Source: Haloplanus sp. HW8-1 (lineage in GTDB: Archaea; Halobacteriota; Halobacteria; Halobacteriales; Haloferacaceae). From it: a stretch of 64,000 bases of DNA. The translations under genes and the position numbers were made by a program. The stretch's first letter is position 1, and each line of letters opens with the position of its first letter. A model generated the notes under the pieces. The model had not been told where the DNA came from and ran no database searches. It saw nothing but the letters and a program-made list of their open reading frames with translations. Shown here piece after piece: positions 1-64,000 of the stretch. The stretch lies in assembly GCF_023703795.1 (NCBI RefSeq), contig NZ_CP098518.1, positions 558,001 to 622,000 of the forward strand, in the 5' to 3' direction.

Positions 1-1
1 C

Positions 2-778
2 GACGGCCAGCCAACTAGCCTTCGTGACATGTTCTCCGAGGTGTCGGGTGGCTCGCTCTCGCTGCTCACCGTCAACCGGACCCGGCCGGAACAGGTCCAG
101 AACTTGCTGGCCGACGCGTTCGCGACGGGGTCGGTGGAGTTGTCCGAGCGGTCGCTCCCGTCGGACGACGACCTGCTTGTGCTTCGCGAGGACGGGGAGA
201 TCACCGCCGTCTCCTCGCTCGACCGGGTAATGCGGTCGTTTCTGCTCGTGAACGGGGACCAGTTCACGACGAGCACCCGAGGGTTCGACGAGGACGTACC
301 CGCGGTGTTGACGGGCATGGACGGCACGCTGTTCGACCTCCGTGGCTATCCGGACTCGAACAAGGAGAAGCTCCTCCTGGTGGTGATCTCCCGGCATATC
401 GAGCGCCGGGCGTACGAGGCCGGCGAGGGAACTCTCCGAGCGACGTTCCAGCGACTCTCCCGTCTCGAAGACGAGTCGGGGACGCGGCAGGTGTACGAAC
501 GGCTCGCCGGACGGCCGCTCGACGTCCACGTCTACGGCGTCCCCGACGAGTCGCCGACGTGGCTCGACGCGACGGTTCACGCAGGTACCACCCACGAGTA
601 TCGTCGCTCGTGGTGTGTGGTGTATCGACCGCCGACCCGGGGTGGTGTAGACGACCCGGGACCCGGACCCGCGGCGCTGGTCGCCCACCAGCGGGCACCG
701 AACCGCTGGCGGGGGTTCTGGACGTACGACCGCGAGCGCGTCGAGCGGATCCACCGCTACCTGGTGCGGTCGTTCTGA
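2..778 (+). CDS. DICT sensory domain protein, 5' end cut by window
   Basis: The reading frame is open back to the first bases of the window and codes for SLRDMFSEV just before the first ATG at 29. I therefore think the true start lies upstream and the N-terminus is cut off. About 250 residues are visible. The protein resembles haloarchaeal DICT-domain proteins (the sensory domain found next to diguanylate cyclases and two-component proteins). It has no visible membrane segment, DNA-binding motif or catalytic motif, so it probably is a stand-alone cytoplasmic sensor. The family call is recognition from overall sequence, not from a hard motif. If translation starts at 29 the protein is 249 residues. 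Confidence 0.6.
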   Translation, partial: DGQPTSLRDMFSEVSGGSLSLLTVNRTRPEQVQNLLADAFATGSVELSERSLPSDDDLLVLREDGEITAVSSLDRVMRSFLLVNGDQFTTSTRGFDEDVPAVLTGMDGTLFDLRGYPDSNKEKLLLVVISRHIERRAYEAGEGTLRATFQRLSRLEDESGTRQVYERLAGRPLDVHVYGVPDESPTWLDATVHAGTTHEYRRSWCVVYRPPTRGGVDDPGPGPAALVAHQRAPNRWRGFWTYDRERVERIHRYLVRSF

Positions 779-1041
779 GCGACCGACCCACTACCGGAGG
801 CCCTGATCCCCGGAGAATTGTCAGGAGAGTTATATTCGCCTCACCGGGTCCGAGTCGACGGCTCGAAGCCCACCGGAGCAGCGTCCAACAGCGGGCATTC
901 TCGGCGTGCGTTACGTGCCGATCGGAGCCCCCGAGATCGGGAGTCCTACATCATTTTTGCTTGGTAACGTATAGCAAAGGCTTTAGTCGAACCATGGTCA
1001 AATCCCTCGGTAGTGGCCCCCCTGCGGGCCGTGATTTGAAT
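779..1041 (+). promoter_or_regulatory. porA upstream region with two TATA-like boxes and an inverted repeat
   Basis: This 263-bp gap precedes porA. A TATA-like ttatattcg lies at about 831-839 and a second, gtatagc, at about 969-975. An inverted repeat TTTGCT-N11-AGCAAA (956-978) overlaps the second box. The downstream box would start transcription near 995-1000 and leave a leader of about 45 bases before the ATG at 1042. The upstream box would give a leader of roughly 180 bases or a small RNA. The inverted repeat is a candidate operator for an Lrp-type protein such as the one encoded two genes downstream; that link is inference. Confidence 0.4.
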
Positions 1042-2928
1042 ATGACTGACCATGAACTCATGTGGCGGATCGCTGGTGGGTCGGGCGACGGCATCGCGTC
1101 GACCAGCCAGAACTTCGCCAAGGCCCTGATGCGAGCGGGGCTCCACGTCTTTACGCATCGACATTATCCGTCGCGGATCCGCGGCGGACACACGTACACG
1201 GAGGTACGAGCCAAGACCGAACCGGTACGCTCCCGTGGTGACGGGTTCAACTGTCTGCTCGCGCTGGGGGACTCCTTCGCGCGCAACCCACAGGAAGACG
1301 CGTACTACGGCGACGAGGAGATCAAGCCGCTGTCCGAGAACCTCGACGAACTCAACGAAGGCGGGATCATCGTCTACGACACCGGCCTGCTCGACAGCGC
1401 CGACATCCCGAACTTCGAGGAGCGGGTCGAGGAGAACGACTGGCACGTCTACCCGCTCAACCTCCGTGAGATCGCTCGTGACCACGGCCGGGAGGTCATG
1501 CGGAACACCGCCGGCGTCGGCGCGACGGCCGCACTTCTCGGCATCGACCTCGAGTACTTCGAGGAACTGATGGCCGAATCGATGCCGGAGGACATCCTCG
1601 AACCCAACAAGGAGATCCTGCATTACACCCACGACAAGGTGATCGAGGAGTTCGAGTTCACCCACGACCTCCGCGTACCCGAGGGAAGCCACGACGAGGA
1701 ACAGGTGCTTCTCTCCGGGAGCGACACCATCGCCTACGGCGCCATCGACGAGGGCTGCCGGTTCATCGCCGGCTACCCGATGACGCCGTGGACCGAAGTG
1801 TTCACCATCATGTCCCAGGCGCTGCCGGAACTCGGCGGTGTCTCCGAACAGGTCGAAGACGAAATCGCGGCGGCTGCGCTCGCACTCGGGGCCTCCCACG
1901 CCGGCGTCAAGGCGATGTCGGGGTCCTCGGGCGGCGGGTTCGCGCTCATGTCCGAACCACTCGGGCTGGCCGAAATGTCCGAGACGCCGGTGGTCCTCGT
2001 GGAGGCGATGCGGGCCGGGCCGTCGACGGGCCTGCCGACCAAGCCCGAACAGGCCGACCTCGAACACGTCCTCTATACGAGCCAGGGCGACTCGAACCGG
2101 GTCGTGCTGGCGCCGGGGACGGTCGCCGAGGCCTACGAACAGTCGCGGCTCGCCTTCCAGTTGGCGTACGGCTACAACATCCCCGTCGTCCTGCTGTACG
2201 ACCAGAAGCTCGGCGGCGAGTTGATGAACGTGCCAGCGAGCCACTTCGACCGCGAGCCCAACCCGGACTTGGGTGCTGTCACCACGGAGGAAGAACTGGA
2301 AGAGGCCCCCCACGGCCCCGGCGGGAAGTTCCACCGCTACCGCTACGACGCCGAGGACGGCGTCAGCCCGCGGTCGATCCCCGGACAGAAAGGTGGGCAC
2401 TTCCTCGTGACCGGCAACGAGCACAACCAGGCCGGTCACATCGAGGAAGATCCTACCAACCGCGTCACGCAGATGGAGCGTCGGATGTCGAAACTCGACG
2501 GAATCCGGGAGTTCCTGGACGAGCAGGACACCCAGACGTACATGGGTCCCGAGGAGGCCGACTACGGCCTGATCACCTTCGGGAGCCAGCAGGGGACCGT
2601 CGCGGAGGCGGTCGATCGACTCAACGGTGCGGGCCACTCGGTGAAAGGCATCGGCGTCAGCGACATGATGCCCTACCCCGAGGCGGAGATGACCGAATTC
2701 TTGGAGAGCGTCGACGAAGCGTTGGTCGTCGAGATGAACGCGTCCGGGCAGTTCCGGGGGCTCACCCAGAAGGAACTCGGTCGGTTCGGTGACAAACTCT
2801 CCAGCCTCCTGAAGTACAACGGCGAACCGTTCGAACCCGCGGAGATCGTAACCGGATTCGAAGCGAGCATCGAGGGGCAGGACGTCCCCGACCAGCAGAC
2901 GACCTACGTCCCGGCGGCAGGTGACTGA
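1042..2928 (+). CDS. porA: 2-oxoacid (probably pyruvate):ferredoxin oxidoreductase, alpha subunit
   Basis: This 628-residue protein is a fused gamma/alpha subunit of a thiamine-dependent 2-oxoacid:ferredoxin oxidoreductase, which makes acyl-CoA, CO2 and reduced ferredoxin. The N-terminal gamma domain opens with GGSGDGIASTSQNFAKAL and carries HYPSRIRGGHTY. The alpha domain begins near residue 230 and contains GYPMTPWTEV. The beta subunit follows after 3 bases. Order porA-porB-lrp is, as I recall it, that of the Halobacterium pyruvate enzyme, which favours pyruvate over 2-oxoglutarate, but substrate cannot be read from sequence. The start at 1042 is chosen because family members begin just before the GGSGDG motif; an in-frame ATG at 994 is the alternative. 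Confidence 0.85.
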   Translation: MTDHELMWRIAGGSGDGIASTSQNFAKALMRAGLHVFTHRHYPSRIRGGHTYTEVRAKTEPVRSRGDGFNCLLALGDSFARNPQEDAYYGDEEIKPLSENLDELNEGGIIVYDTGLLDSADIPNFEERVEENDWHVYPLNLREIARDHGREVMRNTAGVGATAALLGIDLEYFEELMAESMPEDILEPNKEILHYTHDKVIEEFEFTHDLRVPEGSHDEEQVLLSGSDTIAYGAIDEGCRFIAGYPMTPWTEVFTIMSQALPELGGVSEQVEDEIAAAALALGASHAGVKAMSGSSGGGFALMSEPLGLAEMSETPVVLVEAMRAGPSTGLPTKPEQADLEHVLYTSQGDSNRVVLAPGTVAEAYEQSRLAFQLAYGYNIPVVLLYDQKLGGELMNVPASHFDREPNPDLGAVTTEEELEEAPHGPGGKFHRYRYDAEDGVSPRSIPGQKGGHFLVTGNEHNQAGHIEEDPTNRVTQMERRMSKLDGIREFLDEQDTQTYMGPEEADYGLITFGSQQGTVAEAVDRLNGAGHSVKGIGVSDMMPYPEAEMTEFLESVDEALVVEMNASGQFRGLTQKELGRFGDKLSSLLKYNGEPFEPAEIVTGFEASIEGQDVPDQQTTYVPAAGD

Positions 2929-2931
2929 TCC

Positions 2932-3870
2932 ATGAGTGCATTCTCAGCAATCGGCGAAGACCGCGAGATCGACCGCGAAGAGTTCACCCCCACGCTCGAA
3001 CCCCAGGCGACGTGGTGTCCGGGTTGTGGTGACTTCGGCGTCCTGAAGGCGCTGAAACAGGCCATGCCCGAGGTGGGGCGCAACCCCGACGAGGTGTTGC
3101 TCGTCACCGGCATCGGCTGTTCGGGGAAGCTCAACAGCTACTTCGAGAGCTACGGCTACCACTCGATCCACGGGCGTTCGCTCCCCATCGCCCGGGCGGC
3201 GAAACTCGCCAATCCCGACCTCGAAGTGATCGCGGCCGGCGGCGACGGTGACGGCTACGGGATCGGTGGCAACCACTTCATGCACACCGCCCGCGAGAAC
3301 CACGACATGACCTACATCGTCTTCAACAACGAGATCTTCGGCCTGACGAAGGGGCAGACTTCGCCCACGTCGCCGAAGGGCCACAAGTCGAAGACCCAGC
3401 CCCACGGCAGCGCCAAGGACCCCATCCGGCCGCTGTCGCTGGCGCTCACCTCCGGGGCGTCCTACGTCGCGCGGACGGCCGCGGTCAACCCGAACCAGGC
3501 CAAGGAGATCCTCGTCGAGGCGATGCAACACGACGGCTTCGCCCACATCGACTTCCTCACCCAGTGTCCGACCTGGAACAAGGACGCCCGGCAGTACGTC
3601 CCCTACACGGACATCAACGACTCCGAGGACTACGACTTCGACCCGACGAACCGAGAGGACGCCCAAGAGATGGCCAGCGAGGCCGAGCGATCCCTCTACG
3701 AGGGCGAAGTCCTCACGGGGCGGTTCTACGTCGACTCCGAACGGCCGTCCTACCAGGAGGAAAAACAGGCCATCGGCGAGATGCCCGAACAGCCCCTTGC
3801 GGAGCGGTATTTCGACGACGACTACGAGTGGGAGCGGAGTCACGACCTGTTGCTCGACCGGCACAAGTAG
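2932..3870 (+). CDS. porB: 2-oxoacid (probably pyruvate):ferredoxin oxidoreductase, beta subunit
   Basis: The 312-residue protein is the thiamine-diphosphate-binding beta subunit. WCPGCGDFGVLKAL near residue 28 and GIGCSGKLNSY near residue 64 are family signatures. GGDGDGYGIGGNHF near residue 105 is the GDG..(N) motif that binds Mg-thiamine diphosphate. The family motif NNEIFGLTKGQTSPTSP follows. It lies 3 bases after porA and must be co-transcribed. No cluster-binding ferredoxin domain is present, as in the two-subunit haloarchaeal enzymes; electrons presumably pass to the soluble [2Fe-2S] ferredoxin. A 16-base perfect palindrome just after the stop could end transcription. Confidence 0.87.
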   Translation: MSAFSAIGEDREIDREEFTPTLEPQATWCPGCGDFGVLKALKQAMPEVGRNPDEVLLVTGIGCSGKLNSYFESYGYHSIHGRSLPIARAAKLANPDLEVIAAGGDGDGYGIGGNHFMHTARENHDMTYIVFNNEIFGLTKGQTSPTSPKGHKSKTQPHGSAKDPIRPLSLALTSGASYVARTAAVNPNQAKEILVEAMQHDGFAHIDFLTQCPTWNKDARQYVPYTDINDSEDYDFDPTNREDAQEMASEAERSLYEGEVLTGRFYVDSERPSYQEEKQAIGEMPEQPLAERYFDDDYEWERSHDLLLDRHK

Positions 3871-3879
3871 CCGGACGGG

Positions 3880-3895
3880 ACGTCTCCGGAGACGT
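3880..3895. terminator. 16-base perfect palindrome after porB
   Basis: The sequence acgtctccggagacgt is a perfect palindrome 9 bases after the porB stop and about 60 bases before the Lrp gene. It may be a transcription-ending hairpin or a protein-binding site. No T-run follows directly, so the terminator reading is tentative. Confidence 0.3.
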
Positions 3896-3954
3896 TCGAC
3901 GAACGCGTTTTCGCCTTCGCAACATATTTTTTCCGTGGACCGAAAGGACTCCAC

Positions 3955-4383
3955 ATGGGAACGACCGCTACGGAACGTCGTATTCTTTCCGTCCTCGAAG
4001 AGGACGCACAGGCGTCCTACGGGGAGATCGCGGACCGCGCTGGCGTCTCGAAGCCGACGGTTCGTAAGTACATCCAGCAGATGGAGGAGGAGGGGGTTAT
4101 CGTCGGGTACTCCGCAGAGGTCGACCCGAAGAAGCTCTCGGGGCAGTCCATCGCCATGGTCGGGATCGAGGTCGAGAGCGAGCGGTACGTCGAGGTGACA
4201 CGCGCGTTGAAGGCCATGGACGCCGTCGAGGCGCTGTACACCTCCTCCGGGGACCACATGCTGATGGCGGAGGTGCGGGCGCCGGACGGCGACGCCCTCG
4301 GCGACGTGATCAACGACGACGTGCTCGATCTCGACGGCGTGACGGCCACACATCCCTCCTTCCTGCAAGAACGGCTCAAGTAA
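3955..4383 (+). CDS. lrpA1: Lrp/AsnC family transcriptional regulator
   Basis: A 142-residue protein with an N-terminal helix-turn-helix (residues about 5-50, including ASYGEIADRAGVSKPTVRKY) followed by an AsnC-type ligand-binding domain (RAM fold) from about residue 60. Such proteins bind amino acids and control amino-acid and 2-oxoacid metabolism. A TATA-like atattttt at about 3924-3931 sits 27 bases before the ATG, so the mRNA is probably leaderless and separate from porAB. The position right after porAB matches the lrpA1 locus as I remember it from Halobacterium; the gene symbol rests on that context. Confidence 0.85.
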   Translation: MGTTATERRILSVLEEDAQASYGEIADRAGVSKPTVRKYIQQMEEEGVIVGYSAEVDPKKLSGQSIAMVGIEVESERYVEVTRALKAMDAVEALYTSSGDHMLMAEVRAPDGDALGDVINDDVLDLDGVTATHPSFLQERLK

Positions 4384-4420
4384 GCGCAATCTTGAGGGTG
4401 CTCGGCGACCGACGGTAGCT

Positions 4421-5665
4421 ATGTCCGGCGGCGGGACGCTCCCCAGCGTGGTCGACGACGGCGACGATCGCATCGTCTGTCACGTCGACGTCGACTGTTT
4501 TTACGCCTCCTGCGAGCGGTTGCGCGACCCCGAGCTTCGGGGCCAGCCGGTCGTCGTGGGGATGGGGTACGAGTCCGGCGAGCCCCACGGCGCCGTCGCC
4601 ACGGCGAGTTACGAAGCCCGGGCGTTCGGCGTCGAGAGCGCCCAGCCCATCTCGGCGGCGCTCGAACGGCTGCCCCGCATGGCCGACGCCCGCGACGATC
4701 CGTCCCTCGATCCGGCCGAGGCAGGGTACTACCGCCCGGTCGACCTGGAGTACTACCGTGAGGTGGCCGAGCGGATCAAAACGATTCTGCGGGAGTGTGC
4801 CGACCGAATCCGGGAGGTGAGCGTCGACGAGGCGTACCTCGACGTGACCGAGCGGACGGCGTGGACGGTCGTGGACGGTCGAACGCTCGCGGAGGGGTAC
4901 GCCCGGTACGTCAAAGAGCGGATCGCCCGGCAGGTGGGCGTCCCCGCGAGCGTCGGCGTCGCGCCCAACATGAGCGCCGCGAAGGTGGCGAGCGATCACG
5001 ACAAGCCCGACGGACTGGTCGTGGTCGAACCCGGCGAGGTACGGGCCTTCTTCGAGCCGTTGTCCGTCTCCGCGGTCCACGGCGTCGGACCGGTGACGGC
5101 TCGAGAACTGCGCGAACTGGGCGTCGAGACGGCGGGCGACCTCGCGGCGGCCGATCCCGGGATCCTTCGCGAGCGGTTCGGCGAGCGGGGCCGGACGCTC
5201 CACGAGCGAGCGCGCGGCCACGACGACCGGGAGGTGACGCCGAAGGGCCGACCCAAGAGCCTCTCGCGGGAGTCGGCGTTCACCGAGGCGACCGACGACG
5301 CCGCCCGCCAGCGCGAGACGGTCGCGGGGCTGGCGGCGGACGTCGCGGAGCGGGCCGCGGGGAAAGACGCCCTCTATCGCACCATCGGCATCAAGGCGGT
5401 GACGCCGCCGTACGACGTGAACACGCGCGAGCGATCGCTGCCGGGGCCGGTCGCCGACGCCGACCTCGTCCGGGAGGTGGCGCTGGACCTCCTCGCGGAG
5501 TTTGCAGGCGAGCCGATCCGAAAACTCGGGGTGCGAGTATCGAACCTCCAGTTCGCGGCGGCGGAGCAAGCACGACTCGACGGCTGGGACCGGGCGGACA
5601 CCGCGGAGTGCGAGGGCGACGTACCGCTGTGCGACCAGTCGTCGCTCGGCGACTTCGACGCGTAG
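4421..5665 (+). CDS. dinB: DNA polymerase IV (Y family)
   Basis: This 414-residue protein is a Y-family translesion polymerase. The catalytic carboxylates are visible in CHVDVDCFYASCE (residues 20-32) and SVDEAYLDVTE (about 133-143). The middle part has the helix-hairpin-helix ARELRELGVETAGDLA, and the little-finger domain follows up to about residue 375. The C-terminus ends in QSSLGDFDA, which fits the start of a PCNA-interaction box (Q-x-x-L-x-x-F) though the second aromatic is replaced. It probably copies past damaged bases while bound to the sliding clamp. It stands alone, between the Lrp gene and the HerA-like ATPase. Confidence 0.92.
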   Translation: MSGGGTLPSVVDDGDDRIVCHVDVDCFYASCERLRDPELRGQPVVVGMGYESGEPHGAVATASYEARAFGVESAQPISAALERLPRMADARDDPSLDPAEAGYYRPVDLEYYREVAERIKTILRECADRIREVSVDEAYLDVTERTAWTVVDGRTLAEGYARYVKERIARQVGVPASVGVAPNMSAAKVASDHDKPDGLVVVEPGEVRAFFEPLSVSAVHGVGPVTARELRELGVETAGDLAAADPGILRERFGERGRTLHERARGHDDREVTPKGRPKSLSRESAFTEATDDAARQRETVAGLAADVAERAAGKDALYRTIGIKAVTPPYDVNTRERSLPGPVADADLVREVALDLLAEFAGEPIRKLGVRVSNLQFAAAEQARLDGWDRADTAECEGDVPLCDQSSLGDFDA

Positions 5666-5729
5666 CGGCGGCGGTATCGGACGCCCGTCTGACGCGGAAC
5701 TATGGGGGGCGAGACCCTCTCACACGTCG

Positions 5730-7856
5730 ATGACGGAGACGGAAACCATCACGGTCGCGGACGTGAGCGAGGGTCCCGGCGGCGACGCCGAGGCCGACCC
5801 CGGGGCGCCGGTCTCGCTCCCGGTCGTGGAACTGCTCACCGGCCGGGGGTTCGTCACCGGGAAGTCCGGATCGGGGAAGTCCAACACCGCGTCGGTGCTG
5901 GTCGAGAACCTACTGGAGAACAACTTTCCGGTCCTCGTGGTCGACACGGACGGCGAGTACTACGGCCTGAAAGAGGAGTTCGAACTCCTGCACGCGGGCG
6001 CCGACGACGAGTGTGACATCCAGGTCAGCCCCGAACACGCCGAAAAGATCGCGTCGCTCGCCTTGGAGGGCAACGTGCCGATCATCCTCGACGTGTCGGG
6101 CTACCTCGACGAGGACGTGGCGAAGGAACTCCTGCTCTCGGTCGCGCGCCACCTCTTCGCCAAGGAGAAGAAACTGAAAAAGCCTTTCCTGATGCTGGTC
6201 GAGGAGGTCCACGAGTACATCCCCGAGGGCGGCGGCTTGGACGAGACGGGGAAGATGCTCATCAAGATCGGCAAGCGGGGCCGGAAACACGGCCTCGGCA
6301 TCGTCGGGATCAGCCAGCGGCCGGCGGACGTCAAGAAGGACTTCATCACGCAGTGTGACTGGCTCGTGTGGCACAGACTCACGTGGAACAACGACACGAA
6401 CGTGGTGAGTCGGATCATCGACGCCGAACACGCCAGCGCCGTCGAGGATCTGGGTGACGGCGAAGCGTTCCTGATGACCGACTGGAGCGAGTCGGTGCGG
6501 CGGGTGCAGTTCCACCGCAAGCGCACCTTCGACGCCGGGGCGACGCCCGGCCTCGACGACTTCGAGCGCCCGGAACTCAAATCCATCAGCGACGACCTCG
6601 TCGCCGACCTCCGCGAGATCAGCGACGAACAGGAGCGCCGGGAGAGCGAACTCGCGGACCTGCGACAGGAGGTGGAACGAAAAGCCCAGCGCATCCGCGA
6701 ACTGGAAGCGGAACTGGAGGAGGCGCGGGACCTCTCGCGGATGGCCGACAAGTTCGCACAGGCGATGCTCCGGAAGGCCGAGGCGCCGTACCGCGGCGGC
6801 GACGGACGGAACGCCGCCCGGCCGCTGCCGTCGGATCAGGCGGAGTTGCGCGAGTACGAACCGGAGGAGGGGGACGCGGATGCGAATAGCGGCTCCGGGA
6901 CGACGGAGCCGAACGACTCCCCGGGGGACTCGGACGCGGAGGCGAACGCGGACGCGACCGGCGAGTTCCCGACGATCGAACCGAACGAGTGGCCGACGCC
7001 CGGGCCGGTGTCCGCCGAGGAGGGGAACGAGGCCGACGGCGGGGCGGAGGCCTCGACCGAGGAACAGGCCGACGGGGACACCGACGGCGGGACGGACGCG
7101 TCGACCGAGGAACAGGCCGACGTGACGTTCGACGCCGGCGAGGCACCCGCTGTCGATGAGCGGGCGCCGGCGGAGGCGTCGACGGTCGACTCGACGGAAT
7201 CGGGTGCGACACCGGGCACTCGCGAGGCGGTCGTCGCTCGGTTGCGCGACCGGATCGAGGCCCTGCCGGATCTCTCGCAGGCGATGCTGGCTCACTACCG
7301 CGAGGCGGGAACTGCCGACCCGGTCGACGCCCACGTCGCGGCGGGCGGGACGCCGAAGCAAACGCTCGCCTACGGCCGGAACCGTCCGCTCCGCCGGGCC
7401 GGATTCGTCGAACACGTCGAACGGGACACCTACCGGTACGCGCTCTCTGACCGGGTGGCCGAGCGGTTCGACGGCCACCTCGACGAAGTGGACCTCGCGT
7501 CCGTCCAGCGGGACGTCGAACGCGCCTTCGTCGACGAGGCGGCGCTGGTCGACGAGAGCGTGGACGACGACGAGGGTCGGAGCATCCCGGCCGAGGAACG
7601 GCCGGACGTGGAGATGGTGCCGGACGAGGAGAGCGTCGAACCGGACGACGGCTTCGTCACCGAAGACGTGGCGATCATCGACGACGACTCGGCGGATGGC
7701 GGGGACAACGACGACGGCGGCACGACGACCGACGCCGAAGGCGACGATGGGACCGCGACCGACGCCGAAGACGACGATGGGACCGCGACCGACGCCGAAG
7801 ACGACGGCGGCACGGCGCCGGCCGAGAGGGACACCGGCGGCGTGGAAATCCTCTAG
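5730..7856 (+). CDS. HerA-like (DUF87) ATPase with coiled coil and acidic repeat tail
   Basis: The 708-residue protein has a HerA/FtsK-like P-loop ATPase domain in its first 280 residues: Walker A GKSGSGKS at 44-51, Walker B region FLMLVEEVHEY, and ISQRPADVKKDFITQC, the family's arginine/sensor stretch. A coiled coil follows (about 290-335). The region 360-490 is acidic and low-complexity with two copies of ASTEEQAD. A compact domain (about 495-600) resembles a winged helix, and the tail has near-identical 10-residue repeats GTATDAEDDD. The start at 5730 was chosen because the frame upstream runs through dinB. HerA acts with NurA in DNA end resection, but no nurA is next to it here. Confidence 0.8.
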   Translation: MTETETITVADVSEGPGGDAEADPGAPVSLPVVELLTGRGFVTGKSGSGKSNTASVLVENLLENNFPVLVVDTDGEYYGLKEEFELLHAGADDECDIQVSPEHAEKIASLALEGNVPIILDVSGYLDEDVAKELLLSVARHLFAKEKKLKKPFLMLVEEVHEYIPEGGGLDETGKMLIKIGKRGRKHGLGIVGISQRPADVKKDFITQCDWLVWHRLTWNNDTNVVSRIIDAEHASAVEDLGDGEAFLMTDWSESVRRVQFHRKRTFDAGATPGLDDFERPELKSISDDLVADLREISDEQERRESELADLRQEVERKAQRIRELEAELEEARDLSRMADKFAQAMLRKAEAPYRGGDGRNAARPLPSDQAELREYEPEEGDADANSGSGTTEPNDSPGDSDAEANADATGEFPTIEPNEWPTPGPVSAEEGNEADGGAEASTEEQADGDTDGGTDASTEEQADVTFDAGEAPAVDERAPAEASTVDSTESGATPGTREAVVARLRDRIEALPDLSQAMLAHYREAGTADPVDAHVAAGGTPKQTLAYGRNRPLRRAGFVEHVERDTYRYALSDRVAERFDGHLDEVDLASVQRDVERAFVDEAALVDESVDDDEGRSIPAEERPDVEMVPDEESVEPDDGFVTEDVAIIDDDSADGGDNDDGGTTTDAEGDDGTATDAEDDDGTATDAEDDGGTAPAERDTGGVEIL
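7725..7812 (+). repeat. 30-base tandem repeat in the ATPase tail
   Basis: The unit gacgatgggaccgcgaccga-cgccgaagac is repeated about three times with small changes at the 3' end of the HerA-like gene. It codes for GTATDAEDDD-type units. Copy number could vary by slippage. Confidence 0.6.
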
Positions 7857-7876
7857 TCACCTGCCGCCGGACCTGT

Positions 7877-7901
7877 CAGCACCGCCCGCGGATCGTCGGC
7901 C
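7877..7901 (+). repeat. 25-base direct repeat, copy 1 (outside tpiA)
   Basis: These 25 bases are identical to 7957-7981, which lie inside the 3' end of tpiA. The copies are 80 bases apart. The short gap between the HerA-like gene and tpiA therefore contains a duplicated piece of the tpiA end. Confidence 0.7.
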
Positions 7902-7920
7902 ACGGCCGCCCGATCCGCTC

Positions 7921-8577
7921 TCACCGACGCGACGACACGCCCGACACCAGATCCTCCAGCACCGCCCGCGGATCGTCGGCCTTGGCCACGCCGCTCGCGA
8001 GGAGGACGCCCTCGGCCCCGAGGTCGGCAGCGGCGGCGACGTCCTCGCCGGTCGAGACGCCGGCGCCGCAGTAGACGTCAACCTCGGGGTCGACCGCCTC
8101 CGCGGCGGCGACGGCGCCCTCGACGATTTCGGGATCGGCACTGGCCACCGACACGTCGCCACCGATGAGTCCGGGAGGTTCGACTGCCACGGCGTCGGGG
8201 CCGAGTGCGGCCGCCGCAGCCACCTGTTCGGGGTTGTTGGCACAGACGACCGTCTCCATGTCTGCACGCTTCGCGGCGTCTAAGGCGCCGTCGATGTCGG
8301 CGAGTTTCAGTCGGCGCTCGGAATGATTGAGCAGGGACCCCGTCGCGCCGGCGTCGGCGACGGCCTCGGCGAGGGTGTGTCCGGTGTGGCTCCCGTGATC
8401 GACGGGCGCGACGTGCTGTGCCCACGTCTCGACCCCCGTCGCGGCGACGCGGTCGAGGTGGGCCGCCTGCGTGGCGACGGCGATGCGGGCGCCGTGGGCT
8501 TTGGCCACCGACGTGGCCGCTTCGGCGACGGCGACCGGGTCACAGGGGTACGCTTTGAGGTTGACGAGGACGAACAT
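7921..8577 (-). CDS. tpiA: Triosephosphate isomerase, archaeal type
   Basis: The 218-residue protein interconverts dihydroxyacetone phosphate and glyceraldehyde 3-phosphate in the cytoplasm. Catalytic residues are recognisable: Lys in VNLKAY near the N-terminus, His in [10 protein letters not shown], and Glu in [11 protein letters not shown]. The length fits the short archaeal form. The start at 8577 is supported by homology ([10 protein letters not shown]) and by a T-rich TATA-like tract about 27 bases upstream. A longer reading frame to 8634 exists but its extra residues look non-native. It stands opposite the HerA-like gene, tail to tail. Confidence 0.92.
7957..7981 (+). repeat. 25-base direct repeat, copy 2 (inside tpiA)
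   Basis: This is the coding copy of the direct repeat; it codes, on the minus strand, for [13 protein letters not shown] near the C-terminus of triosephosphate isomerase. Confidence 0.7.
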
Positions 8578-8630
8578 ACCCCGGATGGGGAGGCGTGCGA
8601 ACAAAAAACGTGACCATCTCGGAACCGGGC

Positions 8631-9725
8631 TCACTCCTCCGCGAGCGACTCGGCGACGGCCTCGATGGCCTCGATCGGGACGTCGTGTTCCTCGGCGAGC
8701 GACTGGGCACGGGCGGCCGAAAGGGTTGATCCGGTCCCGTGGTGGTCGTGGACTGGATCGGGCCGGCCGTCGCGCACCTCCAGGTTCACCGCGTCCCAGC
8801 GGGCGTAATGCCCCATCGCGTCGAAGTAGGCCTTGGTCGCGCGGCGTTCGTCGCGGTCGAACTCGGCGGTCAGGAGCGTCTCCTCGCCGACCACCGGGCC
8901 GGCCTTCACGATGCCGGCGGGGTTGACGAGCATACTCCCTCCGTTGCCCACGCCGAACCCGATCTCACCCTCTTCGAACCCCTCGGGCACGTCGTCGCTC
9001 ATGTAGGCCGAACAGGAGGCGACGAACGACTGCGTCTCGAAGGCGTACTCCCGGACCGCGGGGTATATGTCGCAGGTGTCGCGGGCGGCGGGCGAGTCCG
9101 CGCGCGTCTTGTCGCCGGGGTGGCCGTGCTGTTCCCAGAACCCGGGCCAGACGGCGGCGTGGATCTCCTCGCCGTCCGCACACAACGCCGCCTTCGAGAG
9201 GGTCATGTGGTTCTCGTAGCAGACTAACCCGCCGAGCCGTCCCACGTCGGTGTCGTGGGTGGTGAGGTGGGCGGGGTCGCCCCGGCCCCAGATGCTTCGC
9301 TCGTCGTGGGTCGGCATGAGTTTCCGGTGCCGGCGGACGAGTTCCCCCGATCGGTCGAAGAAAAACAGCGAGTTGTAGAGCGTCTCGCTCCCCCGGCGGT
9401 CGTCCACCTCGTTCGTCCCGAGGACGAGATGGAGGTCCGCGTCGGCGACGGCCTCGCCGACGGTCTCGACGGCGTCGTCGTCGACGTGGAGGCTGTGTTC
9501 CCTCAACTCGACCATCAGGTCGGTCCACCGGGCGATGGAGGTGCTCCGTCGCCAGTAGGGGTAGCCGGGGACGTACGTCTCGGGGAAGACCAGTACGTCG
9601 ACGCCGCGGTCACCGGCGCGTTCGATCCACCGGCAGGTCTTCGCGAGGGTGCCCTCGGCGTCGTGGTACTCCGGTTCGATCTGTGCGGCGCCGAGCGTGA
9701 ACGTCTCGGCCACGTCACGGGACAT
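8631..9725 (-). CDS. Nitrilase (carbon-nitrogen hydrolase family)
   Basis: The 364-residue protein carries the Glu-Lys-Cys triad of the carbon-nitrogen hydrolases: [35 protein letters not shown] and [10 protein letters not shown]. The extended motif around the Lys and the CxEN motif match true (branch 1) nitrilases rather than amidases or carbamylases. It should therefore hydrolyse an organic nitrile to an acid, although the substrate is unknown. The start at 9725 is chosen from the usual N-terminus ([14 protein letters not shown]) and a ttatgtc box 27 bases upstream. An in-frame ATG at 9752 preceded by ggagg is the alternative. It lies just after the aMBF1 gene in the same direction. Confidence 0.82.
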
Positions 9726-9763
9726 GGCCGGGCCGTCGTGCCCGACCGACATAACCCTCCGCC

Positions 9764-10288
9764 CTAGTCCTTGCGCTTGACCACGTCGCCGAGGGTGGTC
9801 GTCGTCGAGGAGCCACCGGACCACTCCGCGTCCCCGTCGCCGCCGCCCTCGGACAGCGAGATGTCGAGTTCGCGTTCGAGTTCGCCCTGCACGTCGTCGC
9901 TCGGAAGCACGTCGCCGCGTTCGAGTTTGCGGATGAGGCTCGCCTTCTCGTTGAGTTCGTTCGCCAGTTCCTCCTGGCTCAGACCGCGGTCCTCGCGGGC
10001 CGACCGAATGCGGTCGTCGTAGTCGGTGGCGACCTCCTCCATGTCGTCGAACATGTCGTTGCGGCGGGAGGAGCCGCCGGAGGAACTCGACCCGCCGCCG
10101 GAGGTGGACGAAGACGAGGACGAAGACGAGGACGAGGTGGAGTACTTCGTGGAGGACGAACTGCTCGACTCGGTACGGACCTCGGTCCCGAAGTCCGAAC
10201 ACTCGTCGCAGAGTTCCAGTTCGGCCCCTTCGACCTTCGTCGTAGTCAGCGACGAACTCTCGGCTCCACACATTTCACACTGGGGCAT
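9764..10288 (-). CDS. Multiprotein bridging factor aMBF1
   Basis: This 174-residue protein has the archaeal MBF1 plan: an N-terminal zinc ribbon (CEMCGAE and CDECSDFG, Cys 4, 7, 27, 30) and a Cro-like helix-turn-helix at about residues 84-145, with GLSQEELANELNEKASLIRKLERG. Between them lies an unusual linker (residues 41-74) that is almost pure serine with some Gly and Thr. In archaea aMBF1 associates with the ribosome and is linked to translation. A ttttatc box about 27 bases before the ATG suggests a leaderless transcript. The nitrilase gene follows in the same direction. Confidence 0.88.
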   Translation of the reverse strand: MPQCEMCGAESSSLTTTKVEGAELELCDECSDFGTEVRTESSSSSSTKYSTSSSSSSSSSSTSGGGSSSSGGSSRRNDMFDDMEEVATDYDDRIRSAREDRGLSQEELANELNEKASLIRKLERGDVLPSDDVQGELERELDISLSEGGGDGDAEWSGGSSTTTTLGDVVKRKD

Positions 10289-10337
10289 ATGCCTCCGTAG
10301 CGGACGCCGGGGGATAAAAGGTGCGCCCCCGATCCAA

Positions 10338-10940
10338 TCACTGGAGGTCGCGCCACGCACCCCAGAACCGCTGGAGTGCGGTGACGTGACCGATGACGGC
10401 AAACAGCGCGAGCAGGTAGCCGACGACGGTCAGCGGCCCCACCGGATCGGGGATGACGGCGGCGGCGACGCCCCCGACGCCGATCAGCGCGAGACGGTCG
10501 GCGCGACCGACGAGGCCGCCGTACTCCCGGCCGAGCCCGACCGCCTGGATCTGCGTGCCGAGATAGGAGGTCAACAGGACGCCCGTGACGGCGAGGAGGC
10601 CGAGGTCGTACCGACCGACGCCCGCGGCAAGCCCCACTACGAGGACGACGTCGGCGTAGCGATCCAGCACGTGATCCAGCAGGTCGCCCGCCCGGGAGTC
10701 CACGTTCTGTGTCCGTGCCAGCGCCCCGTCGAGGAGATCCAGCCAGCCGTTCGCGAGGACACAGCCCGCTCCGAGGAGGTAGCCGAGCGGCGTGGCGAGG
10801 TAGAATCCTGCGGCGGCCACGAGCGCGAAGCCGAAGGCGACGACGCTGACGCCGTCGGGCGTGAGGCCGAGTCGGTCGGCCGCGGCCACCATCGGGTCGA
10901 GGACGAGTTCGGCCACCGGGCGCAGACGATCCAGCGTCAT
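10338..10940 (-). CDS. CDP-alcohol phosphatidyltransferase family membrane enzyme
   Basis: The 200-residue integral membrane protein carries the family motif D-x2-D-G-x2-A-R-x(n)-G-x3-D-x3-D in WLDLLDGALARTQNV followed by GDLLDHVLDRYAD. About five to six hydrophobic segments are visible. Such enzymes attach an alcohol head group to a CDP-activated lipid, so here it probably helps to make archaeal phospholipid head groups (glycerol-, serine- or inositol-phosphate type; the sequence does not decide). Its ATG overlaps the stop of the adenylate-kinase-like gene by four bases (ATGA), so it is the third gene of the hisC operon. Confidence 0.85.
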   Translation of the reverse strand: MTLDRLRPVAELVLDPMVAAADRLGLTPDGVSVVAFGFALVAAAGFYLATPLGYLLGAGCVLANGWLDLLDGALARTQNVDSRAGDLLDHVLDRYADVVLVVGLAAGVGRYDLGLLAVTGVLLTSYLGTQIQAVGLGREYGGLVGRADRLALIGVGGVAAAVIPDPVGPLTVVGYLLALFAVIGHVTALQRFWGAWRDLQ

Positions 10941-11446
10941 AGGTACTCGAGGAAGTCGACGTCGCCGGCGCTGGGCTCCCGGTTGCCGGCGATCACCGCC
11001 TCGATGTCGGCGGCCACCGCCGCCGGCGTCCGGTCGGTCGTGTCGATTTCGAAGACGCGGTCGGCGCCGTGACGGTCGACCGCCTCCGAGAGGATCACGT
11101 CGAGCGCCTCGCTCTCGGCGTTCTCGGCTGCCTTCGCCTCGCTCGCGCCGCGGTCGCGCAGGCGCGCTTCGAGCACGTCGGGGCGACACCGGAGGACGAC
11201 GACCCGGTCGGCGTCGAGGTGGTGGGCGAGGTGGGATTCGGCGACGCCCGACCAGTCGCCGACCGCCTCCCGGACGGCGTCGAGGTCGGCCACCAGCGAG
11301 TCGCGGTCCGCGTCGCGTTCGGTCCAGAGCCCCGCCTCCCGGATCAGGTCGTTGAGGTGGATCACCGGGTCGTCGAGCAGGGTCGTGGCCGTCGTCTTGC
11401 CGGTGCCCGGGGTGCCCGTGACGGCGACCCGCTCCGTGTCGGTCAC
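10937..11446 (-). CDS. Adenylate kinase-like NMP kinase (AK6/Fap7 type)
   Basis: A 169-residue P-loop kinase with AVTGTPGTGKTTATTLL at the N-terminus and VVVLRCRPDVLEARLRDRG in the lid region. Its short length and layout match the AK6/Fap7 group rather than classical adenylate kinase. Eukaryotic Fap7 works in the maturation of the small ribosomal subunit; an archaeal role of this kind is possible but not shown here. It overlaps hisC by four bases upstream and the CDP-alcohol transferase by four bases downstream, so translation is probably coupled. Confidence 0.85.
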   Translation of the reverse strand: MTDTERVAVTGTPGTGKTTATTLLDDPVIHLNDLIREAGLWTERDADRDSLVADLDAVREAVGDWSGVAESHLAHHLDADRVVVLRCRPDVLEARLRDRGASEAKAAENAESEALDVILSEAVDRHGADRVFEIDTTDRTPAAVAADIEAVIAGNREPSAGDVDFLEYL

Positions 11447-12525
11447 GTCCGCACCTCCGCGAGGACGTCGTTGATCGTCTCGACCGCGCGGGGCGTTGAC
11501 TCGCGGGTGCCACAGGAGACGCGGATACAGTCGGGGAGGCCGAAACTGGAGCAGTCGCGGACGATGACGCCCCGTCGCTGGGTGGCCTCGGCGACGGCGC
11601 TCGCGTCGCCCACCGCCGCGAGGACGAAGTTACCCCCGCTCTCCCACGTCGGCGCGTCGAGGTTCTCGCGAAGGTAGGTCCGTGCCCAGCGCGCCGTCTC
11701 GACGGTCCGTTCGAGGTGGTCGTCGTCGTCGAGGGCGGCCAGCGCGGCCCGACACCCCACCTCGCTGGCGGCGAAGGGCGTGTTGACACGGGCGTAGGCG
11801 TCGGCCCACGCTTCGGGGACGACCCCGTAGCCGACGCGGAGGCCGGCGAGACCGTAGGCCTTCGAGAACGTGCGCGTGACCGCGACGTTGTCGTGGTCGT
11901 CGAGGAGGTCGATCGCGGACGGCGACTCGGTGTACTCGCCGTAGGCCTCGTCGACGACGAGTAGGGTGCGGTCGGCCACGGCCTCGGCGAGGTCGACGAT
12001 TGCCGCCCGCGCGAGTTCGGCACCCGTCGGATTGTGCGGCGTCGTGAGATAGACGATCCGCTCGCCGTCGTAGGCGTCGAGGACGGTGGCCGGCGTCTGG
12101 ACGAAGTCGTCGGCCTTCGAGAGGTCGTAGGTCGCCACCTCACCGTGGTGATAGCGGGCGCTCATCCGGTAGTAAGAGAAGCCGGGATCGGGTGCGAGCA
12201 CCCGGTCGCCGGGGTCGAGGAAGGCCCGCGAGAGGTAATCGAGGGCGCCGTCGGCACCCGGCGTCACCCAGATCTGCTCGGGGGTGACTCCCCAGTAGGC
12301 GGCCAGTTTCTCGCCGAGGTCCGTGTGCGAGGCCTTCGGATAGACGCCCACGGTGGGCGCCGTCTCGCGGATTGCCTCGACGGCCGCCGGCCCCGGTCCG
12401 TGCGGGTTCTCGTTCGAGGAGAGTTTCGTGAGGTCGCCGGGGTCCATCCCCAAGTCGCGGGCGACCTCCTCCGCCCCGCGGCCGGGGACGTACGGCGAGA
12501 GCTCCGAGAGATCCCGTGGTTGCAT
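11443..12525 (-). CDS. hisC: Histidinol-phosphate aminotransferase
   Basis: The 360-residue enzyme is a class I/II PLP aminotransferase of histidine biosynthesis. Signatures include KLSSNENPHGPGP, YLTTPHNPTGAEL, VVDEAYGEY and the PLP lysine in TFSKAYGLAGLRVGYG; RVSCGTRE near the end binds the substrate carboxylate. The start at 12525 (MQPRDLSELSPYVPGRG) is chosen by homology. The palindrome acgcttaagcgt at 12548-12559 sits where the TATA box should be. It is the first gene of an operon with the AK6-like kinase and the CDP-alcohol transferase. Confidence 0.92.
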   Translation of the reverse strand: MQPRDLSELSPYVPGRGAEEVARDLGMDPGDLTKLSSNENPHGPGPAAVEAIRETAPTVGVYPKASHTDLGEKLAAYWGVTPEQIWVTPGADGALDYLSRAFLDPGDRVLAPDPGFSYYRMSARYHHGEVATYDLSKADDFVQTPATVLDAYDGERIVYLTTPHNPTGAELARAAIVDLAEAVADRTLLVVDEAYGEYTESPSAIDLLDDHDNVAVTRTFSKAYGLAGLRVGYGVVPEAWADAYARVNTPFAASEVGCRAALAALDDDDHLERTVETARWARTYLRENLDAPTWESGGNFVLAAVGDASAVAEATQRRGVIVRDCSSFGLPDCIRVSCGTRESTPRAVETINDVLAEVRT

Positions 12526-12577
12526 GATCGGAGGATGCGGACGCCGACGCTTAAGCGTGGCCAATGGCGCCGACCCA

Positions 12578-13084
12578 TCAGGGATCGGCCTCGATGGCCT
12601 CGATCCCGTCGTGGGCCAGTTCCAGTGTCTCGGTGGCGGCGGCCGGTCGATCCGCGGCCAGTTCCGGTCCCTCCCATCCGACCGGCGTGGCGTTGAGACA
12701 GCGCCACCCCCGCGCCCGGGTGCCGGCCTCGTCGAGGAGGAACACCCGCACGTCCCGCCGCTCGGCCGTCCCGTCGACCCAGCCGCGGAGCCAGTCCCAC
12801 AGCCGCCGGTCGTCGGTCACGCCACGTCGGAGTCGGAGGGTCGGCGAAGTGGTGCGTCGTCGCGAGGGGGAAGGGATCGCGCCGGCGAACCGGCCGGGGC
12901 GCACGCGCCAGCGCAGCCGATCCGGCGTCCCGGCCGGTTCGTCGCCCCCACCGTCGTCGGCCGGCCGCGCTTGGACACGCACCGACAGGCCGGTCACCGC
13001 CGTGAACCCGAGAGGCGGGCGGTCGTCGCCGAGATCGACGTCGAACCGATGGCGGCCGTAGGGGTCGGCGCCGCGGTCGCTCAT
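12578..13084 (-). CDS. Contractile-tail tube-like protein (gp19/eCIS tube family), second copy
   Basis: The 168-residue protein resembles the tube subunits of phage tails and extracellular contractile injection systems (T4 gp19-like). The N-terminal GRHRFDVDLGDD-RPPLGFTAVTGL and the C-terminal LLDEAGTRARGWRCLNATPVGWEGPELAA follow the usual family pattern, in which the strand near the end carries W-x-x-x-N-A-x-P. A proline- and arginine-rich insertion occupies about residues 40-80. It overlaps the related upstream gene by four bases. No sheath, baseplate or ATPase gene is nearby, so it is an orphan pair. Function unknown. Confidence 0.65.
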   Translation of the reverse strand: MSDRGADPYGRHRFDVDLGDDRPPLGFTAVTGLSVRVQARPADDGGGDEPAGTPDRLRWRVRPGRFAGAIPSPSRRRTTSPTLRLRRGVTDDRRLWDWLRGWVDGTAERRDVRVFLLDEAGTRARGWRCLNATPVGWEGPELAADRPAAATETLELAHDGIEAIEADP

Positions 13085-13668
13085 TCCGTCTCGCGGGGCC
13101 GCACGTCCGGCTTCTCGGGTGGAGACGACTCGAAGGACGGCGTCCCGTCGAGCGGTTCGCGATCACCATTTGCCGGCGGTGACGCCCGCTCGCCGTCGCG
13201 GGTCCCGCCGTCGGTCTCCTCGTTCTCGCCGCCGCCGCGTCGGACTCCTTCGTGGACGATTTCGAGCGTCTCGATGGCGACGGCGGAGCGGTCGGCGTCC
13301 AGCGTCGGCCCCTCGTAGCTGGCCGGCCAGGCGTTCCGGAACTCCCAGCGCGCCGCGGTCGAGCCCTCCTCGTCCAGCAGGACGACCGCGACGGAGCGAC
13401 GCGCGTCGTCCACCTTCCCAGTCTCGACGAGCCGTCGCCACTCGGAGAGCTCGATGGAGTCGGTCGTGACGCCGTTCCGGAGCTCCAGCGGGCCGTACTC
13501 GTTTAGCCCGGCGAGCTTTCGGGGCGTCGGCGGCTCGTTGCCCTCGCGGTACTCGACGACCGTCGTCGACGTCGACGGGAGCCGACAGCGGCTGAAGCCG
13601 GCCTTCGCGACGCCGTCGATTTCGAGGAGGAAGCGCGCCACCCGGAACGGCCCGTGGCGGTCAGGCAT
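13081..13668 (-). CDS. Contractile-tail tube-like protein (gp19/eCIS tube family), first copy
   Basis: The 195-residue protein shows the gp19/eCIS tube pattern more clearly than its neighbour: PFRVARFLLEIDGVAKAGFSRC, then VVEYREGNEPPTPRKLAGLN, then LLDEEGSTAARWEFRNAWPASYEGPTLDA and IETLEIVHEG. The last 50 residues are an acidic, Pro/Gly-rich tail beyond the fold. In complete systems such proteins stack into the inner tube of a contractile spike. Here only the two tube-like genes occur, as an overlapping ATGA pair. Upstream (13685-13740) two palindromes lie in the promoter region. Confidence 0.7.
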   Translation of the reverse strand: MPDRHGPFRVARFLLEIDGVAKAGFSRCRLPSTSTTVVEYREGNEPPTPRKLAGLNEYGPLELRNGVTTDSIELSEWRRLVETGKVDDARRSVAVVLLDEEGSTAARWEFRNAWPASYEGPTLDADRSAVAIETLEIVHEGVRRGGGENEETDGGTRDGERASPPANGDREPLDGTPSFESSPPEKPDVRPRETE

Positions 13669-13718
13669 CGTACCGCTCCGTTCGGCGGTTCGAACCGCTC
13701 GGTTCCAGGCCCTGTCGT

Positions 13719-13740
13719 GCGGTATCTATGTACATACCGC
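13719..13740. promoter_or_regulatory. 7-8-7 inverted repeat upstream of the tube-like genes
   Basis: The sequence gcggtat-N8-ataccgc is a perfect 7-base inverted repeat whose centre contains a TATA-like tatgtacata on the minus strand, 50-70 bases before the ATG at 13668. A second perfect palindrome, gcggttcgaaccgc, lies at 13685-13698. Both could be operators for the orphan tube-like pair. Confidence 0.4.
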
Positions 13741-13779
13741 CTAGCCGAACTCATTCAGAGATATTGAAACTTTCCGCGC

Positions 13780-15369
13780 TCACAGCCAGTCGGCGAGGCG
13801 GTCGGCGAGCCGGCAGGACAGCGCCGCGATGGTGAGGGTGGGATTCATCGCGCCGCCGGTCGGGAAGACGCTGCTGCCGGCGATCCACAGGTTCCGGAGG
13901 TCGTGGGCACGGCAGTCGGGGGCGACGACGCTCTCGCTCGGGTCGGTCCCCATCCGTGTCGTCCCCATGTGGTGGTAGGCGGGGCCGGTGGCGTCCGGGC
14001 CGACCACCCAGTCGACGGTGGCGTCGAGTTCCTCCAGAATCGCCACCTGCACCTCGTTGACCCGCTCGATGGCGGCGCGCGTGCGATCCCCGACCGACCA
14101 CCGCACCTCGGGGACGGGGTTGCCGTGGTCGTCGGTCGTCGAGCGATCGAGCGTGATGCGGTTGTCGGCGTCGGGAAACTGCTCGACCAGGCCGCCGACC
14201 GCGAGGTGGGTGCCGTAGGAGTCCCGCAGCGAGTCCAGCAGGTCGTCCCCCCAGGTGTCCGCGTGGAGGGCCTCGATCACCGGCGACGGGCCGGCGTAGT
14301 TGAGGAACTCGAGTTTGACCCCCGGCAGCGGGTCGGTGTCGTCGTAGAGCGCGTGGCTCTCGGTGGTGTTGAATCCGACGTGGTTCTGCCGGGTCGGACG
14401 GTCGATCCGACCGCCGGCGCCCGCAAAGCAGTGGTCCATGAAGTACCGCCCGACGAGGCCGGAGGAGTTGGCGAGGCCGTCCGGGTAGGCGTCGGAGGCC
14501 GAGAGGAGGAGGAGGCGGACGTTCTCGACGCCGCCGCAGGCGAGGACGACGGCGCGGGCGGCCTGTCGGTGTTCCCGGCCGTCGGGGGTGGCGTAGACGG
14601 CGGCCTCGATCCGGTCGTCGGTGTGGGCGAGTCGCTGGACCGGTGCGCGGTCGATCACCCGGGCGCCGGCGGCCTCGGCGCGCGCGACGTGGCGCTCGGC
14701 GGTGTACTTGGCACCCGAGGGACAGACGGGCTTGCAGGTCCCGTAGCCGACGCAGGCGGTCGCGTCGTCGTACGGTTCGGAGTTGCGCGCGTTCGGCACC
14801 GAATGGGTCGGGAGCCCCAGCGACTCGCAGGCCTCGGCGAAGATGGCGTCGCTGTGGGAGGGCGGGAAGGCCGGGAGGGGATGGGGCTCCTCGCGGGGCG
14901 GCGCGAAGGGGTTGTCGGCGGCGCCGGCGACGCCCAGTTCCCGCTCCGCCTCGGCGTAGTACGGCCGGAGGTCGTCGTATCCGATGGGCCAGTCGCTCCC
15001 GACGCCGTGACGGGATCGCATCTCGAAGTCGCGCTCGTGGAGGCGCATCACCATCCCCTGCCAGTGGAGCGTCGATCCGCCGACGCCCTTCACCCGGGCG
15101 GCGTTCAGGGGGTAGTCGCGCGGCCCGCTCGTCGCGTAGGCGTCGCGCTCGCCGCCCATCCCCCAGAGTCCCTCGATACCGGGACGCAGGTGGGCGTCGA
15201 GTTGCTCCTCGCGGTCGGCGGGGTCGAACCGCGGTCCCGCGTCGAGGACGACGATGTCGTGACCCGACTCGGCGAGCCGAGCGGCGACGATGGCGCCGGC
15301 GGGGCCCGCGCCGACGACGCAGACGTCGACCGGCGACGAGGGGGTCCGGTCGGTCGTCGGTTCAGCCAT
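13780..15369 (-). CDS. GMC family FAD-dependent oxidoreductase
   Basis: The 529-residue enzyme has an N-terminal FAD dinucleotide fold (VCVVGAGPAGAIVAARLAESG), the GMC signature VKGVGGSTLHWQGM, and the C-terminal YHHMGTTRMG plus GSSVFPTGGAMNPTLTIAAL with the active-site His/Asn pattern. It resembles the large subunit of gluconate/sorbitol-type dehydrogenases and should oxidise a sugar or alcohol. The Cys pattern CVGYGTCKPVCPSGAKY in the middle is typical of this branch. Its ATG overlaps the small-subunit gene upstream by eight bases. No cytochrome subunit is encoded nearby, so the electron acceptor is unknown. Confidence 0.85.
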   Translation of the reverse strand: MAEPTTDRTPSSPVDVCVVGAGPAGAIVAARLAESGHDIVVLDAGPRFDPADREEQLDAHLRPGIEGLWGMGGERDAYATSGPRDYPLNAARVKGVGGSTLHWQGMVMRLHERDFEMRSRHGVGSDWPIGYDDLRPYYAEAERELGVAGAADNPFAPPREEPHPLPAFPPSHSDAIFAEACESLGLPTHSVPNARNSEPYDDATACVGYGTCKPVCPSGAKYTAERHVARAEAAGARVIDRAPVQRLAHTDDRIEAAVYATPDGREHRQAARAVVLACGGVENVRLLLLSASDAYPDGLANSSGLVGRYFMDHCFAGAGGRIDRPTRQNHVGFNTTESHALYDDTDPLPGVKLEFLNYAGPSPVIEALHADTWGDDLLDSLRDSYGTHLAVGGLVEQFPDADNRITLDRSTTDDHGNPVPEVRWSVGDRTRAAIERVNEVQVAILEELDATVDWVVGPDATGPAYHHMGTTRMGTDPSESVVAPDCRAHDLRNLWIAGSSVFPTGGAMNPTLTIAALSCRLADRLADWL

Positions 15370-15907
15370 CGTCCTCCATCGAAGCGCGCCGGTAGCTCTC
15401 GGTCCCCCCGGGGTAGCCGATCGGGTTCTCGATGCCCACGAGGCGACCACCGGTCGGCGAGGCGTAGAAGGCGTAGAGCAGTTCGTTGACGACGTACAAC
15501 CGGACGCGGGTCGAGAGAGTGTCGTCGGGGTCCGGATCGGCCACGTCGACGCCGAGGTCGCGGAGCAACCGGTCGCGGGTGGCGGCATCGAGGTCGGTCA
15601 GGGGGGCGTCGAACCAGTCGCGGGCCGTGGCGTCGAGGGCCGCCGCGGCATCCACCACGCCCGCTCGGTGGTCGGGGTCGTCGGCCATCCGACCCGCCAC
15701 GTACGTCCCGACGAACTCCTCGATGCCCGTCGCGGCGTCGGGATAGACGACGTCGGCGACGGCCACGAGCGTCGCGAGCGTGTCCTCGGGGACGTCGGCG
15801 TCTGCGGACCCTCCCGCGGACTCCCCGTCGCGGAGCGTGTGTCCGACGGCGACCGCGCCACCCGTCGCCGCCAGCGCCGCCAGCGCGTCCCGCCTCGTCA
15901 GATCCAT
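15362..15907 (-). CDS. Gluconate 2-dehydrogenase subunit 3-like protein, Tat exported
   Basis: The 181-residue protein starts with a twin-arginine signal (TRRDALAALAATGGAVAVG), so the folded protein is exported through Tat. The rest matches the small subunit of gluconate-type GMC dehydrogenases (VVYPDAATGIEEFVGTYVAGR and LYVVNELLYAFYASPTGG). It probably carries the GMC partner, which has no signal of its own, across the membrane as a complex. The two genes overlap by eight bases. A perfect TTAGGC-AG-GCCTAA palindrome lies 11-24 bases before the ATG. Confidence 0.8.
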   Translation of the reverse strand: MDLTRRDALAALAATGGAVAVGHTLRDGESAGGSADADVPEDTLATLVAVADVVYPDAATGIEEFVGTYVAGRMADDPDHRAGVVDAAAALDATARDWFDAPLTDLDAATRDRLLRDLGVDVADPDPDDTLSTRVRLYVVNELLYAFYASPTGGRLVGIENPIGYPGGTESYRRASMEDDG

Positions 15908-15917
15908 CGGAGGTGGA

Positions 15918-15931
15918 TTAGGCAGGCCTAA
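15918..15931. promoter_or_regulatory. DtxR/SirR-like palindrome in the GMC operon promoter
   Basis: TTAGGC-AG-GCCTAA is a perfect inverted repeat that overlaps the TATA-like ataaattta (about 15929-15937 on the minus strand) and the expected start of transcription. Its shape resembles sites of DtxR/IdeR/SirR iron-dependent repressors. Binding here would block the promoter when metal is plentiful. The regulator is not in the window. Confidence 0.55.
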
Positions 15932-16072
15932 ATTTATGGCTTGCCCTCCGGATCGACGCCGCGGTCAGAACGGTCGGATATCCGGGTGGCATCGTCACGA
16001 GAACGGCCCGCCGCACGCGGACGGCGTCATGATTACCAAAATTTATAACTTTACCGATATTAACCGTGGCGC

Positions 16073-16708
16073 ATGGTACCATCACCCGACTGGCTCTCGC
16101 TCGATGCCGGAGAGGAAGTCGTCTGGACGGGGGCCCCGCGATTGCGACGAATCATCTCGAACGTCGCGACGTTCGCTATCTGGTCGCTGGCGGCGTTCGC
16201 GGCGGCGTTCGCCCTCACGACTGTGCTGAACGTCGAACTCCCCATCCCGAATCGGGCAGTGTGGGGTGTCGCCGTCCTGTGGACGCTCCTCCAGGCTGTC
16301 ACCCCCGTCTGGGCGTACTTGCGAACGACAAACACCGACTACCTCCTTACCGACGAGAACGTCTACAAGAAGACCGGCGTCTGGTCGGAGAACGTCACCC
16401 GAATCGGCATCGACAAAATCCAGAACACGCAGTTGAAGAAGGATTTCTTCGGCAACGTTTTCGACTACGGAACGATCCTCCTCAGCACGGCCGGCGGGGG
16501 TGGAGTCGAGATGTCGATCGAAGATCTGGACGATCCCGACGAACTCCGTACCGAACTCCGGACGAGGATCGCACAGGCCAGCGACCGAACTCACGACGAA
16601 TCCGGGACGGGTCACGGTAGCGTCGACCCCGAAACGATCGACGCTCTCGTCGACGAGGCGACGAAGCTGCGTGAAACTACGGAGACCGTCGAACGCCACC
16701 TGCAATAG
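16073..16708 (+). CDS. PH-domain membrane protein (bacterial PH, YdbS-like), copy 1
   Basis: This 211-residue protein begins with WLSLDAGEEVVWTGAPRLRR, has two membrane segments (about residues 32-52 and 62-82), and then a bacterial-type PH domain with NTDYLLTDENVYKKTGVWSENVTRIGIDKIQNTQ and the matching DFFGNVFDYGTILLSTAGG. The PH domain should face the cytoplasm. The last 50 residues are charged and end in a short predicted coil. TTTATAA at 16043-16049 lies about 28 bases before the ATG, indicating a leaderless mRNA. A related gene follows after 3 bases. Function unknown. Confidence 0.75.
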   Translation: MVPSPDWLSLDAGEEVVWTGAPRLRRIISNVATFAIWSLAAFAAAFALTTVLNVELPIPNRAVWGVAVLWTLLQAVTPVWAYLRTTNTDYLLTDENVYKKTGVWSENVTRIGIDKIQNTQLKKDFFGNVFDYGTILLSTAGGGGVEMSIEDLDDPDELRTELRTRIAQASDRTHDESGTGHGSVDPETIDALVDEATKLRETTETVERHLQ

Positions 16709-16711
16709 ACC

Positions 16712-17371
16712 ATGCCGGAAGCAACTACCGACGCCGACGTTCCTGCATCGACGCCGCCCGACCACGCGGTTCCCGAGTGGCTCTCACTCGACGACGGAGA
16801 GGAGATCCAGTGGATGGGCAGCCCTGTTCCGGTCAGCATCGTCGGGACCGCCGTCTGGGGAGTGCTGCTCACCGTCGTCCTCATCGGCTTTCTCATCCTG
16901 CTCATGCTCCCGTTCTCGTGGATTTCGCTGCGGAACACCGACTACGTGGTCACCGACGAGTCGCTGTACGTCAAGAAAGGTGTCCTGGGAACGAACATCG
17001 AGAGCGTCGCGCTCGACAAGATTCAGAACACCGAGTATAGCCAGTCCTTCTGGGGAAAACAGTTCGGTTTCGGCAGTATCGACATCAGTACCGCCGGTAG
17101 TTCCGGTGCCGAGATCAGTTTCCAGAAGGTCAAAGACGCCCGCAGCGTTCGAGAGACGATCACCGGCCTGACCACCGAGACCCGACGTTCGACTTCGGCG
17201 AGCGACGGGACGACGGAGTCGACCGCCGCTTCGACGACCGACCGGATGGACGAACTGGTCGAGGAACTCCACGCCACCCGACGAGCAATGGAGCGGATAG
17301 AGCAGCACCTGAGCGACGAGCGGGGAGCGTCGCCCGGCGACTCGCCTTCCGCCGAGGACACACCGAACTGA
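16712..17371 (+). CDS. PH-domain membrane protein (bacterial PH, YdbS-like), copy 2
   Basis: A 219-residue paralogue of the preceding protein. It shares WLSLDDGEEIQWMGSPVP, NTDYVVTDESLYVKKGVL, VALDKIQNTEYSQSFWGKQFGFGSIDISTAGSS, and a polar tail ending in a short coil (MDELVEELHATRRAMERIEQHL). Its hydrophobic part is shorter, enough for one or two crossings (about residues 45-72). Gap to copy 1 is 3 bases, so both are in one operon and may act as a hetero-oligomer, as YdbS/YdbT pairs do in bacteria. Function unknown. Confidence 0.75.
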   Translation: MPEATTDADVPASTPPDHAVPEWLSLDDGEEIQWMGSPVPVSIVGTAVWGVLLTVVLIGFLILLMLPFSWISLRNTDYVVTDESLYVKKGVLGTNIESVALDKIQNTEYSQSFWGKQFGFGSIDISTAGSSGAEISFQKVKDARSVRETITGLTTETRRSTSASDGTTESTAASTTDRMDELVEELHATRRAMERIEQHLSDERGASPGDSPSAEDTPN

Positions 17372-17575
17372 AAGTGCGACTCGTTTTCGGCGCGTCGTAC
17401 CTCCGATCGGGCGGGCCTCACACACCGGGCCCCGGTCGAGTCGTGCCTCCCCGAACGTGCGCCCCCGCTCTCGCCGACGAACATCCCGCAGGACACGTCG
17501 ACGGACGTTCAGGCGCCGCCGGCCTCGCCCTGGTGGAATCGCGGCACGCCAGCAGACCTCTCGCTGAATTAAAAC

Positions 17576-17592
17576 GTACGCCCGGAACACTA
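17576..17592 (+). repeat. 17-base direct repeat, copy 1
   Basis: gtacgcccggaacacta; it matches 17813-17829 at 16 of 17 positions. The two copies bracket 220 bases of gene-free sequence. Confidence 0.6.
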
Positions 17593-17770
17593 CCGAGCGA
17601 CCATCTACTAGTAGGCCCGATGGATGTAGAGTGAGTAAGCGTTCGGCGACCTCCCGGGTCCTGACGGACCGCTCGGTCGCCGATTCACTCGCGCGAACGG
17701 ACGTGAGCGCGAGGCCGACGAGCGACTAAGCGCCGAAGGCGCGCTGGAGCGAGGAGTGCTTTTGTCCGAG

Positions 17771-17804
17771 CTTTTGCAAGCGAGCGCAGCGAGCGCTGCA
17801 AAAG
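17771..17804. repeat. Hairpin with 8-base arms
   Basis: Arms cttttgca and tgcaaaag are perfectly complementary around a gcgagcgc-rich loop that extends the stem by three more pairs. It could be a terminator or part of a decayed element. Confidence 0.5.
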
Positions 17805-17812
17805 GTCGTAGT

Positions 17813-17829
17813 GTGCGCCCGGAACACTA
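17813..17829 (+). repeat. 17-base direct repeat, copy 2
   Basis: gtgcgcccggaacacta; partner of 17576-17592. With two upstream bases it also forms a small inverted repeat, tagtgt-N9-acacta (17809-17829). Confidence 0.6.
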
Positions 17830-18042
17830 ACGTCCGGCCTCATCCCTGGCGGCGTGCCGTGTCGGCCGGCTAACCCTCGTGCCGGGCGGCCGTCGACTGC
17901 GTGGGACGGCGCCACGTGTCTACTGTCGCGTGCCCGGGTTCGCCGCGCGGTCATCGCGCCCTGGTGGGCGTGCTCGGGCGGGGACTGAAGGCACGCACGA
18001 ACGAGTACGTTCCCCAGTCGCTAACCTCTTGTGGACCGGCAG

Positions 18043-19416
18043 TCAGTAGACGTAGTCGTCGTCGGGAATATTGAGGTAGCCGCCTCCACGGAGGCGGCGC
18101 TTGCGCCACCGGTAGCCCACGAGGAGTTTGATGGCGTTCCATCCGGCCGCGAACTTCCGGTCGAACAGCCGATAGCCCGCCTCCTCGGCGAGCATCTTCC
18201 GAGCAGTACGGAACACCCGATCCCAATCGTCGGGGCCGTAGTCCGCGACCATGTCGGCCATCGTCACGTTCCGGAGGATCTCGTCCTCGATGGCGTCCTT
18301 CCAGGCGGCGTTGTACGGGGAGAGATCGCCCGTTCCTGCCAGTTCGCCAGCGATGGCGCCGGTGCGGACGGCGACGTGATCCCCACCCTCGTGGAACGCG
18401 GAGGTGGTGCCCATCGCCCCGCCGGCGACGGCGATTCCGGCCTCGACCGGCGAATCGATCGGGCGGGTCGAGGAGATGGGGTACGTCTCGGTGCCGCCCG
18501 ATTTCCCCCGGTCCTCGACCAGCGGAAAGTCCCCGGGAACGTCGTACTCGTCGCCGTACTCGTGTTCGAGGAGCCGACGGAGGTACTCGCTCCCGCCGGG
18601 GACCGACTCGTCGTCCGGGCGGATCAGGGCGTAGGACGCCGGCTTGGCGATATCGCCCAGGTCGAGGCCGATTGGCATCGTGAGGCCGACCCGAGCCACG
18701 CCGTCGTCGTTGGGGAAGATCCACGGGTACGCCGTGTGACCGGGGATGTAGCCCCACCAGAACGTGATGGCGCCCCGGAGGTCCTCCGCGACCGCCGGCG
18801 GCAGTTTCCGGTGTTCCTGGTACGCGATATGGTTGGCGGTCGTCGTCCCGAGACGGTCGGTGACGGGGTACGGGAGGTAGCGATCCAGCACGCGGTTGGT
18901 GACTGTACGCTGGGGGCCATCCGCGAGGATCACGAAATCGGCCGTCACGGACTCGCCGTCGGCCAGTCGGACGGTGTGACGCGGGTCGTCGCCCAGGTCC
19001 GTCTCGACGTCCTTGACGGAGACGCCGACGCGGTAGTCGGCACCCGCATCCTCGGCGCGTTTCCGGAGCCAGTCGTCGAATCGGGCGCGGTGGAAGGTGT
19101 ATCCGAAGCCGTCGTACGAGGAGTCGATGCCGGTACTGTGCAGGACACAGGACTCCGTGGGGCCGACGAACGAGGCTCGGTCGAGTTCCGACAGCAGGAC
19201 GTCGTCCGGGAACTCGTCCGGGTGGATTCCCATGATGTCGACCCAGTAATCGAGGATGCCGGCGGCGTCCGTCGAGTCCGGCCCGAGCCCCGCTCGGTCG
19301 TCGCGGGGGACCCCCTTCTCGAAGACGCGCGCGGAGGCACCGGCCTCGGCCGCCGCGTGTGCCGCCGCGGAGCCTGCGGGACCGCCGCCGACGACTGCTA
19401 CGTCGACGTGTTCCAT
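18043..19416 (-). CDS. Geranylgeranyl reductase family flavoprotein
   Basis: The 457-residue protein has an FAD-binding fold at its N-terminus (VDVAVVGGGPAGSAAAHAAA), the motif FVILADGPQRTVTN, and the family hallmark HTAYPWIFPND (Y-x-W-x-F-P). Members hydrogenate isoprenoid chains of archaeal lipids or quinones, using reduced ferredoxin or F420/NADPH; a FixC-like electron-transfer role is an alternative. The C-terminus is basic (YRWRKRRLRGGGYLN), which could help membrane contact. An attaatac box about 27 bases before the ATG at 19416 supports this start. The dehydrogenase gene runs in the opposite direction. Confidence 0.78.
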   Translation of the reverse strand: MEHVDVAVVGGGPAGSAAAHAAAEAGASARVFEKGVPRDDRAGLGPDSTDAAGILDYWVDIMGIHPDEFPDDVLLSELDRASFVGPTESCVLHSTGIDSSYDGFGYTFHRARFDDWLRKRAEDAGADYRVGVSVKDVETDLGDDPRHTVRLADGESVTADFVILADGPQRTVTNRVLDRYLPYPVTDRLGTTTANHIAYQEHRKLPPAVAEDLRGAITFWWGYIPGHTAYPWIFPNDDGVARVGLTMPIGLDLGDIAKPASYALIRPDDESVPGGSEYLRRLLEHEYGDEYDVPGDFPLVEDRGKSGGTETYPISSTRPIDSPVEAGIAVAGGAMGTTSAFHEGGDHVAVRTGAIAGELAGTGDLSPYNAAWKDAIEDEILRNVTMADMVADYGPDDWDRVFRTARKMLAEEAGYRLFDRKFAAGWNAIKLLVGYRWRKRRLRGGGYLNIPDDDYVY

Positions 19417-19521
19417 ACCGTCCCTCCGACGGGCGACTGTATTAATGACCCGGAACGCGGCGAAGGGTTCGCCGCCTCGATCCCCGGAGGGTCTATTACG
19501 GAGGCGGGTGCAACCCCTGCC

Positions 19522-20484
19522 ATGACCGATCCCGACGTCGTCGTGTTGCGACAGAAGGTACACGGCATGGATCCGGAGTCGTACGGAACGAAACTGCGCG
19601 AGCGGCTCCCCGACCACGACGTGGCCGTCGCGACCACGCCCGACGAGGAGCGCGACCTGCTCCGGCGGGCGCGGGTGGCGACCGGCATCCACTTCGACAC
19701 CGAGTTGCTCGACGGAGCCGAGTCCCTCGACCTCTTTGCCTGTGCCTTCGCCGGCACGGGTCACCTCGATGTCGACGCGTTCGCCGATGCGGGCGTGGCC
19801 GTCACCAACGCCGCCGGCGTCCACGGTCCCAACATCTCGGAGTACGTGATCGGCGCGCTGGTCGCCCACGAGCGGCGGTTCAGGCGCGCCCGGGATCAAC
19901 AGCGTCGCGCCCACTGGGAGGCGTATCCCGTCGGGGAACTCCACGGAAGTACCGCCGCAGTCGTCGGACTGGGCGCCATCGGCTCCGCGCTCGTCGAGCG
20001 GCTCCACCCCTTCGGCGTCGAGACCGTCGGCGTCCGGTACACGCCCGAGAAAGGCGGGCCGACAGACGAGGTGATCGGGTTCGACGACGTTCACGACGCG
20101 CTGGCCGGCGCAGACTACGTGATCCTCGCCTGTCCGCTCACCGACACCACTCGCAGCCTGATCGACGCCGAGGCGCTGGCGTCGATGCCCGCGGACGCCC
20201 TGCTTGTGAACGTCGCTCGCGGCCCTATCGTCGACACGGACGCCCTAGTGACGGCGCTCCGCAACACGGACCTCCGCGGGGCGACCCTGGACGTGACCGA
20301 TCCCGAACCGCTGCCCGCGGACCATCCCCTCTGGTCGTTCGAGAACGTCCAACTCACCCCGCACAACGCCGGCAACACCCCGCAGTACTACGACCGCCTC
20401 GCGGACATCCTCGCCGAGAACCTGCGACGGATGGACGAGGGGACCGACGACCTGGAAAATCAGGTGGTCTATAGTGGCGATTGA
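19522..20484 (+). CDS. D-2-hydroxyacid dehydrogenase
   Basis: The 320-residue NAD(P)-dependent enzyme shows the family's parts: dinucleotide fold AVVGLGAIGSALVERL, catalytic Arg in NVARGPIVDTDALV, Glu in DVTDPEPLP, and His in QLTPHNAGNTPQYYDR. It should reduce a 2-oxoacid or oxidise a D-2-hydroxyacid such as glyoxylate/D-lactate types; the substrate is not decided. The last residues VVYSGD and the stop codon come from the left arm of an 86-bp hairpin element (20469-20554), so the natural C-terminus has probably been changed by that element. Confidence 0.87.
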   Translation: MTDPDVVVLRQKVHGMDPESYGTKLRERLPDHDVAVATTPDEERDLLRRARVATGIHFDTELLDGAESLDLFACAFAGTGHLDVDAFADAGVAVTNAAGVHGPNISEYVIGALVAHERRFRRARDQQRRAHWEAYPVGELHGSTAAVVGLGAIGSALVERLHPFGVETVGVRYTPEKGGPTDEVIGFDDVHDALAGADYVILACPLTDTTRSLIDAEALASMPADALLVNVARGPIVDTDALVTALRNTDLRGATLDVTDPEPLPADHPLWSFENVQLTPHNAGNTPQYYDRLADILAENLRRMDEGTDDLENQVVYSGD

Positions 20485-20554
20485 AAGTCATTACACAGCC
20501 GATCGCAGTACTGCGTCCGATCGGCTGAGCAACCAGTTTCAATCGCTACTATAG
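20469..20554. mobile_element. 86-bp hairpin element, copy 1 (MITE-like)
   Basis: The element begins ctatagtggcgattgaaa and ends with its complement tttcaatcgctactatag, one wobble apart. Inner arms cagccgatcg / cgatcggctg continue the stem, around gcagtactgc. It bridges two convergent genes and provides the last codons and stop of both (YSGD* and YSSD*). A second 86-bp element with the same terminal sequence lies at 26238-26323. It codes for nothing itself; a non-autonomous mobile element or a spreading terminator are both possible. Confidence 0.7.
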
Positions 20555-21273
20555 TTCTCGGGTGGTGCTACCTCGTTCCGGAGGGTCCCGACGCCCTCGT
20601 AGGTGATCTCGACGGTGTCGCCGGGTTCGATCGTGCCCGGATTGGCCGGACTGCCGAAGGCGATCACGTCTCCGGGGCGGAGGGTGAACCGCTCGGAGAG
20701 GAAGGCGACGACCTCGTAGGGGTCGAACAGCATGAGTTCGGTGTTGGCCTCCTGCCGTCGCTCACCGCTCACGTCGGTGTACATGTCGATCCCGCGTGGA
20801 TCGAGGTCGGTTTCCAGCCACGGTCCGAGCGGCCCGGAGCCGTCGAACGCTTTTCTGGCCGTTCGTCCCGGCTGATCGAGGGCGTCCACGTCGTTCATGA
20901 TCGTGTAGCCCCGAAGCACCTCGGGCACCTCCTCGGGGTCGAGGCGGTGACTCCGCTCGTCGATCACGGCGGCGAGTTCCCCGGCGTAGGTCACTTCCTC
21001 GGAGAAGGTGGGGTAGGGAATCGGCTCCTCGTGGGCGATGACCGATGCGGGCGGCTTGATGAAGAAGGCTGGCTGATCGGGCACGTCGTACTCCATCTGG
21101 TCGAGCGTCTCGGCGAAGTTCCGCCCGACGCAGTACAGCGCCGAGGGGTCACAGGGCGGCGCGAGGTGGCCGTCCTCGCCGACGACGTACGTCTCCGCGT
21201 CCGTCTCGACGACGCCGTCACGATACTGGCCGGCGTACACGTCGCCATCGACCGCGATGCGTGCGCGTCTCAT
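20539..21273 (-). CDS. Fumarylacetoacetate hydrolase family protein
   Basis: A 244-residue FAH-fold protein. LYCVGRNFAETLDQM, QPAFFIKPPASVIAH, EVTYAGELAAVIDERS and YTIMNDVDALD are the usual family stretches, including the metal-binding acidic residues; FGSPANPGTIEPGDTVEITYEGVGTLRN closes the domain. Such proteins cleave or decarboxylate acylpyruvates or related 2-oxoacids. The reaction here is not determined. The C-terminal NYSSD and stop come from the right arm of the hairpin element. The start at 21273 is from homology; the frame runs further upstream without a likely start. Confidence 0.82.
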   Translation of the reverse strand: MRRARIAVDGDVYAGQYRDGVVETDAETYVVGEDGHLAPPCDPSALYCVGRNFAETLDQMEYDVPDQPAFFIKPPASVIAHEEPIPYPTFSEEVTYAGELAAVIDERSHRLDPEEVPEVLRGYTIMNDVDALDQPGRTARKAFDGSGPLGPWLETDLDPRGIDMYTDVSGERRQEANTELMLFDPYEVVAFLSERFTLRPGDVIAFGSPANPGTIEPGDTVEITYEGVGTLRNEVAPPENYSSD

Positions 21274-21435
21274 ACCGCCCCCGTCCCGGTCGACCGACAA
21301 ACCGCTTGTGGAACGTCCTCGTGTGTCCTGTGGCGGCGAAACGGTCGTGTATATCAACTGAGAACCTGAGACGCACCCCTGCCCGCGGCCCCCGATCCAC
21401 GTCAGTTTTTACCCGTCGGCCGGTACCGAGGGGTA

Positions 21436-23148
21436 ATGGACTCCGAACTGCGCGACCGCGTCGAACGAGCGGCGCGGACGCACGCACTCCTCAACGCGGT
21501 GAAATACGACAGCGACGCGGACGTGGGCGCGGTCATGGGCCCGCTGATGGGCGAGAACCCCGACTTTCGCGAGTACGCCGACGAGATTCCGGGTGTCGTC
21601 GGCGGCGTCGTCGCCGAGGTGAACGACCTCTCGGCCGCGGAGAAGCGGGCCGAACTCGAGGACCTCGCACCCGAGGAGTTGGCCGAACTCGAAGCCGAGG
21701 ACGAGGGCGAGGACCATCCGCTTCCCGACCTGCCGAACGTCGGCGACGAGGGCGTCGTGATGCGCGCGGCCCCGAACCCCAACGGGCCCTGGCATCTCGG
21801 GCACGCCCGGATGCCCGCCGTCATCGGGACGTACAAGGACCGCTACGACGGCCGCTTCCTCTGTCGGTTCGACGACACAGACCCCGAGACGAAGCGACCG
21901 GATCTCGACGCCTACGACGCCATCCTCGAGTCCATCGACTATCTCGGGTTCGAACCCGACGACGTGCTCCGCGCGAGCGACCGCCTCGAAACCTACTACG
22001 AACACGCCCGCAAGTTGATCGACCTGGGCGGTGCATACACCTGCTCCTGTCCGCAGGCCGACTTCTCCGACCTGAAGAACGCGGGCGAAGCCTGTCCGCA
22101 CCGAGACAAGGACGCCGAGCGAACCCGCGAGGAGTTCGAGGCGATGGTCGACGGCGACTACTCGGCCGGCGAGATGGTCCTCCGGGTCCGGACGGACATC
22201 ACGCACAAAAACCCCGCGCTCCGGGACTGGGTGGCCTTCCGCATGATCGACCGCCCCCACCCACGCCCGGAGGCAGCCGACTACCGCTGCTGGCCCATGC
22301 TCGATTTCCAGTCGGGCGTCGACGACCACCTGACCGGCGTCACGCACATCATCCGCGGTATCGACCTGCAGGACTCCGCGAAGCGCCAGCGGTTCGTCTA
22401 CGACTACTTCGACTGGGAGTATCCCGAGGTGATCCACTGGGGCCACGTCCAGGTCGACGAGTACGACGTGACCCTCTCCACGTCGACGATCAAGGAACTG
22501 ATCGACGAAGGCGTTCTCGACGGCTGGGACGACCCGCGGGCGCCGACCCTCGCCAGCCTCGAACGGCGCGGCATCCGCGGCGAGGCAATCGTCGACGCGA
22601 TGATCCAACTCGGCACCTCGACCAGCAACGTCGAACTGTCGATGAGCGCCGTCTACGCGAACGACCGCGACCTGATCGACGACGACGCGAATCGGTACTT
22701 CTTCGTCCGCAACGGCGTCCGGAAGGCGCTCCACGGTGCGCCCGATGCCGGCCACCCGCCGGTCCACCCCGAACACGAGGAGCGGGGCCGACGGGACGTG
22801 CCCGCCGGCGACGCCGTCCTCGTCGAACCCGCGGACGTGCCCGGCGACGGCGAGCGCGTTTGGTTGAAGGGTCTCGGCTGTGTGCGACACGTCGACGGAG
22901 CCTTCGAATACGTCGGCGACGACATCGCCGCCGTCCGCGAGGAGGGCGTACCGGTCGTCCACTGGGTGTCCGCCGAGGGCGGCGTCGACCTGCGCCTGCG
23001 GACGATGGACGGTGACGTGATCGGCGTCGCGGAACCCGGCGTCGCGGGCGTCGACGCCGACGCAGTGGTGCAGTTCGAGCGGGTCGGATTCGCTCGGATC
23101 GACGGCGAGGCGAACGGCGAGACGGTCGCGTACTTCGCCCACGAGTAA
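21436..23148 (+). CDS. gltX: Glutamyl-tRNA synthetase, archaeal type
   Basis: The 570-residue class I synthetase charges tRNA-Glu. It has the archaeal N-terminal helical extension, a HIGH-type motif in APNPNGPWHLGHARM (about residues 115-129), and a KMSKS-like position reading LSTSTIKELIDEG, the degenerate form known from archaeal GluRS. The C-terminal beta-barrel anticodon domain follows from about residue 430. Archaea usually use a non-discriminating GluRS that also charges tRNA-Gln. A TATA-like tttttacc about 28 bases before the ATG indicates a leaderless message. Confidence 0.92.
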   Translation: MDSELRDRVERAARTHALLNAVKYDSDADVGAVMGPLMGENPDFREYADEIPGVVGGVVAEVNDLSAAEKRAELEDLAPEELAELEAEDEGEDHPLPDLPNVGDEGVVMRAAPNPNGPWHLGHARMPAVIGTYKDRYDGRFLCRFDDTDPETKRPDLDAYDAILESIDYLGFEPDDVLRASDRLETYYEHARKLIDLGGAYTCSCPQADFSDLKNAGEACPHRDKDAERTREEFEAMVDGDYSAGEMVLRVRTDITHKNPALRDWVAFRMIDRPHPRPEAADYRCWPMLDFQSGVDDHLTGVTHIIRGIDLQDSAKRQRFVYDYFDWEYPEVIHWGHVQVDEYDVTLSTSTIKELIDEGVLDGWDDPRAPTLASLERRGIRGEAIVDAMIQLGTSTSNVELSMSAVYANDRDLIDDDANRYFFVRNGVRKALHGAPDAGHPPVHPEHEERGRRDVPAGDAVLVEPADVPGDGERVWLKGLGCVRHVDGAFEYVGDDIAAVREEGVPVVHWVSAEGGVDLRLRTMDGDVIGVAEPGVAGVDADAVVQFERVGFARIDGEANGETVAYFAHE

Positions 23149-23187
23149 CGCCCGAACGTTTATTCCCGCCGTGGCCGACGAGAACGT

Positions 23188-24501
23188 ATGCCACGACCGA
23201 CCGTCGAGACCCGTTCAGACGCCATCCCCCACTGGTACGGTGGCGACGACGTGTTGACGCTCGTCGAAGGGGACGGCCTCACCGTCTACGACAACGAGGG
23301 AAACGCGTACCTCGATTTCGTCTCGCAGCTCTACTGTGTCAATGCCGGCCACGGCGAGGAGCGAATCGCCGACGCGATCACGGAGCAGGCGTCGGCGATT
23401 CCCTACGTCGCCTCCTCGAAAGGCAACGACGCGCGGTCGGCGCTCGCCGGCCGGATCGCCGAGGTCGCGCCCGGTGATCTCGGGGACGTGTTTTTCGCCG
23501 TCTCCGGCAGCGAGGCCAACGAGGCTGCCGTCCAGTTCGCTCGGGAGTACACGGACGCTCGGAAAGTCCTCACGCGCTATCGGTCGTACCACGGCGCCAC
23601 GTACGGCGCGGCGTCGCTGACGGGCGACCCCGTGACGCGCAACGCGATGGGTCGGCGGGCGGAGACGGGCGGCGCGGCGAAGTTCCTCCCCCCACTGTCC
23701 AACCGTTCGCCGTTCGACGCCGACACACCCGCCGGTCTCGCGAAACAGGCCGCCGACCACCTGGAGTACGTGATCCGTCAGGAGGGCCCCGACTCGGTCG
23801 CGGCGGTTCTGATGGAGCCGATCGGCGGGTCGAGCGGTGCCTACCCCGCCCCGGCCGACTACTGGCAGCGCGTCCGTGGCATCTGTGACGAGTACGACGT
23901 CCTCCTGATCGCCGACGAGGTCATCACGGGCTTTGGTCGGTGTGGCGAGTGGTTCGGCATCGACACCGAGGGCGTGGTGCCGGACCTGCTCACGTTCGCC
24001 AAGGGCGTCACGAGCGCGTACGTTCCACTTGCGGGCGTGGTGGCGAGCCCTGCGGTCGCCGCTCACCTCCACGAGTTCGGCATCGAGGTGGGTCAGACGT
24101 TCGCCGGCCATCCACTTGCGTGTGCTGCGGGCATCGCAGCCATGGACGTCTACGCGGACGGCCTGATCGAGAACGCCAGGTCGCGGAGCGATCACCTCGA
24201 AGCCCGCCTGCGCGACCTCGAAGCCTACGACGCGGTCGGCGACGTGCGCGGTCGCGGCTTGCTGTGGGCCGTCGAGTTCACCGACCCCGAGACGGGGGAG
24301 CCGTACCACCACCCGTGGATCGAGTCGGGGGACAACCCCGTCGACGACGTGATCGACGACGCCGAGACGCGGGGCGTCCTCGTCGGTGGTGGCCGCCCGC
24401 GAACACAGGTCGTCGTCGCGCCACCCCTCCCCGTGACCGACGACGAGATCGACGAAGCCGTGGACGCACTGGACGCGGCGATCACGGCGGTCTTCGACTG
24501 A
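23188..24501 (+). CDS. Class III PLP-dependent aminotransferase
   Basis: The 437-residue protein carries class III signatures: YLDFVSQLYCVNAGH near the N-terminus, FFAVSGSEANEAAVQFARE, YHGATYGAASLTGDP, LIADEVITGFGRCGEW, and the PLP lysine in TFAKGVTSAYVPLAG. Members transfer amino groups from omega-amino acids or polyamine-type substrates to pyruvate or 2-oxoglutarate. The substrate is open. The tttattcc box 26 bases upstream suggests its own leaderless promoter, although it follows gltX closely. Confidence 0.87.
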   Translation: MPRPTVETRSDAIPHWYGGDDVLTLVEGDGLTVYDNEGNAYLDFVSQLYCVNAGHGEERIADAITEQASAIPYVASSKGNDARSALAGRIAEVAPGDLGDVFFAVSGSEANEAAVQFAREYTDARKVLTRYRSYHGATYGAASLTGDPVTRNAMGRRAETGGAAKFLPPLSNRSPFDADTPAGLAKQAADHLEYVIRQEGPDSVAAVLMEPIGGSSGAYPAPADYWQRVRGICDEYDVLLIADEVITGFGRCGEWFGIDTEGVVPDLLTFAKGVTSAYVPLAGVVASPAVAAHLHEFGIEVGQTFAGHPLACAAGIAAMDVYADGLIENARSRSDHLEARLRDLEAYDAVGDVRGRGLLWAVEFTDPETGEPYHHPWIESGDNPVDDVIDDAETRGVLVGGGRPRTQVVVAPPLPVTDDEIDEAVDALDAAITAVFD

Positions 24502-24561
24502 TCCGTCGGCCGTCGGGAATCGGGGGTACCGTTTAATAAGCCGGAGTGCCCGACATCGGCC

Positions 24562-26271
24562 ATGCTCACCACCGAGGGACCGCTCCTCACGATCGACGTG
24601 GGATCGCGACGGGCCGACACCGCAGACGTCGACGACGTCCTCGAGGCGTACATCGGCGGCCGCGGGGTCGCGACCCGCCTCGCTCACGACCGGATCCCGT
24701 TCGACGCCGATCCACTGGCCCCCGAGAACCGCCTCTATTTCACGACCGGGCCCATGCAGGCCTCGTCGATGAGCTTTACCGGCCGCACCTCGGCGACGGC
24801 CGTCTCGCCGCTGACCGACGGCCTGCTCTCGACCAATGCCGGCGGCTTCGTCTCGCGGAACCTGCTGGGGACGGGCAACGCCGTCGTCGAACTCGTCGGG
24901 GCGAGCGACGTTCCCCTGATCGTCCACGTCCGCGAGGGCGGCGTGACGTTCGAGGAGGTCCCCGACCTGTGGGGCGCGGAAGTGCCTGCGGTCACCGACT
25001 ACGTCGAGGCGGAACACGACCTCGGGGCGGAACACGTGGCCTGCATCGGTCCGGCGGGCGAAAACGAGGTCCGGTTTGCCTGCATCATGACAAGCGAGAC
25101 CCGGGCCTTCGGCCGCGGCGGCCTCGGCGCAGTGCTGGGATCGAAGGGAGTGAAAGCGATCACCTTCGACGGCGACGCCACCCCGAACGTGGAGATCGAC
25201 GCCGAAGCGGATGAGATCCACCGCGAGGCGGCCACGAGCGACCACATCATGAAACGGCAGGGGACCAGCAGCGTCACCGACCTCGCCAACGAGATCGGAT
25301 CCTTCCCCACCCGCTACTTCGAGGACGTGCGCTACGAGGAGTTCGAGAAGATCAACGGCGATCGAGTGGAGGAAAAAAAGTACAAGAAGGGGACCTGCTC
25401 GCAGTGTGCGTTTGCCTGCAAGTTGCCGACGAAGGACGAGGCGGCGGGCGTCGAGACGGAGGGCCCGGAGTTCGAGACGATCATGTCTTTCGGCGGCAAC
25501 TGTGAGGTCGACGACATCGTCTCGATCATGCAGTCGAACGACCTCTGTGACCGACTGGGGATGGACACCATCTCCTGTGGCAACGCGGTGGCGGCCTATC
25601 TGAAGGCCGAGGATGCCTTCGGCGACGACGAGTTGATCCACGAGACCGTCGAGAAGATCGCCCACCGCGAGGGCGACGGCGACCGCCTGGCGGAGGGGAT
25701 CCACAGGTTCCACGAGGACCTCGGCGTCGAGGACTGGACGGTCAAGGGCATGACCTTCTCGGCGCACGACGGGCGGACGCTCAACGGACAGGGACTCGCC
25801 TTCGCCACCGCCAACCGCGGCGCCGACCACATGTACGCGACGTTTTACGCCTACGAGTACCCCCTCGTCGACGCCTCGGAGGCGTTCGAACCGGCAGGAC
25901 TCTCGACGGCCAAAGCCGAGAAACTCGTCGAACTTGAGAACAAGCGCGCACTGGAGGACTGTGGTGTCGTCTGCCGGTTCTCGCGTGGGATGATGACCTC
26001 GGAACGCTTCGAGCGACTCTTCGACGCCGACTTCGACGACCTGCTCGCGGTGGGGGCCCGTGTCGTCGAACTCGAACGCCACTTCAACAACCGGCGCGGG
26101 TTCGACCGGTCGGACGACGACCTGCCGTACGACCTGCCGGACTTCGAATCGGCGCTCGACGCCTACTACGACGCCCGCGGGTGGACCGCCGAGGGCGTCG
26201 TCCCCGACGACGACGTCGAAGCGGGCGCGAGCGTCGACTATAGTAGCCTTTGTGAGTCATCAAACACCTGA
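24562..26271 (+). CDS. aor: Aldehyde:ferredoxin oxidoreductase (tungstopterin family)
   Basis: This 569-residue enzyme oxidises aldehydes to acids with a tungsten/molybdenum pterin and passes electrons to ferredoxin. The [4Fe-4S] ligands are seen as C279, C282 and C286 (CSQCAFACKLPT) and a late Cys in DCGVVCRF (467 or 471), matching the spacing of the known enzymes. FTGRTSATAVSPLT and GRGGLGAVLGSKGVKAI are family stretches. The last codons, YSSLCESSNT, come from an 86-bp hairpin element, so the C-terminus is altered. A tttaataag box lies 26 bases before the ATG. A ferredoxin gene follows. Confidence 0.87.
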   Translation: MLTTEGPLLTIDVGSRRADTADVDDVLEAYIGGRGVATRLAHDRIPFDADPLAPENRLYFTTGPMQASSMSFTGRTSATAVSPLTDGLLSTNAGGFVSRNLLGTGNAVVELVGASDVPLIVHVREGGVTFEEVPDLWGAEVPAVTDYVEAEHDLGAEHVACIGPAGENEVRFACIMTSETRAFGRGGLGAVLGSKGVKAITFDGDATPNVEIDAEADEIHREAATSDHIMKRQGTSSVTDLANEIGSFPTRYFEDVRYEEFEKINGDRVEEKKYKKGTCSQCAFACKLPTKDEAAGVETEGPEFETIMSFGGNCEVDDIVSIMQSNDLCDRLGMDTISCGNAVAAYLKAEDAFGDDELIHETVEKIAHREGDGDRLAEGIHRFHEDLGVEDWTVKGMTFSAHDGRTLNGQGLAFATANRGADHMYATFYAYEYPLVDASEAFEPAGLSTAKAEKLVELENKRALEDCGVVCRFSRGMMTSERFERLFDADFDDLLAVGARVVELERHFNNRRGFDRSDDDLPYDLPDFESALDAYYDARGWTAEGVVPDDDVEAGASVDYSSLCESSNT

Positions 26272-26323
26272 TCGCGCGCAGTCCGGCGATCAGGTGTGCA
26301 AACAGTTCCGAACGCTACGATAG
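26238..26323. mobile_element. 86-bp hairpin element, copy 2 (MITE-like)
   Basis: It starts ctatagtagcctttgtgagt and ends, read from the other side, ctatcgtagcgttcggaact; inner arms acacctgatcgc / gcgatcaggtgt are perfect. Length and outer arms match the element at 20469-20554, while the inner stem differs. It overlaps the end of the aldehyde oxidoreductase gene and supplies its stop. Its right end forms a second perfect hairpin, ccgaacgcta-cga-tagcgttcgg (26308-26330), just before the ferredoxin promoter. Confidence 0.7.
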
Positions 26324-26336
26324 CGTTCGGTCGTAG

Positions 26337-26696
<360 letters not shown>

Positions 26697-26741
26697 GCCG
26701 CGCTGCTCCCCGCCGTCCCGTATCCATCACGAACGATTAAG

Positions 26742-26757
26742 TGTGTTACTGTGTTAC
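26742..26757 (+). promoter_or_regulatory. Tandem TGTGTTAC repeat before the wHTH-GNAT gene
   Basis: TGTGTTAC occurs twice in direct succession, 9-24 bases before the ATG at 26766 and downstream of a weak gattaag box. Its place between TATA box and start fits a repressor site. The gene's own product has a DNA-binding domain, so self-regulation is possible. Confidence 0.35.
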
Positions 26758-26765
26758 ACGTGAGC

Positions 26766-27503
26766 ATGGAGCTGACCGAGCAGCTGAATTTCGATCACGA
26801 GGACCGGCGGGATATTTACGACTACGTGGAGGCTCACGGGGACGTTCGGGCGGACCAGGTGCGTCGGGCGCTGAACCTCGACCCCGAGGCGTTCGGCCAC
26901 CACGTCACCATTCTGCGTCGCGACGGGTACGTCCGGCGCGACGGCAACAGGCTCCGGGTGGCCTACCAGGAGGAGGACGTGGAGGAACACGCCGCCGCCG
27001 ACGTCACGTTCACCATCCGGGCAGCCCAGCAACGCGACCTTTCCGGGTTGATCGGCGTCATCCGGGAGGTGGCCGAGGAGGGCACCTACATCGAGGCGGA
27101 GACGGTGGCGGACCTGCTGGATCACGAGGAGGTGATCCTCCGACACAACGAGGTGCGTTCGCGGATGGTGTTCGTCGCCTGCGTCGACGACGAGGTGGTC
27201 GGCTGGGTCCACCTCGACCTCCCCGAGATGGAGAAACTGGCCCACACCGCGGTGCTGACCGTCGGACTCCTGCCGACCTACCGGGACCACGGTATCGGGA
27301 CCGCGCTCCTCGACCGGGGCGTCCGCTGGGCGTGCGAGCACGGTTTCGAGAAACTGTACAACAGCGTCCCCGCGACCAACGAGGCCGCCGTCGACTTCCT
27401 CGAAGCCCACGGCTGGGAAACCGAGGCGATCCGTGAGGACCACTACCACATCGACGGCGAGTACGTCGACGAGATGATGCTGGCGACGTTCCTCGACTGC
27501 TGA
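26766..27503 (+). CDS. Winged-helix plus GNAT acetyltransferase fusion
   Basis: The 245-residue protein joins a winged-helix DNA-binding part (residues about 10-60, DIYDYVEAHGDVRADQVRRAL ending HHVTILRRDGYVRR) to a GNAT domain (about 75-245). The acetyl-CoA loop is seen in LTVGLLPTYRDHGIGTALLD, and FLEAHGWETEA is the usual last GNAT helix. It could acetylate an unknown small molecule or protein and regulate a promoter at once. An in-frame upstream start at 26751 exists, but MELTEQLNF fits better. Its stop directly abuts the stop of tmcA on the other strand. Confidence 0.8.
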   Translation: MELTEQLNFDHEDRRDIYDYVEAHGDVRADQVRRALNLDPEAFGHHVTILRRDGYVRRDGNRLRVAYQEEDVEEHAAADVTFTIRAAQQRDLSGLIGVIREVAEEGTYIEAETVADLLDHEEVILRHNEVRSRMVFVACVDDEVVGWVHLDLPEMEKLAHTAVLTVGLLPTYRDHGIGTALLDRGVRWACEHGFEKLYNSVPATNEAAVDFLEAHGWETEAIREDHYHIDGEYVDEMMLATFLDC

Positions 27504-29735
27504 TCACTTGTATCGGGCCCGTTCCTCGGCCGCCGCCTCGTTCCCGTACCGTTCGACTAGTGGCCGGTAGGCCCTCCCGAGTGTGCGCATACACTGGCGC
27601 GTGGAGACGTAATCGAGGTCGGCGGCTACCCGCTTCCACGGCCACGCCTGGAGGGATTTGCGGACCAGTAACCGCTCGGCGCGGGGCGATAGGTCGGCCA
27701 TCGGGTCCGTCAGATGAGCGAGCGCCAGATCCCTGAACGCGCCGGGGGCGGCGTCGTAGAGTCCCGGCCCGAAGGCCGCGGCGGCGACCACGCGCCACTC
27801 GTGGTCGGTGAGGCTCGGTGTCGCCGGTAGATCGGTGGCCCGCAGCATCGCTCGCGCGACGTCGGGGTCGAGGTCGCGCAGGGCATCGGAGAGTCCGTCG
27901 CGCATCCGTCGACGGAACCGCCGTGCGTGTCGGTCGTGGAGCGCCTCCCCGGCCGGACTCGTCGGTCGGAGCATCACCGCCGAGTACTCGCCGCTGGCGT
28001 CGTTCCGGGTCGTCGAGCAGTGGACCGTCCGGTAGCCGTTCCGCGCCCAGAACCGGACGAGCCGCGGTGTCGCGCCGTAGCCGACGCCGAACCAGTCGAC
28101 GGCGTCGTCGAACTCATCGTGACAGGCCGCCAGCAGCCGCGATCCGAACCCCTCCGAGCGGAGCGCGGGATGGGTGGCGATGCGCAGCACCCGGTAGCCG
28201 ACTGGCGCGCCCGCCCCGAAGTCGCGCAACTGACTCGTCAGCACGTCCGGGAGCATGTTCCCCCGGACGCGCTTTCCCTCGTACATCTCCTCCCGGAGCG
28301 ATTCGGGGAGCCCACCCTCGCGTGCGAGGAGGGCGACGGCGGCGACGTGGCCGTCGACACGGAGCGCCCGGGCCGTGAGGTTGGGCGCATCGAGCAGCCG
28401 GAGCAGGTCGTCCGGTTCCGTCCGGTAGTGAGCGAGAACGAGGAGGCCGAACGCCTCCCGGAGCAGGTGTTCGTCGGCCAGCAGAGTTCCGGGGTCGAGC
28501 GCCCGGTAGGTGGCGTCCGCGGGTGTCGCCCCCGCGAGGACCTGCTCCACGGCGGGGCGGGCGTCCAACAGGAGCGCGCGGAACGCCCACACTTCGACGG
28601 GATCGCCGGCCGCATAGCGGATGGGGTCGTGGAGGCGGACGTCGGTCACCTCGCGGTCGCTCTCGGCGAGGCGCTCGCGGAAGCGTACGTCGAAGCCGCG
28701 ACCGGTCCCCTCGTAGCCGTGGACCGTGGTAACGAAGGCCGTCGCGGGCGCATCGAGGAAGGAATCGAGACGCCGGACGGGCAGGGCGGCCGCCTCGTCG
28801 ACGATCACCGCGTCGGGAGATCCCGGCAGATCGGCCGCCGACGCGGGGTCGAAAAAGCGGACGCTCCCCCCGCCCGTCGCCGACAGGACGTGAGTCTCGT
28901 CGTCGTCGTCCGCGAGGGCGTCGAGGCCGGCGAGCAATGCCCGCGCCCGGTCGAACACCTCCGCAGCGTTGCGGTAAGAGGGGGCAGTGACGATCACGTC
29001 CCGGCCGTCGGCGGCGAGGCTCCCGGCGGCGAGGCCGGCGGCCGCCGACTTGCCCCGTCCCCGGTCGGCCTCGACGACGACGGCGACGTCCGTTCCGCGG
29101 AGGCGTTCGAGCGCGAACAGGGCGTCGGCCTGATCGGCCGTGAGACACGCCTCGTAGGCTTCGGTGGGGTAGGTGGCGACGTCCGGAACGGGCACGTCGC
29201 CGCGCGGCCGCGCCGCCCCCGCGCCGGTCAGGCCCTCGTTTTCGACCGTTCCGGCGTCCACGTCGACGACGGCGACCCCCGGGTGTTCGCGGAGCGTCCC
29301 GACGAGTCGTCGTCGGAAGTTCCCGGTTACGGCCGCGACGGTGAAGGGCGGCACGGCGAGTCGCTCGTCGGCGTCGGTTCGCTCGTCGGGCCAGTCGTCG
29401 AGCGGCGGCGTCACGAGGACGAGCAAGCCCCCGCCGTCGACGGCGCCGACGACGCGGCCGAGGGCGTTCGGCGAGAACTCCTCGTGGGTGTCGAGGACGA
29501 CGACGTCCCGCGTGGTGCCCAGGAGTCGGCTCGCGTGTTGCGGGTCGATCCGCTCGGCCCAGCCGATTTCGCGGGTCGTGACGGCGGTCACGTCGGGGTC
29601 CTCGCCGACCGCATCGACGGCCCGGGAAGCCGCGTCGAGTCCCCGCGCTCGGTCGCCAGCGAGGGTCAGCAGGCGACGCTCGTTCGCGCGGTCGGCTTCG
29701 GCCCGGAGCGCGGCGGCGACGCCGGCGAGGTCCAT
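27504..29735 (-). CDS. tmcA: tRNA(Met) cytidine acetyltransferase TmcA
   Basis: The 743-residue protein acetylates cytidine in RNA (ac4C; in bacteria at position 34 of elongator tRNA-Met, in archaea also other RNAs). It has an N-terminal domain, an RNA-helicase-like ATPase with Walker A EADRGRGKSAAAGLAAG (about residue 230) and DAVIVDEAAALPVR, then a GNAT domain with YRVLRIATHPALRSEGFGSRLL and a C-terminal tRNA-binding part. Length and order match the TmcA/Kre33/NAT10 family. It is monocistronic and converges on the GNAT fusion gene with no gap. Confidence 0.92.
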   Translation of the reverse strand: MDLAGVAAALRAEADRANERRLLTLAGDRARGLDAASRAVDAVGEDPDVTAVTTREIGWAERIDPQHASRLLGTTRDVVVLDTHEEFSPNALGRVVGAVDGGGLLVLVTPPLDDWPDERTDADERLAVPPFTVAAVTGNFRRRLVGTLREHPGVAVVDVDAGTVENEGLTGAGAARPRGDVPVPDVATYPTEAYEACLTADQADALFALERLRGTDVAVVVEADRGRGKSAAAGLAAGSLAADGRDVIVTAPSYRNAAEVFDRARALLAGLDALADDDDETHVLSATGGGSVRFFDPASAADLPGSPDAVIVDEAAALPVRRLDSFLDAPATAFVTTVHGYEGTGRGFDVRFRERLAESDREVTDVRLHDPIRYAAGDPVEVWAFRALLLDARPAVEQVLAGATPADATYRALDPGTLLADEHLLREAFGLLVLAHYRTEPDDLLRLLDAPNLTARALRVDGHVAAVALLAREGGLPESLREEMYEGKRVRGNMLPDVLTSQLRDFGAGAPVGYRVLRIATHPALRSEGFGSRLLAACHDEFDDAVDWFGVGYGATPRLVRFWARNGYRTVHCSTTRNDASGEYSAVMLRPTSPAGEALHDRHARRFRRRMRDGLSDALRDLDPDVARAMLRATDLPATPSLTDHEWRVVAAAAFGPGLYDAAPGAFRDLALAHLTDPMADLSPRAERLLVRKSLQAWPWKRVAADLDYVSTRQCMRTLGRAYRPLVERYGNEAAAEERARYK

Positions 29736-29801
29736 ATCCGCCCTATCCCGGCGGCGACCAAGGGCCTTGCCCTCCGGTCGCGGCGACGTCGGTAACGGGT
29801 G

Positions 29802-29817
29802 GTGACACTAGTGTTAC
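29802..29817. promoter_or_regulatory. Palindrome gtgacactagtgttac before the VOC dioxygenase
   Basis: The 16-base near-perfect palindrome (one G-T imperfection) lies directly before the TATA-like gttaacttt (about 29824-29832) and about 40 bases before the ATG at 29854. It is placed where an activator or repressor could contact the basal factors. A related word, GTGTTAC, is repeated before the gene at 26766. Confidence 0.45.
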
Positions 29818-29853
29818 GGGGTCGTTAACTTTCCCCGCGACGTAGTCGGGAGC

Positions 29854-30798
29854 ATGCCGACCGACATACCTGGAATCCACCACGTCACCGCCGTCGGGGC
29901 CGATCCCGCGCGCAACGCGGCGTTCTACACGGAGACGCTCGGGCTTCGCCTCGTCAAGCGAAGCGTCAACCAGGACGACGTCTCGGTGTATCACCTGTTC
30001 TACGGCGACCGCACCGGATCACCGGGAACCAGTATGACCGTCTTCCCGTACCCGGACGCGGCCCCCGGGCAGGTCGGACAGGGACAGGCCAGCGCCGTCG
30101 CCTTCCTGATCCCCGACGGATCGGTCGACTTCTGGATCGATCGACTGGCGTCCGCGGACGTCGACGCCGAGACGACCGAGCGGTTCGGCGATACGGTCGT
30201 TCGATTCAGCGATCCGGACGGCCTGCCGCTGGAACTGGTCGCGCGGACCGACGCCCCCGCGGGTGATCCCCCCGAGAGACCGGTGCCCGCCGAACACGCC
30301 ATCCGAGGCTTTTTCGGCGTCACCCTCTCGCTTTCCGACGCCGACCGGACGGCGACGCTCCTCGAGGCGATGGGATTCGAGACGACCGGAACCGAGGGGC
30401 GCCGTCGACGCTACGAGGCGGACGGCGACTTGGGATACGTCGTCGACCTCTCCGAGGATCCGGACGCGCCGCAGGGACGCCCCGGCGCGGGAACGGTCCA
30501 CCACGTCGCCTTCCAGGTGACCCGGGAGACCCACGCCGAGTGGCGACAGGTCCTGATCGATCACGGCCTGCGACCGACGGACATCATCGACCGCAAGTGG
30601 TTCGAGTCGGTGTACGCCCGGACCAGCGGCGGCGTCCTCTTCGAGTACGCGACCGAGGAGCCGGGATACACCGTCGACGAGGAGTTGGCGCACCTCGGGG
30701 AACGGCTCGTGTTGCCCGAGTGGCTGGAGGGGCGGCGCGACGAGATCGAGGCGGACCTGCCGTCGCTGGAACTCCACGACACCGTTCGACAGGAATAG
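29854..30798 (+). CDS. Ring-cleaving dioxygenase-type VOC (glyoxalase-fold) protein
   Basis: A 314-residue protein with two VOC halves. The first begins IPGIHHVTAVGADPARNAAFYTE and includes LRLVKRSVNQDD; the second carries GTVHHVAFQV and LFEYATEEPGYTVDEE. The metal ligands are the His of GIHHVT, the His of VHHVAF and the Glu of FEYATEEPG. Length and these motifs fit the MhqO/ring-cleaving dioxygenase group, which act on hydroquinone- or catechol-like compounds. The substrate is inference. A palindromic operator-like site lies in its promoter. Confidence 0.82.
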   Translation: MPTDIPGIHHVTAVGADPARNAAFYTETLGLRLVKRSVNQDDVSVYHLFYGDRTGSPGTSMTVFPYPDAAPGQVGQGQASAVAFLIPDGSVDFWIDRLASADVDAETTERFGDTVVRFSDPDGLPLELVARTDAPAGDPPERPVPAEHAIRGFFGVTLSLSDADRTATLLEAMGFETTGTEGRRRRYEADGDLGYVVDLSEDPDAPQGRPGAGTVHHVAFQVTRETHAEWRQVLIDHGLRPTDIIDRKWFESVYARTSGGVLFEYATEEPGYTVDEELAHLGERLVLPEWLEGRRDEIEADLPSLELHDTVRQE

Positions 30799-30852
30799 GG
30801 TGTCCGGATCGGCCGTGTGCCGTCCTCTCACTCCCTCTCGGCTTTGAAAGCG

Positions 30853-30969
30853 CTTTTATGGGGTCCCCTGCTAACCGACTGTACAGCCTGCCCGCGGTTG
30901 ATGATGCGCCTCGCCATCAGGGACTCACTCTGGTGAGGTGTGCGAGCCGACGGGTGGGAGGTACAAATC
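30853..30969 (+). promoter_or_regulatory. Promoter and structured leader of the L7Ae operon
   Basis: A TATA-like cttttatgg at 30853-30861 predicts a transcript start near 30883 and a leader of about 87 bases, long for a haloarchaeon. It contains an 8-bp stem, cctcgcca (30909-30916) with tggtgagg (30931-30938), around a 14-base loop; gcgc/gtgc pairing can extend it across a two-base bulge. A gggaggt Shine-Dalgarno site (30956-30962) sits 7 bases before the ATG. L7Ae is known to control its own mRNA through kink-turns in other archaea; here a kink-turn is possible but not proven. Confidence 0.5.
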
Positions 30970-31332
30970 ATGTCAGTTTACGTCAATTTCGATGTCCCGG
31001 CGGACCTCGCCGAGAGCGCCATCGAGGCGCTCGAAGTATCGCGAGACACGGGTAGTGTCAAGAAAGGAACGAACGAGACGACGAAGGCGGTCGAGCGCGG
31101 CAACGCCGATCTCGTCGTCATCGCGGAGGACGTCCAGCCCGAAGAGATCGTCATGCACCTGCCGGAACTCGCCGACGAGAAGGGGATCCCCTACGTCTTC
31201 GTCGAGACACAGGACGACGTGGGCCACGCGGCGGGGCTCGAAGTCGGGAGTGCCGCGGCCGCCATCGTCGACGCCGGCGACGCCGAAGAACAGGTCGAAG
31301 ACATCAGCACGAAGGTCGAGGACCTCCGGTAA
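30970..31332 (+). CDS. rpl7ae: 50S ribosomal protein L7Ae
   Basis: The 120-residue protein binds kink-turns in 23S rRNA, box C/D and H/ACA guide RNAs and RNase P RNA. The RNA-binding signature [22 protein letters not shown] and the following helix match the archaeal L7Ae family throughout. The start at 30970 ([10 protein letters not shown]) is supported by a strong Shine-Dalgarno site and by homology. It is first in the order L7Ae, S28e, L24e, Ndk, with gaps of 6 bases or overlaps, so it is one operon. Confidence 0.95.
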
Positions 31333-31338
31333 GCGATC

Positions 31339-31563
31339 ATGAGCGCCGAAGAGAGTGCCAGCGACTCGATGCCCGCCGAGGTAATCGAGATCGTCGGCAA
31401 AACCGGCATGCACGGTGAAGCCATGCAGGTCAAATGTCGAATTCAGGAGGGCTCGAATCAGGGTCGAATCATCACGCGCAACGTCCTGGGGCCCGTCCGC
31501 GAGGGCGACGTGCTCCAGTTGCGCGAGACACAGCGCGACGCCGACTCCATCGGAGGACAGTAA
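31339..31563 (+). CDS. rps28e: 30S ribosomal protein S28e
   Basis: The 74-residue protein contains the S28e core [20 protein letters not shown] and the C-terminal [18 protein letters not shown]. It binds near the mRNA exit region of the small subunit. It starts 6 bases after rpl7ae, and its stop codon shares a base with the start of rpl24e. The first ten residues are an acidic extension usual for haloarchaea. Confidence 0.95.
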
Positions 31564-31760
31564 TGGTCGACACACGAACCTGCGATTACACGGGTGAGGA
31601 GATCGAACCCGGTACGGGGACCATGTACGTCAGGACGGACGGTACCGTCCTGCACTTCGTGGACTCCAAAGCCGAGAAGAACTACTTCCTCGGTCGCGAG
31701 GCCCGGGATCTGGAGTGGACGGCCGACGGACAGGCCGCCGGCGGACAGGGTGAGGAATGA
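31563..31760 (+). CDS. rpl24e: 50S ribosomal protein L24e
   Basis: The 65-residue zinc-finger-like protein begins [20 protein letters not shown] and continues [19 protein letters not shown], the L24e signature. Only one of the usual zinc cysteines (in TCDYTG) remains, as is common in halophiles. The ATG at 31563 uses the last base of the S28e stop; the stop overlaps the ndk start by four bases. Such overlaps imply coupled translation. Confidence 0.93.
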
Positions 31761-32221
31761 GCGACGCCGAGCGAACCTTCGTGATGGTCAAACCCGACGG
31801 CGTCCAGCGCGGCCTGATCGGCGAGATCGTCTCCCGCTTCGAGGACCGCGGGCTCACGCTCGTCGGCGCGAAGTTCATGCAGATCTCCGACGAACTCGCC
31901 CACGAACACTACGGCGAACACGAGGGTAAACCCTTCTTCGACGGCCTCGTCGACTTCATCACCTCGGGCCCCGTCATGGCGATGGTCTGGGAGGGCCAGG
32001 ACGCCACGCGGCAGGTCCGGCGCATGATGGGCGAGACCGATCCTGCCGAATCGGCCCCGGGTACGATCCGCGGCGACTTCGGCCTTGACCTCGGTCGGAA
32101 CGTCATCCACGGCTCCGACCACGAGGACGAGGGCGCAAACGAACGCGAGATCGCACTCTTTTTCGACGAGGACGAACTCGTCGACTACGATCGGGTCGAC
32201 GAGACCTGGTTGTACGAGTAG
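31757..32221 (+). CDS. ndk: Nucleoside diphosphate kinase
   Basis: A 154-residue enzyme that balances nucleoside triphosphate pools by phosphate transfer through an active-site histidine, seen in [17 protein letters not shown]-like sequence (NVIHGSD). [19 protein letters not shown] is the usual N-terminus. It overlaps rpl24e by four bases. In many archaea infB follows this gene; here the next gene is on the opposite strand, so infB has been separated. Confidence 0.95.
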
Positions 32222-32254
32222 GTCGCCCGTCGTCTCGACGGGACCGTTCCGGAC

Positions 32255-32836
32255 TCATCCGGAGCTGGCACTCCCCGGCGCGGCTTCGGCGCCGATGTTG
32301 TTGGGGACGTCGTTCCGGTCGGCTCGGGCGTGGAGCGCGACCACGTTGTTTTTCGTTCCGCCCTGATCGGTCGTGTCGAAGTAGACGCCGACGCCGACGC
32401 TGTCTCCGACGCCGAGATACTGGGCCTCGACCTGCCGACCGGAGAGCGATTCGGCCGACTTCGGCAGGGTGAGCGGCGTCCGGTCCGCGGAATCGTACAG
32501 GTAGTATTCGGTCTTGAAGCCGCCGGCGGTGAGCCTGGCCCACAGCCAGACCGGCTGTGTCCCGGCGTTGGTCACCCGGAACACGTCGTCCATCCAGGTG
32601 TCGGCGTCGGTGTTGAGCTTGCCGATGTCGATCCCGAGTTCGCCACCCTGGGTCCGAGTGTACGCGCCGTTCGGCCCGGACGCGGGTTCGATTCCCAGCA
32701 TCGCCCCGGCATCGTCGGCGACGGCGACGCTGATGTCGCGGTCGGCTCGCGCACTGGTGAAGGCGCCCGTCCCGACCACCGCCGCTCCCCCTGCGACCAG
32801 CGACGCGAGTCCCGAGAGCAGCCTACGTCGTTCCAT
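32255..32836 (-). CDS. Exported haloarchaeal protein, DUF1102-like
   Basis: The 193-residue protein starts with MERRRLLSGLASLVAGGAAVVGTGAFTS, a signal-like hydrophobic segment behind arginines and ending in the GTGAFTS pattern common in haloarchaeal DUF1102/camelysin-like surface proteins. The rest is beta-rich, with VFRVTNAGTQPVWLWARL typical of such domains, and ends in a small-residue tail. It is probably anchored or secreted on the cell surface. A caatacaaa box lies about 27 bases before the ATG. Function is unknown; no partner genes flank it. Confidence 0.7.
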   Translation of the reverse strand: MERRRLLSGLASLVAGGAAVVGTGAFTSARADRDISVAVADDAGAMLGIEPASGPNGAYTRTQGGELGIDIGKLNTDADTWMDDVFRVTNAGTQPVWLWARLTAGGFKTEYYLYDSADRTPLTLPKSAESLSGRQVEAQYLGVGDSVGVGVYFDTTDQGGTKNNVVALHARADRNDVPNNIGAEAAPGSASSG

Positions 32837-32919
32837 ACGGGGGACGAATGGCCCGAAACGGCTTTGTATTGAGTCTGTTGACCCGGTTCAAACGGCCTTA
32901 GAACGCCGGAAGCATCGCC

Positions 32920-33645
32920 CTACTCGCTGCCCGACCCGCCGAGATACCCCGTTACGAGCGTTCGCTCCGCCTGCCGGAGTCGATACGAGAGTGTCGATCG
33001 TGGGAGGTCGAGTTTCGACGCCAGTTCGTCGAGCGTGATGGCACGCGGCGTGCGGTAGTAGCCGTGGTCGACGGCGGCCTGCATCGCCGCTCGGTGCTCG
33101 GGGGAAAGCGAGACCGACTCGAACGGGTTCTGGTGCCACCCCTCGACGTCCCGAAGATGTTCCATCCGAAACGCGATCCCGGACCTGAGGGTCGCACCGA
33201 GCGCGTCGTAGAGTAGTCCCACCTTTTCGTCGGATCGGAGTAGGATGCGCCACTCGTGGCGGTCGTCCAACCGCCGGGTCCGAAAGAGCGATCCGGCCGG
33301 GAGATATCGACTCGCGAGCGTCTGTACCGACTCACCGCCACCCACGTCCGTCAGGAACGTGTAGACGACGAGTTCGTCGTCGTTCCGGCCCACCACGTCG
33401 TAATATCGACTCGCCTCGCAGGCCGTCTCGGTGATCGACTCCGTTCGGCTCCCCGCCTCGGCGTGGAGGCGTTCGACCGTTGTGAGCGCCGCCGACGGGC
33501 CGGAGAACCACTCGACGCGCCAAAACTGATCGTCGGACACACAGGCGGTCAGCGACTCTCCGACGAGCCCCGGCGTGTCGATACAGACGTCCATGAGGGG
33601 ATCGACTCCGGGTTCGTACCGGAGCCGGAACGCGAACTCCCGCAT
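32920..33645 (-). CDS. HTH_10 (bacterio-opsin activator-like) regulator
   Basis: The 241-residue protein ends in the HTH_10 domain typical of haloarchaea: LSPEHRAAMQAAVDHGYYRTPR and ITLDELASKLDLPRSTLSYRLRQAERTLV. The first 160 residues form a sensor-like part starting REFAFRLRYEPGVDPLMDV, with no clear PAS or GAF motif. It is transcribed away from the SBP56 operon; the 237 bases between them hold both promoters, so it may regulate that operon. That link rests only on position. Confidence 0.85.
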   Translation of the reverse strand: MREFAFRLRYEPGVDPLMDVCIDTPGLVGESLTACVSDDQFWRVEWFSGPSAALTTVERLHAEAGSRTESITETACEASRYYDVVGRNDDELVVYTFLTDVGGGESVQTLASRYLPAGSLFRTRRLDDRHEWRILLRSDEKVGLLYDALGATLRSGIAFRMEHLRDVEGWHQNPFESVSLSPEHRAAMQAAVDHGYYRTPRAITLDELASKLDLPRSTLSYRLRQAERTLVTGYLGGSGSE

Positions 33646-33842
33646 CAGCGACCCTCTCCCGGCCCGCGGCCACGGAGAACTCGAGCCGATCCAACCCGTT
33701 GTCCCGTCGGATCGGCCCGGCAGTCACGTACCGAGCGGCTGTCGGAGACCACACCGTCACCGTCCGCCCCACCCTCAAAAGCGTTCGCGTGGGGGAATGG
33801 GGGGGCGGCGGTTCGTCGTCGGGGTTGGCGTGCGCCAACTCA

Positions 33843-33851
33843 ACTATTATT
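33843..33851 (+). promoter_or_regulatory. TATA-like box of the SBP56 operon
   Basis: The AT-rich actattatt sits about 35 bases before the ATG at 33883 and would start transcription near 33872. That places an alternative ATG at 33856 upstream of the transcript, which is why the later start was chosen. Confidence 0.5.
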
Positions 33852-33882
33852 TGTGATGGATGCGACATACGACACGAGTAGT

Positions 33883-35286
33883 ATGAGCACCGACGAACCC
33901 AGCAAGACGAGCGAGCACCACGGCCACGAACACCATGAGGTGGAGGGCCCCGGCTACCCGACACCCGCGGCGATGCGAACCGAGTCCGAACGCGAGAAGA
34001 CTGCCTTCGTAATGGGACTTCGAGTGGGGATGGACGTCGACGAACCGGATTTCGTCGGCGTCGTCGACGTCGACCCGGAATCCGAGACGTACGCCGAACT
34101 GATCGATACGATCGAGATGCCGAACAAGGGCGACGAACTCCACCACTTCGGCTGGAACTCCTGTTCGTCGTCGTGTCACGCAGAGGGGCTGATGCGCGAT
34201 CACCTGATCGTGCCCGGCCAACGATCCTCGCGCATCCACGTCATCGACGCCTCCGATCCACGAGACGCGTCGATCGAGAAAGTCATCGAACCCGAGGAGG
34301 TGTTCGAACACGACCTCTCGGCACCACACACTGTCCACTGCGTACCCGGGGGAAAGATCGTCATCAGCATGCTCGGGAACGCCGACGGCGAACTCCCCGG
34401 TGGCTTCCTCCAGCTCGATCAGGACGACTTCTCCATCGACGGCCACTGGGAGGTCGACCGCGGCGACATGGAGATGAACTACGACTACTGGTACCAGCCC
34501 CGCCACGGCGTGATGCTCTCGACGGAGTGGGCGGCACCCGAGACGTACTACCCGGGCTTCGACCTCGACGACGTGGAGGCCGGCAAGTACGGCGACAGCA
34601 TCCACGTCTGGGACTGGGAGACGAAGGAACACCAACAGACGCTCACCTTCGGCGAGGAGGGCCTCATTCCACTGGAGATCAGGATGCCCCACAACCCCGA
34701 GGAGACCGAGGGCTACGTCGGCGCCGCGCTCTCGTCGAACATCATCCGGTTCTGGGAGGGGGACGGGGGTCACTGGGAGTGGGAGACGGTCATCGACGTC
34801 GAGGACCGCGAGCACCCCGACTGGGACATGCCCGTCCCGGGACTGGTGACGGACACCCTCCTGTCGCTCGACGATCAGTACCTGTTCTTCTCGAACTGGC
34901 TCCACGGCGACGTGCGGATGTACGACGTCAGCGACACAGGGAACCCGCGGCTGGTTGATCAGTGCTGGGTCGGGGGCAACTTCGGCGACCGGCAGGAGGT
35001 CGCCGGCCACGAGGTTCGCGGCGCGCCCCAGATGCTCCAGCTCTCGCGTGACGGCCGTCGGCTCTACTGGACCACCTCCCTGTTCTCCTCGTGGGACAAC
35101 CAGTTCTACCCGGACATCGGCGAGGAGGGGTCGCTGATGATGAAAGCCGACGTCTACCCCGAGGAGGGCCGGATGGAACTTGACGAGGACTTCGTCGTCG
35201 ACTTCGGCGATGCTCCCGGCGGTCCGGCCCGCGCACACGAGATCCGCTGGCCCGGCGGCGACTGCACCAGCGACGTCTGGCAGTAG
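33883..35286 (+). CDS. Selenium-binding protein SBP56 family (methanethiol oxidase-like)
   Basis: The 467-residue protein matches the SBP56 family, a seven-bladed propeller. The signature NSCSSSC near residue 90, LRVGMDVDEPDFVGVVDVDP early on, WYQPRHGVMLSTEWA, and LSLDDQYLFFSNWLHGDVRMYD are visible, and histidine-rich stretches (EHHGHEHHEVE near the N-terminus) suit metal binding. Bacterial and human members are copper-dependent methanethiol oxidases giving formaldehyde, sulfide and peroxide. Activity here is inferred. It is followed without any gap by a ferredoxin gene and a membrane protein gene. Confidence 0.88.
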   Translation: MSTDEPSKTSEHHGHEHHEVEGPGYPTPAAMRTESEREKTAFVMGLRVGMDVDEPDFVGVVDVDPESETYAELIDTIEMPNKGDELHHFGWNSCSSSCHAEGLMRDHLIVPGQRSSRIHVIDASDPRDASIEKVIEPEEVFEHDLSAPHTVHCVPGGKIVISMLGNADGELPGGFLQLDQDDFSIDGHWEVDRGDMEMNYDYWYQPRHGVMLSTEWAAPETYYPGFDLDDVEAGKYGDSIHVWDWETKEHQQTLTFGEEGLIPLEIRMPHNPEETEGYVGAALSSNIIRFWEGDGGHWEWETVIDVEDREHPDWDMPVPGLVTDTLLSLDDQYLFFSNWLHGDVRMYDVSDTGNPRLVDQCWVGGNFGDRQEVAGHEVRGAPQMLQLSRDGRRLYWTTSLFSSWDNQFYPDIGEEGSLMMKADVYPEEGRMELDEDFVVDFGDAPGGPARAHEIRWPGGDCTSDVWQ

Positions 35287-35604
35287 ATGGGTCACGAGGT
35301 CACCCTGGTGTGGCGCGACGGCCGCGAGGCGACCATCGAGGTGGCAAACGGGGAATCGGTCATCGACGCCACCGAGCGCGAGGGACTCGGCGTCCCCTTC
35401 GGCTGTCTGTACGGAGCCTGTGGCACCTGCACCGGGCGCCTGATCGAGGGTGACCTCGTCCACGTCGAACGGCCACGCGGCCTGAAACCGTCCCACCGGA
35501 ACGAGGGGTACGTCCTGCTCTGTGTGGCCGAACCGCGGTCCGACTGTCGCGTCGAAGTGGGAGCGACGGTCCAGGCGGACCTCGTACCGAACCCGTGGAA
35601 ATGA
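35287..35604 (+). CDS. Plant-type [2Fe-2S] ferredoxin
   Basis: The 105-residue protein has the plant-type cluster motif CLYGACGTC (C-x4-C-x2-C) and the fourth Cys in YVLLCVAEPRSDC. It lacks the long acidic insertion of the main haloarchaeal ferredoxin, so it is a specialised form. Its ATG follows the SBP56 stop directly, so the two are co-translated. It could take electrons from, or give them to, the SBP56 enzyme; known methanethiol oxidases use oxygen without a ferredoxin, which makes the pairing unusual. Confidence 0.88.
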   Translation: MGHEVTLVWRDGREATIEVANGESVIDATEREGLGVPFGCLYGACGTCTGRLIEGDLVHVERPRGLKPSHRNEGYVLLCVAEPRSDCRVEVGATVQADLVPNPWK

Positions 35605-36311
35605 CCCCCGTTCGCCGCGGGTCGGCCGTCGCCGTCGGGGCTGCCGTCCTCTCGACGCCCGCCGCCGCACACGGCGCGGAGACCGCGGTGGCGGGCGTCG
35701 GCTTCCCGCACGTCGTCGCCGCCTCGGTCGGTGCCAGCCTCCTGGGTGGCGGTCTCGTCCTCGCCGTCGCGGGTCGCCACGGCCTCCCGCTACGCGGGAT
35801 CGTCCCGGTCCTGTTTCTCGCGCTCGGCGGTCTCTCGGTCGCCATCGCTCTCGACGGCGCCCCGATCGGCGCGGGACTCGGCGTCGGCGGCGGCGTGGGT
35901 GTGGTCGCCCTCGCCCGCGGCCGCGCCCTCACGGACTGTGGCGCCTGTGCGGACGCCGCGCTGGGTGCCGTGACGATCCACCGAGGACTCGAAGGGGTCG
36001 TTCTCGCGACGGTGTACGCCGCCGACGCGACGCTCGGTCTGGCGGGCGCGGCCGTCCTCGCGGCCCACGCCGCCGCCGAGACGGCGGCCGTCGGCTCGCT
36101 GTACGCCGCCACCCGCCGGCACGCGCTTGGCGCCGTCTGTCTCCTTCAGGTCGGCTTCGTCGGCGGCGTCGCCGCGGGATTGGGCGTCGTCGACGCCGTC
36201 CCCGGGGCGGTCGAGGCGGGGCTGTTGGCGCTCGTCGGCGGGGTCCTCCTCGCGGTCGGCGCCCGCGAGGGGTTCCGGTACGCCGGATGGCGACCGCGTG
36301 CCGTGGCGTAG
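35601..36311 (+). CDS. Multi-TM membrane protein with ZIP-like motifs
   Basis: This 236-residue protein is very hydrophobic, with about seven to eight predicted crossings. Two helices carry TIHRGLEGVVLATVY and LAAHAAAETAAVGSLY, spaced like the metal-binding H-x-x-x-E motifs in TM4 and TM5 of ZIP transporters. The match is short, so ZIP relationship is only a suggestion. It overlaps the ferredoxin stop by four bases and belongs to the SBP56 operon; metal delivery to the SBP56 enzyme would make sense. Confidence 0.6.
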   Translation: MTPVRRGSAVAVGAAVLSTPAAAHGAETAVAGVGFPHVVAASVGASLLGGGLVLAVAGRHGLPLRGIVPVLFLALGGLSVAIALDGAPIGAGLGVGGGVGVVALARGRALTDCGACADAALGAVTIHRGLEGVVLATVYAADATLGLAGAAVLAAHAAAETAAVGSLYAATRRHALGAVCLLQVGFVGGVAAGLGVVDAVPGAVEAGLLALVGGVLLAVGAREGFRYAGWRPRAVA

Positions 36312-36379
36312 CCACCGGTTCCGACCCCGGGTGGGGCGACGGGACTATACGCCGGACGCCGATACACACGCTCCAGCCG

Positions 36380-36838
36380 ATGCTCTTTCCCACCCACCTC
36401 GCCGCGGCGTACGTCCTCGGTGAGCGGTGGGACCTCTCGCTACCGCTGGTCGTCGCGGGAGCGGCACTCCCCGACCTGATCGACAAACCCGCCGCGATGC
36501 TGGGTCTCGTCGACCTCTACCAGTCGGCCGGTCACTCCCTGGTCGTCCTCGTCGCCGGTTTCGTCGTGGTGTTCGTCCGGCGCGCGTGGACGCCGCTCTG
36601 GCTTGGGATAGCGTCACACCTCCTCCTCGACGCCGTCCACATGCTCCTCAACGGTCGTCCAGCGGACCTCCTCTTTCTGGCGTGGCCGGCCCTTGAACAC
36701 GTCCCCGCCGTCGACCTCCCGCCGATCGAGTTCTTCCTCTACTACCTCGGGACGCGGTCCTTCTACGCGGAGTTCGTCGTCTGGGGGGCCGTCGCGGTCA
36801 TGCTGGCGACCCGTAACACGCCACGCGAGCGGTCCTAA
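36380..36838 (+). CDS. YdjM-type metal-dependent membrane hydrolase
   Basis: The 152-residue protein belongs to the YdjM/DUF457 family of membrane-bound putative metal-dependent hydrolases. Likely ligands are FPTHLAAAY, ALPDLIDKP, SAGHSLVV and GIASHLLLDAVHML. Four hydrophobic segments are visible. It follows the SBP56 operon after 68 bases, in the same direction, and may be its last gene. Substrate unknown. Confidence 0.75.
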   Translation: MLFPTHLAAAYVLGERWDLSLPLVVAGAALPDLIDKPAAMLGLVDLYQSAGHSLVVLVAGFVVVFVRRAWTPLWLGIASHLLLDAVHMLLNGRPADLLFLAWPALEHVPAVDLPPIEFFLYYLGTRSFYAEFVVWGAVAVMLATRNTPRERS

Positions 36839-36856
36839 AAGGAGCGATTCCGTCGG

Positions 36857-37921
36857 TCAGTCGGCGCTGACTTCGGGGCCGAGGTCGATCTCGCCGGCGT
36901 CGAGTTCCGCCTCGATCTCTCGGGTCGCGGTGACCATGTTCTCGATCTTCCGGCGGGCGACCTCTCGGGGCAGCAGTTTCACGCCGCAGTCGGGGCTGAC
37001 CGTCAGGTTCTCCGGCGGGACGACCTTGAAGCCCTCACGGATGTTCGCCTTGATCTCCTCGACGGTCTCGACGTCGGTAGTGTGGACGTCGACGACGCCG
37101 AGTGCGAGGTCGGTCGTGAACTCGGGGTCGGTGAACACGCCGATCTGTTCGTAGTCCCCGTTGCAGAGTTCCACGTCGAACTCGTCGATGGGATACTCCA
37201 GCAGTTCGGGGTAGATGCGGGAGTAGTCGCCGTAACAGACGTGGAGACCGATGCGAACCTCGTCCGGCACGCCGGCGACGATGCGTTCGAGACACTCCCC
37301 CACGATGGCGTGGTCGTCGGGCGTCGTCGCGAGCGCGGGTTCGTCGATCTGGATGTAGCGTGCCCCGGCGTCGACAAGCGCCTCGATCTCCTCGTTGACG
37401 AGGTCGGCGAGGGCGTAGGCGAGGTCGGTGTCGGTCTCGTAGGCCTCGTTGAACGACCAGGCCGCGAGCGTGTAGGGGCCCGTGATCGGTACCTTGACCG
37501 GCTTGCTCGCGGCCGACCGCGTGAACTCGAACTCGTCGACCAGCCACGACTCCGCGTACTCGACGTCTTCGACCACCGACGGCTTGTCGAAGTAGTTGTG
37601 ACCCCAGACCTTCACGGGTCCGTTGAACTCGTAGCCCTCGATGCGGTCGGCGAAGAATTCAACCATCTCGTTGCGGCGCATCTCGCCGTCGGAGACGGTG
37701 TCCAGCCCCGCCCGTTCGTGTTCGTCGACGATGACCCGACAGGCGTCGTCGTGGGCCTCGTGAAGGTGCTCCTCGGTGAACTTCGAGTCCGGATCGTCCG
37801 CGAGGTCCGAGACTCGGTTGAGCCACTTGGGCTTCGGGTAGGAGCCGACGATGGAAGTGAGCAGGAAGTGGTCGTTCGGGTGGTCGTCGGGGCGGAACTG
37901 CTCGCGGTTGTTCTCGCTCAT
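36857..37921 (-). CDS. metE: Core methionine synthase, catalytic MetE-like subunit
   Basis: The 354-residue protein matches the catalytic C-terminal barrel of cobalamin-independent methionine synthase. Zinc ligands are recognisable: LHVCYGDY (His-x-Cys) and SPDCGVKLLPR (Cys). TSIVGSYPKP starts the domain and IQIDEPALATT binds homocysteine. The N-terminal folate-binding half of bacterial MetE is missing, as in archaeal core-MetE, which are thought to take the methyl from a corrinoid protein instead. It overlaps its partner gene by four bases (ATGA). Confidence 0.86.
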   Translation of the reverse strand: MSENNREQFRPDDHPNDHFLLTSIVGSYPKPKWLNRVSDLADDPDSKFTEEHLHEAHDDACRVIVDEHERAGLDTVSDGEMRRNEMVEFFADRIEGYEFNGPVKVWGHNYFDKPSVVEDVEYAESWLVDEFEFTRSAASKPVKVPITGPYTLAAWSFNEAYETDTDLAYALADLVNEEIEALVDAGARYIQIDEPALATTPDDHAIVGECLERIVAGVPDEVRIGLHVCYGDYSRIYPELLEYPIDEFDVELCNGDYEQIGVFTDPEFTTDLALGVVDVHTTDVETVEEIKANIREGFKVVPPENLTVSPDCGVKLLPREVARRKIENMVTATREIEAELDAGEIDLGPEVSAD

Positions 37922-38913
37922 GCGTCCACCTCCGCGAGCGCGGCGGCGTCGCCCAACGCTTCGAGTTTGTCCTCGAACTTGTTCACCGGCAGGTAGAACA
38001 GTTCGGTGTTCGACGTGAGGTAGGCCCGCTCGAAGTCGGTGTGGGTCCGCTCCTCGACCCACTCGACGCGGTCGCGGATCGTCTCGGCCGACTCCACCAG
38101 CGTGTTCTGGCCGTCGACCAGTCCCATCGCCACCTGATCTTTGGTGCCGTACTCGTTGATGTTGTAGAGAGAGGCGTCGGCGTCGGTCACGAAGTCGAAG
38201 CCGATGGCGTCGACGTCGGCGTCCATCAGGTGTGCGTACGTCTTCTCGGGCACCGCGCCCCAGTAGGTGTGGACGACCACGTCGGCCTCGCTCGCGGCGG
38301 CGACGCGGTCGATGGCCTCGCTCGCGTGTTCGTCGACGTCGTCACCCGGCGGTGCCTCGACCAGCGACGGTTCCAGCAGGAACAGGGTCTCGTGGGTCGG
38401 GAACCCCTCGACTTCCCCCGCGAGGAAGTCGGCCACGGCGTCGAGGAAGTCGGCCTCGTCGCCGTAGTGCTCGTCGGTCGCCAGATCGGCGAGCGAGTAC
38501 GGCCCCGGGAGGACGGCCTGCAGGGCCTCGCCGTCGGCGTCGACGGCGTCGAGTTCGGCGGCCACGTCGCCAGATGCGGTGAGTTCGCCCCGCACCTGCG
38601 GGTCCCGATAGAAGTTGTTGTTGTCGTAGTAGCGGACGATGCCCCCCGTCTCGACGTTGTCGTGGACCGTCAGCGGGTGTGCGAGCATGTCGTCCCAGCG
38701 CAGCTGTCCCTCGACGATCCGATCGAGGCCCGCGTCGACCTGCGCGTCGACGACGTCACCCCGAGCGCGCCCGTAGGCCTCGACGACCTCCGCGCCCTCC
38801 TCGCCGTCGATGAGGTCGCCCTTCTGGTGGCCCTTCAGATCGGAGAGTTCGTCTTTCGCCCAATCGGGCAGTGGATACAGTCCCGGCGTGGTGGCGACCA
38901 GTTCTGTCATCAC
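37918..38913 (-). CDS. MetE-like partner protein lacking zinc ligands
   Basis: A 331-residue protein related to the MetE barrel (TTPGLYPLPDWAK at the start, AVLPGPYSLADLATDEHYGD, FLLEPSLVEAPP). At the place of the His-x-Cys zinc motif it reads VVHTYWGA, and at the last Cys it has LTSNTELFYLPVNK. The catalytic zinc site is therefore not complete. It is likely a partner or donor-binding subunit of the downstream catalytic protein. The next gene overlaps by four bases. Annotated homologues are usually called methionine synthase too. Confidence 0.78.
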   Translation of the reverse strand: MMTELVATTPGLYPLPDWAKDELSDLKGHQKGDLIDGEEGAEVVEAYGRARGDVVDAQVDAGLDRIVEGQLRWDDMLAHPLTVHDNVETGGIVRYYDNNNFYRDPQVRGELTASGDVAAELDAVDADGEALQAVLPGPYSLADLATDEHYGDEADFLDAVADFLAGEVEGFPTHETLFLLEPSLVEAPPGDDVDEHASEAIDRVAAASEADVVVHTYWGAVPEKTYAHLMDADVDAIGFDFVTDADASLYNINEYGTKDQVAMGLVDGQNTLVESAETIRDRVEWVEERTHTDFERAYLTSNTELFYLPVNKFEDKLEALGDAAALAEVDA

Positions 38914-38938
38914 TCACGGCTACGTGATTCCGTTGCTT

Positions 38939-38961
38939 AATATTTGCTAAACCAAAATATT
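38939..38961. promoter_or_regulatory. 7-9-7 inverted repeat in the methionine synthase promoter
   Basis: aatattt-N9-aaatatt is a perfect AT-rich inverted repeat 26-48 bases before the ATG at 38913. It includes the expected TATA box, so a protein bound here would block transcription. It is a candidate methionine- or cobalamin-responsive operator. Confidence 0.45.
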
Positions 38962-38969
38962 CCTATCGG

Positions 38970-39581
38970 TTATTCTCGATCGAGACGAAGGACAGTCAGC
39001 GTCTCGAACGGATACGACTCCTGACGGACTCTCGTCGGCTCGAACCCGTTTGCCTCCGCGCGGGCGACGACCGACTCGAACCCGGTGAGGCTGCTGACCA
39101 ACAGCAACACGAACCCGTCGGGTCGGAGGACACGGCCGACAGTGTCGAGAAACGGGTCGATGACCGCGCGTCCCGACTCTCCGCCGGAGAGCGCCCGCTC
39201 CATCCAGTCGTCCCACTCGTTGTCGGGGTCGGTGGGGAGATACGGCGGGTTGAAGGCAACGGCGTCGAAGCTTCCCGTCCGGAAGGGACCGACCAGGTCC
39301 GCACGGACCGCCGGAATCCCCCGTTCACGGGCCTGCCGGCAGGCGTCGGGATTGGGGTCGCTGGCGACCACCTCGGCGTCTGTCTCGGCCGCGATGCGTT
39401 CGGCGACCCACCCAGATCCGGTCCCCACTTCGAGCGTTCGTCCGCGGACGTGGCCGACGGCTGCATCGGCGAGCAACCGTGAGTCCTCGGCTGGCTGGTA
39501 CACCGCCCGTTCCGCCCCGCGACGGGCCGCGAGGTCGGCGAGAGTGTCGTCGTCCCCGCCCTCGGCGTCGTCCGCGGTCAT
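38970..39581 (-). CDS. HemK2/Mtq2-type methyltransferase
   Basis: The 203-residue SAM-dependent enzyme has LEVGTGSGWVAERIA as SAM motif I and VAFNPPYLPTDPDNEW with NPPY, the mark of enzymes that methylate amide or exocyclic nitrogen. The short length without an N-terminal domain matches archaeal/eukaryotic HemK2 (Mtq2), which methylates the GGQ glutamine of the translation release factor. It overlaps the mscS gene by four bases and closes the DUF655-ksgA-mscS-hemK2 operon. Confidence 0.85.
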   Translation of the reverse strand: MTADDAEGGDDDTLADLAARRGAERAVYQPAEDSRLLADAAVGHVRGRTLEVGTGSGWVAERIAAETDAEVVASDPNPDACRQARERGIPAVRADLVGPFRTGSFDAVAFNPPYLPTDPDNEWDDWMERALSGGESGRAVIDPFLDTVGRVLRPDGFVLLLVSSLTGFESVVARAEANGFEPTRVRQESYPFETLTVLRLDRE

Positions 39582-40696
39582 CCGTTCGCCCCGTCCTCCG
39601 GCCCGCCGTCCGGCGCCGGTGCCGTCTCCCGTCTCTCGGCGAGGGCGAGGCCCCCCTCCTCGGCCCTGCCCATGAGTTCGCGCTGTGGGAACGGGATCTT
39701 GATCCCCTCCGCGGCGTAGGCGTCGGTGACGGACTCGATGACCGCCGTTCGTGCGCGCCACATCCGCCGTGCGCTGGGATTGTCGATCCACACCCGGACC
39801 CCGAGGACGATGGACGAATCGCCGAAGCGCTTGCCGACCACCTGCGGCGTCGGGACGTCGAGGATCCGGTCTAACTCTTTGACGGTCTCGCGCGCGACTT
39901 CGGCCGCGTACTCCGGGTCGTGATCGTAGTCGACGCCGACCTCCACCTCGATGCGGAGGCGACCCTTGCGCGTCCGGTTGATGATCGGCTGTCCGCTCAC
40001 CTCGTCGTTCGGGAGCATCACGTACTCGCCGTCGAAGGTCTGGATGCGGGTGGTGAAGACGGTGATTTCGGTGACGATCCCCTCGCTGTCGCCGATCTCC
40101 ACCCAGTCGCCGATCTCGAACGGTCGGGAGAACATGAGTACGAACCCTGCCAGCATCGCCCCGAGGGTCTGTCGTGCGGCCATCCCGACCACGATACCGA
40201 GAAACCCGGCACCGACGAGGAGGCTGCCGAGGTTTCGGGTGAACAGGCCGACGACGACGAGCGCCGCGAGCGTGTAAAGCGATACTTGGGTGAGCCGATA
40301 GATGATCTCGCGTTGGTGTTCGCTGATGCTTGACCGCGTGCCCGTGAACTCGCCGATGATCCGACCTACGAGGTCGGTCAGCGCGTAGGTCGTCGCCAGC
40401 ACCACCACCGAGAGCAGTATCCGGCCGGCGAGATCCTGAAGACCGAGGTTACGGTATGACCGTGCCAACGGGCCGAACAGCTCCCACAGGTCGACGAGAA
40501 TCACGATGCCGCCGGCGGTGACGAGCGCCAGCAACATCGACAAGACGAGTTCGACGCGCCGTCCGTGATCGAGATCCTCACGGCGCCGCCATCGGTTGAT
40601 GCCGTACCGCATAGCGAGGACGGCCGCGACCACCAGTACCGTGACGAGCAGTTGAGAGAGTAGCTTCGATTCGCCCACGATCGCCGGCTCAACCAT
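39578..40696 (-). CDS. Small-conductance mechanosensitive channel (MscS family)
   Basis: The 372-residue protein has five hydrophobic segments in its first 190 residues. The pore-helix and beta region follow: VGMAARQTLGAMLAGFVLMFSRPFEIGDWVEI is the MscS hallmark, then MLPNDEVSGQPIINRTRKGRLRIEVEVGVDYD. A channel of this type releases solutes upon osmotic downshift, relevant for a halophile. ATG at 40696 is chosen; a GTG at 40705 is an alternative. It overlaps ksgA by eight bases. Confidence 0.88.
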   Translation of the reverse strand: MVEPAIVGESKLLSQLLVTVLVVAAVLAMRYGINRWRRREDLDHGRRVELVLSMLLALVTAGGIVILVDLWELFGPLARSYRNLGLQDLAGRILLSVVVLATTYALTDLVGRIIGEFTGTRSSISEHQREIIYRLTQVSLYTLAALVVVGLFTRNLGSLLVGAGFLGIVVGMAARQTLGAMLAGFVLMFSRPFEIGDWVEIGDSEGIVTEITVFTTRIQTFDGEYVMLPNDEVSGQPIINRTRKGRLRIEVEVGVDYDHDPEYAAEVARETVKELDRILDVPTPQVVGKRFGDSSIVLGVRVWIDNPSARRMWRARTAVIESVTDAYAAEGIKIPFPQRELMGRAEEGGLALAERRETAPAPDGGPEDGANG

Positions 40697-41537
40697 CGCC
40701 GTCACCCGCTCTCACGTCGGCGGCGAGGGCGGCGAGGGCAGCGAACTCGGTCGGGGTCACCTCGCCCGCCCGTTTCGACATGAGCGACTCCTCGGCCGCC
40801 GCGACGACCGCATCCGGATCGGCTAGCTTCGAGATGTGGGCGGTATTGCGGACGGCGTTTCGCAGCGTCTTCCGTCGCTGGGTGAACAGCGCCTTCACGA
40901 ACCGCAAGAAGAAGGTCTCGTCGTCGACCTCGTACTCGGGGGTCCGCGGTGTCGTCCGCACGATCGCGCTCTCGACTGCCGGCGGGGGCGAGAACGCCGT
41001 CGGCGGGACCGGCTCGACGATCTCCACGTCGGCGTAGTGTCCTGCGCTCACCGACAGGCGGCCGTAGTCGCCGGTCCCCGGCTTTGCGGCCATCCGCTCG
41101 GCGAACTCCCGCTGGAAGGTGAGAACCGTCGGTATCCCGAGCGGCAAGAGGCGAAACGTGATCTCGCTGGAGACGCCGTACGGCAGGTTCGAGACGCTCG
41201 CGGTCGCCTCGGGGAGGTCGACCTCGAGGGCGTCGCCGTGGATCACGGTCAGTTGCCCTGCGTCGATCTCGTCGTCGAACTCCGTCTCGAGAAACGCCAC
41301 GAGCTCCGGATCGCGCTCGATCACGGTCACCCGATCGCTCGTCGCCAGCAGGCGGTCGGTGAGCGCGCCGGTTCCACCGCCGATCTCGAGGACGTGACTT
41401 CGGTCGGCGTCCTCGGGGAGATACGTCGGCACCCGATCGAGGACGCGTTCGTCGACGAGGAAGTGCTGGTCGCGGTCGGGGTTGCCGCTCACCCCGGCCC
41501 GCTCGAGCAGTCGATCCGGCGAACGCGTCCCTGTCAT
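40689..41537 (-). CDS. ksgA: 16S rRNA adenine dimethyltransferase KsgA/Dim1
   Basis: The 282-residue enzyme dimethylates two adjacent adenines near the 3' end of 16S rRNA. GNPDRDQHFLVDERVLDRV opens the family domain, LEIGGGTGALTDRLL binds SAM, and VSNLPYGVSSEI is the N-L-P-Y motif IV. The ATG at 41537 is the only good start after the DUF655 stop. It lies between DUF655 and the mscS gene. Confidence 0.92.
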   Translation of the reverse strand: MTGTRSPDRLLERAGVSGNPDRDQHFLVDERVLDRVPTYLPEDADRSHVLEIGGGTGALTDRLLATSDRVTVIERDPELVAFLETEFDDEIDAGQLTVIHGDALEVDLPEATASVSNLPYGVSSEITFRLLPLGIPTVLTFQREFAERMAAKPGTGDYGRLSVSAGHYADVEIVEPVPPTAFSPPPAVESAIVRTTPRTPEYEVDDETFFLRFVKALFTQRRKTLRNAVRNTAHISKLADPDAVVAAAEESLMSKRAGEVTPTEFAALAALAADVRAGDGDG

Positions 41538-41598
41538 CGTCCTCGATAACGCGTCGACCGGGGTAAATTTCCCGTTTCGTCGACCGGGGGCACCGCCG

Positions 41599-42225
41599 TC
41601 AGTCCGTTTGCTCCCCCCCCACGAACGTCCGATACTTGAGGTCCTCGTCGCGGAGTTCCTCGAGGATGCGGTCGACGAGCACACCCTTCGGATCGTGGAG
41701 CCCGGTGATTCGCTCCTCCAAGTCGTCGAAACGCTCGAACGGTGCGCGTTTGCGCTCGTCGAGGACGTCGTTACGGAGTTTCTTCCCGATTCCCGGCAGG
41801 AGGTTGAGCTGGTGTAATCGAAGTGTGATCGGCTGAGCATCGTTGTAGAAGTCGACGAACCGCCGTTCGTGGCGGTCGACGATCTCCTCGACGACGTACT
41901 CCAGTTCCGAGTGGGCCGCGTTCGACAGGTCGTCGAACTCCACCTCGCGGATCCGTTCGACCGCCGACCGCTCGTCGGCGGGTTCGATCACGATGCGGTC
42001 GCCGATGCTCACGTCGGCGTCCTCGCCGAGCGTGAGTTCGAGGAGCCGGAACCTCGACTCCTCGAGGGCGTACGCCAGCGGCGACTTCTTGTACTGGGGG
42101 CGATCGTCGCTCGGCCGGCCGTGGGGCAGGTGATCGAGGACCACCGCGTAGGTCCGCTCCGCCTCCTCCGCGGTTTCGCCGCCGTCGTCGTCGGCGCCGG
42201 CCTCTCCGCTCTCGGAGGTCGTCAT
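41599..42225 (-). CDS. DUF655 family RNA-binding-type protein
   Basis: A 208-residue archaeal protein of the DUF655 family. It has an acidic N-terminal tail, a beta domain from about residue 25 and a helix-hairpin-helix at the end (LNLLPGIGKKLRNDVLDERK), suggesting nucleic acid binding. In many archaea this gene precedes ksgA, as here, which suggests a role in RNA metabolism. The promoter gtttaaatatcc lies about 29 bases before the ATG and probably drives the operon. Confidence 0.87.
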   Translation of the reverse strand: MTTSESGEAGADDDGGETAEEAERTYAVVLDHLPHGRPSDDRPQYKKSPLAYALEESRFRLLELTLGEDADVSIGDRIVIEPADERSAVERIREVEFDDLSNAAHSELEYVVEEIVDRHERRFVDFYNDAQPITLRLHQLNLLPGIGKKLRNDVLDERKRAPFERFDDLEERITGLHDPKGVLVDRILEELRDEDLKYRTFVGGEQTD

Positions 42226-42276
42226 GGTGACACCGTACGGCGACCGGATATTTAAACGGTCGGCCGACCGCGGCGA

Positions 42277-43164
42277 TCACCCGAAGTCGTCGCCGAAATC
42301 GGTCGCTCGGAGTTCGCCCGCGACCTGCGCCTCGAAGCGACGTTCGACCCGCTCCCACGACGGCGACGCCCGCCCGGTCGCGTAGTGTAACACCCCGATC
42401 GGATACCGATACGGCGCGTAGTCGACGGCGATCCCCGCCGCGTAGTCGCCGGGCACCGACCGCTGGATCACCTGGTAGCTGCCGTTCTCGTCGGTCGCCC
42501 GCGACAGCGCCGCCGCGTCGACGTCGTCGAGGTGGTCGACGAGCGGGTCGTCCTCGACGGCGGCCACGAGCGACCCGAGCAGGTCCGCGTCGGCCGCGCT
42601 CACGACGATCCAGTGGCGCTCGCCGACCGCTGCCGTGTAGCCGCCGTACTCGAGGCGAACGTCGCCTGCGGTTCCCTCTTCCAGCCGCGTCCAGCCGTCG
42701 GCGACCATCCCCTCGACGGCCGCGTCCGCCACGTACGCCCCCCGACCGAACGTCACGTTCGAGCGGCCGCCCGGCTGGACGTGGACGAGTTCGAACGCGT
42801 CCGAGTCGGCGTACTTCGGCGGTCCCGAGCCGAGCCACCCCTGGCGGAGTCGCTGGCCGACCGTGTCGTCGTCCACGTCCGCGAGCAGTCCCGCCGCGTC
42901 CAGATAGCGCGCCCACAGGTAGGACTCGTCGGGCATCTCGGGGTGGGTCGGCGTCCGCGAGAGCATGGCCGCGAACCCCACCGTCTCGCGTGGCGCGGGC
43001 CGCGGGGTCGCCGTCGGCGTCGGCCGGGGACTGGGCGTGGCCGTGGCCGTTCCGGTCCGCGTCGGCGTCCCGTCGGTGTCCGCGTCGCTGGAACAGCCCG
43101 CGAGCGCGAGTACGCTCGCGACGCCCGCCGTTTCGAGGAGTCGCCGCCGGGAGAGCCGCGACAT
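42277..43164 (-). CDS. Tat-exported lipoprotein of unknown function
   Basis: The 295-residue protein has a Tat lipoprotein signal: SRRRLLETAGVASVLALAGC, with the lipid-bearing Cys near residue 23. A Thr/Pro-rich spacer (about residues 25-60) follows, then a globular domain. No known motif is evident. It is likely anchored to the outer face of the membrane. A gtataata box lies about 28 bases before the ATG. Homologues appear to be confined to haloarchaea as far as I can judge. Confidence 0.75.
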   Translation of the reverse strand: MSRLSRRRLLETAGVASVLALAGCSSDADTDGTPTRTGTATATPSPRPTPTATPRPAPRETVGFAAMLSRTPTHPEMPDESYLWARYLDAAGLLADVDDDTVGQRLRQGWLGSGPPKYADSDAFELVHVQPGGRSNVTFGRGAYVADAAVEGMVADGWTRLEEGTAGDVRLEYGGYTAAVGERHWIVVSAADADLLGSLVAAVEDDPLVDHLDDVDAAALSRATDENGSYQVIQRSVPGDYAAGIAVDYAPYRYPIGVLHYATGRASPSWERVERRFEAQVAGELRATDFGDDFG

Positions 43165-43261
43165 ACCCCGCCTTCGGCCCGGCGGCTATTATACCTGCCC
43201 CGGACACCGGCGAGCCGCCCGTTCCGGGACGTTTATCCCGCCGTCCGACGCCCGTTCGAGC

Positions 43262-44230
43262 ATGAAGGCGACCGCCACGGCCCACCCCATTCAGGGGCTC
43301 GTGAAGTACCACGGGATGCGCGACCCGGAACTGCGGCTCCCGTATCACGACAGCATCAGCGTCTGTACGGCGCCGAGTCGGACGACCACGACCGCCGAGT
43401 TCGGCGCGACCGACGAGGACGTGTACGTCGTCGACGGCGATCCCATCGAGGGACGCGGCGCCGAACGCATCGACGCCGTCGTCGACGAGGTCCGCAAACG
43501 TGCGGGTATCGACGCCCCCGTCCGTCTGGAGAGCGAGAACTCCTTCCAGTCGAACGTCGGCTTCGGCTCCTCCTCGTCGGGCTTTGCCGCCGCTGCGATG
43601 GCGCTCTGTGCCGCCGCCGATCTCGACCTCAGCCGTCCGGAGGTCTCGACCGTCGCCCGCCGGGGATCGTCCTCGGCGGCACGCGCCGTCACCGGCGCGT
43701 TCTCGCATCTCTACGCAGGTCTCAACGACGACGACTGCAGGTCCGAACGCATCGAGACCGACCTCGAAAACGACCTGCGGATCGTCGCCGCGCTGGTGCC
43801 GTCCTACAAGGAGACCGAACAGGCCCACGCGGAGGCCGCCGACAGCCACATGTTCCAGGCGCGGATGGCCCACATCCACGGCCAGATCGCGGAGATGCGC
43901 GACGCGCTCCGGTCGGCCGACTTCGAGCGAACGTTCGAACTCGCGGAACACGACTCCCTCTCGCTCGCGGCGACGACCATGACCGGTCCCGCGGGGTGGG
44001 TCTACTGGCAACCCCGAACCATCGCCGTCTTCAACGCCGTCCGCGCGCTCCGCACGGAGGGCGTCCCCGTCTACTTCTCGACGGATACGGGCGCGAGCGT
44101 CTACGTCAACACGACCGCCGATCACGTCGACCGCGTGGAGTCGGCCGTCGCAGACTGCGGCGTCGAGACGGCTGTCTGGGAGGTCGGCGGGCCCGCGGAG
44201 ATCCGTCCCGCGTCCGAGGCGCTCTTTTAA
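43262..44230 (+). CDS. mvaD: Phosphomevalonate (diphosphomevalonate-type) decarboxylase
   Basis: The 322-residue GHMP-superfamily protein has ATAHPIQGLVKYHGMRD, the usual mevalonate-decarboxylase N-terminus, and the phosphate-binding loop FQSNVGFGSSSSGFAAAAMAL. In Haloferax volcanii the homologous enzyme uses mevalonate 5-phosphate rather than the diphosphate, giving isopentenyl phosphate; the same is expected here for isoprenoid lipid synthesis. A tttatcc box lies 28 bases before the ATG. It converges with the downstream gene with a four-base overlap. Confidence 0.88.
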   Translation: MKATATAHPIQGLVKYHGMRDPELRLPYHDSISVCTAPSRTTTTAEFGATDEDVYVVDGDPIEGRGAERIDAVVDEVRKRAGIDAPVRLESENSFQSNVGFGSSSSGFAAAAMALCAAADLDLSRPEVSTVARRGSSSAARAVTGAFSHLYAGLNDDDCRSERIETDLENDLRIVAALVPSYKETEQAHAEAADSHMFQARMAHIHGQIAEMRDALRSADFERTFELAEHDSLSLAATTMTGPAGWVYWQPRTIAVFNAVRALRTEGVPVYFSTDTGASVYVNTTADHVDRVESAVADCGVETAVWEVGGPAEIRPASEALF

Positions 44231-44757
44231 TTCTCGTCCCACTCGGCGCGGTGTTCGTACGTGCGCGGCACGTCGCCGCGCAACCACAGGATCGCGCTCG
44301 ATCGGTTGGGTTTCGACTCGCCGGGCTGGCTCGGGTCCCGCGAGCGGTAGTTGAGTTCCACCGTGGCGTCCGCGGAGTATTCGCGGGCCACGTTGACCGT
44401 GTGATACGCCCGATCGAAGCGGTCGACCGTCGGGGTGACGCGGGCGAACCCTTCGGGCACGGCATCGGCGGTGAACGCCCGTCCCGCCGCCGCGGCCGCC
44501 TCCAGTCCGTCGAGCAGCGCCACGAAGTCCGCGATGGCCGCCCCGGGCCCCGACATCGGCACCCCGCCCTGCTCCGCGAAGTCGTTGGCCGCGACCAGCC
44601 CCGTCGCCGTCAACGTCGTTCCGTCGAGCAACCCCGCCTCCCGTGTCTCCCGCAACGCCTGCGTCCCGGCGGACAGCTGTGCGTTCAGGACGCGCCGCAA
44701 CTCCGTTCGATCCTCGATCGATCGTGCCGTCCAGCAGACGAACCCTTCGACACCCAT
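44227..44757 (-). CDS. Conserved haloarchaeal protein of unknown function
   Basis: A 176-residue soluble protein. I do not recognise a motif. It has an alpha-helical middle part with a run of Ala (LEAAAAAGRAF) and ends in a beta-rich part (ILWLRGDVPRTYEHRAEWDEN). Its promoter gatataagt lies about 30 bases before the ATG. It is convergent with and overlaps the mvaD gene at the stop codons; this neighbourhood is probably conserved among haloarchaea, but no function follows. Confidence 0.7.
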   Translation of the reverse strand: MGVEGFVCWTARSIEDRTELRRVLNAQLSAGTQALRETREAGLLDGTTLTATGLVAANDFAEQGGVPMSGPGAAIADFVALLDGLEAAAAAGRAFTADAVPEGFARVTPTVDRFDRAYHTVNVAREYSADATVELNYRSRDPSQPGESKPNRSSAILWLRGDVPRTYEHRAEWDEN

Positions 44758-44885
44758 CCGTTCGGGCGTCGGGGCGCTCGCACTTATATCCGGAGGCCGG
44801 CGTCCGAACGACGGGGGACGGTGACCCGAGACCCTGCCGCCATCGTGGGGCGACCCTTCTTTGCCGTGCGGGCCAACCCTCGACC

Positions 44886-46031
44886 ATGCGCGTCGTCGTC
44901 CTCGGTGCCGGGTACGCCGGCTTGACTCTCGCCCGCCGCCTCGAATCCCGCCTCCCCGACGGGGTCGACCTCGTCGTCGTCGACGAGTCGGACACTCATC
45001 TCGTCCAGCATGAACTCCACCGGGTGGTCCGTCGCCCCGCGGTAGCCGACGCGATCACCGTCCCACTCGCGGACGTCCTCTCTCGGGCGACGATCCACAC
45101 GTCGCGGGTCGAACGTCTCGACCGCGAGTCCCGTCGGATCCACCTCGACGACGACACCCTCGAGTACGACTACGCGGCGATCTGTCTCGGCGCCGAGACG
45201 GCGTTCTACGACCTGTCCGGCGTCCGCGAGTACGGCCTCCCGCTCAAGCGTCTGGACCACGCCCGTCGACTCCGCGAGGACTTCCTCGATACCTGTGACG
45301 CCGGCGGGCGAGCGGTCGTCGGCGGCGCCGGCCTCTCGGGCGTACAAGTCGCGGGCGAACTCGCGGCACTCGCCGCGGACCGCGACGCCGACGTCGAGGT
45401 AACCGTCCTCGAACGGCTGGAGTCGGTCGCCCCGGCCTTCCCCGACGCCTTCCAGTCGGCCGTCCGCGACGCCCTCGACGACGCCGGCGTGACGGTCCAC
45501 ACCGGCGCGCAAGTGACCGGTGCCACGCCCGACGCGGTGGCGGTCGACGGTCGGACGATCCCCTACCACACGTTCGTCTGGACCGGCGGCATCCGCGGAT
45601 CGACGGCGCTCGCGGGCGACCGGCCCGTGGTGCGTGGCGACCTCCGACTCGACGCCCACACCTTCGCCATCGGCGACGCCGCGAAGGTGGTCGACGCCGA
45701 CGGCGAAGCCGTCCCCGCCAGCGCGGCAGCCGCCATCCGCGAGGCGCGAACCGTCGCGACCAACCTCGACCGCCTCGTCCGGGCCGACCGCGGCCACGAC
45801 GGCGGCGACGCTGGCTTCGACCCGCGGCTGGAGTCGTTTCGCTTCGACGTGCCCGGTTGGATCGTCTCGGTCGGTGAGGACGCCGTCGCCAAGGTCGGGC
45901 CGAAGGTGCTCCGTGGGAGTCCAGCGCGGGCGATGAAGGCCACCGTCGGCGCCGGCCACCTCTCCTCGGTCGGCGCTATCACGCAGGCGGCCGAACTCGC
46001 GCGGGAGGAACTCGGCCACGGCGGCCGGTGA
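44886..46031 (+). CDS. NDH-2-like FAD-dependent NAD(P)H dehydrogenase
   Basis: The 381-residue flavoprotein has two dinucleotide folds: VVVLGAGYAGLTLARRLE at the N-terminus and AVVGGAGLSGVQVAGELA near residue 140, and the FAD motif TFAIGDAAKV near residue 260. This is the plan of type II NADH:quinone oxidoreductases, which oxidise NADH without pumping ions. The C-terminus is short of a clear amphipathic membrane helix, so membrane contact and acceptor are uncertain; sulfide:quinone reductase-like enzymes share this fold but need cysteines absent here. Confidence 0.8.
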   Translation: MRVVVLGAGYAGLTLARRLESRLPDGVDLVVVDESDTHLVQHELHRVVRRPAVADAITVPLADVLSRATIHTSRVERLDRESRRIHLDDDTLEYDYAAICLGAETAFYDLSGVREYGLPLKRLDHARRLREDFLDTCDAGGRAVVGGAGLSGVQVAGELAALAADRDADVEVTVLERLESVAPAFPDAFQSAVRDALDDAGVTVHTGAQVTGATPDAVAVDGRTIPYHTFVWTGGIRGSTALAGDRPVVRGDLRLDAHTFAIGDAAKVVDADGEAVPASAAAAIREARTVATNLDRLVRADRGHDGGDAGFDPRLESFRFDVPGWIVSVGEDAVAKVGPKVLRGSPARAMKATVGAGHLSSVGAITQAAELAREELGHGGR

Positions 46032-46045
46032 CTCCCGTTCGCGGA

Positions 46046-46855
46046 CTACTCCTCCGCCGCGTCGACGAGCGCTCTCACCCGTTCGGTCTCGACCGGCGCC
46101 GTCGTCTCGCCGCCGCGTTTCAGCGCCGTGCCGACGATCACCCCGTCGGCGACCTCGAGGAGGTCGGCGACGGTATCGGGCGTGACGCCACTGCCGACGA
46201 ACAGCGGGACGTCGTGGTCGGCACACCGATCGGCCACGGACTCGAGGCGATCACGGGCCGCCGCTTCGCCGGTCCGGGGGCCGCTGACGATCACGCCGTC
46301 CGCACGTCCACGCTCGACGAGGTCGTCGACGTCGTCGCCCGACGGCCGGCGATCCGCAGTTCCTCGCTCCATGCCGTCCCCGAGCGACGCCGAGTGCTTG
46401 ACGCCCGTGTCCGCCAGGATCGACACGTCGGCGTTGAGGCGGTCGCGCAGACGCAGCGTCTCGTGGGCACGCCCCTCGATCACCCCCTGGTCGGTGACGC
46501 GAGCACCCGTGTGGACGTTGACGCGGACGACGTCGGCGCCGGCCGCGGCCGCGACCGCCACCGCCGCCGTCGCGTCGTTCCGGAGGACGTTCACGCCGAC
46601 CGGGCAGTCCACCGTCCGTCGAACGAGCGTCGTCAGACGCGTCATCGAGGCGACGACGTGGCGAGGGACGTCGTCGGGGTGGAAGGGAGCGTCGCCGAAG
46701 TTCTCGACGATCACGCCGTCGACGCCACCGTCGGCGAGACGGGTCGCGTCGGTGCGCACCCGCCGACGGATCGCCTCGCGGTCGCCGTCGAATCCCGGGG
46801 CGCCAGGCAGCGGCGGCAGGTGAACCATGCCGACGATCCGTGGGAGATCGGTCAT
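46046..46855 (-). CDS. BtpA/SgcQ family TIM-barrel protein
   Basis: The 269-residue protein starts IVGMVHLPPLPGAPG and contains GVDGVIVENFGDAPF and VGVNVLRNDATAA, the hallmarks of the BtpA family. Named after a cyanobacterial photosystem I protein, the archaeal members have no known role; some sit with nucleoside or sugar metabolism. The start at 46855 is supported by a gattttgag box 27 bases upstream; a longer frame exists to 46963 but would overlap the next promoter. Convergent with the NDH-2 gene. Confidence 0.82.
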   Translation of the reverse strand: MTDLPRIVGMVHLPPLPGAPGFDGDREAIRRRVRTDATRLADGGVDGVIVENFGDAPFHPDDVPRHVVASMTRLTTLVRRTVDCPVGVNVLRNDATAAVAVAAAAGADVVRVNVHTGARVTDQGVIEGRAHETLRLRDRLNADVSILADTGVKHSASLGDGMERGTADRRPSGDDVDDLVERGRADGVIVSGPRTGEAAARDRLESVADRCADHDVPLFVGSGVTPDTVADLLEVADGVIVGTALKRGGETTAPVETERVRALVDAAEE

Positions 46856-46956
46856 CCCGTCGACGTGGGTGGCCCGGGCCTCAAAATCCTCCGCCCCGCC
46901 GGCCATGACGGGGGGTTTAATTGTCGTCGGGTCGGGACTAGGGGTAGACAGCCAGC

Positions 46957-47559
46957 ATGACAACGACCGAGGGGAGCACGGTGCTCATCGTCGACGACGA
47001 CAAGGATGTCGTCCGCACGTACCGCCGGTATCTCGAGGAAACGTACGACATCCGCGAGGCGTACGACGGCGAGGGGGCACTGGAGCAACTGGACGAGTCG
47101 GTCGACGTGGTACTCCTGGATCGCTTGATGCCCGGCGTCTCCGGCGGCGAGGTGCTCGACCGCATCCGCGACCGCGATCCGGGGGTTCGCGTCGCGATGG
47201 TGACGGCCGTCGACCCCGATTTCGACATCCTCGATATGGGGTTCGACGACTACCTCACCAAACCCACGAGCTACGACGAACTCCGCTCGACCGTCGACGA
47301 CCTGGTCGGACTGAGTCGCCACGCCGAGAACGTCCGGGAGTATCACTCCCTCCTCGCGAAGCGGGAGGCGCTCCGCGACGGCAAGACGACGTACGAACTC
47401 GACCGAAACGAGGCGTTCGCCGACCTGGAGACCCGGATCGCGTCGCTCGAGAACACGCTCGAATCCGAGGCAGAGGGCTACACCGACGACGCGCGATTCG
47501 TCGCCACGCTCCGAGCCATCGACGAGTCGACGCCCGCCGAGGAGGACCCCGATGGCTGA
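46957..47559 (+). CDS. HalX-domain response regulator
   Basis: The 200-residue protein has a receiver domain (residues 8-125) with VLIVDDDKDV, the phosphorylated Asp in VVLLDRLMPG, and the Lys in DDYLTKPTSYDEL. The C-terminal part (about 130-185), KREALRDGKTTYELDRNEAF, is the HalX domain, found in haloarchaea. It has no DNA-binding domain and no histidine kinase next to it, so it works with a kinase elsewhere. It overlaps the following RAD55-like gene by eight bases, suggesting a joint signalling role. Confidence 0.88.
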   Translation: MTTTEGSTVLIVDDDKDVVRTYRRYLEETYDIREAYDGEGALEQLDESVDVVLLDRLMPGVSGGEVLDRIRDRDPGVRVAMVTAVDPDFDILDMGFDDYLTKPTSYDELRSTVDDLVGLSRHAENVREYHSLLAKREALRDGKTTYELDRNEAFADLETRIASLENTLESEAEGYTDDARFVATLRAIDESTPAEEDPDG

Positions 47560-48217
47560 AGGCGACGCCCGGTCCGACGACTACTCGCTGGCGGGAGTCC
47601 TCCCGGTCGGGGTCGACGCCCTCGATCCGGGACTCAACCTGTTGATCTCCGGCCCGGCGATGTCGGGGAAGCGACAGTTGGTGTTCGATATCCTCGCTCC
47701 GGACCCGGAGACGATCGATCCCATCGTCGCGATGACGACCGACGATCCCGCGCCGCGGATCCGGACACAGTTCGAGGACCGTGGCGTCCGCGTCGATCCC
47801 TCGACGTTCCGCGTCGTCGACGCCTCGGGGGCGCCGGGCGAGGACGATCCCATCGTCCACCGCGTCGGCTCCCCCGCCGACCTCACGGGCATGGGCGTCG
47901 CGTTCACCAACGCCGTCGACGAGATGGCGACCCCGGAGCGCCTCCGACTGGGCTTCGTCTCCATCTCGACGCTCCTCCAGTACGTCGACGCCGAACGCGC
48001 CTTCTCCTTTCTCCACGTCCTCTCGCGACGGACGAGTGCGGCCGGCTATCTGGGCGTCTACAGCATCGATCCGACGACCCACGAGGATCGCTTCGTCAAC
48101 GTCGTCACCTCCATCTTCGACGCCGCGGTCGAACTCCGTGAGGAGGACGGCCAGCGCGAGGTCCGCGTTCGCGGCCTGTCGGACGTCGCACCCAAGTGGA
48201 CGGAGTTTCCCTACTGA
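47552..48217 (+). CDS. RAD55/KaiC-like RecA-superfamily protein (HTR-like)
   Basis: The 221-residue protein resembles the KaiC/RAD55-like HTR-like proteins often seen next to haloarchaeal two-component genes. The P-loop position reads SGPAMSGKRQL: glycine and lysine are kept but the usual Ser/Thr is Arg. LRLGFVSISTLLQYVDAERA covers the Walker B strand. ATP hydrolysis is therefore doubtful. It overlaps the HalX response regulator upstream and its stop overlaps that of hyuB. It may act as a scaffold or effector of the response regulator. Confidence 0.7.
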   Translation: MAEGDARSDDYSLAGVLPVGVDALDPGLNLLISGPAMSGKRQLVFDILAPDPETIDPIVAMTTDDPAPRIRTQFEDRGVRVDPSTFRVVDASGAPGEDDPIVHRVGSPADLTGMGVAFTNAVDEMATPERLRLGFVSISTLLQYVDAERAFSFLHVLSRRTSAAGYLGVYSIDPTTHEDRFVNVVTSIFDAAVELREEDGQREVRVRGLSDVAPKWTEFPY

Positions 48218-49926
48218 TCCGCGTCGGGAGCGCCGTCGTTCGTGTCGGGGTCCACCCCGTACACCTCGCGGGCCCGCGCGACCGAGAGCTTCCCGAGACG
48301 CAGGTCGCGGGCCACGGCCTCGGGGTCGCGGTCCGCCGGGTCGCCGTAGCCGCCCCCACCCGGCGTCCGGACGCTCACCACGTCCCCGGCGTCGAGGTCC
48401 TGGGTCGACTTGCCGGGGATCGGCGCCCACCCGTCCCGATCCAAGTGGTCCTCCCCTACCGCCCCGGAGGCGCCGCCAGCGATGCCGTACGGACGGTGTC
48501 GGCGCCGATCCGCGAGTAGGCTGAACGCCACGCCGTCGGTCAACACCTCGATGTCACGTCGGAGGCCGAGCCCCCCGCGGAACGCGCCGGCGCCCCCGGA
48601 GTCAGGACGGAACTCGTAACGGCGCACACGAAGCGGATAGACCGTCTCCAGCACCTCCGCCGGCGTGTTGAGCGTGTTGCTCATGTGGGCGTGGACGCCG
48701 TCCATGCCGTCCGCCCCGGCCCGTCCGCCGTAGCCGCCGCCGATCGTCTCGTAGAAGGCGAAGGGTTCGCCCGTCCGATCCGTACCGCCGAAGGTGACGC
48801 TGTTCATCGTCCCCTGGGCGGCGGCGACGGAGCGCTCCGGGGCCTCGGAGCCGAACGCGCCGAGCAGGGCGTCGGTCACGCGCTGGGAGACCTCGAGGTT
48901 GCCGCCGACGACGGCTGCAGGAGGTCGCGCGTTGACGACCGTCCCCTCGGGGGCACGAATCTCGACGGGTCGGTAGGTGCCCGCGTTCGGCGGCACGTCG
49001 GGGTCGGTCACACACCGCACCGCGTAGTACGTCGCCGACGCCGTCACCGCGAGGGGGGCGTTGATCGCGCCCGGGACCTGCTCGCTCGTTCCCGCGAAAT
49101 CGACGTCGAGTTCGTCGTCGTCGACCGTCACCGCGACGGCGATCCGGAGATCCTCGTGGCCCTGCCCGTCGTCGTCGAGGACGTCCTCGAACCGGACGGT
49201 CCCGTCCGGGAGCGACTCGATCTCCGCGCGCATCCGACGCTCAGCGTAGGCTTTGATCTCAGTCGTCGCCGCGCGGAGGGTGTCGAGGCCGTGGCGCTCG
49301 GCGAGGTCACGCACCCGCTCGACGGCCGTCCGGTTGGCCGCCCGCTGAGCGCGGAAGTCGCCGCGGCGCTCGTCGGGCGTCCGTACGTTCGTCAACAGGA
49401 GGTCGAAGACGTCCTCGACGGGGTCGCCCCCGTCGTACAGTTTCACCGGCGGGACGCGCAGCCCCTCCTGATAGATCTCGGTGGCGTCGGCCGCGACGCT
49501 CCCCGCGCGCCCGCCGCCGACGTCGGCGTGATGAGCGCGGTTGGCCGCGACGGCTACCAGTTCGTCGTCGACGAAGACGGGCGTCACGAGCGTCATGTCG
49601 GGCAGGTGAGCGCCGCCGTGGAACGGATCGTTCAGGAGGATGGCGTCGCCGTCCGCCAGTTCCGACGGCGGGAACGCCTCGATGGCCGCCGCCACGGAGT
49701 AGGGCATCGCGCCGAGGTGCACCGGGATGTTCTCGGCCTGACTTATCATCTCGGCGGTGGCGTCCGCTCCCTCCCCGACCAGGTCGAACAGCGCACACGA
49801 GCAGTCCCGGCGGTCCTTGATGTTCGGCGAGTAACTCGTGCGGACGAGCGTCGCGTTCATCTCCTCGGCGACGGCGACACAGGCGTTGCGGAGGACCTCC
49901 AGCGTGACCGGATCGACGCCGCTCAC
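48211..49926 (-). CDS. hyuB: Hydantoinase B / oxoprolinase family, beta-type subunit
   Basis: The 571-residue protein matches HyuB (DPVTLEVLRNACVAVAEEMNATLVRTSYSPNIKDRRDCSCAL at the N-terminus region; LNDPFHGGAHLPDMTLV; IGGGYGGRAGADGMDGVHAHMSNTLNTPAE). Together with HyuA it hydrolyses hydantoins or 5-oxoproline-type rings with ATP. It starts at a GTG that shares the GTGA overlap with the hyuA stop. Its end overlaps the RAD55-like gene on the other strand. Confidence 0.9.
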   Translation of the reverse strand: MSGVDPVTLEVLRNACVAVAEEMNATLVRTSYSPNIKDRRDCSCALFDLVGEGADATAEMISQAENIPVHLGAMPYSVAAAIEAFPPSELADGDAILLNDPFHGGAHLPDMTLVTPVFVDDELVAVAANRAHHADVGGGRAGSVAADATEIYQEGLRVPPVKLYDGGDPVEDVFDLLLTNVRTPDERRGDFRAQRAANRTAVERVRDLAERHGLDTLRAATTEIKAYAERRMRAEIESLPDGTVRFEDVLDDDGQGHEDLRIAVAVTVDDDELDVDFAGTSEQVPGAINAPLAVTASATYYAVRCVTDPDVPPNAGTYRPVEIRAPEGTVVNARPPAAVVGGNLEVSQRVTDALLGAFGSEAPERSVAAAQGTMNSVTFGGTDRTGEPFAFYETIGGGYGGRAGADGMDGVHAHMSNTLNTPAEVLETVYPLRVRRYEFRPDSGGAGAFRGGLGLRRDIEVLTDGVAFSLLADRRRHRPYGIAGGASGAVGEDHLDRDGWAPIPGKSTQDLDAGDVVSVRTPGGGGYGDPADRDPEAVARDLRLGKLSVARAREVYGVDPDTNDGAPDADQ

Positions 49927-51956
49927 GGCTCGATCACCACGTTGCCCAAGTCGTCGACGGTCGCCTGCGCCCCCGGCGGGACGACGGCCGTGCTCTCGAT
50001 TCCCTCGATCACCGCCGGACCGTCGACGTCGGCGCCCGGACCGAGCGTCGAGCGGTCGTAGACCGGCGACTCGTGACGGTCGCCGTCGAAGGACGTCGTC
50101 CGCGTCGTCCGTGGCGCCGGCTCGGTCGTCCCATCCCTCTCTATCGTCAGTTCGGGCGGGTCGACGACACCCCGTGATCGAAGGCGGATCGTGACGAGTT
50201 CGACCGGTTCGTCCGGCGAGGCGTGGCCGTATCGACGCTCGTGGCGCTCGTGGAAGCGGGCGGCGGCGGCCCGCAACGCGTCGTCGTCGAGCGGTCCGTC
50301 GGGCAGCGGGACTCTGAGGTCGAAGGACTGTCCGCGGTACCGCAGGTCGACCGCCCGCTCGAAGCGCCGGCGCTCGGGCGGATACCCCTCGTCGGCGAGT
50401 CGTTCCCGGCGATCCGCGGCCAGCGACTCGAAGCGCTCGGTCAGGTCGTCGGGTCCTACCTCGCTCCAGGGTCGGACCGCGGAGACGCCGTCCTCGTACA
50501 CCTCGTCGCTGATGAGGAGACCGAGCGCGGAGAGGACGCCGGCCGACCGGGGGACCACGACCCGCGGCACGTCGAGTTCGGCGGCGAGTTCCGCGGCGTG
50601 GAGCGGCCCGGCGCCCCCGTAGGCGACCAGCGAGAAGTCGCGAGGGTCGTGGCCGCGCTCGACGGAGACCACCCGGAGGGCACGCTCCATGTTCGCGTTC
50701 GCAACGTCGAGGATACCTTGGGCGGCCTCGGTGACGGTCAGATCGAGCGGCTCGGCCAGTCGCTCCCGCACCGCCTCGCGGACGGTCGCCTCGTCGGCGC
50801 TCTTCTCGAAGAAGGCGTCGGGGTCGATCCGTCCGAGCAACAGGTGGGCGTCGGTGACCGTCGGCTCGGTTCCCCCGCGGCCGTAACAGACGGGGCCGGG
50901 GTCGGCGCCGGCCGACCGCGGGCCGACACGGAGGCTGCCGCCCTCGTCGACCCACGCGATGGACCCGCCGCCCGCGCCGATGGTGTGGACGTCGACCATC
51001 GGGACGGTGACGGGGTAGTCGCCCACCTGCCCCTCCGTCGAGACGACGGGGTCGCCGTCACGGACCAGCGACACGTCACAGGAGGTGCCGCCCATGTCCA
51101 TCGTGAGGACGTCGTCGACGCCGGCCGCGGCGGCGACGTGGGCGGCGCCGCGGACGCCCGCCGCCGGCCCCGACAGGAGCGTGTTCACCGGTCGCTCCCG
51201 GGCGGCACTCGCCGACGCGACGCCACCGTTGGACTGCATCACTCGCATCGCGGCGGGGACGCCCGCCTCGGCGACCCCCGTCTCGAGCCGCCCGAGATAT
51301 CGGTTCATGACGGGTTTGAGCGCGGCGTTGATCGTCGTCGCCAGCGTGCGCTCGTACTCCCGGATCTCGGGCAACACGTCGCTCGACAGCGACAGTTCGC
51401 AGTCGACGCCCACCTCCCGCAGCAGCTCCGCCATCCGGCGCTCGTGACGGTCGTCCTCGAAGGCAAAGAGGAAGGCGACGGCCACGCTCTCCACGTCCGC
51501 GTCGTCGACGGCCCGGGCCACCTCGCGGGCGGCGTCCTCGTCGAGCGGGTCGATCACGTCGCCCCGGCGGTCGAGGCGCTCCGGCACCTCGAAGCGCCGG
51601 TCGCGCTCGACGACCGGCGAGGGCTTCTCCGCGCGCAGGTCGTAGAGATCCGGCCGCGTCTGTCGACCGATCTCGACCGCGTCACGGAACCCCTCGGTCG
51701 TCACCAGCGCCGTCTCGGCCCACTCGCGTTCGAGGAGTGCGTTCGTGGCGACGGTCGTCCCGTGGGCGAAGAAGTCGACTGCGGTGGGGTCGAGGTCCGC
51801 GTCCTCGCCCGCGGCCTCCAACCCGTCGAGGACGCCACGATCCGGCGCGTCCGGCGTCGACGGCACCTTCAGCATCTTCAGCTCGTCGGCGTCGGCGACG
51901 ACCACGTCGGTGAACGTGCCGCCGACGTCGACCCCGACGCGTACGTCGGTTCCCAT
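49923..51956 (-). CDS. hyuA: Hydantoinase A / oxoprolinase family, alpha-type subunit
   Basis: The 677-residue protein has the actin-like ATPase start VGVDVGGTFTDVVVADADE, the second phosphate motif VDDVLTMDMGGTSCDVSLVRDGDP and IGAGGGSIAWVDEGG. These are the marks of HyuA, the ATP-binding half of N-methylhydantoinase/5-oxoprolinase enzymes. Substrate unknown; no racemase or carbamoylase lies nearby. The start at 51956 is supported by gatttatcag about 28 bases upstream. Gene order hyuA-hyuB with GTGA overlap ensures equal synthesis. Confidence 0.9.
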   Translation of the reverse strand: MGTDVRVGVDVGGTFTDVVVADADELKMLKVPSTPDAPDRGVLDGLEAAGEDADLDPTAVDFFAHGTTVATNALLEREWAETALVTTEGFRDAVEIGRQTRPDLYDLRAEKPSPVVERDRRFEVPERLDRRGDVIDPLDEDAAREVARAVDDADVESVAVAFLFAFEDDRHERRMAELLREVGVDCELSLSSDVLPEIREYERTLATTINAALKPVMNRYLGRLETGVAEAGVPAAMRVMQSNGGVASASAARERPVNTLLSGPAAGVRGAAHVAAAAGVDDVLTMDMGGTSCDVSLVRDGDPVVSTEGQVGDYPVTVPMVDVHTIGAGGGSIAWVDEGGSLRVGPRSAGADPGPVCYGRGGTEPTVTDAHLLLGRIDPDAFFEKSADEATVREAVRERLAEPLDLTVTEAAQGILDVANANMERALRVVSVERGHDPRDFSLVAYGGAGPLHAAELAAELDVPRVVVPRSAGVLSALGLLISDEVYEDGVSAVRPWSEVGPDDLTERFESLAADRRERLADEGYPPERRRFERAVDLRYRGQSFDLRVPLPDGPLDDDALRAAAARFHERHERRYGHASPDEPVELVTIRLRSRGVVDPPELTIERDGTTEPAPRTTRTTSFDGDRHESPVYDRSTLGPGADVDGPAVIEGIESTAVVPPGAQATVDDLGNVVIEP

Positions 51957-52038
51957 ACCGGGGTCACGGTGGTCGGGCTGATAAATCCCGGTTGCCGGGA
52001 GACGGCAAATTGAAGCGACCGGGACGGTAAGGGGAGGT

Positions 52039-52413
52039 ATGAGCACGACGGTCTCTCAACTCGAAGCGCTCGGTCGGGAACTCGGCGAGGAGATCGCCGA
52101 CACGCCGGCGTACGAGCGGTTCGAAGCGGCGAAGACGGCGGTCGAGAACGACGACGCGGCACAGGAGAAAATCGCCGAAGTGGAACGGCTTCGCGACGAG
52201 TTCGTCGCGGCCCGCGAGACGGGTGAGGCGACACAGGACCACGTCGCGAAGCTCCAACAGGCCCAGAACGAACTCCACTCGATGGATGTGATGGAGGAGT
52301 ACCTGAACGCCCAGGAGGCACTCCAGAGCCAACTGGAGGCGATCAACCGCGCCATCTCCGACCCGCTGGCCGTCGACTTTGGCGGCGAGGCCGGCGGCTG
52401 CTGTCACGACTAG
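52039..52413 (+). CDS. YlbF/YmcA family protein
   Basis: The 124-residue protein is almost wholly helical and matches the YlbF family (VSQLEALGRELGEEIADTPAYERF; QQAQNELHSMDVMEEYLNAQ). In Bacillus YlbF, YmcA and YaaT form an Fe-S-binding complex that affects RNA processing. Here the only cysteines are a C-terminal pair in GGCCHD. A ggggaggt tract touches the ATG with no spacing, so it is unlikely to act as ribosome site. ParA-like and RAD55-like genes follow in the same direction. Confidence 0.8.
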   Translation: MSTTVSQLEALGRELGEEIADTPAYERFEAAKTAVENDDAAQEKIAEVERLRDEFVAARETGEATQDHVAKLQQAQNELHSMDVMEEYLNAQEALQSQLEAINRAISDPLAVDFGGEAGGCCHD

Positions 52414-52443
52414 GTTCATATCCGGAGGCGAGCCACCCACCCT

Positions 52444-53085
52444 ATGCTCGCCATCGCCGGAGGCAAGGGTGGAGTCGGAAAGACGACGACGGCGCTCGGA
52501 CTGGCCGCTGCGCTCGATCCCCCGGTGGTCGCGGCCGATGCGGATCCGGACATGCCGAACCTACACGCCCTCGCGGGCGTCGACCGCGACCCGACGCTCG
52601 CCGCCGTCGACGACCGGGGGATCGGAAGCGTCGCACGGACGCCACCCGACGAGCCGGGGGTGGCCGTCCTCCCCGCGCCACACGTGGGCGACGCCGAACC
52701 GGGTGCGCTCGCCCGTACGCTGGACAGGCTGTCCGCTGCGCCCCGGCCGGCGCTGGTGGACTGTCCCGGCGGCGCCGGTCCGGACGCCGCCGCGCCGCTC
52801 CGGGCCGCCGACGCGACGCTCCTCGTCGCGACGCCCTGTGCACCGGCGCTCCGCGATGCGGCCAAGACGGCCGCGATGGCCCGCACCCTCGATGCGCCCG
52901 TCCGTGGCGTCGTGTTGACCCGCACCCGCTCGGCACCCGACGGCGTGACCGACCTGCTCGACTGTCCGGTCGTCGCGTCGGTTCCCCGTGCCGATCCACC
53001 GGTGCTCGACGACACGGGCGTTCGGACCGCCTACCGGCGTCTCGCCACGCGGCTGGGAGAAGACCTATTAGCGTCCCACACGTGA
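52444..53085 (+). CDS. ParA/MinD-like P-loop ATPase, short
   Basis: The 213-residue protein has the deviant Walker A GGKGGVGKTTTALGLAAAL at its start, AADADPDMPNL for the Walker A' region, and ALVDCPGGAGPDAAAPL as Walker B. It lacks the membrane helix of MinD and is shorter than ParA. A ttcatatcc box lies 27 bases before the ATG. The RAD55-like gene begins 9 bases after its stop, so they form a pair. Such proteins place cell components, but no target is visible here. Confidence 0.85.
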   Translation: MLAIAGGKGGVGKTTTALGLAAALDPPVVAADADPDMPNLHALAGVDRDPTLAAVDDRGIGSVARTPPDEPGVAVLPAPHVGDAEPGALARTLDRLSAAPRPALVDCPGGAGPDAAAPLRAADATLLVATPCAPALRDAAKTAAMARTLDAPVRGVVLTRTRSAPDGVTDLLDCPVVASVPRADPPVLDDTGVRTAYRRLATRLGEDLLASHT

Positions 53086-53094
53086 GTCGGACCG

Positions 53095-53718
53095 ATGGCC
53101 CGGCGTCTGCCGACGGGAATCTCCGTCCTCGACAGGCAACTCGACGGGGGGATCCCCCCGGGGAGCATTCTCCTGTTGACCGCCGACCCGGCCAGCCAGT
53201 CGGAGTCCCTGTTGTACGAGATTGCGGCCGCCCGTGGGACGCTCTACGTGACCACCATCCGCTCGGAGCAAGCGGTCCGTGACGCCATCGAGCGGTACCG
53301 CGGGAGTATCGACCGCCTGTCCGTGCGGGACGCGGGTGACTACCCGCCCATCGACAACGCCACCCGACTGGTGAAGGACCTCCCCGAGAACGCGAACCTC
53401 CTCATCGACGTGGTCGACCCGTTGGAGGACGCCGACCCGACGCGCTACCGCCGATTCCTCAACGAACTCCAGACCCACATGGTCAACACGGGATCCATCG
53501 CGGTGTTGCACGCGATGCACGGCGACGACACCCCGAACCGGGCGCTCACCGAACACATGGCCGACGTGGTGTTCGACCTCCGCACCGACACCAGCGGATC
53601 ACAGATCGTCAACCGACTCGCCATTCCGAAGTTCCGCGGCGGGAGCGCCCTCGAGGAGACGATAAAACTGAAGCTCACCGACGGCGTCACCATCGACACC
53701 AGCCGCGACATCGCCTAA
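53095..53718 (+). CDS. RAD55/KaiC-like protein without a Walker A motif
   Basis: The 207-residue protein starts like KaiC/RAD55 proteins (LPTGISVLDRQLDGGIPPGSILLLTADP), but the P-loop position reads TADPASQSES, without the GK-S/T. IDVVDPLEDAD and HGDDTPNRALTEHMADVVFDLRT match the second half of the fold. It probably does not hydrolyse ATP and may be a partner of the ParA-like ATPase next to it or of a signalling pathway. Stops overlap with the small membrane gene downstream. Confidence 0.75.
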   Translation: MARRLPTGISVLDRQLDGGIPPGSILLLTADPASQSESLLYEIAAARGTLYVTTIRSEQAVRDAIERYRGSIDRLSVRDAGDYPPIDNATRLVKDLPENANLLIDVVDPLEDADPTRYRRFLNELQTHMVNTGSIAVLHAMHGDDTPNRALTEHMADVVFDLRTDTSGSQIVNRLAIPKFRGGSALEETIKLKLTDGVTIDTSRDIA

Positions 53719-53963
53719 CGGACGAACAGCGCCGTCGCGACGGTGACGACGAGGATCAACGCGATCCAGGGTCGGGGCTGCCCGAACGTCTCTCCCCGTC
53801 CGAGGAAGACGTACCCGAAGTAGACCGCTACGGGTGAGAGCAACGGCACCGGACTCACGGTCGCGCCGAGTCCGAACCGGAGGACGATCGGCAAGAGCAC
53901 GGTACAGGCCGCCGCCACCGCGGCGACACGGAGGTCGGTTGCGACTTCCTCGGGTGCGTCCAT
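53715..53963 (-). CDS. Small membrane protein with two crossings
   Basis: An 82-residue protein with two hydrophobic segments (about residues 14-50, possibly two helices, and 65-81). The start MDAPEEVATDLR is preceded by gaggta. It lies downstream of the FKBP gene in the same direction and its stop overlaps the RAD55-like stop. No motif; function unknown. Confidence 0.6.
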   Translation of the reverse strand: MDAPEEVATDLRVAAVAAACTVLLPIVLRFGLGATVSPVPLLSPVAVYFGYVFLGRGETFGQPRPWIALILVVTVATALFVR

Positions 53964-53994
53964 CGACTCGATACCTCGGTAGTAGTCCGATCGG

Positions 53995-54996
53995 TTACTC
54001 GTCGAGGTCGACGTCGTCTTCGAGTTCCTCGACGATCTCGTCGGCGTCGACGTCGACGTCCTCCAGTGCCTCCTCGACGTCGGCACCGCCGGCACCACCC
54101 ATGCCGCCCATCATGCCACCCATACCGCCCATCATGCCGCCCGTGCCGTCGATGGTCTCCTGGACGATGACGCGGTCGAGGCCGAGTCGGTCCATGATCT
54201 GCTGAGCGATCTGTTGTTTCTGGAAGAGCCACTGCTGGTTCATCGTCATCTGGGGGGTAGCCTCGATGTACAGCGTCTCCTTCTCGACCGTCTGTACCTC
54301 GGTCTCGTATTCTGACTCCTCGTCGTCCTCGGTCTCGACTTCGACCTGTGTCTCCTCTTCGACCTCGTCGGTCTGGATCCAGACCTCGGGGGCGCGATCG
54401 AGGTACATGCCGAGCAGGCCCTGCGCCTGCTGCTCGGGGTCGTCGACGACGTCGAGGATCTCGTATTCGTACTCCAGATCCTCGCCGGCCAGCGGGTGGT
54501 TGAAGTCGACGCGGGCGCGGCCGCCGATGATCGTCTCGATGTGGCCTTGCTGGCCGTCGACGGTGACGTGAGCGCCGGGGTAGCGGTCGTCCTCGTCGAT
54601 CTTCTCGGTGCTGACGGTGCGCACCTCGTCGGGATCGAACTCGCCGAACGCCTCGGCGGCGTCGACGTGGACGGTGTTCTCGTCGCCGACCTCCTTGCCG
54701 ATCAGGTCGTCGTCGACGGCCTGGAAGACGTGGCCGCCGCCGATGACGATGGTTCGGGGTTCGAACTCGTGATCTTCCTCGTCGATGCCGGCTTCCTCGG
54801 CGACATCTTGGCTGGTCGTGTCGACGACCTGGTCGTCGTCGGTCGTCCGCACGGTGTAGTCGAGTCGCAGGAAGTCACCGTCCTGCAGGCCGGACGCCTC
54901 CTCGGGCTCGGGGTCGGTTGTTGTCTCCGCGTCGGGGTCATCGGCCGCGTCGGCGTCGACCGGCTCGTCGGTCGATTCGGCCTGTTCGTCACTCAT
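53995..54996 (-). CDS. FKBP-type (SlyD-like) peptidyl-prolyl isomerase, long archaeal form
   Basis: The 333-residue protein has an acidic 40-residue head, then an FKBP domain with an IF insertion: LQDGDFLRLDYTVRT, IVIGGGHVFQAVDDDLIGKEVGDE, YPGAHVTVDGQQGHI and RVDFNHPLAGEDLEYEYEIL. This is the SlyD-like type that folds proteins and catalyses proline isomerisation. A long C-terminal domain follows, containing a Gly/Met repeat (residues about 283-305) and an acidic tail. TATA-like ttcttaagg lies about 27 bases upstream. Confidence 0.88.
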   Translation of the reverse strand: MSDEQAESTDEPVDADAADDPDAETTTDPEPEEASGLQDGDFLRLDYTVRTTDDDQVVDTTSQDVAEEAGIDEEDHEFEPRTIVIGGGHVFQAVDDDLIGKEVGDENTVHVDAAEAFGEFDPDEVRTVSTEKIDEDDRYPGAHVTVDGQQGHIETIIGGRARVDFNHPLAGEDLEYEYEILDVVDDPEQQAQGLLGMYLDRAPEVWIQTDEVEEETQVEVETEDDEESEYETEVQTVEKETLYIEATPQMTMNQQWLFQKQQIAQQIMDRLGLDRVIVQETIDGTGGMMGGMGGMMGGMGGAGGADVEEALEDVDVDADEIVEELEDDVDLDE

Positions 54997-55111
54997 ACAA
55001 CCCACAACTCCCGTGCGACCCTTAAGAATCACGTTTCCCGCTCGGCGGCGAACGTCCCGTCGACGTCCGCCGAGGCCGGGGTTTTTCGGGGGCGGCTGCG
55101 ACGGGTGGGAT

Positions 55112-55654
55112 ATGTACGAAGTCGAGTTGAAAGTTCGGGCCTCCCACGAGGCGGTTCGCGAGCGGCTGAAGACGCTCGGCGCCGAACGCGTCGGGGCCGT
55201 CCGACAGGTCGACACCTACTACGACGCCCCCCACCGCGACTTCGCCGAGACGGACGAGGCGCTCCGCATCCGCCGCGAGGCGGCTGACGGGACTTCGGAG
55301 ACGGTCGTCACCTACAAGGGCCCGCTGGTCGAGTCGGCCTCGAAGACCCGCCGCGAAGTCGAGACGGGGGTCGCCGACGCCGACCACATGGACTCGATTC
55401 TCGACGCCCTCGGCTTTTCGCCGGCCGCCGTGGTCGAGAAGGAGCGGGAGCGATACGCCCTCGACGGCTTCACCGTCACGCTGGACAGCGTCGACGACCT
55501 CGGCGAGTTCGTCGAAATCGAGCGCGAAGCGTCCGAAGACGACCGGGAGGCGACCCGCGAGGCGGCCGTCGCCCGCCTCCGTGACCTCGGTCTCGACCCC
55601 GACGACCAACTCCGCACGTCGTACCTCGGACTCCTGGTGGATTCTTCTGAGTAA
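55112..55654 (+). CDS. CYTH-domain protein (class IV adenylate cyclase / CyaB-like)
   Basis: The 180-residue protein starts MYEVELKVR, the E-x-E-x-K mark of the CYTH fold, and contains VDTYYDAPHRDFAETDEALRIRR and VTYKGPLVE, then FVEIEREA. CyaB-type members make cAMP, others hydrolyse triphosphates; archaeal ones are often thiamine-triphosphatase or polyphosphatase-like. The reaction is not decided. A tttttcgg tract about 28 bases before the ATG may be the promoter. Confidence 0.87.
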   Translation: MYEVELKVRASHEAVRERLKTLGAERVGAVRQVDTYYDAPHRDFAETDEALRIRREAADGTSETVVTYKGPLVESASKTRREVETGVADADHMDSILDALGFSPAAVVEKERERYALDGFTVTLDSVDDLGEFVEIEREASEDDREATREAAVARLRDLGLDPDDQLRTSYLGLLVDSSE

Positions 55655-55713
55655 TACTATGGCGGCGAAAGGTTTCCGCAAGTTATAGCACCCGGTGGCG
55701 ACAAGGTCCGCCG

Positions 55714-56934
55714 ATGAGCGACCGGAACATTCGAATCGAGTCCGTCGACCGGCGCGCGGTCGAGGACCAGGAGGTGGAGATCGTCGAGCGGAAGGGGATC
55801 GGCCACCCCGACTCCCTCTGTGACGGGATCGCCGAGAGCGTCTCGCGGGCGCTCTCGAACCTCTATCTCGACCGCGTGGGTGAGGTGCTGCACTACAACA
55901 CCGACGAGACGCAACTGGCGGCGGGCAACGCCGCCCCCGCCTTCGGCGGTGGCGAGGTCGTCGAGCCGATCTACGTTCTCCTCGTGGGACGGGCGACCCG
56001 ACAGTACGAGACCGAGGACGGCACCGAGCACACCCTCCCCGTCGACTCGACGGCGCTCGCTGCCGCTCGTGACTACTTGAACGAGGTCGTCCCCGAACTG
56101 GAGTTCGGCACCGACGTGGTCGTCGACGTGCGCTTGGGCGAGGGCAGCGGCGACCTCCAGACGGTCTTCGGCGAGGACGGCGCGGCCGTCCCGATGGCCA
56201 ACGACACGAGTTTCGGCGTCGGCCACGCTCCACTCACCGAGACCGAACGGATCGTCCTCGACGCCGAGGAGTATCTCAACGGCCCGTACGCGGCGGAGAA
56301 CCCCGAACTCGGTCCCGACGTGAAGATCATGGGGAAACGCGAAGGCGATCACATCGATCTCACGGTCGCCGCGGCGATGATCGACCGCCACATCCCCGAC
56401 ATGGCGGCCTACCGCGACGCCGTGGCGAAGGTTCGCGAGGCCGTAACCGACCTCGCCGAATCCTACACCGACCGCTCCGTCGCCGTCGAGGTCAACACCG
56501 CCGACGACTACGACGAGGGAGCCATCTACCTGACGACGACGGGTACCAGCGCCGAACAGGGCGACGACGGCTCCGTCGGCCGCGGCAACCGCGCCAACGG
56601 ACTCATCACGCCCAACCGCCCGATGAGCATGGAGGCCACGAGCGGCAAGAACCCCGTCAACCACATCGGCAAGATCTACAACCTCCTCAGCACGCGCATC
56701 GCCGAGACGGTCGTCGACGAGGTGGACGGCATCCGCGACCTCCGGGTGCGTCTGCTCAGTCAGATCGGCCGCCCCATCGACCGCCCCCACGTCGCCGACA
56801 CCTTCGTGGCCACCGAAGACGGCGTCGCCCTCGCGGACATCGAGGCCGACATCGAGGCCATCGTCGACCGCGAACTCGCCAACGTGACCGACGTGACGCG
56901 GTCGGTCATCGAGGGCGACCTCCGGACCTTCTGA
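55714..56934 (+). CDS. mat: S-adenosylmethionine synthetase, archaeal type
   Basis: The 406-residue enzyme makes SAM from methionine and ATP. It is the archaeal family, distinct from Met[19 protein letters not shown] near residue 28, [33 protein letters not shown] and [34 protein letters not shown]-like sequence, all typical. A gttatagc box lies about 27 bases before the ATG. A C/G hairpin follows the gene. It can draw on the methionine synthase pair in this window. Confidence 0.95.
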
Positions 56935-56942
56935 CCCGCGAC

Positions 56943-56962
56943 TCCCCCACTCCGGGGGGGGA
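56943..56962 (+). terminator. C/G hairpin after SAM synthetase gene
   Basis: tccccc and ggggga flank an eight-base loop, 9 bases after the stop. A terminator is plausible though no T-run follows. Confidence 0.3.
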
Positions 56963-56999
56963 CCGAACCACCCTAGTACCCCGCCCGCTTACGTCGGCT

Positions 57000-58199
57000 G
57001 TGACCGCCGAGGAGCGCACCGACGACGATGCCGATCCGCCGCTCGCTACCGATGTCGTCCTCGTGAGCTTCGGCGAACTCGGAACGAAAAGCAGCGAGGT
57101 GCGGGGCAAGATGACGGATCGCCTCAGGGACAACGTTGCCGCACTCCTCGCCGACCGTGGCGTCGAGGCGACGGTCGAGCGGACCTGGGCGCGTCTGGTC
57201 GTCCACACGCCCGACCCCGAATGGGCCGCCCGGATCGCCGCCGACGCGATGGGTGTCGTCTGGGCCCGTCCCGCCGTCGGCGGCCCCGCCGACCACGACG
57301 CAATCGGCGACACGCTCGCCGGACTGGCACGGGACGCCCCGCCAGTCGACACCTACGCCGTCCGTGCCCGTCGCGTCGGTGACGACGACGCACACGACTT
57401 CTCCAGTCGCGACCTCGAACGCGAGGGGGGACGGATCGTCGGCGCCGTCACCGACGCGTCGGTCGACCTCGACGACCCTGACCGCACCTACCACGTCGAG
57501 GTTCGCGGCGATCGGGCACACGTCGCCGCCGAGAGCGTCGCGGGACCGGGCGGCCTCCCCGTGGGGACACAGGCACCGCTCGTCGCCCTCGTCAGCGGCG
57601 GCCACGACTCCCCCGTCGCGGCCTACGAGGCGATGCGCCGCGGGGCGCCGATCCGACCGGTGTACGTCGACCTCGGGGCGTACGGTGGCCCCGACCACGA
57701 GGCGCGGGCGGCCGCGACCGTCGACCGACTCGCGAGCTACGTCCCCAACGTCGACTGTCGCCTCCGGATCGTTCCGGGCGGCGACGTCGTCGACCGACTG
57801 GTGACCGAGGTCGGGGAGACGCGCATGCTCTCGTGGCGCCGGGCGCTCCTCCGGATCGGCGAGGTCGTCGCGGAGCGGACGGACGCGGCCGGCGTCGTCA
57901 CCGGCGAGGCGATCGGTCAGAAGTCGAGTCAGACCGTCCGCAACCTCGCCGTCACCGACGCGGCGGTCGACTGTCCGGTCCACCGGCCGCTGCTCACCCG
58001 CGACAAGGCCGACATCGTCGAGCAGGCACGGGCCATCGGCACTGACGAGGACTCCTCGATCCCTGCCGGCTGCGAGCGCCTGGCTCCGTCGACACCCGCG
58101 ACGGGGACGACGCTCGACGCCGTCGAGGCGGCGGAACCCGACGACCTGCTCGACCGGGCCGCGGCCGCCGTCGACGACCTGTGGATCGCGGACGGCTGA
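57000..58199 (+). CDS. thiI: tRNA sulfurtransferase / thiamine biosynthesis ThiI
   Basis: The 399-residue protein begins with a ferredoxin-like/THUMP part (VVLVSFGELGTKSSEVRGKM) and has the PP-loop ALVSGGHDSPVAAYEAMRRG near residue 197 and GEAIGQKSSQTVRNL. ThiI activates U8 of tRNA for 4-thiouridine. The C-terminal rhodanese domain of the bacterial protein is absent, as in most archaea; IPAGCERLAPS carries a Cys. The start is a GTG. It follows the SAM synthetase gene after 65 bases. Confidence 0.9.
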   Translation: MTAEERTDDDADPPLATDVVLVSFGELGTKSSEVRGKMTDRLRDNVAALLADRGVEATVERTWARLVVHTPDPEWAARIAADAMGVVWARPAVGGPADHDAIGDTLAGLARDAPPVDTYAVRARRVGDDDAHDFSSRDLEREGGRIVGAVTDASVDLDDPDRTYHVEVRGDRAHVAAESVAGPGGLPVGTQAPLVALVSGGHDSPVAAYEAMRRGAPIRPVYVDLGAYGGPDHEARAAATVDRLASYVPNVDCRLRIVPGGDVVDRLVTEVGETRMLSWRRALLRIGEVVAERTDAAGVVTGEAIGQKSSQTVRNLAVTDAAVDCPVHRPLLTRDKADIVEQARAIGTDEDSSIPAGCERLAPSTPATGTTLDAVEAAEPDDLLDRAAAAVDDLWIADG

Positions 58200-58243
58200 C
58201 CGCCGGCGCAACCGCTTTAGTCCCGCCCGCCGATTACACGCCC

Positions 58244-58699
58244 GTGACGCAGGTCTGTCTCGTCGGGGACGCGGACGTCGATCTCCGGTACGAACTTCTC
58301 TCTCGCGAGACGTCGCGAGCGGCACTTGCCACGTACGACCTCCACGAGCCCTTCGCCAACTCGGTCGCCGTCGATACCGTCAGTCTCGGCGCCGCCGTCT
58401 CGCTTCTGAACGATCTGAACTGGTATCTGGTCCGGTTCGCCGACTGTGCGCTGGTTCGGGAGCCGAGCGTCTCGACCGACGAGTGGCTCTCCCGTGACCT
58501 TGCAGAAGCGGTCCGTGACGGCGGCGTCGACCCCGCCGACACCGCGACGTTCCTCCGGGTGTACGGCCTGATCGACGACGAACTCGTCGAACCCATGTAC
58601 GCCACGCGCGTCGACGGGACGGTCCCGGAGTACGACCTGCGCCCCGCCGCCGACACCGTCGTCGTTCGGGTCACCGAATCCGAGTTCGGCGGCGGCTGA
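58244..58699 (+). CDS. Conserved haloarchaeal protein (DUF5804-like)
   Basis: A 151-residue protein, VCLVGDADVDLRYELLSRET to VRVTESEFGGG. I recognise it as a haloarchaeal family of unknown function, which I believe is DUF5804. No catalytic motif is visible. The GTG at 58244 is preferred because a ctttagtcc box lies 27 bases before it, as in leaderless genes; a longer frame starting at 58181 would overlap thiI. Confidence 0.7.
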   Translation: MTQVCLVGDADVDLRYELLSRETSRAALATYDLHEPFANSVAVDTVSLGAAVSLLNDLNWYLVRFADCALVREPSVSTDEWLSRDLAEAVRDGGVDPADTATFLRVYGLIDDELVEPMYATRVDGTVPEYDLRPAADTVVVRVTESEFGGG

Positions 58700-58746
58700 C
58701 CCCCCATCGCCGACTCACTGAGTGTGGAACCGGGTCGACCGCCGTG

Positions 58747-59640
58747 TTAGTCGAACAGCCCGGTCGACATGTACCGCTCGCCGCTGTCCCAGAACACCGT
58801 GATCACGAGCGGATCGTCGACCTCGTCGACCAGCCGCTCGGCGACCCGCCTCGCGCCGACGCTCGACGCGCCGCTCGACTGGCCGACCAGAATCCCCTCC
58901 TCGCGGGCGAGGCGCCGACACTCCGCCTCAGCGGCCGACAGCGAGACGTCCTCCACGTCGTCGAGGAGGTCGACGTCGACGTTCTCGGCGACGAAGCCCG
59001 GTCCCATGCCCTGGAAGTCGTCCTCGCCCGGATCGCCGGTCAGAAACCGGTTGGTGTCCGGCTGGACGCCCACTACCGCCATCTCCGGGTACGCCTCCGT
59101 CAATCGCCGGCCAGTCCCCGAGATGGTGCCGCCGGTGCCGACGCCACAGACCAGCGCGTCGATCCGCCGATCCGTCTCTTCGAGTATCTCCGATCCCGTC
59201 GTCCGGTAGTGGGCCTCCGGGTTCGCGGGGTTCTCGAACTGCCGCATCTGGACCATCCCCGCGGCTTCCAGTTCGTCCGCCCGTTCCTTCGCGGCGTCCA
59301 TCTCGCCGTCGACGAGTTCCACCTCGGCGCCGTAGGCCCGCATGATCGCCCGGCGCTCGGGCGACTTCGAGGACGGCATCACGACCCGCACGTCGTAGCC
59401 CTTGGCGGCACCGACGACGGCGAGGCCGATCCCAGTGTTCCCGCTGGTCGGCTCGACGATGGTGTCGCCGGGTCCGAGGTCGCCCGCCGCCTCCGCCGCC
59501 TCGACCATCGCCTTCGCCGGGCGATCCTTCGCGGACCCGCCCGGATTCTTCGAGTCGATCTTGGCCGCGACGGTCGTCCCCGGCGGGGAGTCGATCCGCA
59601 CCAGGGGCGAGCCGATGGCATCGAGGATGCTGTCGTACAT
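58747..59640 (-). CDS. cysK: Cysteine synthase
   Basis: The 297-residue PLP enzyme makes cysteine from O-acetylserine (or a related activated serine) and sulfide. The PLP lysine lies in KNPGGSAKDRPAKAM, the phosphate loop VEPTSGNTGIGLAVVG and the substrate loop CGVGTGGTISGTGR are all present, with GQSSGASSVGA at the end. A gatttaggc box about 27 bases before the ATG fits a leaderless promoter. It stands alone and may provide sulfur for ThiI and methionine synthesis. Confidence 0.92.
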   Translation of the reverse strand: MYDSILDAIGSPLVRIDSPPGTTVAAKIDSKNPGGSAKDRPAKAMVEAAEAAGDLGPGDTIVEPTSGNTGIGLAVVGAAKGYDVRVVMPSSKSPERRAIMRAYGAEVELVDGEMDAAKERADELEAAGMVQMRQFENPANPEAHYRTTGSEILEETDRRIDALVCGVGTGGTISGTGRRLTEAYPEMAVVGVQPDTNRFLTGDPGEDDFQGMGPGFVAENVDVDLLDDVEDVSLSAAEAECRRLAREEGILVGQSSGASSVGARRVAERLVDEVDDPLVITVFWDSGERYMSTGLFD

Positions 59641-59742
59641 GGGACGTGAGTTCGCGACCGTCGCCTAAATCGGTGATGGAACCGGGAACTGTCCACGGCC
59701 CCCTCCGCCCGACTACCGCGGGACGGCCCGCGGCCGGGTGCC

Positions 59743-61791
59743 CTAGAGCCGCGAGAGGATCCGCTCCTCGAACGCCGCGAGCCCGAGCGTCTCGACGCCC
59801 TCCTCGTCGGCCCGTTCGCGCTTTCGCTGCCCGGGATTCTCGCCGACGACGAGGTAGTCCGTCGCCCCGCTGACCGACGACGTGACGTTCGCGCCGTGGG
59901 TCTCCAGCAGCTCCGTCAGCTCCGAGCGGGTGTAGCCGGGGACGCTCCCCGTGAAGACGACGGTCAGGCCGTCGAGTTCGTCGTCCCGGTCCCGGCGCTC
60001 CGGGTCGACACCCGCCTCGAGCAGCCGTTCGACCGTCTCGACGTTGGCCTCGGTGTCGAAGTAGGAGGCGACGGAGGCCGCGACTTCGGGCCCCACGTCC
60101 TCGACGTCGCGGAGCGCCTCGACGCTCGCGTCCAGCAACTCATCGAGCGAGAAGGCGGCCGCGAGCGCCCGCGCGCGCTCCGTGCCCACGTGACGAATGC
60201 CGAGCGCGTAGACGAACGTGCCGAGGTCGACGGCCTTGCTCGCCTCCAGTTCGGCCAGCAGGTTCTCGGCCGAGCGCTCGCCCCAGCCGTCGAGCGCCGC
60301 GAGGTCGGCGGCGTCGAGGGTGTAGAGGTCGGCGAGCGACTCGACCAGCCCCGCCTCGACCAACTGGTCGGCGGCTGCCGCACCCACGCCCTCGATGTCC
60401 ATCGCGTCCCGCGAACAGAAATGTTGCAGGCTGCGCCGGAGCTGGGCCGGACACGACGCGTTCGTACAGTAGTGGTGTTCGCCCTCCCGGACGACGTCGC
60501 CGTCACAGACGGGACAGGTATCCGGCATGGCGAAGTCGCCGGCCGCGCGGTCCGCGTCGGCGTCCGCGACCACCTCGACCACTTCCGGGATCACGTCGCC
60601 CGCCCGCTCGATACGGACCGTCGCCCCCTCGTGGACCCCGAGGTCGTCGACCTGTGCGGCGTTGTGCAGCGTCGCACGGCTGATCGTGACCCCTTGCAGG
60701 TCCACGGGATCGAGCAGAGCGACCGGCGTGAGCTTTCCCGTCCGGCCAACCTGAACGACGATGCGCTCGACGGCCGTCTCCCCCGTCCGGGGCGGGAACT
60801 TGTAGGCGAAGGCCCACCGTGGATGACGAGCGGTCGACCCCAGCCGTTCCCGCTTCGCGAAGTCGACGACCTTGGCGACGACGCCGTCGATCTCGTACTC
60901 CAGGTCGTCGCGCTCGGCCATGAGGCGGTCGCGGTAGTCGATCACCGCCTCGACGTCGCCGACGTCGGTCGTCTCGTCGTTCACCCGAAACCCGAGTCCT
61001 CGGAGCAGGTCGAACGCCTCCCGCTGGGAGTCGAGATCGGCCGACGTCTCGATCACGTCGTAGAAGAACACGTCGAGGGGGCGGTCGGCGACGGTGCTGG
61101 GATCGAGCAGTCGGACCGTCCCTGCCGCCGCGTTCCGCGGGTTGGCGAAGGGCTCCTCGCCGCGTTCCATCCGCCGCTCGTTCAGGTCGACGAACCCCGA
61201 TCGGGGCATGTACACTTCACCGCGGACGGCGAGTACGTCCGGCGCGCCGTCGAGGTGGAGGGGAACGCTCCCGATCGTGCGGACGTTCGCCGACACGTCC
61301 TCGCCTTCCTGCCCGTCGCCGCGGGTAACCGCCCGCTCGAAGGCACTGTCCTCGTACACCACCTCGACGGAGAAGCCGTCGAACTTCGGCTCCGCGGAGT
61401 AGGTCACCTCGCCGACGGTCTCGCGGATCCGGCGGTCGAACGCGCGGATCTCGTCGGCGTCGCCCGCGGACTGCAGGCTCAACAGGGGAGCGACGTGGGC
61501 GACCGTCTCCAGTTCGTCGAGCGGTTCGCCACCCACCCGCCGGGTCGGCGAGTTCTCGTCGTGGAGGTCGAACGCCTCCTCGAGTTCCGCCAGCCGATCG
61601 AACAGCGCGTCGTAGGTGCGGTCGGCGACGACGGGATCGTTGACCACGTAGTAGCGGTAGTCGTGGTACTCGATCGCCGCACGCAGGTCGCGAACCTGCT
61701 CGCGGGCCGTCTCCTCCTCTATCTCCTCGACCGGCGCGAACGACGTGTCCGGATCGCGAACGTACGGGTTGTCCTCGGGTGCCTCGACCAT
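59743..61791 (-). CDS. ligA: NAD-dependent DNA ligase
   Basis: The 682-residue protein has all LigA domains: Ia (YHDYRYYVVNDPVVADRTYDALFDRL), the adenylation lysine in SAEPKFDGFSVEVVYED (about residue 135), OB fold, the four-Cys zinc finger CPVCDGDV...HYCTNASCPAQ, helix-hairpin-helix repeats, and a C-terminal BRCT (LTVVFTGSVPGYTRSELTEL). Such ligases are bacterial; haloarchaea are known to carry one beside their ATP-dependent ligase, acquired by transfer. Its base use here looks like that of its neighbours, so transfer was not recent. Confidence 0.95.
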   Translation of the reverse strand: MVEAPEDNPYVRDPDTSFAPVEEIEEETAREQVRDLRAAIEYHDYRYYVVNDPVVADRTYDALFDRLAELEEAFDLHDENSPTRRVGGEPLDELETVAHVAPLLSLQSAGDADEIRAFDRRIRETVGEVTYSAEPKFDGFSVEVVYEDSAFERAVTRGDGQEGEDVSANVRTIGSVPLHLDGAPDVLAVRGEVYMPRSGFVDLNERRMERGEEPFANPRNAAAGTVRLLDPSTVADRPLDVFFYDVIETSADLDSQREAFDLLRGLGFRVNDETTDVGDVEAVIDYRDRLMAERDDLEYEIDGVVAKVVDFAKRERLGSTARHPRWAFAYKFPPRTGETAVERIVVQVGRTGKLTPVALLDPVDLQGVTISRATLHNAAQVDDLGVHEGATVRIERAGDVIPEVVEVVADADADRAAGDFAMPDTCPVCDGDVVREGEHHYCTNASCPAQLRRSLQHFCSRDAMDIEGVGAAAADQLVEAGLVESLADLYTLDAADLAALDGWGERSAENLLAELEASKAVDLGTFVYALGIRHVGTERARALAAAFSLDELLDASVEALRDVEDVGPEVAASVASYFDTEANVETVERLLEAGVDPERRDRDDELDGLTVVFTGSVPGYTRSELTELLETHGANVTSSVSGATDYLVVGENPGQRKRERADEEGVETLGLAAFEERILSRL

Positions 61792-61928
61792 CTCGCTGTC
61801 CGCACAGGCGCACGCCGGGTACGAATAGCCAGCGACTCGACCGGCATCGCCGATACCGGTCGGTGTCCGCCACGATCCGAGCCTCCCGAAACGCTGCGAT
61901 TAAGCCCGCGGGTGTGGTACCTCCTTCC

Positions 61929-62300
61929 ATGTCTCTGGAGACGATGCAGCCGACCGCGGAGTGGGACGGGGACGTGGACGTTCGCGAGGCACTCGGTCGC
62001 GAGGGATTGACCTACCGGGTCTGGGGCGCGGACTGGTGTGGCGACTGCCGGGAGCAGTTGCCCGCCTTCGCCGCCGCCCTCGACGCTGCGGGCGTCCCCG
62101 CGGAGCGGATCGAACAGCATCCCGTCGACGAGGACAAGCAAGGCGACGGCGTCGACGAGTACGGGATCGAGTTCATCCCGACGGTCGTCGTCGAGCGGGC
62201 GGACGAGGAGGTCGCCCGGTTCGTCGAGGAGGAGTCGGAACCGATCGCCGAGTACCTCGCGGCACGGATCGCCGAGCGCGACGAGCGGGCCCAGGCGTAG
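61929..62300 (+). CDS. Thioredoxin-like protein with CGDC active site
   Basis: The 123-residue protein has a thioredoxin fold with WGADWCGDCREQLPAF; the active site is CGDC rather than CGPC. The cis-proline is in IEFIPTVVVERAD. It could reduce disulfides, or act on DUF255 partner next to it (tail-to-tail). The ATG at 61929 has a gattaag box 28 bases upstream; an in-frame ATG at 61944 is possible. Confidence 0.85.
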   Translation: MSLETMQPTAEWDGDVDVREALGREGLTYRVWGADWCGDCREQLPAFAAALDAAGVPAERIEQHPVDEDKQGDGVDEYGIEFIPTVVVERADEEVARFVEEESEPIAEYLAARIAERDERAQA

Positions 62301-62327
62301 GCCCCGGCACGCGGCTCTCCTTTCCGT

Positions 62328-64000
62328 TTACCGCCCGGACAGCCAGTCGAGCGCTGCGTCGAGGTCCGTCCGCGGCGGCGAACAGGCGAAGTCCCGGCAG
62401 GCGTAGGCGGTCGGCTCGCCGTCCTCGGCGTCGCGGTTCGCCCAGATCGGCGGCACCGCATCGAGGCCGAGGGCGTCCAGCCACCCGTCGAGGTCGTCGT
62501 CGCTCGCCGGTCGGGGTGCGATCACGCCCGTCGGCAGCGGCGTCTCGGCGAGCGTCTCCCGCCACGCGGTCGGCACCGTATCGGCCGCGAGTGTCAGTTC
62601 GACCGGGCCGCGGGTGTGGGCGTCGGCCGCGAGGACGAGCGACGCGTGTTCGAGCGGACTGCCCCGAATTCGGTCGGCGTGGGTCGACAGCAGACGCTCC
62701 GTGATCCCAGCGAAGTCCTCGTCGGACACGAAGTGGTCGAGTCGGTCGAACAGGGCGGCGGCGGCCCCCAGACTCGACGGCGTGGACTGGTCGTTCAGTT
62801 CCTGTGGCCGGGTTACCAGCCCCTCGCCGCTTTTGGGCGTGTAGTAGCACGTGCCCGCGTCCGCGTCCCAGAACTCCTCGCGGATCACGCGCGCGAGATC
62901 CAGAGCGAACGCGAGGTGGCGCACCTCGCCGGTGACCTGATAGCAGTCGAAGGCGCCCGTCGCGAGGAAGGCGTAGTCGTCGAGGTAGCCGTCGACGGCG
63001 ACGTCCCCGCCCTTGTAGCGCCGTGAGAGACGTCGCTCGTCGGCGTCCCAGAGATGTTCGCGGACGAACGCCAGCGCGTCCGTGGCGGTTCCCGCGAGCG
63101 CCGGGTCGAGGACGCGCGCGCCGGCCGCCACCGCGGAGATGGCGAGACCGTTCCACCCCGCGAGCACCTTCTCGTCGCGGGCCGGCCGGGGCCGGTCGGC
63201 GCGCACCTCGAACGCCCGGCTCCGCGCACTCATCAGTGCCCGTTCGACCGTCGCCTCGTCGAGCCCCGTGTCCTCGGCCAAGTCGACGTAGCTCCGTGCG
63301 GCCGTGAGGACCGTCGTTCCGTGCTCGAAGTTGCCGCCGGATTCGACGCCGTATCGGTCACAGAACAGGGTCGCGACCGTCTCGGCGTCGACGCCCTCCA
63401 CGTCGACGCCCGCCATCGCCTCGTGGACCTCATCGGGCGTCCACACGTAGAAGGCTCCCTCGGCGTCCTCGGGGTCGTCCGCGTCGGTTCGCGACGCGGG
63501 CGGGCGACTCTGGGCGTCGAGCGTGCTGAAGAATCCACCCTGTGGGTGTCGTAGTTCGCGTTCGAGGAATGCGATCGTCTCCTGGGCGACCCGGGCGTAT
63601 CGGTCCGCGCCGGTGACCTGGGCTGCCAGCAGGTACACCCGCGGGAGTTCCGCGTTGTCGTAGAGCATCTTCTCGAAGTGGGGCACCGTCCACTCCCGGT
63701 CGGTGGCGTAGCGATGGAAGCCGCCACCGACGTGATCGTAGAGCCCGCCGGTCGCCATGGCGTCAAGCGCCTCCGTCGCCACCTCGCGGGACGCCTCGTC
63801 GCCGTCGAGCGTCGCCGTCCGGAGCAGGAGGTCGATCCGGCGGGGCTGGGGGAACTTCGGCCCGCCGGACCCGAATCCGCCGTGTTCGCGGTCGGCGCTC
63901 CGGATGGCCGCCGCCGTCGCCGAGTCCAGAAGCTCGGAGTCGGGCGGCTGCCCCGGCTGCTCGGGCGTCGACTCCAGTTCGTCCGTGATGGCCGCAGTCC
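62328..64000 (-). CDS. DUF255 thioredoxin-domain protein (YyaL/SSP411 family), N-terminus outside window
   Basis: The frame is open from 62328 to the right edge, so the gene starts outside. About 557 residues are visible. REHGGFGSGGPKFPQPRRIDLL and YDHVGGGFHRYATDREWTVPHFEKMLYDNAEL are the marks of the YyaL/SSP411 family, in which an N-terminal thioredoxin-like domain (not seen here) is joined to a six-hairpin glycosidase-like barrel. The function of the family is unknown. It faces the CGDC thioredoxin-like gene tail to tail. Confidence 0.9.
   Translation of the reverse strand, partial: TAAITDELESTPEQPGQPPDSELLDSATAAAIRSADREHGGFGSGGPKFPQPRRIDLLLRTATLDGDEASREVATEALDAMATGGLYDHVGGGFHRYATDREWTVPHFEKMLYDNAELPRVYLLAAQVTGADRYARVAQETIAFLERELRHPQGGFFSTLDAQSRPPASRTDADDPEDAEGAFYVWTPDEVHEAMAGVDVEGVDAETVATLFCDRYGVESGGNFEHGTTVLTAARSYVDLAEDTGLDEATVERALMSARSRAFEVRADRPRPARDEKVLAGWNGLAISAVAAGARVLDPALAGTATDALAFVREHLWDADERRLSRRYKGGDVAVDGYLDDYAFLATGAFDCYQVTGEVRHLAFALDLARVIREEFWDADAGTCYYTPKSGEGLVTRPQELNDQSTPSSLGAAAALFDRLDHFVSDEDFAGITERLLSTHADRIRGSPLEHASLVLAADAHTRGPVELTLAADTVPTAWRETLAETPLPTGVIAPRPASDDDLDGWLDALGLDAVPPIWANRDAEDGEPTAYACRDFACSPPRTDLDAALDWLSGR

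Follow-up and report, generated by a model that had tools for sequence, protein, structure and literature searches.

The 86-bp hairpin between two convergent genes of Haloplanus sp. HW8-1 is very probably a MITE, built as if the left end of an ISNpe3-like IS630 element were joined to its right end in a near-perfect palindrome, and moved in trans by such a transposase; this reading rests on sequence comparison, from which we infer the movement rather than having seen it directly. The comparison with relatives has shown that the orthologous empty sites read CTAG, that integration takes place at the TA of CTAG with duplication of the TA, and that at this junction CTAG was formerly the overlapping TAG stop of both convergent genes. 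The unit is short, non-coding and multicopy, its terminal inverted repeats are related to those of an autonomous IS, and TA is duplicated, as in IS630-associated MITEs. The kind (IS630-type MITE) is known, and this haloarchaeal 86-bp family is a probably new member of it. The window, i.e., the whole stretch of 64,000 nucleotides that was analysed, corresponds to C1:558001-622000 of the 3.84 Mb host genome, and the features concerned are as follows (window coordinates).

19525..20484, + strand: D-2-hydroxyacid dehydrogenase gene (Pfam PF02826, E 4e-53; start codon provisional)
20469..20554, - strand: 86-bp unit of subfamily A, consisting of target C + TA + 80-bp MITE + TA + target G; in window coordinates the left end, bearing the AACTG mark, comes on the right
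20470..20471, no strand: left copy of the TA target duplication (filled site versus CTAG in G007)
20472..20551, - strand: 80-bp MITE proper (TAGTGGCG..CGCTACTA), with boundaries inferred from the empty sites
20472..20501, + strand: right-end module, reading TAGTGGCGATTGAAAGTCATTACACAGCCG, which matches the right end of the ISNpe3-like IS
20522..20551, - strand: left-end module, reading TAGTAGCGATTGAAACTGGTTGCTCAGCCG on the - strand, which matches the left end of the ISNpe3-like IS
20552..20553, no strand: right copy of the TA target duplication (filled site versus CTAG in G007)
20539..21357, - strand: fumarylacetoacetate-hydrolase-family gene (Pfam PF01557, E 1e-49; start codon provisional)
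26238..26323, - strand: second 86-bp unit, a member of subfamily B; its inferred target is the TAG stop of a + strand gene

First of all, the nearly perfect long stem that the original prediction had drawn from outer and inner arms was confirmed. The outer arms of the unit at 20469-20554 are 18 bp long with one mismatch, the inner arms are CAGCCGATCG/CGATCGGCTG, and the whole is an imperfect palindrome with CTATAG at its ends; folded as single-stranded DNA it reaches -27.3 kcal/mol (z -7.8), and none of 200 shuffles is equally good. A second 86-bp element is indeed present at 26238-26323, but its outer arms (CTATAGTAGCCTTTG / CTATCGTAGCGTTCG) are only similar to those of the first, not identical as had been claimed; in the relatives examined, the orthologous place is without the element. 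Searches of Rfam and of phage records with the hairpin unit matched nothing.

Both convergent genes terminate within the hairpin, as had been proposed: the D-2-hydroxyacid dehydrogenase (+) ends in ..LENQVVYSGD* and the fumarylacetoacetate-hydrolase-family protein (-) in ..APPENYSSD*, the last codons YSGD* and YSSD* being supplied by the element. The element occupies this junction only in the host (G000) among 12 genus members, the 86-bp unit being absent from the orthologous junction in 11/11 genus mates. In G007 the empty junction reads CAGGTCGT-CTAG-CGCTCC, the genes end at CTAG in ..LENQVV* and ..APPER*, and the two TAG stops overlap in the palindrome CTAG. Insertion rewrites NNC-TAG as NNC-TAT-AGT-RGC-GAT-TGA (R = G or A) on both strands, and since CTAG at this junction was the overlapping stop of two genes, it lengthened both proteins by four residues. 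One small mobile element can therefore alter two protein ends simultaneously and leave both genes intact, since CTAG, the rare target, may coincide with a stop codon, even one shared by two convergent genes.

The filled site C-TA-[80 bp]-TA-G, compared with the empty CTAG, is a net gain of 82 bp with TA duplicated. Besides the junction in G007, empty CTAG sites were found at host copy 627112 (in G003, G004, G005 and G007), at host copy 659408 (G005, G006, G007 and G010) and at host copy 1194128 (G001, G006 and G009), so that the TA target duplication that had been sought is supported at four loci in relatives; a duplicated TA and an element with an unequal TA end give identical filled sites. 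The inferred target deviates from CTAG in 4 of the 24 host copies (TTAG twice, GTAG, and CTAC or CTAA, with one flank affected in each), which may be due to mutation. On a plasmid of Halobellus sp. DFY28 (L054:2372-3206), a copy interrupts an aglF-like nucleotidyltransferase gene, whose two parts are annotated as separate genes; putting CTAG in place of the 86 bp yields an open frame that can be aligned with intact relatives.

Hairpins of other types were also met at orthologous junctions. Near the same convergent junction, G008 (L107) carries a hairpin of another kind, ATACGGATTATTGTAACTGTTTACCGG..CCGTAT, which is about 82 bp long; its AACTG/AAGTC marks are the same and its terminal bases differ, resembling the ATACGG found at the ends of a further IS630 family (L096). 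In G009 (L268) the place corresponding to host copy 362721 is taken by a third type of hairpin, ATAGAGATTATCGGAAGTCATC..CCCCTAT, and in G007 (L267) by a decayed relative of the 86-bp unit. Intergenic junctions seem to be hit repeatedly by sister hairpin families.

As to the partner transposon, among the IS630-type genes (Pfam DDE_3) of the genus, TATAGTA../..CTACTATAG ends belong to a single IS in G002 and to five in G003; the ends of the IS630-type elements in these two genus mates read CTATAGTAG/CTACTATAG. The same IS group comprises 80 relatives across Halobacteria, including the RefSeq-annotated ISNpe3 and ISNamo16. The ends of IS and MITE were aligned without gaps from the target C, and profile scores were compared with those of 20000 shuffles. 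The left ends read ..GTTAGAACTTTC.GC in the IS and ..TTTGGAACTGTTTGC in the MITE, and the right ends ..TTAGAAGTAATTGC (L075) and ..TTTGTAAGTCATCGC, respectively. Matching profiles scored z 5.6 and 5.6 for left on left and z 5.5 and 6.0 for right on right, and 0/20000 shuffles scored as high; MITE left ends preferred the left IS profile over the right one, and MITE right ends the reverse. Three further IS630 families from these genomes, used as the control, gave z <=2.4. In this way the autonomous relative with the same ends that had been called for was found in the ISNpe3-like IS630 elements (end profiles z 5.5-6.0), while the other IS630 families of the genus, with mismatching ends, were rejected as partners. 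IS and MITE share the ends C-TA-TAGTAG.., the marks at positions 17-20 (AACT on the left, AAGT on the right), and insertion at nTAG with TA duplicated; they differ in that the IS is about 1062 bp long with its transposase in two overlapping frames, whereas the MITE is 80 bp, palindromic and non-coding, and its centre (positions 28-59) has no counterpart seen in the IS. The transposase lies in two overlapping frames in L075, L232 and L233, and is annotated as a 1001-nt CDS in ISNpe3 and ISNamo16; the overlap suggests a programmed frameshift.

From these data a sequence of steps can be proposed. The 80-bp non-coding MITE would descend from an ISNpe3-like IS and would be moved in trans by its transposase, whose gene is present in genus mates and absent from the host; it integrates at the TA of CTAG, duplicating TA, and at the 20469 junction it replaced both TAG stops by TAT AGT RGC GAT TGA. 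Neither an ISNpe3-like transposase gene nor an IS end was found when the host genome was searched, so its copies are at present orphans or dependent on another enzyme. Several genomes rich in copies likewise have no ISNpe3-like transposase gene, for example G043, where no DDE_3 (IS630) transposase gene was found in a 98% complete genome with 37 copies (looser pattern); this genome belongs to another genus of the same family.

Since the host itself holds two copies of an ATAGTG-type IS630 element and no ISNpe3-like IS, the unit could be the same kind of MITE with another IS630 family, such as this one, as its mover, which we regard as unlikely. GGAACTGTTT occurs within one ATAGTG-type left end as it does in MITE subfamily B, and the sister hairpins combine the same AACTG/AAGTC marks with other terminal bases. 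However, the terminal bases of the other IS630 families are ATAGTG or ATACGG, not TAGTAG, and their end profiles stay at the low z of the control, which favours the ISNpe3-like IS as the source of the MITE.

The search of the whole genome and of haloarchaea, which had been suggested for further copies, was positive in both. There are about 26 copies in the host genome, 24 of exactly 86 bp and two damaged, all on contig C1; the 24 intact units form subfamilies A (CTATAGTAGCGATTGAAACTG..; n=11) and B (CTATAGTAGCGTTTGGAACTG..; n=13). With the looser pattern, between 1 and 28 copies were counted in 9 of the 11 genus mates. When exact ends and a length of exactly 86 bp were required, units were found in 41/391 haloarchaeal genomes and 17/86 genera, with up to 39 copies per genome, and other lengths are rare (56-85 bp in 2/99 relatives; 87-116 bp in 2/99 relatives). 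Related units of 74-79% identity sit on plasmids of Halobellus, Haloferax mediterranei, Natrinema, Natronosalvus and others. The proposed family of small mobile hairpins is therefore borne out by its genomic copies, its empty orthologous sites, the duplicated TA and the existence of an autonomous relative whose ends are the same.

The arms were analysed in 46 distinct units against 300 column shuffles, a control that ignores the kinship of copies. Positions 1-18 pair with their mirror positions in 90% of cells (best shuffle 85%) and positions 23-38 in 80% (best shuffle 76%). Compensatory switches were seen at 12/75 (T-A or A-T) and 16/71 (A-T, C-G or T-A), and the pairs 30/57 and 32/55 occur in three types each. 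Since the shuffles are blind to kinship, the pairing excess supports selection on pairing and does not measure it. By contrast with these paired positions, 19/68 is never paired (C.C in 45/46 units), nor is 21/66 (G.G in 41/46), so that an asymmetric mark at positions 19-22 (AACTG in one arm, AAGTC in the opposite arm) distinguishes the left end from the right end. The description "conserved outer, variable inner" was thus incomplete: nearly all of the 86 bp are two arms, both of which vary in a compensatory manner, and it is the mark at 19-22 that is constant. Relative to the mark, the central 14 bp of the host's subfamily B copies can point either way (GCCAGACTGCGTGC or exactly its reverse complement); the flips, which include host copies 1107691 and 1439893, look like an inverted hairpin loop.

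It is conceivable, though rather improbable, that the hairpin itself is selected at a fixed 86 bp across haloarchaea, an idea drawn from the co-varying arms, the constant left/right mark and the persistence of copies without a partner transposase. If this were true, it would imply a strict geometry of the transposition complex, in which the minimal substrate is 80 bp long and is recognised as a hairpin, or alternatively a use by the host at the ends of convergent genes. 

The relationship of the unit to gene ends needs to be divided into target and product. In the window, CTAG is observed 13 times versus about 53 expected from trinucleotide counts, and some of the remaining sites are TAG stop codons. 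According to CTAG statistics that cover the window and the fetched stretches with a heuristic gene criterion, the inferred targets of 9/24 host copies lie at gene stops, versus 6/26 unoccupied CTAG sites (p 0.36), and a general enrichment at gene stops is not supported. Double stops of convergent genes were the target of 4/24 copies versus 0/26 unoccupied CTAG sites (p 0.046, nominally significant; small numbers, several tests), and of 4/11 copies for subfamily A alone (p 0.005; small numbers, heuristic gene calls). Inside the element, an in-frame TGA closes the frame after 4 codons in subfamily A and 10 codons in subfamily B, with added tails such as YSSVWNCLHT* and YSSLCKSSHT*. The entered frame has no stop at 10/46 right ends, these being from other lineages, and at 1/46 left ends, so ready-made stops, though common, are no general rule. 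Early stops in this frame reach 76% versus 39% in shuffles, an excess that does not show selection since the copies are mutually related. The original prediction, that these hairpins carry ready-made stops and so can land at gene ends, had reversed the cause, as the target is CTAG, here the stop of both genes; nor does it hold as a general feature, given the open ends and the 15/24 host copies that lie away from any recognisable gene stop. That copies sit at gene ends would follow from the scarcity of CTAG elsewhere and from the loss of insertions inside genes.

The excess at double stops, together with the 86 bp fixed over 17 genera and the compensatory, more-than-shuffled pairing, could also be read as a host element, for example a bidirectional terminator or insulator between convergent genes, whose length is under selection and whose mobility is secondary. 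This is very unlikely, because the 20469 junction is occupied in a single genus member, the majority of copies lie away from gene stops, one copy disrupts a gene, the ends are transposon ends, and template switching can also make palindrome arms alike. Moreover, there is no T-run directly 3' of the stem, where CTATAG is followed by TTCTCGG and ACCACCTG on the two strands, and an intrinsic terminator at 20469-20554 was rejected on this ground. A REPIN-like or IS200/IS605-type (PATE) element moved as a single-stranded hairpin by a Y1 transposase would fit the long hairpin with GTAG near each foot and the inverted central 14 bp, but it is the least credible reading in view of the TA duplication at CTAG and the end-by-end match to a DDE-transposase IS.

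Among known systems, the RUP and Correia elements are bacterial IS630-associated MITEs, short palindromes with TA duplication that use an IS630-type transposase. The haloarchaeal unit differs from them in sequence, length and host, and RUP and Correia are not known to be linked to CTAG stop codons. In haloarchaea, SMR-A and SMR-B of Haloquadratum walsbyi resemble the 86-bp unit in being 80-110 bp long, transposase-free and present in many copies with terminal inverted repeats, while they are described as lacking a target duplication and as having ends that resemble those of no known transposon (PMC3119063). The unit, by comparison, has a TA duplication and ends that match the ISNpe3-like IS; as it differs on both counts, it is not classed as an SMR. 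The Haloquadratum PATEs are likewise haloarchaeal, transposase-free and palindromic, and they are IS605-type without terminal inverted repeats (PMC3119063); an identity with PATEs or IS605-type elements was rejected, since the inverted repeats of the unit reach its ends and TA is duplicated. A text search of the literature for the arm sequence returned unrelated papers only, and a search for haloarchaeal IS630 MITEs, with most subscription papers and supplements outside its reach, found none.

What is unusual in this family is the class-wide fixed length, the hairpin kept via compensatory changes and the persistence without a partner transposase. For haloarchaeal annotation, it provides a class-wide repeat family with a defined target, a duplication and a likely transposase, and it cautions that a transposon is the source of tails such as YSSD*. 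With so strict a length, the unit is also a clean substrate for the study of IS630-type transposition in archaea. In addition, two longer units with alike ends and different centres, G039:C9:17191-17303 (113 bp) and G037:C5:103334-103440 (107 bp), are possibly intermediates from IS to MITE.
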